DNA of 64,000 nucleotides. Source: Cheiracanthium punctorium. Lineage: Eukaryota > Arthropoda > Arachnida > Araneae > Cheiracanthiidae. Position 1 is the first letter of the stretch, and each line of letters begins with the position of its first letter. The notes beneath the pieces were generated by a model. The model had not been told where the DNA came from. It made no database searches and saw only the letters and a program-made list of their open reading frames with translations. A program made the translations under genes and the position numbers. Location: positions 1,240,001 to 1,304,000 of the forward strand of contig JAWZYV010012396.1 of assembly GCA_038373885.1 (NCBI GenBank), in the 5' to 3' direction. This document shows, piece by piece, positions 1-64,000 of the stretch.

Positions 1-3000
1 GTTTTAAAGGTTTAAATTGTAAAATGAAGAGGAAAAAGGACGTACATAATGGACTTACATAGGAATTTTTTAGGGGGTGGGCAAACTTCAAAAAAAAAAA
101 TTCTATGGGGTGGGGGAGGGCAAATTTCACACTTGTAACAATTTCAGTTCCGATTTTGCTTATTGGGGAATTTTTGTTTAAGTTTTGGTTAATTTTATGG
201 TATCATAAGACAATATACTAAACTCTAAGGGTGCAAGTGCCCCACCTTTTGCCCCCCCCCCTTATCGGTGACCATGAATTTAGTAATTCTAGAGCGATCT
301 GTTCGTAAATGAATATGAAATTCCACGAGGTACTCAATTGGGTGGTTTTTCTCCAGGCCTTTTTGCCATACTTATGAAATTTATATATTTGGACAAATTC
401 AAATAGATCAAACGGTTTTCCACCACAGTGTTGAATGGCCGACGGTATGTTTAGTTTCATTTCCCGTTTTTAAAGTTATGCGAAGTGTGGAAGAAAAATG
501 TAAAGGATGTAGTCAGTAGGAATAAAATATCAAACTTTATTTTCGATATTAATGCAAACTTGATTCTCATTTTAAAATTTATTTGACTCTTGAGTAGCCA
601 ATGTTCTTAAAGCAGTGCCAACATGATAATATTCCACTATCAAATATTCTCCTAAAATGGGTCGGAATAATAGGTAATTATTGAAATAGCAAATTTTCAA
701 CATTTTTTAAAGTAAAATTATTAAAAATAGTACAGATTTATATCAAAAATTTTTAAATAGAGACTAATAAATATATTTGAATTTTTTGTATAACGATGAA
801 CTTTAATAAAGGTTTCATTAAACAATATTCAGTTATACTCTTATAATATGCTGCAAATTATAAAAAAGCTTATTATAAAAATTCCATGCATTCTTCAAAC
901 TAAGAATACAGAAAAATAAGTTTGCTTCATTTAATAGCATACATCCACGGCAGTTAAAACGAAAAAGATAAATTTGAGCAAAAAAAAAAATCATTTCATA
1001 CATGTTACAAAATTCATTAGCAATTTTTTTTATTCCTAATAAAATTCATGTGCGAAAATAAAACCTTTTAGAAAGCAAGGCTAAGCGTAATTTACTTTAA
1101 AATTTTCTTTTAACATTTACTCTCTTTCTTTAAACTTCAAATTAGCTATCAAGTGACGCTAACAACGCTGAGCCAGAAAAAAAATACATATTAAGGTTGC
1201 AGTAACGTATAATTACATTACTTGCACCGTACAAGTCCAAGAGCACAGCACGAATATGCAATTAACATTTTTTCAGATTTTTTTCCCCCCTGCCCTTCTA
1301 GGTACATCCATACCGCTAATCCTTCGTTAGGCCTAATGTCATTAACTCGTTCGTAGCCCTGTGCAAAAAGGAAGGGAAATAATTGGAAACTTTTCCTCTA
1401 AATCCTTTCATTAAATATGCCCGGTTGTTATTAATGTTGAGAGATTCTAATACCCTTTCCTTGTATTCATCTAAAAGGTATCGTAGCAGGATAAATCAGG
1501 GAGGAAAAAGTTTGGCCTTTTTTTTTTAGTTTGCCTGGCATTTATTTTTGAGATAATCCTAATGAGCTATCTCGACTTTTAAGCCCCCGGAATTGTTTAA
1601 TCTATTTAAGTGGTGTGTTACATGGCTTGAAAAAATTAAGATCCAAGGGTGGAAGCTTATTGCTTTTATTATAATTTTAGGTCGCTTCCTTTTTAAACTT
1701 TTATTTTACTTGTATAGGAAGTTTTTATACGTATGTTATTTGCACATTATTGAATTACATTTTCATTTTGAAGTAAATGTTCCACACTTCTTACCCATAA
1801 ATTTGAAAAATTGACAATATTTTGCTTTTGATCATAATAGTAATTCCTGTTTGTTTGCGCTGTTATGCAAGAGCTACGCATGGGTTGTCTTCCTAGGATA
1901 GGAGAATGTCTTGGTCGGAGGACTTTTTAAGGGGTTCAGATGTAATGGTATTCATGTTACATCTGGAGAAAACCAATCAAAAATCCAGACCGTTAGATCG
2001 ATTGCCGAGCGATGGGTGAAAACACTTGACCTTCATACTTCAACCGTCTACCATATTCAGTATCTTATCAGCAGGGCCATGGTGAGGCCATCATAATTCT
2101 TATTAGAAGTATAGTTGTCAAGGGGGTCGGTAAAAAGTAGGTCGGTAAAGCATTTTCTTCAAGATTCTTATTAAAATTTGTAAAAACTACTCAAAATAAT
2201 CTTAGGTAACTTTTTAAGCTAAACTTTTAATGGATAATTTTTAAATTAAAGCTTTCAATTACCTACTTATTACAATACTATGTAAATATTTTGGATCAAT
2301 GAATATATAAAAAAAGAATATTCCAAGATGCTTCACGGTGAGACAAGTATTTAGAGCAGAAATTGAAAACGTTGAAACTTTTATAACCAAATCTGTTTCT
2401 CACATGCTTTTGAAACTAGTAAGTGACTTCAATAGTAGAATAAGTTTCAACTTTCAGATTTCTATCGTTTCATTTTTTTTATTTAATCATTTTTGAATAA
2501 AAACTTACTGAAAGTATGTGTTGTTAAGTTTGATCGAGACTATAAGTTTCAGAGATTTTGTTCGTTGAACAAAATTATTCAGTTACTATAACACCCACTA
2601 AATTTTGATTGAATCAATAAAAGTTTGTTAAATTTAATAAATCCTTTTAAACGTATGTAAAACAAAAATTTTGCAATATATTTTTCAATAGCAAATTTTT
2701 GAAATGGGCGTAAATTACATTTTCTTTACTTTTCCATGTTATGGGTTCAGCATGTAATTATAAATTTCTGCAAACTATGTTTGTGCCCTTTATTATTTTT
2801 TTCCCCAAAATATATTTAAATGTTCCATAATATACTTTCTACATATAAAATATAAATCTGTTTAAATGTCCTATGCTGTACAAATTTTACAAAATTAAAA
2901 AAAACACTTGGTAGTATGTTATTTCTATATTTTACTGTATTATTAAAATAACATGGTAAAATTAATTGTTTAATTAAAAAAGTTATTAAAGAAAGACAAA

Positions 3001-3529
3001 GATGTTTTTTCTTTGGTTTTTCTGTTATTAAAACAACAGAATAAATTAACCTTCATCAACTCGAGTTGAGTAATTATTAAGCGACCCGAAACCAATGGCA
3101 TCATTATCTTCGAAAATAGATTCCAGAAGGTATTTATACAAATATGGTAAAAGAGGCATTATTTACAAATCAAAACCTAATAGGTTAATGACTAACTGGC
3201 CTTTATTGCTTAAATATACAAGTTAAAATATTAAACACATATGATCCAAGTGCAAGTATAATCTTAAGTTCAATTTTAATCATCAGAAATCCTACAATTT
3301 AATGGAGTTGTACAATTCAATTACCCAAATACACACTGCATTGTCCTCCGTAAAAACATCACAGAACTTCCATTCCACCAATCTCGAAAGTGTCCTCTTG
3401 ATCGATCTACGCAGTTGTGCAATTTGCTAACAGCTCCAAAAAGCTAAAAGTTCCAAAGCATTAGAAACCGACCATGTATGAAAAAAGTCATGATAAACTA
3501 ATACGCCTGAAAAACTGGAGAGAGAAGTA
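1..3529. other. AT-rich non-coding stretch
   Basis: I see no gene, RNA gene or bounded repeat here. Short open frames near 0.2-0.5, 1.6-1.8 and 1.9-2.1 kb have no recognisable motif and no codon signal. About 1290-1560 is less AT-rich and could be a short constrained block, but nothing in it can be named. Confidence 0.5.
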
Positions 3530-3770
3530 GAGAAGGGGAAAAAAATAAGGAAAAGAGACCGAAATCATATTGAACTAATCCTGTTTTCCCAGACGCATGA
3601 GCGTCAGAAAAAATTTCATGCTCCGCAGTTAAGTAATGGCATTAAATATAAAAACGACCCGAATATATTTCTACTTGGTCATTAGTTAAGTGGAGACGGA
3701 CGCGGCAAATTTTAATTTGGAGGCAGTTAAGAGTTAATCAGAATCCCGGTCTGGAACTTTAACGTTTTTA
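3530..3770. other. Less AT-rich non-coding block
   Basis: This block stands out from its surroundings in composition and contains homeodomain-like TTAAT/AATTT words, a GCATGAGCGTCA-like word and several CpGs, without an open frame. It resembles a constrained non-coding element, but that is an inference from composition only. Confidence 0.25.
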
Positions 3771-3807
3771 AGGATTTTTTTTATTTCTTCTTCAGCTTTA
3801 AGACTTG

Positions 3808-3832
3808 TTTTTTTTTTTTTTTTTTTTTTTTT
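3808..3832. repeat. Poly-T homopolymer
   Basis: An uninterrupted run of about 25 T. It could be the poly-A tail of a minus-strand retroposed copy, but no retroposon body or target duplication is visible next to it, so it is best read as a simple repeat. Confidence 0.85.
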
Positions 3833-5640
3833 GCTTTTTGTTTTTTGACGTCTAATGAAATCTCCTAAGCTTCCTGTTGTACAGCCTTTAGAGATTAAAA
3901 AATGTTTAATCTCGTATTTTCTGCAGAAAGATTTAAGGTATTACTAAATGAACAAGGAGAAAATAAATACTGTTGAATGCATAGCTTAAGTAACACTTTC
4001 TGATTCTTAGAGCAGTAAATAAGTCATATTGAGAAATTATCACTCAATATTGTACCAGAAAAATAATATATATTTATTTCCAATCCCCAATGCTATTATT
4101 CTGCTTGTAAATTTTTTTGTTATCAGCAGTTCGGGATGTGTAGTGGTTTAAGAACTATTCTATCATACAATTTGTCAGGGCTCGATTTACGACATGGACT
4201 TCGGTGTTCAACCTTCCGTACAACGTTGCCCACCTATTGGGTGCCTCCAAAATAAAGTGATCAGTACTTCCATCTTTTCTAGGGGTCACTGTCTATAAAC
4301 GGCAAGTACCCACCATTAACTGTTCTCACAATACCTGTACGTAGCTTATAAACAAATAAATATGTTGCATTCAAAAATTTATACCTAAAATGCTTCTTCC
4401 CTAATCGCTATTATTGCTATGGAGACTAAATCTAGCATGAATTAATTATAAATGTAGTAAAGACACAGAACTTAAACTATCAGATAATTGAGGGGTTCAC
4501 AATCACAGTGGACGAAGTCCATATTTTTAAAAATGGTGATAGCTCATATTGGAGTAGCCTAAAAACTTTTTCTATTCATTGCCATAAGGAACCAAGTGAT
4601 TAATATGTTTTCTCTCACAGAGAAAAAATTTATTACTTGGAAGTATAATTCCCGTATACTGTAATCTGTAACGTCAAATCTTCATTTCTTTAATTTGGTT
4701 TAGATACACTTGGTTCACTAAAGTTTTAACCCACCTCAATTGAAGATAAAATATTGTTATTTCAAATGTTTGTAGTCAAATTATATTAATTCCAATTTTA
4801 AAATCAACTAAGGATATTCATATAGTTATATGATATTTGTGATATTATTATCGCTTTTTAAGTTGATTTCGAAATAAAATGTTGTTGTGTGTAAAGATTC
4901 AAATACACGGGTTTGGAAAAATGCTCATAGCAAATCACAGATAAATTAAAAATATGTCTTTGTTTAAACCCTAAATACATAATCTCATATTTATTTTACA
5001 TTAAGACGTTCAAATAAATCATTAAAATTTAAAAATATTAAAAATTAAATTAAAATTAGATTAAATAAAAATTTTAAGTTTTAATTTTTTCGTAAATTTA
5101 ATTAAATCCTCAATGGCAGCAAAATTAGGCCTGTGGTTTCTGGTAGAGTTTTGTAAGGAGTAAGTTATCTTTGTGTTTTAAAATTTGCTTTGTATTGTTT
5201 AAATTACTAAGGGCCAAGGCCCCTAGACTCGCTACGCTCGCTTTTCATGTGAATCATTCGGCCCCTGATAAGGCGTATTCGTAAAAAAGACATAATTTTA
5301 ACAGAGAAAAAACCCAAAAATTGGATCAGATAGAATGTTACTGAGCTACACGTTGCTTGGTTCTTGCATGTTCATTGGTACATAAAAATTTAAACTTTAC
5401 ACTACAGTAGACCACTCCCCCATATCGCGATAGACATTTTGTTATTAGGAATCCGTGTTCTACGGGTCCTGAGCTATACTCCACCTGGAGTGCGAACTCC
5501 GCGTATAATCGCTGTAAAAATTAGTTGCACTCCTCAGAAACACAATGATATTTAATGTTGCCATTCAAAAGTTAAAGCGTAATAAAATCAGAACATTTGT
5601 TTCAGCTGTATTTTTAATTATGTAAAACCTATTGGACACC
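3833..5640. other. AT-rich non-coding stretch
   Basis: No gene seen. At about 4135-4195 there is a weak tRNA-like pattern (TAGTGGTTTAAGAA followed by GGGCTCGATTTAC) that could be the head of an old SINE. The B-box is too degenerate for a firm call. Confidence 0.4.
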
Positions 5641-6120
5641 TTGCTTATTTGCCACCCATGGCAATTTTTCATTATTTGGCGACTTGCTTATATGTATAAT
5701 TAATGATTAGCTCTAAGAAAACAGTACTTAACTTGTTCTCTTTTATAAAAACTACGGACCAACTAGGATATCTTGCCACCAATGGCGACTTTTCATTATT
5801 TGGCGATTTACACATGCTCACAACCTATAATTCTGCTCATGCAAGGTTCCCGAAAACCGTTTGTTTGCCAGGAGAGGACAAATCGCGTCACTGAATGTGT
5901 CGCTTAGAGCTACATATACGTCCTTCCCGGAATTTCCCGCCACAATTTGGAACCTCATCAGAAGGTGGGCCCGGAAAGCCGTTATCCATATTTTCATATG
6001 CATAATCCTTTGTAGATTAGCGTATTTAGCACCACGAATTATATCATCTCGCCCCGCTGGCAAATAGGCATAGTTAACACCACCAAATGCTGGTAGCAAA
6101 TAATTCAGCTGGACCGAACC
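5640..6120 (-). repeat. Dispersed repeat, copy 1 (minus)
   Basis: Its reverse complement matches 53350-53620 in several ordered blocks: a TTTGCCAGC...GCGAGATGA...GGTGCTAA...ACG block, then a TTGCCACCAATGG-type block. Within this copy the second block is itself duplicated (5649-5695 and 5773-5809, offset 124 bp). The minus-strand frame 5818-6099 (93 aa) lies wholly in the repeat and resembles no protein I know. The element class is unknown, since no termini or target duplications are clear. Confidence 0.6.
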
Positions 6121-7480
6121 GCTTTTAAAATAATTTGCACTTTAATTATTTTTCATTTTCAAGATACTGGGTTCCAACATTCTGGAACTCGATGCTTAGA
6201 TTCACCCTACTTGGAAAGATACTATTTTGCCAGATCATTCCCAATGCCAAGATAGTGCTTTTAAAATCAGTTACAATTAGTTATTCTGTTTTGGAAAAAA
6301 GAATAGTCGTTAATTCTAAACTCCTGTTGTCTAAGCGAACTTACTATTTGAAAAATGTCAACTTTATGTAATACACTTTGAGTTATTTATTTCATATACT
6401 TTTTAATTTGGCGTAAATTGGGTGTCACTGTACATCATGTTTGTGAATTTCACGCGATTCTACATACTTCGAAACGCTTTGTTGCAAAGGAATGAATGCT
6501 TTTATGCCAAATATGCCAACCATTATGTTTATTTTTTCAGTTTTTTGTTAATATCTTCTAAAATAATTCGATTTTTGAAATTTAAGTCAGCTTATGAGGT
6601 TCCTCGGAATTTTTCGAATCTGTGGTCACCTTAGTCGAAGCTCAAATCCCCACGGTTTAGGAGGAGATAGCCCAACAAGCGTTGACAGCGGCGACAGCGG
6701 CCTTTACTTTTTTTTAGAATAGAGAAATACAATGTAAGAAGGTTTTTATATAGTGATAGAAAAATTTATACAGCTGAATAGCTGTATTCAAGAAACGGAC
6801 CGTTCATCCTCTATAAAAATATAAGTAATTACTTTTTTAAGGCCAAAAAAAAGTTTTCTACATTTTTGACAATTAACATAACATTTCAACGGAATTTTAT
6901 TTCTCTCTCTCTCTCTTTCTTTTTCCACAAAATATTTGAATCAGTTTTTAACAGTTGTTCAAAAGTTTGAGGATATTTTTCTAGTTGCTTTTATATACCT
7001 TTAAAAAGCATGTAGCTATAAGAAACACTGTTGAAAGTTCATAAAAAGATAAATTTAAAATTTGTTAGTGTAAAACTTATTAATAGTATTTTAAAAATGA
7101 GATATTTTAATAATGCAAATTCTTGCTCAATATTTACCCGTCATTACTAATTGTTGTAATCTTTTTTTACATTCTTTGTGCAAGATTGCCTTTTTCTACA
7201 GATGTAATAAATTGTGAGTCAGAATCAAATTGAAATTTCGAACGTGTGATTTGCATTCAGGTAATAGACAAAGTACCAAATTTTCTCCCAATGCTCGAAC
7301 GCTCATACATTCTGAATAATCATACACTTTAAATTACCACTAAATCTTTAAGTATCACATTGGTAAATATATGTCAATCACCAATTCACTGATAAGACGA
7401 TCTTGTTTATGAATCAATAAAAAATACAGCACTGATTGCTTAATTCATTTACTCAATCATCAGTAAACAAATTGTATTTA
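6121..7480. other. AT-rich non-coding stretch
   Basis: No gene or bounded element seen. A short CT-rich microsatellite lies near 6902-6920. The small frames at 6135-6371 and 6422-6634 have no recognisable features. Confidence 0.5.
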
Positions 7481-7482
7481 TA

Positions 7483-7921
7483 CAGGGTGAATCTAAACTC
7501 TAGGGCAAAACTTTAAGGGGCGATAGGGCACACAATGAGGAATCGTAATCACATAGCAATCTAGGGTGAATCGCAGTTTTAACTTACCCGGTAATAATCA
7601 CTTTTGGAAAAGCATTGAAGTGTCCGTCTAATTTCTTAACCAAGTTTCATAAGCAATAGGCTCGTCTCCGAAAATTTCATCCATGAAATGAAATAAACTT
7701 TTTTAACTATCCATTTTAGTCTTTTGTTTTCGGAGAAAAATACATTAGTTTTTGAAGAACAATGGTCGAAAAGTGCACTGTTGTTTCAGCACTTTTTCCA
7801 AAGTGCTTATTAACAGCTACACGAAGACGACGTTGCCGACCCCACATTGCTGCGATTCTGATTCGTTATTATGTACCCTATCACCCCTTAAAGTTTTGCC
7901 CAAGAGTTTAGATTCACCCTG
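7483..7921. mobile_element. MITE with ~50-bp TIRs, TA target site
   Basis: The left end CAGGGTGAATCTAAACTCT and the reverse complement of the right end match almost perfectly over about 50 bp (one early mismatch, then matching GGGCAAAACTTTAAGGGG and TAGGG words). TA dinucleotides flank it directly (7481-7482 and 7922-7923), as in the Tc1/mariner superfamily. The 439-bp interior has no transposase, so it is non-autonomous. CAGGGTG termini are familiar from arthropod mariner-like elements; that link is from general knowledge. Confidence 0.85.
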
Positions 7922-7923
7922 TA

Positions 7924-10900
7924 GTTTCAATAATTGAATTATTTATGAAAATTTTAAATTTTCTGCGAGTGATATAAGATTGCGGAACAGCACAGTAGAG
8001 CTGTAATCTGTAATAAAGTTTCAAAACACTAAAGGTAGAAATAGAAAATTTTGGATTACAAAAAAAAATTGCATTAAATAAATGTTTAAAATCATGCACA
8101 TCTAATCCCGTTTATTTCAAATCATAATCCTCAGCAAATTATCGCTAAGCAATGATATTAACGGAAAAAAGACTGATACATTTTTCTCTCTATTATTAGC
8201 TTAGAGGAAGCACGAGCATCCAGTCTTAATTCTGCAGCAGTTACGAGGCATTAATCACCATCTAACGTCACCCAAGCCACGCTGCTTGCTCTTTTTGCTG
8301 CCACCCCTCCTTTGATAACTTTATTTTAAATATTTTTTAGTCTCGCGTCAAGCGGTAGCTGCGCATTTTTATCGTGAGAGAATTTCCTCCTCCTCCCACC
8401 ACCAGAGCTTAATTTTTCGATTGGTGGGTGACGTTATTTTTTATTTTATTTTTTTCTCTCCACCGGTTCGGATCCATTTTTTATATGTTCCAGAGATAAG
8501 GGAGAAGCTGCAGTTAAATAAATCAAAAAAGTTCGCTGTGTGATTTTTTTTTCAGTTCACTTACTCTTTTTTTTATGTATGTCGGATGTGTTGAAATGTT
8601 TTACGCGAAATGTTTTCGGGTTGTGTGTGTGCATTTCCAATATATCTGGCGGCTGTCGCGGTGACTTTTGTATGGATTTCACGGGAGCAGTCATCATTGG
8701 TCTTAATGTGCTGATAGAATTTCCTCTTTGGATTTATTTTTTATTTTTTTTTTCTTTCACCCTATGTCAGCTTGCTAATGTCTGATTTTTTATGACGCGT
8801 TATTATAATTCATTTTTTCGGTATTTTTTTGGCTAGTTATCGCCGTTTTGGCTGCACACCAAGTCGTCGACTCATGCTGGCGTTTTTATGGCATAATTGA
8901 AAATTTTAAACTACTCTTCAGACACTAATAATGTCCGTAAAATTTAATAGCTGCGTAATAATTGTAAAAGTACATTTAATAAGGGAAAACCGTTAAGGAT
9001 TTCGAAGAATTTTGAATAGGAAGTTTTAGTATCTTAAACTCACGTTGAGATGATTGAATGTTTTTCAGACTGACACTAAAGGAAAGAACATGAAACTGGA
9101 ATAATATGTATGCTTCAAAATAAAGAAATAGCTAAACATTAAATTTAAAATTATTTTTAAAGGGTAATAATTTTTTATTTAGATTATTGTTTTGTAAGAA
9201 CTGCTTTGAAAATACAAGAAAAAATACATGAAAAATAAATAAAACTGTTTTGTCAAAATATTGTTATTTTTATTAGTAACAAACTGCTTTAACAAAAAAT
9301 CACTGTGCATGTAAGTCATTTATTATAATTTGTTTGACTTATAATTATTAACTTATAGTTTGTTTGACCTTTTATCGAGCTTGTTCTTCTTCAAAGTCAT
9401 AAAAAGATATCGACTGCTGTAAGTAACTTTACATTATTGCTAAATTTATATTTTGAACCAAAGCAATATGCATTCCAAACTTTAAAGAAATACTAAGTAA
9501 TTTGAATTAAAACTATTTATAAGTTGCACGGAAAAGTTCGCTAATGGTTTAAATGCGTAAAAAAAAATCATGAATTGGGTGTAAAGGAAAGTAATGCCGT
9601 TTTTGTAACTTTTATATTAAAAATAAATCAATTAAATAAAAATTAAACTTTTAACAAATTTTTAGTTATAAAGAAACTGTGCCTAAACACATGATTCATA
9701 TTTGTTAAATTTTAGATAAATAATTTTATAGATATCTTTTCTTTCAAGAAAAATACATGAAAAAAAAAAGGATTGAAACCCTCAAAATGAACAGAATTGT
9801 ATTTTTGGTATTTGTGAGTTTTGTATTTGACAAGAAGAATTGTAGGGGTTTTTTGTTGTTTTTTTTTTAATATAGAGAAATATGTGATACATTAAAATTG
9901 TTGCAAATTTCAAAATGTCCTGAAACTGATTTTTAAGTATTCATGTATGTTACGTTTCTCGGTAAGAACTTTATGGATTTTTTACCCTTTTAGAGGGATT
10001 TGTTTTTTAAAAAAAAGTTTGGCCCTCATACCTTAAGTTATGATTTTCGAAAATCGCTGTCTAGTATAGCACGTACGTTAAAAAAAAACACACACACACG
10101 AGTCGAATTTCGTATTACTAGCTTCAGTATTTTTTCGCTAGGCGAAATATGTACATTCGAAAAATCTTTCTAGTCCTCCAAACAATTGGAATCAGTGAAG
10201 CTTTACTTCATAATTAAATGATATTAATCTCAAAGTATATAAGCCGAAAATGCGAATCTGCAAATTTGGCGATTTTCCCGTAAATGCATTTTCGAGTTTT
10301 CTATCCAATACTTTATACTATGCCAAAATCCAAAATCTTAATTCCAGAAAGTTTAGAAAAAGTACTCAAAACATATTTACAGTCCATTTTTAGATTTATA
10401 CAACAAAAATTAAAAGACTTTTTTTCTCAAAACTGGGAAAATGAAGATTCACGTTTTTGGTGTGGGGATAGCGATATGAACTAATAGGCAAAATCTATTA
10501 AATTATTATACAAAATTTAAATTCCAGTTATCATCATAAAAAACAGAAAATGGTGTTAAATGACCACAAAATTATAACTATTTATATTATTACTAAGTAT
10601 ATTGCTGGATTTGATTCACAAAGAAATTCACTAATGTTTAAGTTCATTGAATTTATTATGGTGTTTCAACCACAAAGTATGCAATATATTAATTTTATTA
10701 ATATTCATTAAAAAATTAATACATGTATATTACTGTTTGTATTGTACTTGAAAAAATCATGAATTATGTTCTTTATGAAACGACAGATTTAATTTTCGGC
10801 CATATATTGTATGAAAATCATAAATATCTATTTCGCATACATTTATAAAATTATGATTCAGAAATATCTAATTTTCACGGTTTTTTTTATGAAAATTACG

Positions 10901-11263
10901 AAACAATGTCTGGTTCATTATATTTATTTATTTAATTTATTTTTTTGAAATGATAGAGAACTCATATTTTTTATCTTCCAAATCTTATTTTCTATACTTT
11001 TAATCTAAATAATTTATTATTTACAATATAGAAAATGAATTATATATGTTGTGTCCAAAACTTTATGAGATTAAAAAAAACCTATGTAAGTTAACAAAAG
11101 AAAGTTCAATCCATTTTCCTGTAAACGAGTTATTAAATATAATTCATTCTGAATTGAATCTAGTTTAAAATCTATCAATAATTTTTAAAGCGATAAAAAA
11201 ATTAACTTGCAGAATTCCTTTAAAAAAACTGGAATGCAAAGAAATCGGGTATATTTTAAATTA
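7924..11263. other. AT-rich non-coding stretch
   Basis: No gene seen. About 8180-8480 is less AT-rich (GCATTAATCACC, CACGCTGCTTGC, GGTGGGTGACGTT) and could be a constrained block. The frames at 8540-8785 and 10284-10484 show no domain. A short CA microsatellite lies at about 10087-10099. Confidence 0.5.
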
Positions 11264-12105
11264 CAGTAAAATCTATTTATAAAGAAGTTACCCTACAACC
11301 AATTTCTGGCTATAACGCAATTTTTAATCGAAACGCAACTCTAAGTCTTAAATAACATTAAATATACTCTCCGTATTGAAGAGCTTGTCACCCATAACGA
11401 ATTTTTCAGATTTATCTTTTTGCCAGAAGTTTTGTCAGTTTTGAAGAAAATTTCTAATTTCTGGACAGACAACTTAATAGAAGAGGAACAGATGACCTTT
11501 CCGATCTTTTAGACGTGGATGCAGAAATTTTAACTGCTTCATATCCTACAGATGAAGAGATTTTGAATGGTGTATTAGACAAAAATGAAGGACAGGAAAG
11601 TGGAACTGATTCCGAAAATGAAGACTTTTCACAGCCAAATCCACATCATACCGCAATGCTACAACAATTCGAAACCGTTAAAGAAAGTTAACAAAGGGAA
11701 TAAAATGCACCTGAATCTATTTTCAGCGCTCTTTTTAAATGTGCATATTTTTATGAAAATTTAAAATCCCGGATTGCAGAGCAATGTAAAATAACGGAAT
11801 TTTTCGAGTAAAATAAATGTAAGTGAGCTACATATTTTCTTCTCTAAATTCGTGAATTGTCTTTACTTTTGAACATTTCATTTATTCAATGAAAAGTAAG
11901 AAAACATAAGTTTAACAAATTTATGATATATATACTAATTTATTTTTAATTAAAAGTCACAATTAAATACTTTTAAACATCGAATTAACTAAAAAGTTTG
12001 CAATATTTGCTGAAATAAATGTAAAAATCTCTGTGCAACGAAATTTTCTCTATAGCGAAATTTTTAACTGGAACCAAGCGAATTCGTCATAGGGAGATTC
12101 AACTG
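11264..12105 (+). mobile_element. pogo/Tigger-like deletion derivative
   Basis: TA dinucleotides at 11262-11263 and 12106-12107 flank inverted ends that both start CAGT (CAGTAAAATCTATTTATAAA on the left; CAGTTGAATCTCCCTATGAC read inward from the right). Imperfect similarity continues for several tens of bases (ATAACGCAATTTTTAA against ATGACGAATTCGC-type words). TA duplication and CAGT ends fit pogo/Tigger. The 842-bp length and one surviving coding remnant indicate an internally deleted copy. Confidence 0.75.
11458..11691 (+). pseudogene. C-terminal fragment of pogo-like transposase
   Basis: The frame is open to a stop at 11689-11691 and reads as an acidic tail: DDLSDLLDVDAEIL, then PTDEEIL, then a Glu/Asp/Ser-rich stretch and a last segment containing MLQQFETVKES. 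Acidic C-termini ending in a short helix with paired Gln/Leu are typical of Tigger/Jerky-type proteins downstream of the DDE domain. The catalytic region and DNA-binding domain are absent, so this is a non-functional remnant. An in-frame TAA lies just upstream at 11455-11457. Assignment rests on the tail pattern plus its position inside a pogo-like pair of ends. Confidence 0.6.
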
Positions 12106-12185
12106 TAATCATACATATTGATATGAAGGGGAAGGCGGCCCAAAAGGATCCCCTTAGGGTTAAAACTTGTATAAAATAACATAAA

Positions 12186-13329
12186 TCTATATAAATAAAA
12201 TTAGACTTTTGTCTGTACATTTCTTGGAATTCAAAAATTTTGCGATTTCTATCCGTTTCAAGCACCCGGGAATCCGATGCGACCCTCAAAAAAAAGTTTG
12301 TCTGTCTGTCGTTCTGTCATTCTGTCCGTGACGCTTTTTTTATTTAAGCATCACGTAAAGACGACTGAAGCGAATGATATGAAATTGGGTGTCATGATAG
12401 GTGGTCACTCAACTTAAAACACAGGCGTCGAATTTTTAAAAAATCTTGATTAGATTTTTAGATTTTGCGAAAATCGTTTCAAACTGCGTAAATTTGTGTT
12501 CGCACATCGCGTAATAACTGCAATGGTGAAAAAATGATATTTGGTGAAATGATAGGTGGTCACTCATCTTAAACTATAAGCATCAAATTAAAAAAAAATC
12601 GATCAGATTTCGAGATTTTGCGAAAATCGTTTAAAACTGAGTGAATCTTTGTTCCCGCATTACGTAATAACGACTAAAGCGAATGATATGAAATGTGGTC
12701 TCATGATAGATGGTTGCTCAGCATGAACTATAGGTGTCCAATTTTTTAAACATTTTTATTAGATTTTGAGATTTTGTGAAAATTCTCTCAAAATACGTTT
12801 ATATTTCTTCAAACATCACGTAATAATGACTAATACGAATGATACGAAATTGAGTGATATGATAGGTAGTTGCTAATCTTAATTTATAGGCGTTGAATTT
12901 TTAAAATATTTGGTTGAGATTTTGCGAAAATCGTTTTAAAATGCTGAAATTTTGTTCCAGCATCACGAAATAAAGACTGCAGGGAATGAAACGAAATTTG
13001 GTGATATGATAGGTTGTCACTCAACTTAAATTCTAGGCTTCAAATTTTTCAAAAATGTTGATTAGATTTTGAGATTTTTCGAAAATTATTTCAATATGTG
13101 TATATATTCGTTCGCGCATCAGATAATTACGACTAAAGCGAATGAAATTATATTACTTACTTACTCTCTAACCTGTAATATTTTCACAATGCATAAAAAT
13201 TATAATTCCGCTTTCTTTACTTTGGCAACATACTACATCCATTCTGTATACTCCTACAATGCTGACGAAAGTTCTTGCTTTTTGGAAATTTGCATTCACT
13301 GACCCGTCAAGGACGGATACTTCAGCTAG
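12186..13329 (+). mobile_element. Non-autonomous Helitron
   Basis: The 5' end is TCTATATAAATAAAATTAGA, directly after an A. The 3' end is CTAG followed by T, preceded by 9 nt and a 5-bp hairpin (CCGTC AAG GACGG, 13304-13316). This is the canonical Helitron arrangement: TC start, subterminal hairpin, CTRR end, insertion between A and T. The outer 5' part has GTCTGTCTGTCGTTCTGTC, then a tandem array, as in minisatellite-bearing short Helitrons of arthropods. No Rep/helicase coding is present. A neighbouring repeat copy at 13595/13596 preserves the uninterrupted target sequence. Confidence 0.85.
12350..13150 (+). repeat. ~155-bp tandem array inside the Helitron
   Basis: Diverged units recur with starts near 12350, 12507, 12660, 12820, 12965 and 13115. 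Each carries a CACGTAATAACGACTAAAGC-like word, then GAATGATATGAAATTGGGTG, GATAGGTGGTCACTCAACTT, and GATTTTGCGAAAATCGTTT. Units differ by many substitutions and small indels, so the array is old. The last unit is partial. Confidence 0.8.
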
Positions 13330-14084
13330 TATTTAAATAAAACTGTGGCCCTTTGCTAGCATGTTTTGCATCATAAACATATTTTAATAGCATTTTAAAA
13401 ACACAAAAAGTAATGAAAAAATGGGTTTTTTAGAAAGTGTCTAAAGGATCATTTTACCCTCAACCGAAGGGCAAAATGATCCTTCATTAGAAAATATTTT
13501 AAATTGCTTTGCTTTTTAAATCGGCAAAATAAAAGATAGGAGTATATGGCCCTTAGTGATCTCTTTAAGGGGGAAATTTGCATAAAAAACATAAATTAGA
13601 AATAAAACTTTCGCCATTTTCCACAATATTTTACACTATACTTTGCATTATAAACATATTTTAATAATATTTTAAAAACAAACTGACTAACGAAAAATGT
13701 ATAAATTTGAAAAAGTGTCAAAAAGATCATGTTTTTCTCACCAAAGGGCAAAATGATCCTTCATTTGAAAATAATTGCAAATTATTTTTTATCCGCAAAA
13801 TAAAAGAAGTAAAAGTAAATATGAATATACGTAATGAAATAAAATAGGCTTCACAATCAAATAGCATACACATTTTATTTTATAAAAATTTTAACATAAA
13901 GTGTCACAAGCAATAAAATTGAATATATCAACATTATAATTCTAAACGCAGAAATAAATTAAATAATGTAATATAGAGTCATGCATTTTGAGAACTTCTG
14001 AGGAGCTGCCATGACTTATGTTTTCCCATCGTCCATAAAATATTTCCAAGCCATTACAAATTTTCATTTAATAACCAAGTACGG

Positions 14085-14760
14085 TTTTTAACAGTTATTA
14101 CTTGATTTTTTTATTCTCCATTTACTCACATAATTATTTTTTTCAGTTCTAAAATACATTTTTTAGGACAGACACTACTACTAGATACAAAGTTTATCGA
14201 TTACTATCCCATGCCTGTAAACGTGCTTTCTATGGTGATACACTGATGTCGCAGGTAAATGAGTTTTACAGGCAAACCATTTTCTTGCATTTTGCTAGTG
14301 ATACAGAAACAAGGCGATATTCTTCACTGTTACTGAATAAGATAAAACAAGTAAGTTGTATATTCAAGAATAAAAATGATTCTCTAAATCAGTATTATAT
14401 TAAATGACTGATTTGCTTGCACTAAAATTGGGGACCATTAAAATATTCATTTAATATTCGAATAAGGTTTTTTAGCAGTTATTACTTATATTCAAATTTG
14501 TTTTATTTTATTTTGCGTACATAACTTATTTATTTATTTATTTATTTTATTTTATTTTATTATTTATTTATTTTGTGTGTGTGTGTGTGTGGGGAGATAC
14601 TGCTTACGTTTGTTGTACGATTACTATCCCATGTCTGCAATCGCATCTCATCGATTGCCTGTAAATGTGCTTTCAATGGTCATATGTTGATATTGCAGGT
14701 AAATGAGTTTTACAGGCAAGGTATTTTTTTATTTTGCCATTTAGTATATCCAGTGTAATT
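14085..14760. repeat. Diverged duplication with conserved inverted word
   Basis: 14198-14274 and 14618-14718 share CGATTACTATCCCATG, CCTGTAAA-GTGCTTTC-ATGGT, and GCAGGTAAATGAGTTTTACAGGCA; the second copy has a 24-bp insertion. Similarity starts further upstream (GTTTTTAACAGTTATTACTT-like words near 14093 and 14468). Both copies keep an inverted pair TGCCTGTAAA / TTTACAGGCA. Copy 1 is open in one frame (about 14172-14405) and its right edge resembles a splice donor (AAACAAGTAAGT), so an exon origin is possible, but the peptide is not recognised. Confidence 0.55.
14524..14592. repeat. (TTTA)n then (GT)n microsatellites
   Basis: TTTA/TTTTA repeats run directly into a GT dinucleotide run within the spacer of the duplication. 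Confidence 0.85.
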
Positions 14761-15164
14761 GTTGCTTGCTTATCACATATATGGGCGAAAATCATGATTT
14801 AGTAAGCTCAGCATAATAATCATACGTTGGTTTATGTGTTCTCTTTAGCCCACTCGATGGTCATATTTATCTATGGAAGATAAAAGTAATTTACTGGTTT
14901 TACGTGTCTTTAATGGTAATATAAGCTTGGTTCTCAATAGTTTATATTTTCTAAATCCTTATATTTTGATTTTTAAATTAATTATATATTCTTGTTTCAG
15001 GTAATTATCAGTTAATCAGGTAGTAAAATTAAATTAAACATTAATTACAATATTCCAAGACTATTAAATTAATTACTTAAACACTTTCCATTTATTTGTA
15101 TATTATAATTACAGTTAAAATTAATAATTTCAAACATTCTTATTTAGATAATAAGCAAAATATT

Positions 15165-15345
15165 TGTAATATTTTTGTTGTTGTTGTTTTCAATATTATT
15201 GTTATTTTTGTTAATATGATTGTTATTGTTTCTGTTATCGTTTCTATTAATGGTGTTGTCAATAATGTTGTTAATGTTTGTCATTGTTAGTGTTATTAGT
15301 AATATGATTGTTACAGTTATTATTTTGTTTGTGTTGTAAATATCT
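15165..15345. repeat. Cryptic GTT/ATT triplet-rich tract
   Basis: About 180 bp in which GTT, ATT and TTT triplets dominate one frame without a fixed unit. The open frame 15096-15290 translates to a Val/Ile/Asn-rich string, which follows from the simple sequence and is not evidence of a gene. Confidence 0.6.
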
Positions 15346-15349
15346 TTTC

Positions 15350-16640
15350 AAAAACATGTTTATTTTTGATTTTATGGTTTTGATACTTTTACTTTTTGAA
15401 TATACGTAAAATTAAAATTATATAAAGATTATTACATAATTTTTTATGTGAAAAAATATATTCAATTGTCATAATAAAAATGACTTATGCATCACGTTTA
15501 CTACATACATTTATCAAGTACTTTTATACGTTCATGTTAATATCGTATTATTTACTTTTTTTAATATAAATATCACATATTCTGTACCTTTCGGTATAAA
15601 TAAATATTCCCTTTTTCCCGAAGCCAAATATTTCACAAGCTAATCAATTTCACAAGCTAAATGTATCAAGTAAAAATACTTGAACTGATTAAAAATAGAT
15701 AAAAAATATTAATACTCTTTATACTATGTTTTGTGCAATAAGGAATATTTAAAGTTTTTCTGCTTTTGAAGAAAAAAATAATATACATAATTAATAAATA
15801 TTAATCCTATTTTACTTTCCCTTAGAAAGATCTGAGCATCAGGTAGATTCACGCTTAGAACATTTGAAGGGTTTAGTTTAAAACTCACATTCTCCACTTA
15901 GAAAGTTAGTTCTTAGAAAAACGAAAAGAAAAAAAAAGAAAAAAAAAGTACCAACATATATGATACAATTACACAATTGCTGGCGTGATATATTTTTCGC
16001 CATAATAACCACTCGATTACAGTCCTAAAGCTGTAATAATTCTGTTATAGCTATAGTTAAATTTAGATATGGAAAATGTGAGTTTTGCAAAATTGGAGAA
16101 TGCGAGGTTTGCATCTACACCCTTCGTTTAGTGAAGAGTTGAAAAACTTTTAAACATTTCACAGTGTCATAGACAGATGAACAGCAAAATATTGTCCTGT
16201 TTACATTGTGAGTAACATTACTCTATTTATATGTCTATTTATATTACATTTATATGTCGTAAATTATACTTGTGCAAATTATCATATGAAGACCATTATT
16301 TTGACTTTTTATACTATAAATGCGAAAAAGAAATTTATGCACAATTAAATTAGAAACTTCTCACTAATATGACTAAAGAATTTACAGTCAAGAGGCAATT
16401 TAACTTAACTGAATTATAACTTTTTTTTACCTTACATTTTTAAAATAATATGTACGCAAAAGTTTTGATTCTCAACAAACATTATAAATTCATCATAAAG
16501 CTCAGTTAGTTAGCAAAAGAACTTTTATGTGTCAAACACTTGTTGATTTACAAAAACAGTTTTCATAAAGGTATTGTGCCCACTGATCATCTTATATAAC
16601 AAAAAATAACTTTAATGAACACCCCCTCGGATAAGAAAAT
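15350..16640. other. AT-rich non-coding stretch
   Basis: No gene or bounded repeat seen. A purine-rich AAAAAGAAAAAAAAAG tract lies at about 15920-15950. Confidence 0.5.
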
Positions 16641-17390
16641 ATGTACAACGTTAAGACAAAATTCTCGACAAGAAGTGGCACAAACACAAGTCCACTGTTA
16701 GAAAACGGCGCGTCCTGTCTCTAAACACGCGTCTGGAAACTATCTGATTAATCATACAGGCGGCATCCTGAGCGATATCAATGACGTCACACACCTAATG
16801 AGACATTCTTGCTTTTCGATATCCCCGGCTCTTTAATTGGATGACTACAACCCAGCATTGCAATTAAAGCCTCTCCCCCCGTCCCCTTCCTCCCCAGCAT
16901 TTTAACCCATCTTCGACATTTGGCGAAGGGCGGAATGGAAGGCAAAACGTTTTTCCAGCAACCCTAGGACGTGGTCTCTGCTCTCATTAGAAAAGCGGTA
17001 TGTGGCAAATGGCGTTCAGCAGAGCCTATTATAACCATCAGAAGCGGCGTGAAGAACCGATCTCTGTTGATTCCCCCTCTTCGATGTGATGCTCCTTAAT
17101 GCCCCCTCCAACATTTCATCACCCCCGAGCTCCGCAAACCCCCCATTACCGACACAGAGCGCGATTTCGGGCTTCTGACTCTTTTCCGAGCTCTCTCTTG
17201 CTGCTAAGGCTTTATCTAAATTAACATCAGCGGTTAGAATGTTGCTTTGCCTGTCCTTCCCTCCCCCCCTAACCCCCACCCCGTCTTCCAGCTCTAAATG
17301 GGAAAATGGGGAAAGGGGGGGATCACAAATGGGAGGGTGGCAATTTAGTTGCCACTGATTTCCAAGCGGCCGGGGGCGCATTTTATTTTT
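16640..17390. other. GC-richer non-coding island
   Basis: The composition changes sharply from its AT-rich flanks. It carries CpGs, the palindromes TGATTAATCA (16745-16754) and TGACGTCA (16782-16789), and several TAATTA/CTTTAATT homeodomain-type words. The minus-strand frame 17016-17381 (121 aa) is Pro/Gly/Ser-rich with no motif and probably reflects base composition. Best reading: a candidate cis-regulatory or otherwise conserved non-coding block; promoter or UTR of an unseen gene is an alternative. Confidence 0.35.
16782..16789. promoter_or_regulatory. CRE-type palindrome TGACGTCA
   Basis: A perfect TGACGTCA octamer, the consensus for CREB/ATF-family bZIP dimers, inside the GC-richer island and 28 bp after a TGATTAATCA palindrome. 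One octamer can occur by chance; the surrounding island is what makes it worth noting. Confidence 0.3.
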
Positions 17391-18099
17391 GATTTATTTG
17401 AATTTTTTTTTTCTTCTTCTTCTTCAACAAAAATCTAATTTTGTGACCTGCTGCTCGTGATTAACTTAGATTAAGAAAACACCTAAACTGTTAAGTTAAT
17501 TAATTATTTTACAGTTTGGCAAACCATTTTACCTTAAAGTGCCGCCCGGAAAATTTTCAACGAGGGAACTATCCGATGCAATATTGGTAGGTTTATCGTT
17601 TTTAAATTAGGGAAGGTTTGCCCGTTTTCTAAATTATAGCCGCGGTAGATGGAGTCCCGATGTGAGCGATTTTACAGCCTTAATATGCGTTTGATAGACT
17701 AAAATATTAAATGACCTTCGGAAATTACTCGAATGTTCCCTTCTAAAATGGATCTGTAATTAATCACTGGCTATTAAGGCCGTACTTTTTATATGAGGAA
17801 ACTGCTGAATTTTAATGGCTTGCAGAAACAAATTGCTGAAGGAATATTGGGTTCGAGATCAATTATTTAGCTGTGGTGTAATTGTAAAAGTTTCATTGCA
17901 ATAAACTGTGTTGTAATCAAGCTGAGTGGAGGTTTGAAAAGTAATCTAAATTTTTCTTTTACTTTTGATAGTATATTATATACATGAGTCGATACATTTT
18001 TACTCACGTTTATAAATTTAAAATAACGAAAACTCAAATAGTAAATAAAAAATCACTTCTTCAAACAAGTTATATATATTAGAGTACTTTTAATTAATC
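17391..18099. other. Non-coding stretch
   Basis: No gene seen. About 17540-17900 is moderately less AT-rich (TTAATTAATCACTGGC, GTTTGATAGACT) and could extend the upstream constrained block. Confidence 0.4.
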
Positions 18100-18173
18100 A
18101 TTGAAAAATAGTATAAAAATAATTTACGTATGTGCAGCTAAATACGTAAATTATTTTCATATTATTTTTCAAT
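18100..18173. repeat. 32-bp-arm hairpin
   Basis: Arms 18100-18131 and 18142-18173 pair with two mismatches around a 10-nt loop (GTGCAGCTAA); each inner arm ends in TTTACGTAT or its complement. It lies 45 bp outside the left end of the Tc1-like element. No target duplication is evident, so it may be a tiny hairpin MITE or a foldback remnant. Confidence 0.8.
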
Positions 18174-18218
18174 GTATTGAATCTGTTTTGAATTATATTT
18201 TAACTTAACAACTCACTA

Positions 18219-19597
18219 AGTGCACACTATAACAAAAAAACAAAAAAAATTGACGCCCCACGAAGGATTCGCTCGATTGTAATGAAATTTCGCATGCAAA
18301 GACATTCAAATCGAACATGCAAATGATTAAAATCTTAAGAACTTTGAAAGAATAGCGGAAGTGCCTGCGCATTGGAACTGCGCATTCAGCAGGTACATAT
18401 AGGGAGCGATTCAAGTCTCTGTAACAGTAACTCGCCGAAAGATTCGTGCGCATTACGAGCAGATGCCGGATAGTGAAAGAGGCCGTGCGATCGGACAGAA
18501 AGAGGCTGGTTGGACGAATCGAAGAATCGCTGCGTCGAAGCGATGCAGCTATTAGACGATTCTGGCAAGAGTGGGTCAACAACGGTAGATATCAGCGTCG
18601 AAATGATAGCAGTTGACGGAGGGCCACAACAGAACGGAGGGACAGAGCGATTGTCAGAGCAGCTGTCACAACACCGGATTCGTCGCTATCAACTATCCAC
18701 CGTGTGACCCGCACACGTGTATCCTACATGATCCTCCACAGACGGTTGAGAGAGCGAAATTTACATTCGCGCCGACCGTTACGCCGGTCGCCTCTCATGC
18801 CTGTACACCGTCAAGTCCGATTACTGTGGTGCCGGGCTCGAAAAACGTGGAACTGCGCTTACTGGGCACGTATAGTCTTTTGTGACGATTCCTGTTTCCA
18901 AATGTGTCCTGATGACAACCGCAGACATGTCTGGAGACGTCCAGGGCAGAAGGGGGATCCTGCCCTGACTATCGTACGCCACACAGGCCCACAACCAGGT
19001 GTTAGGGTCTGGGGTGCCATCTCTTTTAATAGCCAGACCCCTTTAATAGTCATTTCTGGCACATTGACAACACAGAGGTACGTTGAGGACATCCTACGAC
19101 CGGTTATATTACCTTTCCTTTTCGACATCCTGGACTTAATTTTCAACACGATAATGCCCGGCCGCATTCGGCACGTGTTGCTATGAATTGTCTTCAAGCT
19201 TTCCCTGTACTTCCTTGGCCAGCTAGTTCGCCTGATCTCTCTCCCATAGAGCACATTTGGGACGTTATGGGAAGGCGATTGCAACCATCTCAAAATGCTG
19301 CCAATTTAGGCCAACAGTTGGAGACAATTTGTCTAGAAATTCCACAGGACACCTTCCGGGAACTTTATCAGTCTGTGCCACACCGGGTGACAGTTTGCAT
19401 CGAGGCTAGAGGTGGACCAACGCCTTATTGACTTCCTCCCTTTGTAATGGTCAAACTCTACAATAAATCATGCAATTGTTCGAAAATTTTAATCGTTTGT
19501 TTTTTTATGGATGCTCTTTACATCCACCAATTTTTATCGCAATCGGACAATTCCTTCTTGGTGCGTCTTTTTTCTTTTTTTTTCTTATAGAGTGAAT
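18219..19597 (+). mobile_element. Tc1-like element with decayed transposase
   Basis: TA dinucleotides at 18217-18218 and 19598-19599 flank long imperfect inverted ends of about 85 bp. Shared words are CACTATAA-type start, A-rich run, GACGCCCCACGAAGGA against GACGCACCAAGAAGGA, and CGATTGTAATGAAATT against CGATTGCGATAAAAATT. A single transposase gene fills the 1379-bp interior. Structure, TA target and coding content fit the Tc1 group. The exact outer bases are uncertain by a few nucleotides because of the A-rich run. Confidence 0.9.
18463..19431 (+). pseudogene. Tc1-like transposase, disrupted
   Basis: The chosen start is ATG at 18463, which begins an N-terminal helix-turn-helix segment (EAGWTNRRIAAS, then LRRSDAAIRRFWQEWV). 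Between those two pieces the frame breaks in a way that fits an 8-bp deletion between GCTGCGTC-type direct repeats. A TGA at 18614-18616 replaces a likely CGA. The DDE domain follows: first acidic residue in FCDDSCFQM (18884-18886), second in FQHDNARPH (GAT 19150-19152), third E in SPDLSPIEHIW (GAG 19249-19251), with 32 residues between the last two by my count. A +1 shift just before 19141 separates the first from the others. The C-terminus ends EARGGPTPY at a stop. It would cut and paste its own element into TA sites, but this copy cannot encode an active enzyme. Confidence 0.9.
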
Positions 19598-19599
19598 TA

Positions 19600-20823
19600 C
19601 TTGCTAGCAAAATGTATGTGTGTGTGATATCAGATTTTAATTTAATCCCAATCTTAAACCAATCCTAAATATACATTATGATTTAATACTACTCTTTTTT
19701 TTTTAATAGAGCACTTCAGTTTGAAAAAATACCGATTTCTACAACTTCTGTTCTTCTAGGAAATTTTTAAGGTATTCTGACTATCAAAGATGTAAACATG
19801 AAGTTTTATGAAGCAGAAAAGAATACATAAGTCTAATGCGCATTACAGAGAGCGAAAATAAATCAAATTGCTGTTAAACTTTCGTGTTGTTTAGAGTGAG
19901 ATTGATAGTTTCCTTTACCAACGACAGTTTTCGAGCTAAAGTTATGCCATCTAATTTTCAAGTTTAATAGTCAAATGACGATTTACTCAGCATTTATGCA
20001 TACAACTCACATCAAACATTTGATGAAAACTCACTATATTTTTATATAAATTATTCCCTTTAAGACATTTAAAATTCACAAACCACTGAAGAAACAAGTA
20101 AAACAGAGTACTAAAATATTTTAAAAAAAACATTTTATTTTTCCTTTTTCACAACCACAGAGAGATTAAATTAACTTCAAAAGGTTGCTTTAAGCATAAT
20201 AATTTTAACTAGCTTCAATTTAATTTTTTAAAATTATAAATGCACATATGAAACGAATCAATATATTGAACGTAAAATATAGAAGATCTATTAAAGTTTC
20301 AAATCATGAGAAGGAATCATTAGTAGACAACTCCACGTAACTCCTATACAGATTCTGAAAAATTCATAATTAAGTGCATTTTAAATGAAAAATTTTAAAA
20401 TTATAATATGTTTACGTATCATAAGTGGGGGACGGCGGGGTAAAATAAAACAAAATTCAATATTTCTTTTTCCTGTCACAAATTTACGAGTACAAATATA
20501 AAATTATGTGTACTTTTAACCTACTGTTTTCTCCCTCTAAATGAATTCTTATGAGTTTGGAAATAGCATTTTTATATTTGAAAGGTAACAAAAAGTAAAT
20601 GTCTGCCAGTACTTCGTTGTATCCCATATACTGGGGTACAATAAAACACTTAACACTGCAGAAACACTCAATAATAAGAGTCAAAATTTAAATTTCAGTA
20701 TTTATGTTTTATTTACATTCATAATAAATATTAGTGAGACATAAATATGAAATTGAAATTAAAAAAACAAATTTATTTAAACTGTTATAGCTTAAGATGA
20801 AAACACAATACTTTTGTTAAAGG
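19600..20823. other. AT-rich non-coding stretch
   Basis: No bounded element seen. The minus-strand frame 20484-20684 (66 aa, with PQYMGYNEVLADIYFLLPFKYKN) looks somewhat protein-like and lies downstream on the same strand as the remnant at 20824-21249, so it could be a further piece of that decayed gene. I cannot show this. Confidence 0.4.
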
Positions 20824-21249
20824 TTAGCCAATAGCGTCTCTTTTAATATTAAATTTACTTAAATCAAATTCAAAAATTTGTATTTCGACTTTCCTTTCTG
20901 TACCATCTGAAGGAACAAGAGGTGGTAGTTTTGATACAATTTGAGTTTTTTCAAAAATACATGTTTCCGAAGAACGCACAAATCTAAAGCTTGGACGCAG
21001 TCGTTTGACGTACAGAACTTTGCATTCTGTTTGATTTAAGTTTATTATTTACCCAACAGAGTGCATTTCTTTGTGTTTAAACTCTTCTTCCTTGATTAAA
21101 ACATAATAATTTAGCGTGACACTACTTATGACATACATGTTATGTGAGGATAGCTCATAATCTGTACTGTGTAGATTGCTAGTTGAAAGACAATCTGGAT
21201 TGTCAACATCTTCAAAGTCTGAAGGAGGTGGGGTACGATTTAAAAACAA
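20824..21249 (-). pseudogene. Decayed coding remnant, unknown protein
   Basis: On the minus strand one frame runs from 21249 to a stop at 20824-20826 with a single internal TAA (about 21049-21051). The translation has protein-like composition: a DFEDVDNPDCLS segment, NYYVLIKEEEFKHKEM, then ECKVLYVKRLRPSFRF, a proline pair in SKLPPLVPSDGT, and an end segment EFDLSKFNIKR. The layout (a YVLV/KVLYVKRLR pair of beta strands, an LPPP-GGT hinge, an F-FDLS-YN tail) reminds me of C-termini of some arthropod transposon-derived proteins. That is memory-based and weak. No catalytic region is visible upstream. Confidence 0.4.
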
Positions 21250-22209
21250 TTTTTGTTAACTTTATGTGCTGTCCATCTAAATATTTAATCGTAATATCTT
21301 CATTTTAAATGAATGCATTCACGAGGGAGTAACGGGTTACAAAACAACGTATTTCATTGTACCCCGTCACAAGTATTTCGGGTATTGTACCTACAAGTAC
21401 TGTACTCCACATTGAAGCTACAAAATAAATAAATTTTTACTAATTACTAATATTTATTTTTTTAATTCTGCCTTTGGGAGTATGATGACAATAACATAGC
21501 GATCACAATATTTGAAAAATAAATAATTATACATATGAGAGCAAGGAGGTAAAAGAATATTACTTTTAGTCATGTAACTTACATAATCGTGAAAATCCAA
21601 TAACTGTCTTTCGCTCTTGTTGTTAAAATGCGATTGTCTCCAAATTACATCAGTAACTGGAACATGTATTTATATAATGCTTGTGTGAATTAAAAATTTC
21701 AATGGCAAATCATCTGGATTTTATATAGAATAATGTTTCATTGTACTCCGTGTTGCGTTGCACCCAATTCTTCCCCTGCAGTTAATCAAAATATCCGACA
21801 AACATGTATACCTGGGCAATGACTAACAGTATTATACATATGCAACCATCTATAGGGAACGTTGTACATGAATAAAAATTACAATATTGTAAAAATATAG
21901 TAAACTACTACCAAGTACTTTCTGGAAGTACGAAACAAAGAGTGAAAAAAAAAGCAGGAAACAAAAAATAATGAAAATTGTTTCAAAATCTGAAATCGAA
22001 AATAACAAGAACTCAACTATCATAAATCGTTAAAATCTTTTAAAAACAATAAAATATCGAGGAACGCAAATAGTATAATAATAATAATGCTAAATTATAC
22101 CCTATGTAGCAACCGATTTGGAGATAAAATATTCATCATTGGAATATATATCTTATATTCCAATATATATCTTATAAACATAATTAATCCATAAATATCT
22201 TATAAACAT
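21250..22209. other. AT-rich non-coding stretch
   Basis: No gene seen. About 21350-21420 and 21740-21780 repeat TTGTACCCCGT / TTGTACTCCGT words related to one near 20625 (minus strand), suggesting a decayed low-copy repeat. Confidence 0.4.
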
Positions 22210-22560
22210 TCATTTAAGCTATAGCTTAATTCAAACGAACGAAATTCGATCAGTCTGCGCGAATTTTTGTTTTCCGTTCTTGAAAGTGCACTTCTCCTTT
22301 AGGAGCGTTTTCCGATCACTGAGCGGAGCGAACGTTATCAGCATTTTAGTTATCAGGAAGTGGGACGTGGATTTCTCGGAAAAAAGAGTATTTAAAGAGC
22401 ATTTTTGCGTTAATACTGTGGGTTTCGATGTAAGAAGGTCGAAACCCATATTTTTTCCCTTGCACCCTTTCTTTCATCGTTTAATTTTTCTTTTTTTTTT
22501 TCGCTCCTTTGAATTAAGCGTGATCTCAACATTTTTTGTGAATAATATTTTCCGCTAATT
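22210..22560. other. Less AT-rich block with a perfect 10-bp hairpin
   Basis: Arms TGGGTTTCGA (22419-22428) and TCGAAACCCA (22439-22448) pair perfectly around a 10-nt loop. The surrounding block has several CpGs. Frames on both strands (22280-22558 plus, 22231-22449 minus) are open but have no motif, and the plus one is Phe-rich from T runs. Candidate structured or regulatory element. Confidence 0.35.
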
Positions 22561-23229
22561 TAAACATTTTGCAAATGTATTTATTATTGATGTATGATAC
22601 ACTTCCTCCTCTGTTTACCTGCCCCCTTTACCCCTCGACATTATCTCTCTCTCTCTTCTTGTCTAATGTAAATATTCCCTTGTACTTCGAAAATATCTCA
22701 GTGCCATAAATATCTCAGGAGATTGCAAAATGTTCCACTTTTTATTAAAAAACTTTCTGCAAATCCTTTGTGCCTTGGCTAACTTAGTAATTCGATAAGA
22801 AATATTGTGTGCGGCGTCATAATTTTATAAGTGGAATAACCACAAGTAACAAGAAAATGCTAAGGCAAAATTTCGGGATTAATTATATAATTAGATTTAT
22901 GGTCGTCATCGCTTTTCCCAAAAGTCCCAGCGATTCTGCAGTTTGGTATTTGAAACTGAAACCCGTTGTTATCCGCTCGAGTAACCCCGCAGTACACAAA
23001 ACAGCATTGTGCTTCTGAAACTTGTCTCAAATTATAAAACTTTAAAAAGTCTCGAAATTCAAATCCTTGTTACGAACGAAAATTCATTACTAACAAATTT
23101 AATGTCGTCATATGTTACCCGATACATCATATTCCCTTTCAGAAAATTATGATAGTGCCTCCCCCTGAACAGTCAGCTTAATTGGTATTTGTTTCGCAAA
23201 TTGAGAAACTTATACATTTAGAAATAGTG
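22561..23229. other. Non-coding stretch
   Basis: No gene seen; a short CT repeat lies near 22642-22656. Confidence 0.45.
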
Positions 23230-23480
23230 CACTTTAATTACTAATTTCTATTTAATTAGGGACGGAGAGGCTTGACAGGCATGTTCCTCAATTAGAACTG
23301 AATTCAACGTTTTATCTTTCGTCCAATTAAATCTGAATTAAAAGTTATGCATGGCGAACAAACGTCAATAATGAACATTAATTATGATTCATTTGTTGAA
23401 CCGAGCTCTCGCTTTTCGGGCTGTATTTTAACTCGAGATTCTAAGCTGCGTGGAGAATCAAAATCCGTGGAAAGCTAGCA
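23230..23480. other. Homeodomain-word-rich non-coding block
   Basis: About 250 bp with many AATTA/TAATT cores (TTAATTAGG, CAATTAGA, CCAATTAAAT, CATTAATTATG), CpGs and GAGCTCTCGCTTTTCGGGC. No open frame. Composition and motif density resemble a developmental enhancer or conserved element; inference only. Confidence 0.3.
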
Positions 23481-24630
23481 CAGATAGAATACCAGGAGAC
23501 AGAAAAATTTCCTCGAATTGCATTTCCTGTGGGTTGATTTGGATGTATAGAAATAGATAATTAAATAGAACTCACTTCACATTATCTGGAAATGAAAATG
23601 AGAATGCTTTGGAAATTAGTCTCTTAATTTAAAAATTTCTCTTAGCATAAGTTTTTCGCGTAAAAAAAAGTTTTATAATCTAATTTTACAAAATTTTCCA
23701 TACGCTCAGAGCTTTGTTAAAATTATATTTTGGGTAAAACAAGCTAAGTTTTCCAGGATTCAATGAACATCGAACTCAAATCCAAAGACACTTTACGATT
23801 CTCGCCAAGTGAAGTATGCTAGGCCGGGTGTTCAAACCCCCCCCCCCCCTTTAGTCGAAAAATTTGTTAACTTAAAATCCATACATTTGTAATTTTTAAC
23901 ATAAGATTGCTTTTTAACATAAAAATTGTGTCCGTAACCCACCCACACCCCTTGCAGTAACCACTTGAGAGCATTAGTCTATACGCTACTGCTCTCACCT
24001 AAAGATCAGAACTATGACAAAAGTACTTAACGCTAGTTTACTAATCTAAACTTATGATAATTCTAATGAAAATAATTAATCTTAATGAATCTTAATCTAA
24101 AAAATGTAAATTTTAAGTCATACAACATATGTGTTTACATTCTTTTTGCTTTCTTCGTAAAGAAATTACTAAATTACAAAGCAAAAATAACATGGTTTTT
24201 AATTTAAAAGAAAAATTATATACAGTTTTAAGAATTTTAATCTCTGGAGTTGATACTTTAACAATTTCTTTATTTTTCTGTATACTTATTAAAAGGAAAA
24301 AGAATTTGTAACCATCAGGCTGGACATAGAGGCTCACAAGCACAAATACTCACGAATTACTCTGAGAATATATTTTTATTTATTTAAAAGAAAACCTTAA
24401 TAGAAATATGTTCTAAATCTAGAAACTCTCAGTCGGATCAAGAAATGTTCAAGAAAAAATATAACTAACACGTTCATTGCTATTAGTCTGCTTAAAAAAT
24501 AGATGGAAAAATTATTTTCAAAAAGTTTGATATATTTTTAAGGGTATTTAATTTTAAGATAAGATATGTGTTGCGCGGCTTAAATATCTCATGTGTACTT
24601 TAAAGTAGTAACGAATCCAGTGCAGGGCTA
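23481..24630. other. AT-rich non-coding stretch
   Basis: No gene seen. A run of about 14 C interrupts it at about 23837-23851. Frames at 24113-24343 (minus) and 24129-24311 (plus) overlap each other and are Lys/Phe-rich, as expected from AT-rich DNA. Confidence 0.45.
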
Positions 24631-24636
24631 AGGAGC

Positions 24637-24830
24637 CCCCCAAAATAAATTGCTTAATGGTGACATTTTGCTTTATTGTTCATTTTCTTTTGGACAAATA
24701 ATATTTCTTTTTAAATTGCCCCATCCCAAAATAAACTGCAATGCTTTAGCGTGACATTTTGCTTTATTGTGCAATTTTATTTAAGTCAAACAAGCTTTTT
24801 TCTTTGAAATTAGCCCCCCCACACACACAC
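24637..24830. repeat. Two-copy tandem repeat
   Basis: Two units share CCCAAAATAAA-TGC, TGACATTTTGCTTTATTGT and CAATTTT words, each ending in a GCCCC-type run (about 24633-24725 and 24726-24822). CAGTGCAGGGC on the left (24619) and an inverted CAGTGTTTGATGC on the right (24839-24851) hint at hAT-like termini, but no target duplication is clear. Confidence 0.45.
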
Positions 24831-24861
24831 ACAAATTCCTGCATCAAACACTGCGTTGAAC

Positions 24862-24866
<5 letters not shown>

Positions 24867-24895
<29 letters not shown>
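24867..24895. repeat. (ATT)n microsatellite
   Basis: Uninterrupted TTA/ATT triplet run of about nine units. Confidence 0.95.
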
Positions 24896-25640
24896 TTAAA
24901 TACCGTTCGTTCTATACTTTCCCTGCTGAATGAGGATAAGTACGGCATTCGTCAGACAGCTATTTGTTGAATGTACACTCGTGCATTGGGGCTAAAGTTG
25001 ACTATTTTTTAATTTACGAGGTAAATTATTTCATTCATACAGCATAATTTTGTACAAGGGTCCGTTCCTAACAAGTCCTACTTTTTAACTTTTATTGAAA
25101 ACTAAGTTTTAACTATTATATTATTGTTCAAATTATTATGTAGGAAATATATAAAGAATGTATTGCTATTTTTGTTTATTTGTCCTTTTTCTTTCATTTT
25201 TTCTTTCTTCCTTAAATGGCGAACAGCAATCAAAGTCGTGCTTAAAAAGAAAAAAAATAATAATTTCACTGAATATATTAAAGTATTTAATTAAAATGCC
25301 TGATTTCAGTCACATTATCCAAAACAATAGATGCCATGAAAAATATTACAGCGCACAAAGAAATAAGAAGGGTACTTTATGTCCCAAATAATAACAAACA
25401 AGGCATTTGTCATACATCCGGGGAAATAAAAGAATGATTTTAATACAGTTGTGAAACTTCTCCCGCCTCATCTTTCAATTTACAAAAGTGAAGGGCCGTA
25501 AATTCCCTCAAAAAGATCTGTTTAGGGCAGAAACCGTTCCTAACAAACCATACTTGTCAAATAACGATGCCTAAGCTCATTTTTATAGTACAGAAAATAA
25601 AAAGCTCCTTTTTTTTATTTCTTTCCCTTTCCCCTAGCAT
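24896..25640. other. AT-rich non-coding stretch
   Basis: No gene seen. The frame 25158-25391 has no recognisable domain. Confidence 0.45.
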
Positions 25641-25920
25641 CTCAAGTATCACCGTACATATTGTTTCGTCATTCCTTGCAGGTAAAAAGGCAGGAAGCGG
25701 CTGTCCACGTGCAGTATGTGGCTGCTGCTTTTTGCGCCCCTCTAGAGCTCGTTAGGACGCCCCAACGACCCAACATCATTCCGCCAATTGATGCTGACAC
25801 TTGGGAGAGGGCTCGCACGGAAAGTCTGTCAGAATTGGCTCCAGCGGTCCCACTTTGGCGAGATGGACGCTCTCGCCAAGCGGAGAAATTATTTTTTCTC
25901 TTTCTACTGGCCAGCTGAGG
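25640..25920. other. GC-richer block with hairpin and E-box
   Basis: A pyrimidine tract and CCTTGCAG precede a less AT-rich segment open in one plus frame (25661-25918; includes EAAVHVQYVAAAF and NIIPPIDADTWERARTES). It holds a CCACGTG E-box and a perfect 9-bp inverted repeat TTGGCGAGA / TCTCGCCAA (25855-25863 and 25871-25879). A 3' splice-site-like tract before an open segment could mean an exon. The opposite strand is also open, and no protein family is recognised, so a conserved non-coding element is at least as likely. Confidence 0.35.
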
Positions 25921-28785
25921 AGATATGTTCTCTGGTATGAGGAAAACAAGTTTTTCTTGCATTGAGGGGAAAAGGCTTTTGTAATTCTTAATTTCTGATA
26001 AATAATTGGATAGTGCCGATTTTTTCTGTAGGATTGTATTTCAAAAATGAACACGTTTTTCATAAATAATTTTGTATTCGAATCCATTGTATAAATTCGA
26101 ATGTGCATACAAAACTACTGCAAACATTGTACTTATTAATTTGTGCTAATTTTTAAATGCAGAGGGGAAAATAAAAGTATGGAATTTTTATCTAAAGTTG
26201 GCTTTCTGTAGAACAACGAAACAGGAAAGAACCTTTTATAGAAATGGATGACAAAAAACATGAATGTAGCAATCTATTAAAAGAGAAAAAGTCAGACAAA
26301 TCAGCAAACTGGCGTAGGAAGATATACTGGCCGATTCCCGCTTCTTAAAAATTATGAATGTCTCGTAGTTTTTCAAAATGTAAGTGATTAAATTTGCTTT
26401 TTGCTTTACGAATTTGTTATATTAAAAAAGTATTTCGTATTTTTTCTCTAAGAAAATAAAATGCATGTTTTTCATCCGTTTCCTCTCTTAAAGCCAATCA
26501 TGCAACGACAATATTATAGATCTCTAAGATCGCAATTGATATTTAAGTTATATAAAGGTTTTAATTGACGTTAATATTACATTCGTATTTAGAGAACATA
26601 CCTCGTGGTTGAGCATAGATTTGTTTAATCCTGATGCGTGTTTATTTAGACAAAAAAATAACTACAAATGCTCCAGGCATCTCAAATTCATCTTCATTGA
26701 GACTCCGTTATCACAAGTGATCTGCTACCAATCTCCACGTACAAATCTCGGATGCAAACATTTTTGGGCAGGGCGGTTCTATTATAAGCAAGGCTTAAAT
26801 AGATTACCACTTAAATAGTGCCACTTGATGCAGCTAATTTTTTGTTCTAAAAGCCTTGCAGCTTTCGTCTTTATGTTTTTTTTTTTCAGTATGTGTTTCC
26901 AGTTATGAGAAAGAAGAGATTAAACATGATTTCAGAATTTAAAATGAACGGTGAATAAAATGGGCCCATCATTGATAAAAAAAAATACTCCCCCTACTTG
27001 CCGCCCTTCGTCTTATGTTTCTGAACTCGCTAGAGATTGTCGCAGGGGAAAGAAGACAGAAGAAAAAGTCAAGTTAAAGAAAACTCAAAAAAAATTATTT
27101 ATTTATTTATTTATTTTCTCTACAAATTATAAATCCTGATAACCTCTTCTCCAAGCAGTTTGCGCAAGTTCTATCCCCGAAAAAATAAACAAAATGTTAA
27201 AAAATAAAATAATGTAACGGACCTTCCCTCTCTAAAAAAAATAAATATTAAAGCTTTTTTCCATTAAGAAAGAATAAAACTCACTCTACGAAAATAAGAG
27301 AAAATATTCTAAAAGATAAAAACTCATTATTTATTTATTTATTTATTTTTAGAAGGAAAGGAAATTTATTTGAGGTTTCAGTTCTACTAATTCTGTTTTC
27401 AGCTTGTAGTGATAATACATGACCTCTGAGATGTAAAATAAACTGATTCATAGCACGTTTTATAAGCAACATCACACTGTAATAAACTCTCAAAATATGT
27501 GAATCAAGGTTTTTTCATGTCAATTGAAAGTAAGAAACAAAATGTAGTAAATTTATTAAATGCTTAAACATACAGTTATAATATTCTATATAGAAATTCA
27601 GGTAGCTTCAATGTGCATTGAAAGGTGCCTTTTGTAAATGGAATTAATTCCCAATCTCATTTTGATGTCATTGTTTTGACTGAAGCTTCTGTGCGAAATG
27701 AAAGAGCTATGATTATTTATGAGTACATCTTTCAGTTCGGGGAGTCATAATTAACTTGTCACTGGCATTTCATTTATAAGATGGGCTCTTGACGAATCTG
27801 CTGAGGTAATGGAAGCCGTGATTGAAATTTCAATGATGAGATTTCATTGTTTCACAATCATCCTCTGAGATTTCATTGTCTGTTCATTTTAATTTTTTAA
27901 ACTGACTAAGAAGTTCATATTTTTCCTCCTTCGGTTTTTAGAAAAGATGAGTTCATTATTTACTTTCTTCTAAATATTAAGATTAAAATTCACAAATCGA
28001 GACTTTCAATCATATTGTATTACTATACACGTTATACATTTATGTGTGCCTGAAAATGTTTTTCCCGATAAGCTCTACATTTTTAAAAAATAAGTGAAAG
28101 CTTTGACATACATAACATTTTCATTGCCATAAGTTTAAAAACTTAAGTATGATGTTCTGATAAATGAGTCCAATGTCACATTTGGGGGGTTAAAACGAGG
28201 CTTGCATGTGTCTCTTGTCTGTCTACTTTTGGCCTACTTTAAGAGAGATTCAAAAGTTTGAAAACGCACTGATACGAGGTTTCACGAAATCTAAATGGTG
28301 AACGCCTTTTAATAAGCTGAAAACTCTGGTGATTCAGATTTTATTTATGTTTTCATATTTTTTTAAAGGTTTTGTTGTTACATGCCCCTAAAAGTAATCC
28401 TTTTTTATAGTCTAAAAAATAACTATTTTTTAAAAAGTAACTAATTGTGCACATAGTACAGACTATAAAAGATGTAACTGTTTCAATACCAGTTTAAATT
28501 TCTTCTAAAAATCCTAGTTTGAATAAGCAACATTATTTATTTTAAGCCAAATCTAAATTTTAATTTATTGTCAGCACAAATGGTTAAACATTTGAAGTCA
28601 CAAAAACAGTTAGCAGTGATTTATGCTTATTTATTTTACAGTAACTATCTTTTACTTCAGATTTTTAAACTAAGTTCAACAGCTGTCGATAAGTTTCGTC
28701 TTTTTAACCAGGCAGGCTTCAATTGTGAACTTTTATTCTAGATTTCATAGGCTCTTTCAAAACTAAAAATTGAAATGAAACATTT
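25921..28785. other. AT-rich non-coding stretch
   Basis: No gene seen. (TTTA)n microsatellites lie at about 27092-27115 and 27330-27353. About 27590-27870 is less AT-rich (TTCAGTTCGGGGAGTCATAATTAAC, GACGAATCTGCTGAGG) and may be constrained. Confidence 0.45.
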
Positions 28786-29750
28786 GTCCACTCAGTCCCC
28801 TGCTTGGCAAACGTTTGGCGCTGATTTATTTTATCTTTCGGCAACCCCGCCGATTCAAGTAGATGAGCATCGTTAGAAGTGCAAAAGTTCCTTTCCTCCA
28901 GATCTTAGCTGTCTCCGGCAACTGTCGAGGAATCCTAAAACCTCTTTTTTGTCATCTCTTCCCACCTCCTCCCCTCTCCGTGTGTTCCCGAAACTGCATA
29001 TACTAACCATTCCTCCACATCCACCCACCCTTTTCTACTTTTCCTTTTTTAAAAAGAAAATTGACATTTCTTTCAGTGCAGAGAGGAGTTATTCAAAGCT
29101 AATTGCATTATCATTACCGCCAGGCTTGTTAATCACTTGATTGAAAAATTTTTATAAGTGGTGCGCATTTTCAAAAACTGGTTACATCAGAACAATAAAA
29201 ACTTTTTTTTCGGCGACGTCAAAACTCCGCGGTCCATGTTAATCGGTGACACCTCCAAATTGGCCCGTCGCCTAATTAGAATATTGCTTCAAGGGTCCTC
29301 AGCAATTCGAGAAGATCTAGCTCGCAGGGCCGTCTTGCTCAGTTTTGACGGGCTCCTCGGAACGACAAGGTGCACAAAAAAGTTTAAAAATTCAACCCAG
29401 CACTTAATTATCTGTCAGGGCCCCATCCAGAAAACCGTTCCCGGTTTCGCCATCTCAGCTGGTCTTGAGCGTAATCCAGAATGAAAAGTTGACAGCCTTT
29501 TGTTGAGACGGAAATTTTCTGAAATGCCTTCGAGAGGACGAATTTCCATATGTAATGAAGCACTGCGTTTTACTCGGTTTGTTTCAAGTTTTGATCGGGC
29601 CCATCACGGCATGCCGGGAAACAGAAGAAACGGTTGCTGCTGCTGTGTTGTCCCAGGCAAAAGAATTGATTGCGGTGAAATTGAGACACTCAATGAAGTG
29701 GCTTTTGTTTTATTATGCCGTGTTTCTTGCGCTTAGCATGCATTAAACTT
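28786..29750. other. GC-richer non-coding islands
   Basis: Two blocks, about 28786-28980 and 29180-29730, have clear compositional shifts with CpGs (TTTGGCGCTGATTTATT; CGGCGACGTC; CCGTCGCCTAATTAGA; GGTCCTCAGCAATTCGAG). Overlapping frames on the plus strand (29158-29484, 29500-29736, 29555-29746) disagree in phase and carry no motif. Candidate regulatory blocks. Confidence 0.3.
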
Positions 29751-31245
29751 TCAAATAAGAAAGCATTTTGAAAGCTTGCTAGTCTAAGAAGTATAAGTGC
29801 CTCCGGGCGAAAAAGAAAAATTCTTGACGTGGATGTAAAATTGAATCACGGTGAGCCTCAACATGCAAATTTTCCATTGTTCAGTTAATTGGAGTATAGC
29901 TCGGAATATTTTTAAATGCAATTAGGGAATTAATTTTTAAAAAGTATTCAGTTTATTGTGTGGCATTAAATGTTCTTGGAATAAAATTAACAAAACTTGA
30001 GGTAAATATTTGAGTTTCTCGCACAATTGTTACAGTTTGATTTGTTTTGACATTTCTCAAAATATATACTTTTTTTCCCCTCGAAACATAAAATCATCAG
30101 TTTAAAAATTTACATTCTTAAGCTTTGCAAAGATACTTAAGAATTTATGTTTCGTGGTAATGATAAAAAAAAAGAAATGTGAGTCTAAATGCTTATGTTT
30201 CAGTTATTTATAAGTAGAGTTTTTCTTTGTGTCATGTATTCTGCATTTCAAAACCATAAGTAAATACACTTCCATGAAGTGAATTGAAATTGCGGTAGTA
30301 AATCAATTTTTTTTCTACCTTAAAGGATTCATAAATTGACAGTGTATAGCAGGAAGGATCTAGTTATGTTTAGTCTAAAAAATAAAGCTTTAATTATTGT
30401 GAGACAACTTATTTTATGAAAAAAGTCTTAAAATGACTTGATTGAAATCATTTCTAGTATATTTTAACGACTCAATAACGGTATACTGTGAAACAATTTG
30501 ACTGCTACTTTTCAAATATTTACAATAATTCTGTTAGTTGAATTCCTCTAATCCATTCGTTTGCATATTGCCTAAATGTATGATGTCTTTGTTGTTAATT
30601 GCAGCAGGCCTCACGGTATTTTCATGTTGATGGACGAATACTCCTCACGCTGCACCTCATTTTATTTCATTATTTTCTAGGTTCAATTTCAACGTCTGAT
30701 TTTTAGAAATTATGTGAAACTGCAGGAAAACTGAAACCTGTCATTGCGATAACTGCAGTTCACACATACCAGTTCTTTCATCCCACTGGGTAGACAGGAA
30801 TTTCGTTAGGCTACAGTGATTGTTTCTTGTTTGTTTCTCTGAAGACTAAATATGGCCAAAAATTGCCCACTGGACTCATTTGCTTTCTTTTTTTACACTT
30901 CGAAATATTTTTTAAAAATATATATATAAATAACAAACAGAAAATTGTCTTGCTTGACGTAATTCTATTTATTTGCGGTTTTATTAAAAGTAGGTGATCG
31001 CCAGCAATGTATGATAATCTGGATTCCGATAAAGATATGAAAATGCGTGGAAGCCTGTCAAAACAAGTCTAACGAACTTATTAATTATCTTGGTCATAAG
31101 ACTAGTATTCCAGATATACTGACAAACTAGTGCTGAAGTATAAAAGCGAATATTCCACAAGCAAAATGTAGTAGAAAATCTTTAAAAACCACACTTTTAT
31201 TTAGATTAACTGCAGTAATAAAGTTAAATAGAAATAATATGATTC
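29751..31245. other. AT-rich non-coding stretch
   Basis: No gene seen. A nested imperfect hairpin lies at about 30084-30156 (inner arms ATTCTTAAG / CTTAAGAAT; outer arms CGAAACATAAA / TTTATGTTTCG). About 30600-30790 is less AT-rich. Confidence 0.45.
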
Positions 31246-31247
31246 TA

Positions 31248-31515
31248 GGCGTATTCCGAAAGTAAGTGTCCTTTTAGGGGAAAAAAAATTCAAGCGATTT
31301 ATATTTTTACATGAAAGGGCATACCCTAAACTATTTTTCTACATAGTTTCCGCCAATGTTCAAACACTTCTCGTAGCGGGTTACCAGCTTTTCTGCACCT
31401 TCTTCATAGAGCTCTTTCAATTGCGTCATTATCTCAACTTCACACCTTAGCAACCAGCTTTTTTTGCTCAAACATTCGTTCATTGGAGAATGGTCATTGG
31501 CTGAAAACGTCGCTT
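31248..31515 (-). pseudogene. Mariner transposase C-terminal fragment
   Basis: On the minus strand the frame is open from about 31515 to a TAG at 31331-31333 and reads ...QLKELYEEGAEKLVTRYEKC, then LNIGGNYVEK and stop. A Leu/Glu-rich helix, a YEKCL/I turn and a GxYVEK end are the classic mariner transposase C-terminus. The sequence beyond the stop runs to about 31248 (AAAAGGACACTTACTTTCGG on the minus strand), as expected for the 3' UTR and terminal repeat. The catalytic domain is missing on this strand and is found only on the opposite strand next door, so the copy is rearranged. Confidence 0.75.
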
Positions 31516-31619
31516 TGTATCCCTAAATATCCGATTTGACCTAAAAAAAATTTCAGTGACGCCACGTGAAAATACTCTATAGAAACTTCCCGACAGTGAC
31601 GACAATTCAAAACAAACGG

Positions 31620-31775
31620 AGAGGAATGCTCAGTAAAGGAATTGTGTTGCTCCATGACAATGTTCGGCCGCATACTGCTGGTGACACTCAAACGAAGTTT
31701 CGACAGTTTGTTCTAAGCAGTTCGATCACCCGCCTTACAGCCTAAACCGTCCGACTACCACATGTTCTTAAACAA
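31620..31775 (+). pseudogene. Mariner transposase catalytic-domain fragment
   Basis: The plus strand reads GMLSKGIVLLHDNVRPHTA, with the second catalytic aspartate in HDNVRPH (GAC 31656-31658). After a frameshift it reads FDHPPYS, and after another PSDYHMFLNK, containing the third catalytic aspartate of mariner (DD34D). Homology stops abruptly after MFLNK. The N-terminal domain and first aspartate are not visible. It faces away from the C-terminal fragment at 31248-31515, which it should precede on the same strand; an inversion or two separate insertions would explain this. Confidence 0.75.
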
Positions 31776-31784
31776 GTAAAATAA

Positions 31785-33000
31785 TGATATACTTAAATCT
31801 GTCATATAGGTACCGTTCCATAATCTCCAGCATTTCCAACAGTATCTTCAAACTTCTTATGATGCTCGTTTAATGAAACTTGCAAAAATTTTACTTTTGT
31901 ACTTGCAGACAGAAAATTGCAATTACATTATTAAGGTGGCAAAGCCTATTCACCAGAAGAGTCTTGAACTAAAAAAATGCATAACAGAAATCATTTAAAT
32001 ATATCATAAGAATGTTTCAATACAACGCAGGTTATCTTCCTGCAGCTTTTTGCCTTGTGACGAGGAGCGTATGACAAGTTGTACCACAGTTTTATGAAGT
32101 ATAAACATTCCACAATTTACCAGTTCTAATCGTTTCTGCTACAAAAGACTATGTCATAGCTTTGTTTCTGGAACAATATATTATAAAAAAAAACGCAAAA
32201 CCTTTGCTAATACAGAATTCAAGTTTTACTTCAAAAGTTTTGACCAAAAGACTAAATTTTTTTGTTTTCCTTTTGGAAAAATTGCACAAAACGAAAATAT
32301 AAATGCAATGTGACGTCGTATGTTCGTATGCTAAATTTTATTGAAATACTTGACACACATGTGATATGATGTTTACAGAAAATTAATATAATTCCCTTAA
32401 ATATTGATCATAGACATGTACAATATAATATAAAGCTACGTAAAAGAAGATACGATATTCTATGGCACCGATTATAATTTTCAGGAGGTTAAATCTAATG
32501 AATACTAAGTTCAAATTTTTATACGGGCTTCATAAAAACATGACATTTAGTAAAATGTGTCCCATGAATTCATTATTTGATGTGCAAAATGTGAGTATTT
32601 TATCCTAAAAAGGGGGAAAGACATGAAAATAAATGTAAACTGAAACCATTTTGTAATGACTATCGAAGGGGAAAAAATCACGTAATATGATCGCATTTTA
32701 CGGGTCTTACAGAAATTACGAAATAATAATTTAAAAAATGTTTACATAAATACACATCTTTCCTGTTACTGATATTGTACAGAACCTCAACTATTTCTTT
32801 AAAGATAGCTGTGAGCCTTTTTAAGATGAAAGGCTGAAACTTTATGCATATCCTAATGAATGTACCTGGCACATTTTATTAATTGATAATTTTTTGTACG
32901 CGGGTCATTGAAAAATTTAGATTTTATACTTGTTTAATCTCTTAAAATTTTTTTGATACAATAAAATTGTGGACCTTTTTTTACGTAACTTTGTAATTAA
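31785..33000. other. AT-rich non-coding stretch
   Basis: No gene or bounded repeat seen. The minus-strand frame 32678-32872 has no motif. Confidence 0.45.
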
Positions 33001-33002
33001 TT

Positions 33003-33036
33003 GTATATGATCAATATTTTGATGTAGATCATATAC
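33003..33036. repeat. 10-bp-arm palindrome
   Basis: GTATATGATC and GATCATATAC pair perfectly around a 14-nt AT-rich loop. No flanking target duplication recognised. Confidence 0.7.
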
Positions 33037-33085
33037 GGATTTCAAGTTCGTATTCCGTTTTCCTGGTATGCATTAGTTTTTTTTT

Positions 33086-33746
33086 ACTTTCCGAACATGT
33101 ACCATGTTAGGAAAGTATTGTAATCATGAAACATTCGACTTCGAGATTTTGGTGTATTAACACGTTTTGAGGTCTTCTGGATTCATTTATGCTATTTTTA
33201 TGAGATGTATATATGTATGTGTGTATGTGTGTGTATATGTGTGTATGTGAGTGAACACGATATCTCCTAAACGGGGCATTCGATTGAGCTCAAATTGGGT
33301 ATATATGTTATAAACCACCGTCGCAAGACCGGTATTGATTTTGGCGTGCATAGGATTTATAGTTTTTCTACAGGGCTACAACAAAGATTTCTTTTACATT
33401 ATTGCCTATGGGGGGAAATTTTTGTAAGAGCGCTAGCGTTTAAACGGTACATTCGATTGAGCTCGAATTGGGTATATATGCTATAAACCACCATCGTAAG
33501 ACCGCTGTTGATCTTAGTGTGTATAGGACTTATAGTTTTTCTACAGGGCTACGACAAAGATTTCTTTTACATCATGGCATATGATGAGAAATTGTTGAAA
33601 GTGCGTTAGCGTTTAAACGTTCGCATTCGATTGAGCTTCAGTTTGGTATATATGTTTGAATTATTCATCGATTAAAATTTATTTAAATGCTTGGTAATGA
33701 TCTTTGAGTGTTCGGAAGTGTTCGGATCTTTGAGTGTTCGGAAAGT
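33086..33746. mobile_element. Candidate element with 173/174-bp repeats
   Basis: A 12-bp word ACTTTCCGAACA at 33086-33097 recurs inverted at 33735-33746, bracketing about 660 bp. The left end forms its own hairpin (TACTTTCC...GGAAAGTA, 33085-33117) and a GT-rich stretch follows (about 33212-33250). Units starting at CATTCGATTGAGCT (33277, 33450, 33624) then repeat with spacings 173 and 174 bp; the third unit is truncated. Frames inside, such as 33295-33486, come from the repeat. A minisatellite-bearing non-autonomous transposon is likely; class unassigned. Confidence 0.55.
33277..33660 (+). repeat. 173/174-bp tandem repeat, ~2.2 units
   Basis: Shared words in order are CATTCGATTGAGCTC, GGTATATATG, TATAAACCACC, TATAGTTTTTCTACAGGGCTAC, AAAGATTTCTTTTACAT and GCGTTTAAACG. 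Confidence 0.85.
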
Positions 33747-34130
33747 CGAGTGGAGTCACTCCAGAATTTTTATTATGTGTAAAACGCAGTCAATCTGGAG
33801 CCGTTCTGGGCTAAAAGTATATTATATTACGTCAGTTTACAATGCTAACGAATTTTTCATTCCCCTCTCATGCCTTTAAATTCTTTTAATTTTAATAGAT
33901 TTTAAATTTTAGGCAATCAGTTTAATTAGGCAAGTTCGATTCTCGACAAAGCAAAGCAAATTTCATTTGAAACGGAATTTGTATACTTATTTTTAAAGGT
34001 TGTTTTTTAATAAAGTATTTTATTAATTATTATGAAACAATCTAAAACAATAGAATTTTGTAGGTAATATGAATAAAATTGCATATTACTTTTTTTCGAA
34101 ATTTGTAAATTATCTTAGTAATTTATCATT
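33747..34130. other. AT-rich non-coding stretch
   Basis: No gene or repeat recognised. Confidence 0.45.
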
Positions 34131-34132
34131 TC

Positions 34133-34229
34133 CCCTAATAGCACAACCAGTTCAGAAGGCGTTCTAAACACGTCTTTTGAACGTTAGAAAACGTGTTTTG
34201 AACGTACTTTGAACGTTGTGCTATTAGGG
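34133..34229. mobile_element. 97-bp hairpin MITE, CCCTAATAGCACAAC ends
   Basis: The first 15 bp (CCCTAATAGCACAAC) match the inverted last 15 bp perfectly, and the remaining arms pair imperfectly almost to the middle (TTCAgAaggCGTTCtAAACACG against TTCAaAgtaCGTTCaAAACACG). The flanks are TC on both sides (34131-34132 and 34230-34231), fitting a 2-bp target duplication. The terminal pattern CCC..A.AGCACA matches that of the large insertion at 58645-62377, suggesting the same superfamily. Confidence 0.75.
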
Positions 34230-34231
34230 TC

Positions 34232-35941
34232 AACGTATAACAAAAAGAAATAAAATACACAAAAATTTAATATGTAGGTCTCTATTTTTAATTAAATTTC
34301 ATAATTAACTATGATTAACTTAGAATAATGCTTAAAATATTTTATTACGTAATACTTCGTTCTCCTGGCAGTGTAAGTTTTCTTTCAAGGGATTTTTAAA
34401 CTAGTACCAAAGAAACTATATAAGTAGATTGGATTGTATATTCATGAATTTTACAGTCTTAATATATAGAGATATGTTGCAGTTAGAAACATAATTTTTT
34501 TAAACATACTGTATGAGTTTACTTCATGTTCTATGTAACTTACATTAAAACTTGTTATATTAAATACATTAGTGAAATTTAAAATGGATATTCATACGTG
34601 TTTCATATTCTAAATTTCTGAAAATATCTAATGCTAAAAATGTTTGCACGAAGTATATACTTCATTTGGCATGCATTTCTAAGGTACAGAGCAATTGCAA
34701 ATGCAAATATATTTATTTTATACCAAAATATTCTGGTTTATTTATGCACAACTTCATCAAAACCCATGATTTACCGACACAGAAATATCAAGCGTATCAT
34801 TCAAAACTTCTGCAAACTCTAAAAACATGTTCACGTTTTTTCACATTAAAAAAAAAAAAAAATCTAAACGAACCATCGAGCGTTTCGGAACTTTAGAATG
34901 GTACATTACGCCACCATGATGGATTTCTAATGATGCCACATCGGCGACAGAAATTTCGTTGATAAATGTCAATTCTTGTGGTGATACGCCACCATTTACC
35001 TTTCCCTTCAACAAAAATTCCATCGCTGTTCGCTAAGAATTTTAATGTTCCGAACGTTCCCCTCGTGGTGAATTACAGCGTGGGAGAGCACCAGAAATGT
35101 ACTAGGCTTGCGACATCTAGGACACGCTAGATTTGACATCGCTGATTCAAATACGTGTTCTTTTTATGTTCCTTTTGGAATTTTTTCGAACCCCCCGAAT
35201 GCGGGAGGAAGGGAGATGGAAGAATCATTACGGATCGCAGTTCGTTAGTTCGCAGCGGAATTATGGTGGTGAATCTGTGGGATTGAAAAAAAAAAAGAGA
35301 TGACAGTTGACAAGGGAGAAAGTATTCAATCAGGATGTGGCGGGAGAAATATTTGTCTTGGAGTGGAGAAAAGAATCTCGCTGGAATTTTCTCCAAAGGA
35401 AAATAATAATAAAAGTTTCTCCTTTTTTTTCTTTCGTGAAAAAAGTCTCGTTCCATAAACTGTGTTTTACAGAACTGGAAATTTGGAATATACTACACTT
35501 TAATGAAAAGTTGGAGTGGTGATTCTGCTCTTTAGAGGGCATAACTATTGAGATTTTGAGATAGAAATGTTGTAGTACAGCATTAAAGTGCACAGTGAAA
35601 ATACTGTGGAAACGGGAATTTTATCTTAAAAATAATTTTTTGTCATTTGAATCGATAACGAGGCGGTAAAACTCTGTATAAACACGCGATTTCCATCGAC
35701 TGTTTCATTAACATTTAATTATTTCTATTCACTAATCAAACTCCTCTCCTCAAAATAAAAATGCTTAAAAAAAGAGAGAGTACAGATAATAAAGACGTTG
35801 AACCTGGCTGTTGTGACAATATTACGAACATTTAAATAACCAGGAACCTGAACGTATTATTAGTGTGTATTATAGTATTACCCACACCCTTTATCCTTCT
35901 GTAGCGGGAAAATTGCTTCATGTACTGATAATTATATCATT
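34232..35941. other. AT-rich stretch with one less AT-rich block
   Basis: No gene seen. About 34890-35320 is less AT-rich with CpGs (ACGCCACCATGATGG, CACATCGGCGACAG, CGTTCCGAACGTTCCCC). Frames there lie on both strands and have no motif. Confidence 0.4.
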
Positions 35942-35945
35942 TTAA

Positions 35946-36374
35946 CCCTTTCGTCACAGCTCATTGGCGGCGGCCACGAAATGTTCTCGTACTCCTGCAG
36001 CCTATTAGCGCCATCCTAAAACGTTTTGTGGGGACTACCTCCGCCCTATGGCGGCATCCTCGAAGCGTTCTCAAGGTATTACCGCCGCCCACTGGCGCCA
36101 TGTACAAAACATTCTCTGAGTACTACTGAAGTTTCATTAAAGTCTTAATTCACGGGAAGTTATGTGGGTATGATTACCATAGCTGTCAACAATTCCGAAA
36201 TACAATTAACAGATTTCGTAAACAATAATTTGTGTGTTAGAATATAATTTTTGATTTTTCGATGAATGCCGCCAACCTCGCTTTCGTTTCTTATGCTTCC
36301 GTAAAGTACTTTTGTGAAAAGCGTCCCCGTACCAAGAATATATAACCGCGGCCAGCTCTTCCGTACCAAAAGGG
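35946..36374. mobile_element. piggyBac-type MITE
   Basis: TTAA flanks both ends (35942-35945 and 36375-36378). The inverted ends begin CCCTTTCG on the left and CCCTTTTGG inward from the right, with AGCTC / AGCTGG and GGCGG / CCGCGG agreement further in. TTAA targets with CCCTTT-type ends are the signature of piggyBac. No transposase is present; the minus-strand frame 36160-36369 has no piggyBac motif. Confidence 0.8.
35960..36131. repeat. GC-rich 44-bp tandem array inside the MITE
   Basis: Four diverged units start at 35960 (42 bp), 36002, 36046 and 36090; the middle two are exactly 44 bp. Each has a CTNNTGGCGCCATCC-like start, an AAACGTTCT-like middle and an ACTACC/ATTACCGCCGCC-like end. 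The array is strikingly GC-rich for this window. Confidence 0.8.
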
Positions 36375-36378
36375 TTAA

Positions 36379-36995
36379 AAGTCATTTAAAGTAGTGAGTA
36401 GTGAATATGAAATTCACATTCAGATGAATTTCATATTTTTATCATATTTATAAGTGGATACGATATCCTGATAAAAATTTTAATACACATACCATTGAGT
36501 AAAAAAGTTTTTCTACGTGCATTTATTATCTTGGAGAGCACTGAATGTCTATTAATTCTAAACTGTGTGACGATGGTAGACTAAGCAGCATACCTAGATT
36601 CTTTTCAATCGATTCAAATTTTGTCGACAATGCCCTATTCTAAGTATACAAAATGTACTAAGAGGTGATAGGGCATATCAAAACTATTACTTTCACTATA
36701 GGAATTATAATAAAACATTTTGCCTTCGTACACTAGCAACTAATCTGTAAGAAGTAATTTGAAATGTGAAGATTATTTTAAACTATGGTTCTCTATCGAA
36801 AATCAAAAATTATAAAGAAAAAAGTCAACTGAAATTTATAATTTATTTTTGCAAAATAAATAATTAAATGTTTATAGAATGAAATCATCAGTTTTTTTAT
36901 GATTTTATTCCTGCTTTAGATATACTTTAGATAGGAGGTATAATTAATACGTCAACTCCTTTTATTCAGTAAATATTAGATGGTTCATGAGGGCT
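36379..36995. other. AT-rich non-coding stretch
   Basis: No gene or bounded repeat seen. Confidence 0.45.
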
Positions 36996-37003
36996 ACGAT
37001 TTC

Positions 37004-37708
37004 CAGAGCCTGACTAAGACATTCGGAGGGCCTAGGTCAAGCACTCTCTTGGGGCCCTATACGGTTATACACCCCCCAAAAAAGTATTCGAGCAAGAGAG
37101 AAACTTCCTACGTTGGTTTCGTATATTAAAAATTATTTATCATAGGCATATTTAAAATTTTCGTATATTTCGTATATTTTCGTATATTTAAAATTATTTA
37201 TCTTGGCATATTTATACATAGCCTAATTCATAAATTAGGCTATGTATAAATATGCCAAGTCAAGTTGCAAATCTAAAATAGGAAATTTCTCTCTTGCTCG
37301 AATACTTTTTTTGGAGGGTGTACCTTGTTGATACATATTGTCACAGGGTACAAATTTTTGATGTAAATAAAGAGGGGGGGCCCCTTTTGTTAAATAAATT
37401 TTTAACTTTAAGTCCATAAAATTCTAATGCTCAGAAGTTATGCTTCAGTTGAGGTCACGTCCCTGAATGCTCCATTGTAGAATGCTTTGGACCTTAACAT
37501 GACATTTCGTCCATCCCTGAGTACAGTGTTAAACAAGCACTTTATCACAGTGGAATACATTGTAAAATTGCATCGATTTATTTATTGTCATTCATGTTTT
37601 TGTGCTAATTTTTTTAAGAGCTCAAAAATATTTTAATCATTTTGAGGCCCCTAAAACTTGGGGGCCCTAGGCCAATCCCTAGTTGGCCTGTGCGGTAATC
37701 AGGGCCTG
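37004..37708. mobile_element. hAT element with perfect 8-bp TSD
   Basis: ACGATTTC flanks both ends (36996-37003 and 37709-37716). The ends read CAGAGCCTGACTAAG and, inward from the right, CAGGCCCTGATTACC; both run into GGGCCTAGG / GGGGCCC words. CAG ends with 8-bp duplications are typical of hAT transposons. The 705-bp interior has no transposase and is dominated by a large foldback. The minus-strand frame 37235-37417 is part of that foldback. Confidence 0.9.
37068..37322. repeat. Nested foldback inside the hAT element
   Basis: Inner arms 37202-37228 and 37233-37259 are a perfect 27-bp inverted repeat with a 4-nt loop. Outer arms 37068-37109 and 37280-37322 pair with few mismatches (shared AAGTATTCGAGCAAGAGAG). 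The left spacer between the outer and inner arms carries TTTCGTATA direct repeats. The whole could fold into one long stem. Confidence 0.9.
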
Positions 37709-37716
37709 ACGATTTC

Positions 37717-39350
37717 TGTCAGATTTCGCTCCAAAATTTGGTTATTTTGTTGTGCTCTATCATCACCTGAAGTTTGTGGCATTACTTCATAAACTCCATG
37801 TCTGCATTAACAAATTCAAATAGTTTCTCATTCGGATACCCTATTAAGTGGTACAGAGTATATATTAATACCTAAATTTGTATTATAAAAATATACAGTC
37901 AGATATTTATTCAATATTTTCTTTTGTAAATGTGTAATGCTTACTTTTTTTCTGAATGTATATCATCCGAAAGTAAATTAATTTGAAAGTTTTATTTAAA
38001 TTTATCTTAAACTTGTCAAACAACAAAAAGCATAAAGATAAATAAAACGCAAATACTAATCTTGAATTAATATTATTTTAATCATTTAATTCTACCCGCC
38101 AGAACTATTCCATACTAAAAAAGGAACTTAATATATAACTCTAGTTATGTTAAAATAAAGTAGCTATATCTGTTCTGATAATCCAAAGAAAAAACTTGAA
38201 GTAATGAATCTTGAATTTTAAAAACCTATCTTTAAAAAAATAAATGATCATTCTATTTTAAAGATAAATTCGTCTGTTTTCATTAGCTTATTTTAATATT
38301 TTACAAAGCTTGAATCGGCTAGAAATCTAATAATAATAATTGTAATTCTGTGCTTTTATGAAGTTTTCATAATTCTTGAGATTAAGAAAAAAATGTGGAA
38401 GTTTCTCCATATGTTCATAAAACATCATGAAATTGTATTTTTATAAAGACTTTTTAAATGTTTAAAACTATTTGTACTCGTATTAAAATAATAATCTCAA
38501 TTAAGCACTCATTCGTATTTTAACCGCATAAAAAATAACGCTAATTAATTATTTTTCATACAAACACGTGCAGCTTTTATTTTCACACAAAGATTAATTT
38601 AATTTTTAAAAATACTTTCGGGTTCTGTTAGTTGAAATAACAAGTTTATAATTAAAGTAAAAAACCAAACACGAAATACATAAAATTTCCCATAATTTTC
38701 CTATTAAAAATGAATAGAAAAATACCTTTTAGAAATGGTGTGTAAAGGAGATTAATCTTTTTTTTTTCTTTTGAAATGAAAGATTTGTTTGAAGTTTTAA
38801 AATATTAATTCAAGGGTGTTTGAAATTGCTTTTTTTCTTCTGTTTCGAAAGAATCATATTCAGGGGTTCATTAAATAAATTCATTCGTACAAATTTATGT
38901 GTATGAATTAATTTTTAATAGTTTATTTTAAAAATAATTGAAATTTTTATTTACTTATGTCGTACTTCCTTTAGTTTATAACTTTGGTATAAGCTTTAGG
39001 AAAGCGTATAACATTCTTTTTTTAACTGATAAGCATGGATATCTAAAACAGTTTTTGACTGCTTCCCATGCTGATAGAGAGAGCACTGTTTCCAAAACAA
39101 GCTTGAAATGTACGCTGGCTTAATGTCAAAATAAGGTAATATTCCTTGAAGAGAAATTAAATTCAACTTACGAGTCTATTCTTTTGTACTAACTAAAGAA
39201 TTAAAAATAAAAGAGTCCTTCAAAACTGTAGTTTTATTTTTTAATTTATAAATACGAGTATGTAAAGCCAAATGAAAAATACTTGGAAAACAAGACTCGA
39301 GCAATTTTAGCAGTCTGAATGTTCAAAGAAAGGAGTGAATATATATGAAG
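37717..39350. other. AT-rich non-coding stretch
   Basis: No gene or bounded repeat seen; the frame 38938-39123 has no motif. Confidence 0.45.
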
Positions 39351-39351
39351 T

Positions 39352-39375
39352 AAAATAATAATAATAATAATAATG
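39352..39375. repeat. (ATA)n microsatellite
   Basis: Uninterrupted AAT/ATA triplet run of about seven units. Confidence 0.95.
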
Positions 39376-39424
39376 GCATTATGCCTCATTTACTTTCTGT
39401 TGATTTCAATGTAAGTTTAAATAG

Positions 39425-39665
39425 TATGTGTTGTGTTGTGTTGAGGGATTAAGGCCAATTATCTGCACGAGGGATCTAGGTCTATGGTCGGGTGCCCTCC
39501 ATGGGGATCTTTCTAAGGGGTCCTAGCCCGTATTTACGCAAGTTTCGGAGGAAACCATGGAAAAATCCAAACGGTAAATGTCGGCGGACGCGACATGGTT
39601 TCGAACCAGGCATCTTATATCTCCCAGTTCAGAGCGCTATGGACTATGCCTCTGATCAGGCGTAG
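39425..39665 (-). mobile_element. tRNA-derived SINE, minus copy
   Basis: Read on the minus strand, a Pol III B-box GGTTCGAAACC (39597-39607) follows a CATAGTCCATAGCGCTCTG segment with A-box character. A conserved body comes next (GTCGCGTCCGCCGAC, GTTTCCTCCGAAACTTGCG, TAAATACGGG, ATAATTGGCC) and the 3' end is a CAACACAACAC run. The same order occurs in the plus copy at 42490-42735, so this is a SINE family. Confidence 0.8.
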
Positions 39666-40060
39666 ACCAGTTGGAAGAGACGTCATTCTTGAGGCCGAAG
39701 GATTGCGGGTGCCAACCACAGACCGCCGTGCTCGATAATGACGACTGGGGCACTTTAAATATATCGTGGACACAATGTCCTCAAAGTTCCTATGCAAAAA
39801 GATACTTCCGGAGGTGGCAAAACTATGCTTTGGGTCTTCTGCTTGATACTTGATTCAAAATTATGAAGTCCAACCCCAACGATCGGGAGTGCTGCCATCT
39901 ATCGGCTCCTCAATGAGGTAGAAAGGGAGTTGGTAGTAAAACGTAACGCTCTTAGCAGGTGCTGCCACTATCAATCTAATCTGATTTGGGGTTGAGGTTG
40001 GTACAAAATACTGTCAAAAGCAGAAGTGCCTGGCCCATGCCACCCATAAATCCATGGGGG
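39666..40060. other. Moderate-GC stretch beside the SINE
   Basis: This stretch is much less AT-rich than its surroundings, with ACCGCCGTGCTCG and GTGCTGCCATCTATCGGCTCC words, but no open frame or inverted ends. It may be a further repeat, or the 5' extension of the SINE-bearing copy. Unresolved. Confidence 0.3.
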
Positions 40061-40760
40061 GGAAAAAAAGGTACAACACCTACATTGCTTCATATGTGGA
40101 AGTTTATCAACTATTTTAAGTACAAGATTTTAAGCAAAATCTTTTTTACAAATCTGCGTATTCGTGCTTTGAAAGTTAATTTCAAACGTTGTTTGCAGAT
40201 ATTTCATGCACAGAACGTTTCAAATACGTTGAATACTCAATTTTACAGTAAAATGTAATAATTATAAAAACCTATTTCAAATTGCAAAATACTCCAGCAA
40301 TGAATTTTTCAGCATCATTTCTGCCAATTTCAAAAAGAGGTATTGACTTAACTCCACCATCACTAATGCGCAGGCTTTTAACTTTTCCATTAAACGTACA
40401 GAAATCGTTGAATTGGAAGATTCAATTTTTAATAAAAGAGTAGCTGTTTTAAAAGCTCCAAACCCTTATGAGCTTTCTAAAAAAAGAAAAAAGAGCTTCA
40501 TTTCGGGAAAATTTTAAAATGTATACATTAGTTGAGTCGTGCAATTTATTTAATGTCCTCCTGCATAAAAAATGACATTTTGCATATTCTTCCAAACAGC
40601 GAGCACATTTCTTGTTAAGTTCCAATGTCAGTGTGTTTTCTTTGAGTTTTCTATTTGCGATTATACAAAGTCGCTTTTAAAAGTGAGACTAAAAAGCAGA
40701 GAGAAACTTTTTTACGTAAGTGCGCCTCGCAAAAATTTTAAGTAAGCACTATTTCATTAC
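40061..40760. other. AT-rich non-coding stretch
   Basis: No gene or bounded repeat seen. Confidence 0.45.
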
Positions 40761-41880
40761 AGTAGCACTTAAGGCTTTAGCCGTTCGCATTGATCCCCTT
40801 TTCCAGCAAGCTTCATCCTACATTATCGAAATTAAACGGCACAAAAATTAATCCTTTTTTAAGCAATCGATAACTTTATGTGGAAAGGGGGTAGAGTGAG
40901 AGAGGCAAACACTAATTTAAGCAAATGGAAAAATCCCTCTTCCTATCCCCCCTCCCACCCCCCACCCCACCTCCTTTAGCAGCAGCGAACTTTAATTAAA
41001 GACTAGAACCTTATTAATTTTCATCTGTCTTCATCTTCTTAATTGCGATATTCTAATGAAGTAGCAATTCGCCCGCAAACCTCCTTAAATTCTCACTTAA
41101 AACCCCCTTGCACCGCTTAGTTATAAAAAAAAAGGAATGTTTGAAATAAAAAATAAAGGAAAGAAGCGTATAAAAAAGGAGATTAAGAGAGGGCGGAGGA
41201 GAAAAAAAAAAGGGAGGAAACATGGCGCCCGCTGCTCTTAATTTGGTATAACAACTATTCTTATCATTTGGCCACTAATCAGACGCCATTATTGGTCTCG
41301 TTACGTCTAATTATGTAGCAAAGAAGGCGAGAGTATTAGAAGTCAATGGAGAACGGACGGGGCTATAGCGCCGTAGCCGAGAGGGGGTGCGATATCCGAA
41401 CCTGCATCCCCCCCTTCCCCGGACACTTTTGTCCAGACGTTAATTGGAAGGGGTCCTGCGGAAGTGCAGGCTGAAGGGTCGTGGACTTCCGCCTTCAATG
41501 GACCCGTAATTGCTTCATTAGCAGGCCGGTCACGGCACCATTGTAGAGGGACGCAAGAAAAAAAGAAAAAGAAAAGAATAAAAGAATAGGTGGGGGAGGG
41601 GGGTAAATACTAAAAGAAAATGTGCATCCGGGGTGGGTGGGGAATTTAGTGGTGAGGTTAATTGGTGGTACCTGACTACCGCCCCCCCCCGTCCTCACTC
41701 CTCCAACATGCCAAATACGCTAATGAGGTATCAAGGCGGATAGCATCGATGTAGTGAGAGCAAGCAGCGCGTGCGCGCGCGCCCGCATAGTCTTCGAGTG
41801 TCAAATTTGGGTTATGGTGGTTTCAAGGGCGCTTGTTAGAGCCCCGTGATTGACACCCGAGAAAGTATGAAGAGGGAGAA
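40761..41880. other. GC/CpG-rich non-coding island
   Basis: The most GC-rich long stretch of the window, with CpG clusters (GGGCTATAGCGCCGTAGCCGAG; GCGCGTGCGCGCGCGCCCGC near 41767-41787), homeodomain-type cores (TTTAATTAAAG, CGTCTAATTATG, GTAATTGCTTCATTAG) and long purine or pyrimidine runs. The minus-strand frame 41495-41698 is Pro-rich low complexity. No splice-supported coding segment is seen. It could be a promoter-proximal CpG-rich region or a conserved enhancer cluster of a neighbouring gene. Confidence 0.35.
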
Positions 41881-42379
41881 TCTGAACGTGGAAGAACTTT
41901 ATAACAATGCAGTTTCAAAAGTAGTTCTTAATAATACGCCTTTGATACATTTTTTTTTTCGAGTCTTAAAATAGGTGTCTTGCTGACTGAGGTCAAATTT
42001 ACTGGTTGTAATGCGCCTATTAAAAAGTTCTGCGTGAAAGTGTGAAACAAGGAGAGACAATCCGGTTTGCATTTTTAAAAGACACACTTTGCAGAGATTT
42101 TTTTTGAAAAAGGGGAATTTCTTGGAAACATGTATGTTTTTACTTCACGTCCATTTATTTGCAAAGGATTAGTTGTAAAATTGACTCTATAAAACTTTTC
42201 CAAAAATATTTTGAACTGATATTATGAAATTCTTCATGACCGGAGGTTTTATTTATCTTAAAATATTCAGTGAAGAATTACAAAACAGATAGATGGTTAT
42301 CAATATGGTTATCATATTTGCTTTCGAGGAAAAAATAACCAGCTAAAAAATTAATCCATTTTGAACAATTAACCAACTA
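41881..42379. other. AT-rich non-coding stretch
   Basis: No gene or bounded repeat seen; the minus frame 41899-42087 has no motif. Confidence 0.45.
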
Positions 42380-42940
42380 AAAGGTATTTTACGTATGTAT
42401 ACATTACATCCCAAGGGCGTATCCTCTGAGCCCTTAGTGCATATGTGAAACCCGATTACTGTATTAGTTTCTATAAAAGTATTAGCCTAACAGCCTTGGA
42501 GCCCCACCAGTGACCGAGTGCATAGCGCTCTGCACTGGTACAGAAGGAGCCCGGTTTAAAACCAGGTCACGTCCGCCGACCTAACCGTTCGGAGTTTTCT
42601 GTGGTTTCCTTCGAAACTTAGCGTAAATACGGGTTAAGAGGCTTTAGAAAAACCTTTATGGGAGACATCCCACCCCTCTGCCTAGAGCCCACATATAGCT
42701 AATTGGCCGTAAACCCACAGTACACAACACCTTTGGTTTTGGATAAAGTTATTACTTTATTTAGTGAAAGAAAGGATTAGGTAACAAATCATTCACTTTT
42801 AGTACATTCAACATTTACTCGTAACAAACTAAAAAACCGTTTAGATGTGAATACACAGCGGCGTATCCTCTATGCTACCAAGGCATTCTGCTAAATCCGA
42901 TGACCATGACTAGTGATTTTCATAAAAGTGTTAGTATAAT
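42360..42940. repeat. Diverged direct duplication interrupted by a SINE
   Basis: The left copy (about 42360-42490) and right copy (about 42820-42935) share AACTAAAA, GGCGTATCCTCT, CCGAT and ATAAAAGTNTTAG in the same order. The SINE lies between them. The right copy runs into the 275-bp satellite at the shared AAAAGTGTTAG word. Confidence 0.6.
42490..42735 (+). mobile_element. tRNA-derived SINE, plus copy
   Basis: GTGCATAGCGCTCTGCACTGG leads into a degenerate B-box GGTTTAAAACC (42553-42563). The family body follows (CACGTCCGCCGACC, GTGGTTTCCTTCGAAACTTA, TAAATACGGGTTAAG, TAATTGGCCGTAAACCC) with a 3' CACAACACC end. It is the same family as 39425-39665. The B-box has lost the CG of the canonical motif, so it is probably not transcribed by Pol III. 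Confidence 0.8.
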
Positions 42941-44027
42941 AATCTGGAATTGATATACATCAATCTTTCCAATCAGAGAAAACATCTCTGAAGAGAAATC
43001 AGAAAAAAATTTCCCTCGGTATCGATGAATTCCGTTTCGATACTGGAGTGAGATAGTCCAACTCTAAAACTCAAGTATACTCTAATAATAAACTGCTGTG
43101 AAAACACAAGGACGTGACGGACGATTTTTTGTTTGTAGTTTGTGTAAATGTGTCCCAAATTAACACAAATAATAATATAATATCTCTAAGAACATGGAAA
43201 AAGTGTTAGTATAATAATCTGGAATTGATATACATCAATCTTTCCAATCAGAGAAAACATCTCTGAAGAGAAATCAGAAAAAAATTTCCCTCAGTATCGA
43301 TGAATTCCGTTTCGATACTGGAGTGAGATAGTCTAACTCTAAAACTCAAGTATACTCTAATAATAAACTGCTGTGAAAACACAAGGACGTGACGGACGAT
43401 TTTTTGTTTGTAGTTTGTGTAAATGTGTCCCAAATTAACACAAATAATAATATAATATCTCTAAGAACATGGAAAAAGTGTTAGTATAATAATCTGGAAT
43501 TGATATACATCAATCTTTCCAATCAGAGAAAACATCTCTGAAGAGAAATCAGAAAAAAATTTCTCTCGGTATCGATGAATTCCGTTTCGATACTGGAGTG
43601 AGATAGTCCAACTCTAAAACTCAAGTATACTCTAATAATAAACTGCTGTGAAAACACAAGGACGTGACGGACGATTTTTTGTTTGTAGTTTGTGTAAATG
43701 TGTCCCAAATTAACACAAATAATAATATAATATCTCTAAGAACATGGAAAAAGTGTTAGTATAATAATCTGGAATTGATATACATCAATCTTTCCAATCA
43801 GAGAAAACATCTCTGAAGAGAAATCAGAAAAAAATTTCCCTCAGTATCGATGAATTCCGTTTCGATACTGGAGTGAGATAGTCTAACTCTAAAACTCAAG
43901 TATACTCTAATAATAAACTGCTGTGAAAACACAAGGACGTGACGGACGATTTTTTGTTTGTAGTTTGTGTAAATGTGTCCCAAATTAACACAAACAATAA
44001 TATAATATCTCTAAGAACATGGAAAAA
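42928..44027 (+). repeat. Four-unit 275-bp satellite, ABAB
   Basis: Units start at 42928, 43203, 43478 and 43753, all exactly 275 bp and nearly identical. Units 1 and 3 share CGGTATCG and AGTCCAAC; units 2 and 4 share CAGTATCG and AGTCTAAC. Unit 3 alone has CTCTCGG and unit 4 alone CAAACAAT. Each unit holds a 7-bp inverted repeat GTATCGA / TCGATAC. The 61-aa minus-strand frame in every unit is conserved only because the units are young copies; it has no signal peptide or domain that I recognise. Confidence 0.97.
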
Positions 44028-45221
44028 GTTTAAACTTTTAAAAAAGGAAATATAAAGGAAAAAAAGTAAAGCGAATACTAATTAGTAACGTTGGATAGCT
44101 ATCTGGAAAATTCCACGTCTAAAGGAAATATGATCGACTCTAACTGCAACGTATGATGCATATTACTTCATGCTGGTCAGAAATTTGCAAACGAGCTGGT
44201 GAAGCACTGAGGTCCATTCCTCTTGCAATGCCAACTGCAGTTTCGGAATCATGTGATGGTGTCTGCTGACTTACTGGCAAGCAATTCCCTAAAGAATTTC
44301 CTTGTTAGATTAGGTTTGCATTTATTGACCTTGACGGTGAATCGATGAGTTTAGTATCTCAACTCCTAAATCTCCGATACAGCCAGTGTATCATGAGGTA
44401 CGGCAGAGCTGTGCATATAATGAAAATACGGATCCATATCTCTTCAAGAAAGACGCATGTGAGCAAGTAGAATCTCGGTAAAATAGCTAGTACCAATGAT
44501 TGAACTACGTCTTTGGAAGATATGATGGTCAGTCAGTACAGGTGCCATTCCTGATCTCTCTCCAAACGAGAACTCTCGAATCCTGAAACAGGTCTCTTTC
44601 AATGATGTTGAAGAAGTTATTGCATGTTCCATGATATGCATTCATCCAGAAACGCCAATAGGAGTAAAACTGTTTTCATTTGTAAGTATTTCTGTACCCC
44701 ATATGCCCCGATCCAATTCCTGTGTTCATCTGTATATACAGAGAACTCCTCCACGCAATAATGCTACTACTATTTTGGTCGTACTGCAAATTAACCACCA
44801 CCTTCCAGTCTCCTGACCTCTGTGAGGCATATCAGTTGTCCAGAAGTCAGTGCGTGAGTCTAGAGTGATTTCTTTGTTCCTTCTTGAAAGTAGGGAAATA
44901 TAGAACCTACTATTAAACCCTCAAGCACACAACTGCTTTTCTATTATATGAAATGCTCTAAACTTTCGAAATAATGCAATTTAAGATCATATTGAAGCAG
45001 CAACTTATATCAACAGGAAAGGTGTCGATTAAATTGCTGTACACATTGCAATACCTTTCATAAACTTACTGAGCGTACACAAGCAACCTGTTTTATTCTC
45101 TTAGACACTTGATCAGTAGGCCATGCTACGTAAGCATGCTATATCTTCCCCGACCCTAGTCAACCTCCTGATTTCTCTTTTGAAACATTCTGTTCTCTAA
45201 TAATCAGATCTCTAATAACAA

Positions 45222-45254
<33 letters not shown>

Positions 45255-46650
45255 TCTAATAATATATGTATATATTCTCTCTGTATTATGCTAATTTTTC
45301 AGCCTAGTCCCTTAATTTGGCACACTAGCACAATTATTCCTTTTGATGTACTGGTTTTGAGCTATAAGAAACATTCCCGTGCATTGACCTAGCCAGTGGG
45401 TCAAGTATCGATTTTAAAACAAAATCTATCATTAAAAATACTGGAAACATGTAGTAAAGCAAAACAGTCTCCTGCACCAACATCCTGGAATATATTTTTC
45501 TGGGATTGGATTACATGCCGAAATGGAGAGGTGGATAAAATACTTCTTATACCATCCTTTTGTCCTTGATGATTAAATGGATAATTGGTACAGAGTTAGC
45601 AAGAACAAATTGCCCACTTCAGGTGTCAGGAGAATGTGTTCTATTGGTCCAAATGATATAAAATTTGAAATGCAAATATATGAAATGATGCTTTTGAAAT
45701 TTATTAAATAAAGGAATTTAGCACCAGAATTCATCAAGATGGCGCTATAATACAAATAAAATCATGAAATATGCTACACGGGAAGCAAAACACACTCACA
45801 CTGCCAAGCGATGTCTGACGCTATCTTCAACAATCGCACTATCCACATTTTCACGGTAGAAGGCTGGATTCGCTTTGTCCTTCTACCTATTGGAATGCCA
45901 AGATGCCTGGTTGTTTCGAATATTTGTATGGCCTATGGCCTTGCATAGATCGCATGGAGACATTGGACTTCTTCGCATCTGTTTCCAAAGGCGGAATTCT
46001 TTTACAGCTGCAAAAGGGAATTCTGTTGGATCTGGTGGAAAAATATTTCATCTGTAACACTTTTTCTTGCAATGTTGGAATGTTGTGAATTTTTGTTATC
46101 CATAGAACAATACTAATAGGCATGGGCTGTGATGACACAAATGATGTTTCAGATTTTCCATAAATGAAAATGATTACCATTTGTGCTATAGTACCGCTAC
46201 TGATCAATAATTGTGGTACATTTTTTTTTAAATATATGTCAAGCGTATCACTGGATCTACATGCGGTTCAAGTTTATCTCATTTGAACCAATAGTACGAA
46301 CGTATTCCACAACCTTTTGTAGTGGCATCTATTTAATGATGGTAAGGATTCTTGTTGTGCATCTCGAGTAGCACACATCCTCGTAAGAAACGAAATTAAT
46401 AAAACACCATCATGACAGATCGCACGGCTTTCAGTAGGAAAGCAGCCCGCAAAGACGTAAATTTTATTTCACAACGATACGTAACGCTATCGGTGAAAAG
46501 TCTTTAACGGAGACATCCAGTAGCATACTCAGTATTGGAAGAACACAAATCTCGAATATATTACATAAACACAAATACAGGCATACAGAGAATTTTTATG
46601 AAAATGGAATCTAGTCACTTTATAAACTGTATCACTTTATAACATCGCCC
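44028..46650 (-). other. Less AT-rich unresolved stretch, possible decayed coding
   Basis: The composition is more balanced than its flanks, and several minus-strand frames look protein-like. One, 44444-44641, has SLKETCFRIREFSFGERSG and DHHIFQRRSSIIGTSYF. Another is 45887-46207. Reading continues between stops over about 44100-44850. I recognise no family. A (TA)n run lies at 45223-45252. Most likely the remains of an old transposon, but class and borders are unknown. Confidence 0.35.
45223..45252. repeat. (TA)n microsatellite
   Basis: Uninterrupted TA dinucleotide run of about 15 units. Confidence 0.95.
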
Positions 46651-47341
46651 ACTTAAAAATGATCTGGGAAAATTTCTTGTTTGTTGATATCTTAATAAAC
46701 TTCACTTTTATAGGCGATTTTTTTAAAATTTGACAGCCATGGCCATGTTTGCATAGAACTTGGTGGTTTTCTAGTAAAAGATTTCCTTTATGATTTTAAC
46801 TCATTCTACACTTCAGTCAACAAATGTTTTCCATGATTTGTATGCATTTATTACCTATTTTGTTATTTATTAAATTAGTTTCGATAAATTCCACAAAAGA
46901 GATCTGCAGGCGGATCTCCTGTGAATTTTACGGAGAAACAGAATTTACTCAGAGAGCTAGACGCTTATAGTAAAGCCATTTGATTGGTACAGTATGGTTC
47001 GTTATCTCAATGAGTATGCTTTCATCATTTCAGCTTAAGACACTGTTTGTAACTACCACTAAACATATGCAATCAGAGGAAACTGCAATTATTTTTTTTT
47101 CCCTTCACATATTATTTTTGATAATAACAATACCGCAAGCATTGATAAAAATATATATTTAATTTAAAATGTAAAATACACGTTCTGTAAAAATCTTCTA
47201 ATGAAATCCAAATTTCTAATTTCGGTTCAATAAATAAATCATTATAGAAAACTTAACTGTAATATATTTTTGGGTAAGTTTATAAGGTATTAATATCATA
47301 CTTGGAATTTTAAGTTGATAATGGACAATTTCAAATGAACA
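46651..47341. other. AT-rich non-coding stretch
   Basis: No gene or bounded repeat seen. Confidence 0.45.
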
Positions 47342-47470
47342 TGGACGTGACCATCAAAAAAAGAAAAAAAATTATTTTTTAATAAATTGTGTGAAAATTT
47401 TATTGATGGTCGTGGACATGACCATCAAAAAAAAAATTTTTTTTTAATAAACTGTGTGAAAAATTATTCC
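47342..47470. repeat. 70-bp direct duplication
   Basis: TGGACGTGACCATCAAAAAA and TGGACATGACCATCAAAAAA start two copies at 47342 and 47412. Each continues through an A/T-rich tract to TTAATAAAtTGTGTGAAAA. The inverted word TGATGGTC closes the first unit. Confidence 0.85.
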
Positions 47471-48079
47471 GAAGTGTGGTAGATGTGTTAGCAACAGTTT
47501 ATTTTGTGCAAAAGTTTCTTTTTATCAGAATGACAACATTTCAAAGTCAGGCAACAGAAAGTCAGACATTTACGTTGCAGCATGAGTACCCAGTTGTGTA
47601 TCATGAATTAACACTTAGTATATTTTAATTCCATAAACAATTTTATATACAAAACTAAATGATGTTTTGGGATAAGAAAGGTAATACGAACTCTCATTAA
47701 GATTATAGTACTTGAGAAGTAGAATTTTAGCAGAAATACAACTCTGAAGTATGGACAAAAAGGTAGCATGAGCATCATTTTTTTTTTTTTTTTGTAGCAT
47801 GAGTTACCACGCAATTTTAATTAATATCCCAGAAAATTAATTAGTTATAAGATTTTTAATGATTTATTGATAAAAGGAGAACAATTTGAAATCAGCATGA
47901 ATCTTGTTGAAAGTAAACAAATGCATTTTTTATTAGTACGCCAGTTTAAAAATGAGATTTTTTTTTAAATGTAGCATGAGTTACTCGGGAATCACCCTAA
48001 TGCATCTTTACATTACTTCAATGTCTATAAAAAATATCATATCTTAGACCACCATAGTCAGAATTTATACATTTCGCAG
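47471..48079. other. AT-rich non-coding stretch
   Basis: No gene seen. GTAGCATGAG recurs at about 47763, 47796 and 47972, suggesting a decayed short repeat. Confidence 0.4.
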
Positions 48080-48330
48080 AAACTACCTTTATTGCCCCCC
48101 AACTATCTATCTATAACAATGGTAGCTTCAATTTGGCGACAATCCCCCTTAGCGTCTGTCAAAGACGATGCCCAGCTGGCCCAGTGGAATGAGCCGCACT
48201 TAATCACGAACGAAGTCTGCGGCTATTTTAATTGGCGAACACCCATCAGCTGCGATCATGATGAAGCCCTACCGCTGCATCAGGGCTCGGAATGCAGCAA
48301 AAGGGCTTTCAAGGATCTGTCTCCCTCTCT
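48080..48330. other. GC-richer non-coding block
   Basis: A sharply bounded block with CAGCTG E-boxes (CCCAGCTGGCC, ATCAGCTGCG), CTTAATCACG and TTTTAATTGGCG words. The plus frame 48092-48430 is open across it (WRQSPLASVKDDAQLAQWNE...), but it begins and ends in AT-rich or pyrimidine-rich DNA and has no known domain. Candidate regulatory element; an unrecognised exon cannot be excluded. Confidence 0.35.
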
Positions 48331-51300
48331 TCTCTTCTCTTTGGTCCTTTTTCGCCCTTTTTTTTTAACTTCAATCACATGCTTGAATGGAATTCATTGC
48401 CTTGTAAGCTTTCATACCTCCATTCTTTAGCGTCACTGTAAGTCTAATACGGTATGGTATTGAAGTTAAGCGATCAAAGAGTTGTAGAGAACAGTACGAG
48501 TCTTAGAATTCAATTAAGGAGAATATCTGGTAGCAATTAGTTTGATCTTATATTTCAATTAACAGATTATCTTCCAGAACAAGACTTTCGTCAGATGCAT
48601 TAAGAGTTATTGACTGAGAGCAGAAAATTTTGTGAATGCGGCTTTTTATGGTATATAATCGAGATATTAGCAATATTAAATGAATGTTATTTTAATATCC
48701 AGGCAATTATGTTAACCATACTGGATGATATGTTGACTTAAAAAAAGAAATCCCTTCATATAATGCACACATAAGTGTAAAATAAAACTATATGTAAGTT
48801 TCGGCAGACACAAAAGGTCAGCGTTCTTCAGGATCCGTGTATTTCCCAAACATGCGAATAGTTAAGGGTGTCTAAATGCGTATATCTATTACTTTTGTTT
48901 TACTATGTTTTCGCATCTCCGATCAAGGAAAATCACTTGTTTTTCAAGTTACATAGAGTTTTATTTCACTTTTACGAACAATTATTGCGTTTTTATTTTT
49001 TATTTGTATTAAATACGTATAAATTAATTTTTAGTATTACATTTCAGTCGACCTATTATATTCCAGATCAAAGCTTTTGTCAGAAATCTTAAGAGTTTAA
49101 CCGATGGAACTTGCAAAATAACCGATAGAGCCTGCTATGCTGTAGTGTTTTAAATATTTTCACAGGTTAACACGTTATCACTCACTTTTCAAACTTGCAG
49201 TTGAAATATTTTGCTTTTGAAGGAGGAAATTCAATTTTAATGTACTTCTTTCTTCTGGTTTCTTTCAGAATCTGGTTTCTTTAAGAATATTTCCCGAATA
49301 AGCTCCTTACTGATCGCCATCTAAATCCATAAAAATTAACTCCGAACTTGAAAGTGATTATGATAGACCTGTTATATGATGGGCGAGATTTTTTTCTCAG
49401 ATCACTAATTTTTGCGCATGCATCAGTAATTTTAAAATAAACTCTACAAAAGTCCCATTAAACACATATTAAAAATACCTTTTACTTATGGACATAAATT
49501 ATGCTACAAGAATTTACATATTCGTAAAAAGAGTATTAATTGAAAATTTTCACTGTTGTGTGTAGTCAATTGTTCAAGGGGAAATGGATTAAATCAGAAT
49601 CTAGATTTCAAGAGCTCAGTGATAATATTATCTTTCCCTTCATGTTTGAAGTCAACACAAACATAATTATATTAATAAAAATACACATTTTTAAGAATAT
49701 TATTGAATTGGAAAGAAAAATCTTTTTAAGGTATCCTTTTAGTTTTAGATATCCTTGTCTTAAACAATAAGTTATGGAAGACAATATAATCTTATCATTT
49801 TCGTTGTCAGCTCTAAATTAATAATGGGGAAAAATATATAAACTAATATGAATTTTCTTCTAATTTTAAAGAGAAAGCTACAAAATCCTCGGAAACTTTA
49901 CAGATTTTGATATTTTGTCTCAAATTTAAAACTAATGTATTCAAAATAAATTCCTGGAGGATACAGTGTATTAGAAGCAATTTTTTTTCATTTCATTTAA
50001 AAAAGGCATTACGTATAATAACAAGGTTTTTCTAATTATACCGACATTTGATGGACAAATAAAAAGTGTAATATTTTAAAGTATTAACTCGATATAAATT
50101 TAGATAGGAAATGCAACATTTTCTCTTTTACAATTGTTTTTTAAAGTTTCTTTCAAATTAAATACAAAAGTCACTGCTACTGTTTTATGTCATTTAGTCA
50201 GTAAAAGCAATTCATAAACTCTATTTTTGTGACGTATTTAATAACTAATAAATGAAATTTTGAAAAACTCTACGTGTGAAGAGTTTTTGTATAAGATCCA
50301 AATTACAATCACATTCAACTTGCATTTTGCACAGTTATAATATTCGATTCATTATTTATTACACGCTCTTAATTTTAAGACTTTAAAAAAACAACAAAGG
50401 CAATTTTAATAATATTTTCACATTTGGTCGAGTAAAAATAATTCTCTTAAAACAAAGTACATAGTTTGATCAATTCTACTCTTTTACGTCTTCGTGTAAA
50501 GTCAACCGATAACTAAAAATCACCAATATGAAATTTATATTTTTATGTATTATAAATGATTCACAAAAGATTAAAAAGATTAAAAATTTAAAAGCACTTT
50601 ACAATTTTTGAAAATGTTTTTAAAAAATTCTCTTTTTGAAAGGATATATATGTGATCCATTCTAAATAATTAACCTTTCTTACACAAAAACTAAATATTA
50701 TACTCCTATTGAATTCTTTAAAATCTCATTCTGTTTTGAAGTAAAACATATTCCAAGCATTTTCTTTACTGATAAAGCCCTAATAAGAGCTTGCTAAGTA
50801 ATCAGATGAGATATTCTCATCTAAAGCTGGAGGAAAAATGCCTACTGCCTTAGCAAGCGGATATGGGGTCACTTTGAAATGATTGTATCGTTTCCTCTTT
50901 CTGGATCAATTAACGTAATTGGCTGTCAAAGACTGCAATTTTTTTATGTATATTTTGCAGTTACTTATCTCATATTACTAATAAGATATTGGGTCATTAT
51001 TCCGAGTCATAATCATCAACATGTGACTCCGTAATGATTTCTTTCCTGTCTCGTTTCTGGAGCCGCTTGAATTCACTTACCAATAATAAGGTCAAATTTT
51101 TATGTTGGATGAAGTAATTTATCAAGAATGGAGCATGTATTTTAGATTAATTACGGGCAGCATTTCTCATTTCGTTGTGACATATAATGCACGTAGTGAT
51201 ATGAATTTCGTAAAAAATTCCATACCTTAGAACTTAGGATTATTAAATCGGTTACCCGTTTTACGCAGAGCTCGAAATTAGCCGTGCTGCACCACTAAAA

Positions 51301-52925
51301 TATATAACGGGACAGAAGAATAAAAAATGTGTTGGTCTGTCATGCCAATAACGTTTTATTTACATTTTTTCTGTTATAAACTTTCCTGATTTACTTCTAC
51401 AATTCGTTGTCTTCTAATTTTACAAATGCACATACATATAATTTGATCTATTTAATATTTTTATAATAGGTATTTATATTTTTAAACTCATCAGAAATCA
51501 GTATATATTGCTCATAGAAAATACCGACTAAATATGTCAATTTCTACCCCTGGTTTTCGATATGGCGGAGTTCTAAAATAACACTGTTCGGTAGATTTTT
51601 TTTCCATACCCGGGTTAGCATACTGACTGCAGATTTTACGTCTACGCGGGCCGCAGATGCTGATCATTTATTGTTATGCTGAAGCCCAGTGGTAGGCCAA
51701 CTTTGACCCCCTATAAATGGTCTAATTATAAAGCAATTCCCTATGGGAGATTTAGTACCTGGAGATGTCTTTTGAATGGGAAAAACGTTAAATCTACCAC
51801 ATATATACGTTCACCAGCTAGCTCCCTTTAGCCACAGCAGTCCAATCGAGAGGGGACGATATCCTCCCAAGCGCTTATCAAGGTCGGCACTGCTTCACTT
51901 TCGGTATTCTTATGGGAACTCAGTTTAATCGACATGGCTTAGATCGACATTGCTTAGATTCCAGGGAAAGGATAAAAACACCTTGAACCTTTATCTCACA
52001 TTTTAATTTAAGGCACAGTTACACACGTACATCTTAAATGTGCATTTCATTAAAGTACATAGTTTGGAAAAGATATATGCGGTGAGTCAAATTTTCCGTG
52101 CATGAGTATGCAATGGAAAAAAAAGATTATTTTTACATACAAAATATATTTAATCATTATAAACATTTTTTTCTTACTATGATTCAATATTGGGCTTTTC
52201 TAAATTATTTTATTACTTATCTAAACTACTATTCTTGGGATTATCTAACTTATTAAATTATTTTAAGTAATCCACAGATGATATTAGTTGTACTTTTTCT
52301 AATATAAATAATTAATACATCAATTTTAGGCTGCCAGGCGATTGGAATGCAAAGCATTTGCCAAATATGCCTATCCATTTTTAATTTACTACAGCTAGTT
52401 TCTTTGTGTAGATATGCAGATAATTCCCTTTACATTTATGGAAATTTACTGGAATACAAAAAAAATCGTTCAGTTAATCCCTTGTACATATAATTTTACT
52501 AATTTTGCATTAAGTTTAAAGACTCAATTCAGAAAGTATATTTTCAACTTCGGTATAGAAAGCAGGACGTAGAGAAGAAAATTAACTATTTTAAAATTCG
52601 GGGAAATAAGTTGACAGTGTATGCAATATCAGAAATAAAACCACAGGTTCATTAACATTTCGTTGCAGTTAAAATATGAACGAAGACCTTAAAATTATTT
52701 TTAACTTCTATTTCTTTAAAAAGTTATTTAACATTTTAAAGAATTAAAAGTGTTTTTAAAATACTTTTAATTCTTTAATTTAAAAAAGTGTTATGTTTAA
52801 CACTCACGTATAAAATCGGGCAGTCTGGTAGGGGCCAATGTAGAAATTGAGTATTACACGTACAGTAAAAAATCAAGTACCTGAAAATTGCACAGCTAAG
52901 ACACCTTCTCTTTGGCGACAACAAA
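48331..52925. other. AT-rich non-coding stretch
   Basis: No gene seen. 48570-48615 and 49058-49105 share TTCCAGA-CAA--CTTT-GTCAGA and TTAAGAGTT, a diverged duplication about 490 bp apart. About 50780-51180 and 51600-51960 are less AT-rich. A perfect 16-bp inverted repeat (TTAAAGAATTAAAAGT and its complement, 11-nt loop) is at 52736-52778. Confidence 0.45.
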
Positions 52926-52964
52926 CTTTGTGTTTGGCAACCAAAACAATTGCCAAATACAAAG
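52926..52964. repeat. 15-bp-arm hairpin
   Basis: CTTTGTGTTTGGCAA and TTGCCAAATACAAAG pair with one mismatch around a 9-nt loop. Confidence 0.75.
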
Positions 52965-53241
52965 CTAAAAAGGTTTTACCCTAAGTAGTAGTGATGGATA
53001 ATTTTGAAAACAATTGCAATGCATCAAAAAATAATAAAAAAGAAACTTTCTTGAAACAGCTGTAGCTCTTTTGTGTCGTGCTTGTGTGCGTGTTTTAATC
53101 TGTGCACAATAATTATCTTATGCAAAATAATTATTTTAAAATGTGTTGTTCTGTTTCTTTGAATTTAAAGAACCAATAAACATAAAATAAACTGTGTTAC
53201 TTAAGTCCTATTTTATTGTTCTACTTTTTATTTTGTTTCTT

Positions 53242-53245
53242 TATT

Positions 53246-53276
<31 letters not shown>

Positions 53277-53283
53277 TTATTTT
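53242..53283. repeat. (TTA)n microsatellite
   Basis: TTA/ATT triplet run with one TTTT interruption. The Ile-rich frame 53216-53452 is its translation. Confidence 0.95.
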
Positions 53284-53349
53284 ATATATTTATAGTTTTG
53301 TACATTGTGTTATTTTATTTTTATCTTACTATCCTGTTATTGCTAATTT

Positions 53350-53620
53350 CGTCTTCACTGCTCCTCGTTCATCTTGGCATAGTTTGGATATTTGCCAGCC
53401 ACAGCGAGATGAAATATTTCGCGGTGCTAACTACGGCAAGGATTGTGAATAAGAATACATACATGGAGAACTGTTTTAATTAATGGAAAAATATTCTGTA
53501 TTATGCGCATGCGTAAATTTCCAAAGAATCACCAGAGAAAGAAAAGTCACCATTGGTGGCAAGCATTCAAGTTGGTTATCTTTTATTCTCGCGATTTCTT
53601 ACTTTATTCAGTGGGGCAAC
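53350..53620 (+). repeat. Dispersed repeat, copy 2 (plus)
   Basis: This matches the reverse complement of 5640-6100. A TATTTGCCAGC...GCGAGATGA...TTCGCGGTGCTAA...ACG block is followed by GCGCATGCGTAAATTTCCAAA and GTCACCATTGGTGGCAAG. Block order is the same in both copies, so they derive from one repeat family; no termini were identified. Confidence 0.6.
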
Positions 53621-56600
53621 TAGTCTCTGACGTTTACTTGTAGTTCTAAATTTTACTGCCTTTTCTTAGAGTTTTTTTGAAGCTGAAGAAAAATGGACCT
53701 TTCTTGCCAACCGGAAGGATAACTTTGCTTCATATATTGTTTATGAGTGTTTTTTTAGAAAGTTTAAAAATATTTTTTTGTCTGATTTGTTTTTTCCCAA
53801 TATTGATAATTTTAATTCATTGCGATTTACTGTCTATTTGAAATTTCATAAATTTGCTTTTATGTAGATATTTAGAATTTTTCCTTAACAATTATTGCTT
53901 TTTTTGTACTTCTTTCATAATTTTTATAATCTGATTTGACTTTTGTAGTAATTTAGATAGTTAAGTTGAATACATTTTTTTCATTCTTGTATCTCCTTGT
54001 TTTAATCATGGGAAACTTAAAACGTTTGTTTTCCATTTGTGACTTCTTTTTCAAATAAACTTCTTTTTTAATTATGATAATAATTGTGAATAACACTATA
54101 TCTAACATAGGAAATTCAACGTATTTATCTGAAAACTTCTATAAGTGTACGGAAGAATTCAAAATTTATAATGAATTAGATACTGCATCTTACAAAAATT
54201 AAATAATTAAGTTTCATGCTGTACTGCATTTTCTACTTTACAAGTTTTTCATTTTATAAGTTTCTATCATTTCATTTCACTGCTTGTCTTACAGTATTGC
54301 GCAATTAAATATTTGAATATCTTTATTAGAACAACATACTTACTGATACGTATTATAGTATTTCGTGCAACACTGTTAGTTTAACAAAACAAAAATTTTG
54401 CATGTAATGGAAGAGTACAGAATACAAAATATACAATAAGCAAAATTAGCACCTATAATATTTCTGGGGCAAAATCCTTGATTTGCCCTGCTCCTCTACA
54501 AACAGTCTATAATGGTGTCTATGTTTTTAATATAGCTGTCTTTTTTTAAATATGTTTTTAAAAAATGGATAAACAGCCAGTATATACGTTCGAATGCCCC
54601 TTCTGAATTTATGGTTTCCTCTTCCTCTGAATCCTACTTCTAAACGAATACTTCGAATCATCATAATTTCTGTGAAAAACATCTTAGATTTATGATAAGT
54701 TAAAAAACTGTAATCTTACAACTGCGTATTAATTATTATGCTTTAATTATGCCAAGATTTATGTGGTATACTGATATCGCTATCATCTGAGATTTATGAC
54801 AGCGATATCATTAACTTTTTACAGTTTATTCCTTTTTTTCAGGACGTTGATTCAAACATCTTCTACAGCTCATTTACCCTGAGCTATGAATATTCGCTAT
54901 TTTGAGTGTAATTGAATACTTTGCCATATTTTATGTAGGTCTTCAAGGAAATAGTCTAAGTGCGTGTGGTAACTTTTTTTTCTCAAATTCTAAAAAAAGC
55001 TGGCGCCGAACTTAGTTTGTGTTTTAGTAAAAATGAGCAAGCTGCAGATTTTCTGACTGACCAGCAAACGACAATATTGTAACGTTAATATATATCTGCT
55101 TAACATGTTGAAACTTCGCAGATGTAAAAGTAATGCGACCCTACTTTTAGGGTGGAATTTAAGAAAAAAGTAAAATATCGATTGCATGAAGGGTAATTTT
55201 TAAATATCTTTCAAAAATATTTGATATTTTAATATTTTCATTTTTTTGTACTTACATTAATTTCATTGAATTGACGATCAGGAAATAGCCAAGGGCTGGA
55301 ATACAGGAGTCTGGTTCTTCCCAAAATTTAGATTTTTGAAGCTTGTTAATGATCAAGATTTTTTTTGTGTGTTAGGAATTCAAGCTTTTCCGCCCTTTGG
55401 GTCCCCCCTTAAATTTTTTTCTGACTGCTTTCCTGACTCCGAATGATCATTTTTAGTAAAATAAATACATTTGTCGTTATGGTAACAGTGATAACGTAAA
55501 TCTACAAATTTACTTTCACGCATCTATTGGGTAATTATTTGGAGCGCTTTCTTAAGGGTTGGGGGAGAGGGGCTAATATGGTATTCAAGAGTAGAAAAGG
55601 GACATTTCTCTTAAATCTTGAAACAGGTTTCTAAATCAAAAGAATTTGGAAAGATATGCTTTTGATGCGCCATTCATTTGAAGACCATACGCTCCCCTCC
55701 CTTCAATACTAACGCTTATGATCATCATGATGGCTATGACCATACCAGCACCATCTCGCTACATCTTGAAAATATTTTATAAAGAGCCTTGTTAAATAAG
55801 AAATGGTGCCTTGTTTAATAGAAGTTGTAATAGAAACATTGTCATTAATTGATTCAAACTTATTTTATATTGTTCTATATTTATGTTTCCTTAATTATAA
55901 AACACCATCGTCACAACTTGTTGATTTGTCTAATGAACTTCCGTTTTATATGTTCAAACAATAAACTTTGTGGCCGTGTATCTTTTCTTTTAAAGTAACT
56001 AATTTGTTTCCTGTTTCGTATTTGCTCCGAATAAAAACATAATTAATAGCATGCGTCATTAAAAAAAAGATTTTTTCTTCGGCGTTCATGTAAAACCAAC
56101 GAGTATACTTTTTATTATTGCCAGTAAGAAAATTGAGCTCTATAAAACTTTTAAGAATATTTATTAAAATACTAATCATTAACAAAGAGATACCTCAAAT
56201 AACTTTTATGATAGTTGTCTTCATATTCGCGAATACTTCAAAGGAGCGGTTTTCTCCAAAGTGAGCCGCTCAAACAAGAGTGCCCGGGTACATTCGCTCC
56301 TTCGCTCATGCAGTCACCTTATATCACAGGAAACCTGTTTCTTCTCCTTCGTCTTCCTGAAGAATTGGTAATTTTTGTGCTCATTTTTTTCGCTCCGATA
56401 TAAAAAATGTAAAACGTTGCGAAAAAAGAAGCTCACATTTCAGCATCAAAAGAATCCAATTCGCTCCGTCTAGGATCGAATTTCGATCGTTTGGTTTAAG
56501 AGTCTTAATGCACATTTACAAATACCTACTGCAATTTAAAATTATATTACTAAGAATTATACCAACAAACGTATCAAAACAGACATGGAAGATTATTGTT

Positions 56601-57221
56601 AGTTTTAGATGTCTCATGAATTGAGCACGGAGTTTTGAAGCTGAAAATGAAAAACGAATGATGTATTTTAACAATAAGACATCAATCAAGAAGAAACATT
56701 TTCGAATACTTATAGTAGTGAACTTGTCTAATTTGTACAGTGGTTTCTATTCTTATGTTTATAGTATAAATATGATAAAATCCAACTAAAATCTGAGATT
56801 CACAACAAATAATGTCACATTTCATTAGCTGAAATACAAAAGTAGTAAATGATATTCCCCCTAGTGATCACAATATTAAAAACAATGAAAGCTCAAAATT
56901 CTTCTCGTTCGGGCAGAATGTTTATACGTGATTGTTTGTTATTTATAGACCCATATATATATTTCCCTATGTATCTTCCAACTTACAGTTTCTAGGTATT
57001 GGCCGCACTAATGCCTGATGTGTTGGCCAGTTTATTATGAAGGCACCTAATAATTGAATAAAAGTTGCCTTCTATGAAGAGGCGGGGAAAATTACACTCA
57101 AGCTTATGCAAAGAATCCAACCTGGACCCGTGGTACGATAAAATGATCCTTTAGTCATTACACAACCGGGGTGACATACACATACAAATTAATATCGAAT
57201 TGACCTTTTATAATGTTTTTA
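53621..57221. other. AT-rich non-coding stretch
   Basis: No gene seen. A perfect 10-bp inverted repeat TGATATCGCT / AGCGATATCA lies at 54772-54781 and 54801-54810 (19-nt loop). About 56200-56300 is less AT-rich. Scattered frames have no motif. Confidence 0.45.
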
Positions 57222-57373
57222 CAGATACCAAGATAATGTTTATACACCATGACCATATGGTGTATAAGCACCAATGCCCCAAGGTTTGGTGTATAAGCAC
57301 CAATGCACCAATGCCCCAAGATAATGTTTATACACCATGATAATGTTATAGGACCAAGATAATGTTTTTACAC
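57222..57373. repeat. Short scrambled repeat
   Basis: The word CCAAGATAATGTTTATACACC recurs three or four times in full or part, alternating with the inverted word GGTGTATAAGCACCAATGC. The inverted pair ATACACCAT / ATGGTGTAT could form a hairpin. Confidence 0.75.
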
Positions 57374-57639
57374 CTGATTTGCATTTGAAAAAAGTACTAT
57401 ACAAAACCGTCAGTTAACGTTTCGATTCGCTTTCTGCAAAGATAAAACAAGAGAGCAAAGTGATATTGTAGGATGCACAACTTGAAAGAACCAGTAAGCA
57501 TCTAGATTTTTTAAATATATCTGTTACTCAAGTATTCTTCTAAATGATGGAAGCTAAATCTAAAACATAAAAATGCAAAACAGGATAGTAAGTGCAACGC
57601 AACTAACATGGATTGTGCAAATCTGCAGAACAGCTGCAC
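57374..57639. other. Non-coding stretch
   Basis: No gene or bounded repeat seen. Confidence 0.4.
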
Positions 57640-58744
57640 TACAATGATTTGGAACTCACTACAATCCAGGATCAATAAGTGTTCTTGAAACTAACCAACA
57701 TTTTTCTTATTATTTACATTATATAGATCAACGGGAAAATATTTCGCTAATAAAATATTTTTTCAAATTTTGATCACAAGATGGTGCTTTTCAGAAATTC
57801 CGTATGAAAATTAGTCAAACCTATAAAAACACTTGCAGTTAGAACGTGTAAATCATTCTGCGTTTCATTGTCATCATTAATCGTGTTCTTACAAAAGAAA
57901 GATCGAGTTTTACTGTTAAAACTGTTTTATCAGAACGACAGTAATAGCTTAGCTGCACTGCGTGAATATCGTCATTTAAAGGGGACTGCAAAAAGGACCT
58001 ATGTCAGAGAATGGTTTGAAGAAGATGATTATGTAATTTGAAGAGACTGGAGATGCAGCCATGAAGAGGGTGGAAACAGGTTGCTGATGAAACTGTCGAA
58101 GAAGTCGCTACTGCTGTAGTTGAAAGAGTTTGCAGTTCTAACTAATCCTCAGCAAGTGCTCGATCGGTGTCACGTAAGTTGGCGATTCCACGGTAAATAA
58201 TTTGAAAAATTCTACTATCCGTTTTAAAATGGTCTCCGTATAAGATCCACGTGGTGCAAGAGTAGAAACATCAGGACCTCCAAACAAGCTTTGAATTTGC
58301 TTGCATATTTTTAGCGATAATGGAAGTTGATGACGTGTGACCTTGGAAAATTCTGTGGTCAGATGAGACCTTCCTCCTTTAGATAGAGCCTTGAATAATC
58401 AAAATTGCCGAATATACTGTGTTTCCCCTCCTAATAACCTGCACCAACAACCATTCATTCTGATTGGGTGACTGCATGGTGTGGATTTATTGCCGATTTT
58501 ATCCTCGAACCGTTTTTCTTAGAAACTCTCTCACTGCTAAGTCTTAAAATGTGCTGTGCCACGAGTGCTCGGTATAGTGAAATACTTCAACAGCAGGTCA
58601 TTCTTGCTTTACAAGAACAGCAATGTTTCCAAACCACTGTCTGTCCCAGACAGCACATAAGCTTAAATCAAGCTTGACATTTCCTTGAATTTGACGTATT
58701 AATGCACGCTTGACAGTTCAACTCATTTTAAGCTGGCAGCAAGC

Positions 58745-59788
58745 CAGTGGCGGCCCGTGGTCAAAACTGTTAGTGCAGCCGGAAGCATATGAGCCCCCCC
58801 CCCCTTTCCACCGGACAGGATTGGAAAATCTTTGTTACTGAATTCGAAAGCTGGCGGATTAAGCCCTCACCGAGGAAAAAAAAAATACATAAAAAATGTA
58901 AGAGATCCTATTTTACTTCCATAAAATGGACATAAATTTCAACCAGCCGCTCTTATCCTCAAAATTGCATTAATCCGTGTCTGATTCGAAGTTTCCTTAG
59001 AATTTTCTTTCGTAACGATAACTTGAGAAGAAAAGAAAAAAAAAAGAAAACTTACTTATTTTTTATAAGTCAAATCAATCCTTCTTTCTTTTAAACTTGC
59101 GAATCGGTCAGTGATGCTCTCATAAAAAGGCGTTGTTTTAATTCAGATATCCATAATTTTAAAAGCTCTTTAAAATTTCCCATGTTTAAAGAATTTTCTC
59201 GCTCGCCATGTCCTCTAAATGCCAGTTCTTGCTTACTTAAAAACAATACTGCTTTGATGGGTAATTGTCCATTCATAAGCGTCTATTCAGACTTACCTTC
59301 TTGATAAATTCAGAAATATAAAGTCGAGAGTTTTCCAAACATATATAATCCTTACCCCTTCCCTCACTTCTCGTCTGAGCCAATGAGTTAGTCGAGTTCT
59401 CAAGTTCAGCCGCCGTTAAAAAATCTTCCATCGGCTGTATCAGCTGCATACTCCCTATGCCGGAGAGGCTGCTTACGTAGCCGTTGTCATGGCAACGGTG
59501 TTGCCAATTTTCTTTTCAGCGCTCTGGGCTGAACCAAAGATTTTCCCAATTGAATTGCGGGAAGATTAAAGTGCTTTTTTTCTGAATGAGCGATTCGGCC
59601 ACAATACTTTTTTTTTTGTTGTTGTTTATTTTTTGTTTTTTTTTTCGGAGATTTTTTTAATTTCCGTAGGAATTCCACTATTCTAATCTGAATTTAGGAA
59701 AATTAGTAGAATAAATTATTTTAAAGTATGTGCTGATACTTTCAAGTGCAGCCCGGCTGTACTTGCTGTATCCCACGAGCCGCCACTG
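58745..59788 (-). mobile_element. hAT element nested in the unclassified element
   Basis: CAGCAAGC flanks both ends exactly (58737-58744 and 59789-59796). The inverted ends are CAGTGGCGGCCCGTGG on the left and, inward from the right, CAGTGGCGGCTCGTGG, followed by a shared GTACAGCCGG / GTGCAGCCGG word. An 8-bp duplication with CAG ends defines a hAT. It lies within 100 bp of the left end of its host and separates that host's subterminal AAGCTT cluster in two. Confidence 0.95.
59091..59276 (-). pseudogene. hAT transposase fragment (DUF4371-like)
   Basis: The minus-strand peptide contains LFLSKQELAFRGHGERENS followed by NMGNFKELLKLW. The pattern (K/A)(K/Q)QxLAFRGHxE..N.GNF.ELL is characteristic of ZMYM1/ZBED-like hAT transposases, in the region just before the catalytic domain. 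Only about 60 residues remain. The catalytic core and the C-terminal dimerisation domain are absent within the element, so this is a deletion derivative. It ties the surrounding CAGTGGCGG-ended element to hAT independently of its ends. Confidence 0.85.
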
Positions 59789-59983
59789 CAGCAAGCTTGC
59801 AGGAGTCAAGTTGAATTGTCAAGCTTAAATACAGCTTGATTTAAGCTTAACAAGTAATACTAGCTTGATTTTAGCTTTCAAAGTGAGCAGTGATGGCGCC
59901 ATCTGTGAAAGAGAATGGACATTAATTGTCTAGCGTCCTCAAATTTGCCGAAAGTTCGTAAAAGATGTGTTTTATTTTATTAC

Positions 59984-60055
59984 CAGTGCCATATTACCGG
60001 CAGGGCAAACGTTGCAACTGCCCAGGGCCTACAGATTTTAGGGCCCAAAAATCTT
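59984..60055. mobile_element. Solo hAT-type terminus
   Basis: CAGTGCCATATTACCGGCAGGGC, then GCCCAGGGCC and TTTTAGGGCCC, follows the same layout as the right end of the hAT at 37004-37708 (CAGGCCCTGATTACCGCACAGG, GGCCTAGGGCCCCC, TTTTAGGGG). The opposite terminus was not found, so this is probably a truncated copy. Confidence 0.45.
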
Positions 60056-60428
60056 GCATCTTACACTTTTGTAGTTTTAAAATAAAATTGCAAAGGATAA
60101 AAAAAAATTCAGAAGTTAAATAATTTTTTTAATTATAAAGTATGAACAATGAAAATAATTCAAATTTACATTTGTATAAATTAATTTAAACTTATTTTTA
60201 ATTCTTCGAAATGCTCTATATGGATATAGCATAACAATATGTAGGAAAATAACTAACCACATTTGTAAAGAGAATTTTTAGCGTTAAAAAATAGCAAAAT
60301 TTTTTAATTATTTGTTATTTTAAGAAATATTTACAAAGATTACTAAAGTGTTTGTATTCCATACATGTTAGCAACTGTGATATAGCATTTCGAAGTAACG
60401 TTTAACTATCTGTTTCTTTGATTTCAGA

Positions 60429-60457
60429 TTACTTAACACAAAATTTGTGTTAAGTAA
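60429..60457. repeat. 29-bp near-perfect palindrome
   Basis: TTACTTAACACAAA and its exact complement are separated by one A. It lies in the interior of the unclassified element. Confidence 0.9.
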
Positions 60458-60792
60458 GTAAATCCATTCTATATTTCCAAATATGGAAATTCTTCAAAAT
60501 AAAATACAATTATACTACGAAATTGATTTCAAAATCAGTCGTTTGTCTCGATTTTGGCCAGCAGTACTGCTCATGAGTGTTGCGGTACTGAAAGTTTTAA
60601 AACGTGTGCTGCTCTTAAGTTTATATTATGTTTATTTCCCTATTAGTAGAGTCTCTAAATCACACATAACATTATTTTAATTTTGCTGCATCCCATGGAA
60701 AAATAAAAGAAACAAATAACATATCGCCCACTTATCAATCTGGCGAGAAAACGGCGTGATAAGTCACTTAAAACTTAAGTCATAGCTGCACA

Positions 60793-60985
60793 AGGCTTAG
60801 TGGCTGAAAGGATAGCGTGCTCGACTGCTAACCCAAAGGTCCCGGGTTCTATTCCAGCCACGAACACTCGATGGAAACAGATTAAATTAAATTAAATTGA
60901 AATTTCAGCGTAGAGGGGGAAAATGCGTGGGAAAGTAAAATATGTGGGGCGAGTTCGCCGACCGGCACCCCCACGCTTAAATCTA
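60793..60985 (+). mobile_element. tRNA-derived SINE-like segment
   Basis: TTAGTGGCTGAAAGGATAGCG has A-box character, CTGCTAA looks like an anticodon loop with GCT, and GGTTCTATTCC is a degenerate B-box. The T-stem does not pair cleanly and no acceptor stem closes, so this is not a functional tRNA gene. Downstream are (TTAAA)n, GTGGGGCGAGTTCGCC and CGACCGGCACCCCCACG. It differs from the other SINE family in this window. Confidence 0.6.
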
Positions 60986-62185
60986 TTGATTAAAACTAAC
61001 ACTCATTTATTGATTGAATTTCTTATCGGCCGATTTAAATCCTTTTACGCCAAAAAATACTCATTCAAGACAATAATTTGTAAATGCCTCAATTCGCCCC
61101 AGCATCTCCCCATCCGCTATATTCTATTTAACTCATTTTCCGCAAAAATCTTGTCTACTTGAGTATTCTGTCTGTCTCGTCTCCCCCACGACCCATATCC
61201 TATTACTGTCGCCGTCACGTGACCAAGCTCTTAACGGATAACGGTTCATAGTAAAAAACGCGGCCAGGCCATAGTTGTGTGTGTATTCCGCTGGTGATAG
61301 TTTTATGTTATATCCGAATACCAAATGCATCTTTTTCATGCAGAGTTGTGAAATAAATTCAGCCTAGATACGGAGGAGATGCTTTAGGTAATGATTTCGC
61401 TTTAATGACATAGTTTCTTACGATTGGATTATAAAAAGCTGTTGTAAAACAAATGAAGTTAGGATATCTCCACCCAAAGTGAGTAAGTAGTATTTTACCT
61501 TTTTCATGTCAATAAATTGGGTTGCTTCTTTAATTAAATCTCACAGCTGGTTTAACCATGATTGCATTTCTGTATTCTGACTGTACTGTGAATTCGTTTT
61601 ATAACGAGAGACTATAGTGAAATTATATTCTATTTATTAAAAAAATACTTTTTTATAGTGTATTAAGATATATGTAATGTATTTGCCTTGATTTAAAATT
61701 TATTTTCTCGGGCTTATAATAATAGATTACAGCTCTGATAATAAAAAAATGAAGAAAACGAATCATTCAATATATTAATCAAAAACAGCAAATTTTAATT
61801 AAACACCTTTTTTCTAGCTTAAAATAATAATCTTAATTGAGTACAGATATGTTAATTTAAAAAGGGCGGATTTTGCAAAAACGCTCATTCTATAGCTTAA
61901 ATAATAATCATAATCTAGTACAGTTATATTAATCAAAAACGGACAGACACTCCTCATTTTTGATTATTATTTAGCCTAAATGGAGCTGTTGTAGAATGCA
62001 CAAAAATTGAGAATTTTTAGCTCCATTGATTTTTGTCGATTAATTGAGGAAACTTTACTCAATCGGGAGAATGGCTGTTTGAAGTCAAAAATTGAGTAAA
62101 AATATACTCCGTTTGATTATTATTTTACTCAGTAGATTTAAGCGTGCCGTGTATTTAGGAAATTTTTTTTAGGAAAATTTTTTAA

Positions 62186-62345
62186 GCTTGAAATGTCAAG
62201 CTTGATTCAAGCTTGAAGTGTCAAGCTTAATGCAAGCTGGGCAAGTGTAAACTAGAACACTTGATTCAAGCTTGCATTAAACTTACACGCTTGAAATTTT
62301 CAAGCTTAATTCAAACTTATTGACTTGATAAATCAAGCTTGCTGC
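62186..62345. repeat. Subterminal AAGCTT cluster
   Basis: Seven AAGCTT words in 160 bp, several within TCAAGCTTGA or TCAAGCTTGC palindromes, next to the right terminus of the unclassified element. Related words (CAAGTTTGATGCAAGTTTGC) reach the terminus itself. Similar words flank the left terminus. Such clusters often bind the element's own transposase. Confidence 0.85.
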
Positions 62346-62433
62346 AAGTTTGATGCAAGTTTGCTGTGCTGTCTGGGGTATGCAAAATGGAACAACTCCC
62401 CACATTTAGCGTCAAATCAAAAAACTGCTTCGT

Positions 62434-62636
62434 CAGAGCCTTATTATCGCATGGGCAAATCGGGACTTTGCCCAGGGCTCCCCGTATCGAAAGCCCCTCC
62501 CCCAATATCAAATGTTGTTCTGAAATATTCTCTTTTTTTTTAATCAAAATTTTATGAAAAGTAAAACAAATTTCATAGATGGGGGCCCCCAAATTTATCC
62601 ATGCCCGGGGCCCTAGTTGGTCATAATCAGGCTCTG
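62434..62636. mobile_element. 203-bp hAT MITE with perfect 8-bp TSD
   Basis: TGCTTCGT flanks both ends (62426-62433 and 62637-62644). The ends read CAGAGCCTTATTATCGC and, inward from the right, CAGAGCCTGATTATGACC. The mariner reading ...KKLLR before it continues at ANFDQDCVIP after one copy of the duplication. The ends belong to the same family as the hAT at 37004-37708 (CAGAGCCTGA...). Confidence 0.95.
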
Positions 62637-62806
62637 TGCTTCGTGCTAACTTTGACCAGGATTGTGTAATACCCAGAGCTTTTTCTGACGCCTAGCCTCC
62701 TCGCTCATCTGACTTAAACCCCAGTGATTTCTGTTTGTGGGGATTCCTAAAAGATCGCGTTTATGAAAGAGTAATTAACACCTGAATTGAAAGCCAGCAT
62801 TGCACG

Positions 62807-63128
62807 CAGGCCCGAACTGACCAGGTCGGCTAGTATAATTGAAATAACTTTATATATGTATCGGAGTAATTTGATTTATTTTTTTCGAGAAATCTTACGC
62901 TTTTATACAAGGGAGCAGTGGAGGACCACACTGACCCCACGGCTAGAGGGGGCCTCCGAAGAGTCAGGGGCCCCAAAACCTCTAAATTCGTTAAATTTGG
63001 TTTTTAGGCACCCACGTCTAATTTTCAAATGCTACATTTTCTAATATTCTATTCGCTCTAAATTCCTCAGTACGGGGTCCCTTTTCTATCTCTAGCCGAG
63101 GGCCCCCAAAGGAACCAGTCCGTTCCTT
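62807..63128. mobile_element. Older hAT-like insertion, imperfect TSD
   Basis: The ends are CAGGCCCGAACTGACC and, inward from the right, AAGGAACGGACTGGTT; both reach a TCGGCTAG word. The flanks ATTGCACG (62799-62806) and ATTACAAG (63129-63136) match at 6 of 8 positions, as expected for an aged duplication. The mariner reading ELKASIAR stops at the left border and resumes after the right border toward MRFQRV. The frame 62787-63044 spans this insertion and is artefactual. Confidence 0.65.
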
Positions 63129-63465
63129 ATTACAAGCCATGATGCGAAACTTTTTCGAGAGTTTCTTGGATGCTAAAATTAAACATGGTACAATGCGCTT
63201 TCAACGAGTTACATATGTCAATGGACTACGCGTTGAGCATATTCTCTAATCGAATAGATTTTAATGATTCTAACAAAGTTTTTGATCTTCTTTAGGCATC
63301 CGAATTCCCTCAAATGGTCAAAATTTCAATTATTTATTCTTTGCATTGCAGAATTTTTTCCCCGTGGTCCATATAACGTATAAACTAAGTTTCATCAAAA
63401 TCGGGTAGACAGAACGGATTCTAGAGGGGTCTGAGTAGGATCACTTTAATTATAACCACCTTGTA

Positions 63466-64000
63466 TATACAAAAATACATACGCACATACATATTTACTT
63501 ATTTATTTATTGATTGATTTTCTAATAAACTTTTAATTAAAAAATGTAAACTAGTGCACATGACGAGTATAGAAAAAAAAATAAATGCTAATAATAATTT
63601 TGATTAAAAAGGCTTTTCATTAAAATTGTAAAAAAGGAAAAGAGAAAAAGAAGAAGAAGAAAAAAATAGAATAGTAATGTTAATTCTAAAAAAAAAAGGA
63701 AACTTGGAATATTCTAAATGTAATAACGAAAAATCATAAACTTCTTAATGAATTATTCTTTTAAAAATCTTTTTAGCGGATTCACCTCTCTTGCCACCAG
63801 GTGCAAAATTTGAATCAAGTGGAATCAAGTTTCAATTAAATGGAAGATTTTACATTTTCATTGTTATTATAATATTGTATAATTAGTCTTATTTTTAAGT
63901 TAGTATGGTTTTATATCAGTTTGTTAGTTAAACTGGTTTTTGCAACAAACCGGATTAAGTAGTATGGATCTGTGGCAAAAATGACTTGGTTTTATAGTGT
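63466..64000. other. AT-rich non-coding stretch
   Basis: Simple TTTA and AAGAAG runs (about 63496-63520 and 63630-63672). No gene or bounded repeat seen. Confidence 0.5.

What the first reader, a model, noticed from the sequence alone, without database searches (positions are those of the whole stretch)
58645..62377. A 3.7-kb transposon of no superfamily I can name
It has 13-bp termini CCCAGACAGCACA, AAGCTT-word clusters at both subterminal zones and a 2-bp GT duplication proven by the interrupted transposase frame. TA, TTAA, TWA and 8-bp targets are all excluded. Subterminal clusters and a 2-3 bp TSD suggest a CACTA/EnSpm-like mechanism, but the termini lack CACT.
Basis: partly seen in the sequence, partly recalled or inferred. 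Interest (0 to 1): 0.8.

Follow-up and report, generated by a model that had tools for sequence, protein, structure and literature searches.

The report
Abundant CACTA-like transposon, swollen by insertions
This is one copy of a very common, gene-less jumping DNA of about 1.5 kb that two other jumping elements later landed in; its ends and its two-base footprint fit a known animal branch of the CACTA transposons, so it is most likely a new member of a known kind rather than a nameless superfamily.

Summary
The transposon is real and its borders are right. The 13-bp end occurs 16,409 times in the 2.53-Gb host genome (reversed control: 9). Of the 40 best places for the right end, 34 (window included) gave both ends; 28 of these 34 carry an exact 2-bp duplication, of 11 kinds, and five have paralogous empty sites without a gap at the junction. 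AAGCTT sits only in two terminal zones: 5 left, 7 right, 0 between. The natural size is not 3.7 kb: the copy is about 1.5 kb plus a hAT-like insert (58745-59788) and a CAC...GTG insert with its own 2-bp duplication (60972-62146). None of the 34 copies has a stop-free stretch over 122 aa. 'No superfamily' is not supported: CCC-starting ends plus 2-bp duplications are published for animal TRC elements of the CACTA/EnSpm superfamily. The genome holds CACTA-type (Transposase_21) genes, but none was found between such ends in the limited DNA fetched, so the helper transposase is inferred. Most likely a new non-autonomous TRC-type family, mobilised in trans.

The parts
58643..58644 (.). left target-site duplication GT
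   Evidence: frame of the interrupted gene continues with one GT
58645..58657 (+). left terminal inverted repeat CCCAGACAGCACA
   Evidence: 16,409 exact copies in own genome versus 9 for the reversed control
58658..58744 (.). left subterminal AAGCTT zone, first part
   Evidence: first 100 bp of the element at 99% identity in the 39 other places scored, the best of 1,459 candidates
58745..59788 (.). later hAT-like insertion (ends CAGTGGCGGC, 8-bp TSD CAGCAAGC at 58737-58744 and 59789-59796)
   Evidence: a common family on its own: 39 of the 40 best places match only from this part on
59797..59880 (.). left subterminal AAGCTT zone, second part
59881..60971 (.). non-coding interior shared with other copies
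   Evidence: alignments to L010, L011, L041, L049, L051; longest stop-free stretch listed within the element 82 aa
60972..62146 (.). later 1,175-bp insertion with ends CACGCTTAAATCTA (14 bp perfect) and 2-bp TSD CC (60970-60971, 62147-62148)
   Evidence: absent at the same point in 22 distinct other places (27 locus rows, five being the same place twice)
62182..62364 (.). right subterminal AAGCTT zone
62365..62377 (-). right terminal inverted repeat
62378..62379 (.). right target-site duplication GT
57880..58644 (+). left part of the interrupted transposase pseudogene (mariner type by recalled motifs)
   Evidence: no Pfam match to its pieces
62380..62780 (+). right part of the interrupted pseudogene, itself cut by a hAT-like MITE at 62434-62636 (TSD TGCTTCGT)

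Best explanation
A non-autonomous cut-and-paste DNA transposon of the CCC-ended (TRC) animal branch of the CACTA/EnSpm superfamily, about 1.5 kb in its natural form. Proposed working: a CACTA-type (Transposase_21) transposase made elsewhere in the genome, or a partner protein of it, binds the arrays of AAGCTT words in the last about 200 bp of each end, pairs the ends, cuts at the CCC...GGG tips and joins them to target DNA with cuts 2 bases apart; gap repair leaves the 2-bp duplication. Shown: ends, 2-bp duplication with empty sites, terminal arrays, thousands of end sequences, lack of long open frames. Inferred: the transposase class, the binding role of the arrays, mobilisation in trans.
For: 28 of 34 copies with exact 2-bp TSDs of 11 kinds, null 12.4%. 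Paralogous empty sites without a gap at the junction for 5 of 34 copies. In-frame join at the window site. AAGCTT 12 in the zones and 0 between, 0 of 2000 shuffles as high; in the majority of 32 copies 5 in the first 130 bp, 8 in the last 210, 0 between. 16,409 exact end sequences, control 9. Published CCC core plus 2-bp TSD for animal TRC elements: Aedes CCCAGTCAAC, equal to ours at 8 of 10 positions, and Hydra CCCAGCCAACATTGAC, equal at 9 of the first 11. Transposase_21 genes in the same genome, 10 places, all over the cut-off (two checked again); the nearest named relatives of one are proteins of the spider Araneus ventricosus. TnpA of plant CACTA elements binds subterminal repeats (PMC8195511, passage).
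Against: No autonomous copy was found: 0 of the 34 copies has a stop-free stretch over 122 aa, and none of the 10 Transposase_21 places shows these ends in the DNA fetched. That DNA is limited: 2.0-3.4 kb for six places, 6.0 kb on C2731, 6.9 kb on C11265 and on C9213, 10.5 kb on C5122; single 3-mismatch look-alikes occur in some of the short loci, no pair. The ends miss the Repbase rule of 10 of 11 equal positions (9 of 11 with Hydra, 7 of 11 with Tribolium; rule in PMC4455052). Among random CCC-starting ends 1.5%, 2.6% and 7.4% match Aedes, Hydra and Tribolium as well, so the likeness beyond CCC is weak. SmTRC1's own end beyond CCC was not compared (its sequence is in a figure). A 2025 survey says most lineages of this clade end 5'-CA..TG-3' (PMC12730594, passage). 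6 of 34 paired copies lack a 2-bp match (L024, L036, L037, L039, L044, L053); in L036 and L039 the pairing itself is doubtful.
Confidence: 0.75

Rival explanations
1. A non-autonomous element of an undescribed DDE superfamily that happens to share CCC ends and 2-bp duplications with TRC elements.
For: No autonomous partner found; likeness of the ends to TRC elements beyond CCC is modest.
Against: The traits that could be measured (CCC core, 2-bp TSD of free sequence, short TIR, subterminal arrays) are already those of TRC or CACTA elements, and CACTA-type transposase genes are present in the genome.
Confidence: 0.13
2. ISL2EU or another PHIS-type element (2-bp duplication).
For: ISL2EU also makes 2-bp duplications (PMC4482050, passage).
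Against: ISL2EU duplicates AT within A|AT|T and usually starts with GG; here 5 of 28 duplications are AT and the ends start with CCC. A genome search for DDE_Tnp_4 did not complete, so the presence of such transposases is untested.
Confidence: 0.05
3. A Tc1/mariner-type element, TA being the commonest duplication.
For: TA is the most frequent of the 11 dinucleotides, 9 of 28.
Against: 19 of 28 duplications are not TA; the window copy sits at GT with an in-frame join.
Confidence: 0.01
4. A piggyBac-type element, because of the CCC start.
For: piggyBac and IS1380 share 5'-CC..GG-3' termini (PMC10045372, passage).
Against: piggyBac makes 4-bp duplications (TTAA is recalled); 0 of 34 copies match at 4 bp.
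Confidence: 0.01

Closest known systems
TRC elements (Transposon Related to CACTA): SmTRC1 of Schistosoma mansoni, TRCs of Tribolium castaneum and Aedes aegypti (PMC1636069)
   Same: TIR starts with CCC; 2-bp TSD (7 of 14 SmTRC1 copies, three shown with paralogous empty sites); Aedes TIR CCCAGTCAAC equals ours at 8 of 10 positions
   Different: SmTRC1 carries a Transposase_21 gene; those elements are 4.5, 5.2 and 9.2 kb with TIRs of 54, 27 and 10 bp; subterminal AAGCTT arrays are not described there (the word subterminal does not occur in the text)
Spongebob_HMa / EnSpm-4N1_HM of Hydra (PMC4298943)
   Same: TIR CCCAGCCAACATTGAC, 9 of the first 11 positions equal; 2-bp TSD; placed by its authors with the TRC elements of CACTA
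   Different: 5.8 kb, 441 copies, remains of coding; here about 1.5 kb and 16,409 exact end sequences
Plant CACTA/EnSpm elements (such as LsC1 of lettuce)
   Same: short TIR plus subterminal repeats that TnpA binds; mostly non-autonomous copies (PMC8195511, passages)
   Different: ends CACTA, 3-bp TSD
ISL2EU (PHIS superfamily)
   Same: 2-bp TSD
   Different: TSD is AT in A|AT|T, ends usually start GG (PMC4482050, passages)

Membership tests
TRC branch of CACTA/EnSpm | TIR with CCC core | tested here: met
   CCCAGACAGCACA in the window and 16,409 exact copies in the genome; feature from PMC1636069
TRC branch of CACTA/EnSpm | 2-bp target-site duplication, single in the empty site | tested here: met
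   28 of 34 copies, 11 dinucleotides; empty sites for 5 of 34
TRC branch of CACTA/EnSpm | Transposase_21 gene in an autonomous member with these ends | tested here: inconclusive
   10 Transposase_21 places in the genome, none with these ends in the DNA held; flanks only partly fetched, 2.0 to 10.5 kb a place
TRC branch of CACTA/EnSpm | Repbase annotation rule: same TSD length and at least 10 of the first 11 end positions equal to a classified element (a shortcut, not a defining trait) | tested here: not met
   9 of 11 with Hydra Spongebob, 8 of 10 with Aedes, 7 of 11 with Tribolium; rule in PMC4455052 (passage); only these three ends were compared
CACTA/EnSpm in general | clustered subterminal repeats at both ends | tested here: met
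   role of such repeats from PMC8195511 (passage)
Plant-type CACTA | CACTA termini and 3-bp TSD | tested here: not met
   CCCAG termini; 0 of 34 3-bp TSDs
ISL2EU | AT duplication in A|AT|T and GG start | tested here: not met
   5 of 28 duplications are AT; ends start CCC
Tc1/mariner | TA duplication | tested here: not met
   19 of 28 duplications are not TA
piggyBac | 4-bp duplication (TTAA recalled) | tested here: not met
   0 of 34 at 4 bp
hAT | 5-8-bp duplication | tested here: not met
   0 of 34 match at any length from 3 to 9 bp; the nested insert 58745-59788 is the hAT-like one
PIF/Harbinger | 3-bp TWA duplication | tested here: not met
   0 of 34 at 3 bp

The most novel reading that the evidence does not exclude
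The family is moved by an undescribed transposase lineage, not a Transposase_21 enzyme, that reads arrays of the word AAGCTT (often within the palindrome TCAAGCTTGA) in 200-bp terminal zones and cuts 2 bases apart; the CCC ends shared with TRC elements would then be convergent.
Probability: 0.13. Interest if true: 0.65.

Novelty: new member of a known kind. Interest (0 to 1): 0.3.

Why it matters
It adds a very large CCC-ended family in a genome that looks like a spider's, with clean 2-bp duplications and sharply bounded terminal arrays. Part of it seems recent: the 39 other left ends scored, the best of 1,459 candidates, are at 99% identity. If a TRC transposase is its helper, it supports the 2006 suggestion that CCC takes the place of CACTA at the ends of animal members, and it is a good substrate for testing what such a transposase recognises. 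It also shows how nested insertions can make an ordinary 1.5-kb element look like an unclassifiable 3.7-kb one.

Tried and rejected
Autonomous partner. (a) A pair of ends 6.9 kb apart on contig C85 turned out to be ends of two copies of the same non-coding family (L070). (b) Places without a second end in the stretch held (L040, L042, L045, L048 among the six): the only frames of 130 aa or more are 134 aa in L040 and 196 aa in L042, both more than 4 kb from the right end; neither has a Pfam match over a cut-off. The 5.5-kb pairing in L039 has no stop-free stretch over 105 aa. (c) Transposase_21 loci: the copies on C11265 and C9213 share 3.8 kb whose edges carry no inverted repeats; in the 10.5 kb on C5122 the best CCC pair agrees at 11 of 13 positions but has no matching 2-bp flanks.

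Collections. No match in plasmids; 0 in viral contigs; 12 contigs of bacteria and archaea carry a loose form of the end pattern, which I took as chance and did not examine. Rfam at gathering scores and ARAGORN gave nothing in the window. The first 12 letters of the end occur in two papers, both on heart disease by their listings; that is the only text search for the sequence. A CACTA end consensus recalled from Yuan and Wessler 2011 could not be checked: the paper is not held and a text search for it gave three unrelated papers.

Papers, as seen: PMC1636069 outline, abstract, sections 5 and 6 and passages; passages only of PMC10045372, PMC9179366, PMC12730594, PMC4455052, PMC11304231, PMC4482050, PMC4298943, PMC6004678, PMC8195511.
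Full report
What was checked. The window lies in an unnamed 2.53-Gb genome at C7349:1240001-1304000. The ends CCCAGACAGCACA are exact at 58645-58657 and, inverted, at 62365-62377. The flanks are GT and GT. Joined with one GT, the interrupted pseudogene stays in frame across the site. Its pieces gave no Pfam match, so 'mariner type' rests on recalled motifs.

The size is a composite. Inside the left zone sits a hAT-like insert, 58745-59788, with inverted ends CAGTGGCGGC and the 8-bp duplication CAGCAAGC. When the left border was searched against the own genome, 39 of the 40 best places matched only from that insert on, so it is a separate common family. A second insert, 60972-62146, has ends CACGCTTAAATCTA and duplicates CC. 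The same point is without it in 22 distinct other places (27 locus rows found with a 12-base probe at up to 2 mismatches, five of them repeats of one place), and alignments to L011 and L041 overlap by exactly 2 bases there. With both set aside the copy is 1,504 bp, like its relatives: 30 of the 33 other paired copies are 0.9-1.8 kb.

The family. The right end (62150-62377) has 342 candidate places; the best 40 were scored, the 39 others at 89-97% identity. The left 100 bp has 1,459 candidates; of the best 40, the 39 others are at 99%. The exact 13-mer occurs 8,246 times forward and 8,163 reverse, the reversed control 5 and 4 times.

Target-site duplication. Of the 40 right-end places, 34 gave both ends (up to 2 mismatches in each) and 6 did not (L040, L042, L045, L048, L049, L051). 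28 of 34 have an exact 2-bp duplication (TA 9, AT 5, TC 3, AA 3, TT 2, and GT, GG, GA, CT, CG, AG once each); the rate between flanks of different copies is 12.4%. None of 34 matches at 3 bp or more. The six misses are L024, L036, L037, L039, L044 and L053; in L036 two copies abut and the nearest pair was taken, and the 5.5-kb pairing in L039 is doubtful. For 5 of 34 copies the DNA then held contains a paralogous empty site with no gap at the junction (L010, L026, L034, L038, L043). Two of these partners are only 72-75% alike overall with gaps elsewhere (L026, L034), and L010's partner lies in its own flank; the other 29 copies had no partner in that DNA.

Terminal arrays. In the copy with inserts set aside AAGCTT occurs 5 times in the first 200 bp, 7 times in the last 205 and never between; 2000 dinucleotide shuffles give a mean of 0.41 and a maximum of 4 in the two zones. 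In the majority of 32 copies (L036 and L039 left out) it occurs 5 times in the first 130 bp, 8 times in the last 210 and never between. Conservation in 50-column bins is 0.96 at the left tip and 0.96-0.98 over the last 250 columns; the interior runs from 0.78 to 0.96.

Coding. The longest stop-free stretch in any of the 34 copies is 122 aa (median 79). The stretches were not scanned against protein families.

What it is. DeMarco and colleagues (PMC1636069) described animal TRC elements of the CACTA superfamily whose ends begin with CCC and whose duplication is 2 bp (7 of 14 SmTRC1 copies, three with paralogous empty sites): SmTRC1, a Tribolium element (CCCTAGTAGCACC...) and an Aedes element (CCCAGTCAAC). 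A Hydra element, CCCAGCCAACATTGAC with 2-bp duplications, was filed there for the same reason (PMC4298943, passages). Ours equals the Aedes end at 8 of 10 positions, the Hydra end at 9 of the first 11 and the Tribolium end at 7 of 11; among random CCC-starting ends 1.5%, 2.6% and 7.4% do as well. Against this, a 2025 survey gives CA..TG as the usual ends of the wider clade (PMC12730594, passage). ISL2EU, the other 2-bp group considered, duplicates AT in A|AT|T and usually starts with GG (PMC4482050, passages), which is not what is seen.

The missing piece is the transposase. The own genome has 10 places over the Transposase_21 cut-off out of 11 candidates, with frames up to 833 aa; the longest scores 35.3 bits against a cut-off of 28.6. 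It has 299 relatives in the protein collection, 120 of them listed; the nearest named ones are from the orb-weaving spider Araneus ventricosus at 42-46% identity. That suggests a spider host, an inference. None of the 10 places has CCCAGACAGCACA ends in the DNA that could be fetched, 2.0 to 10.5 kb a place. So membership is supported by ends, duplication and architecture but not proven by a gene.

How it most likely works. Shown: end sequence, 2-bp staggered insertion, terminal arrays, high copy number, lack of long open frames. Inferred: a CACTA-type enzyme acts in trans; it or a partner binds the AAGCTT arrays as TnpA binds the subterminal repeats of plant CACTA elements (PMC8195511, passage); it cuts at CCC...GGG and joins with a 2-base stagger.

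Verdict: a real, correctly bounded transposon; most likely a new, abundant member of a known kind; interest moderate to low.

Noticed in passing
window 60972-62146: A 1,175-bp insertion with ends CACGCTTAAATCTA...TAGATTTAAGCGTG and a 2-bp CC duplication, confirmed by empty sites; CAC...GTG ends with 2-bp duplications are described for CACTA-type MITEs (PMC6004678, passage), so a second CACTA-like element may be nested in the CCC-type one.
   Followed up: partly
window 58745-59788: hAT-like element of a common family (2,606 candidate places; 39 of the 40 best match only it).
   Followed up: partly
window 62434-62636: A 203-bp hAT-like MITE (ends CAGAGCC, TSD TGCTTCGT) that also cuts the interrupted pseudogene.
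   Followed up: no
L036:1501-3202: Two copies of the family abut tip to tip (...TGTGCTGTCTGGG|CCCAGACAGCACA...) with no host base between and no matching outer duplication.
   Followed up: no
window 60799-60870: A tRNA-like stretch seen by eye inside the shared interior; ARAGORN does not call it.
   Followed up: no
window 42924-44029: Tandem array of four 275-bp units, 98% matches; further arrays at 12349-13145 (156/309 bp) and 33268-33654 (173 bp).
   Followed up: no
window 18617-19431: Overlapping frames of a Tc1-type transposase (HTH_Tnp_Tc3_2 over its cut-off; DDE_3 just under it).
   Followed up: no
L058 and L059: Transposase_21 (CACTA-type) genes, a frame of 833 aa in one copy; the two copies are 98.4% alike over 3.8 kb, without inverted repeats at the edges of the shared stretch.
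   Followed up: partly
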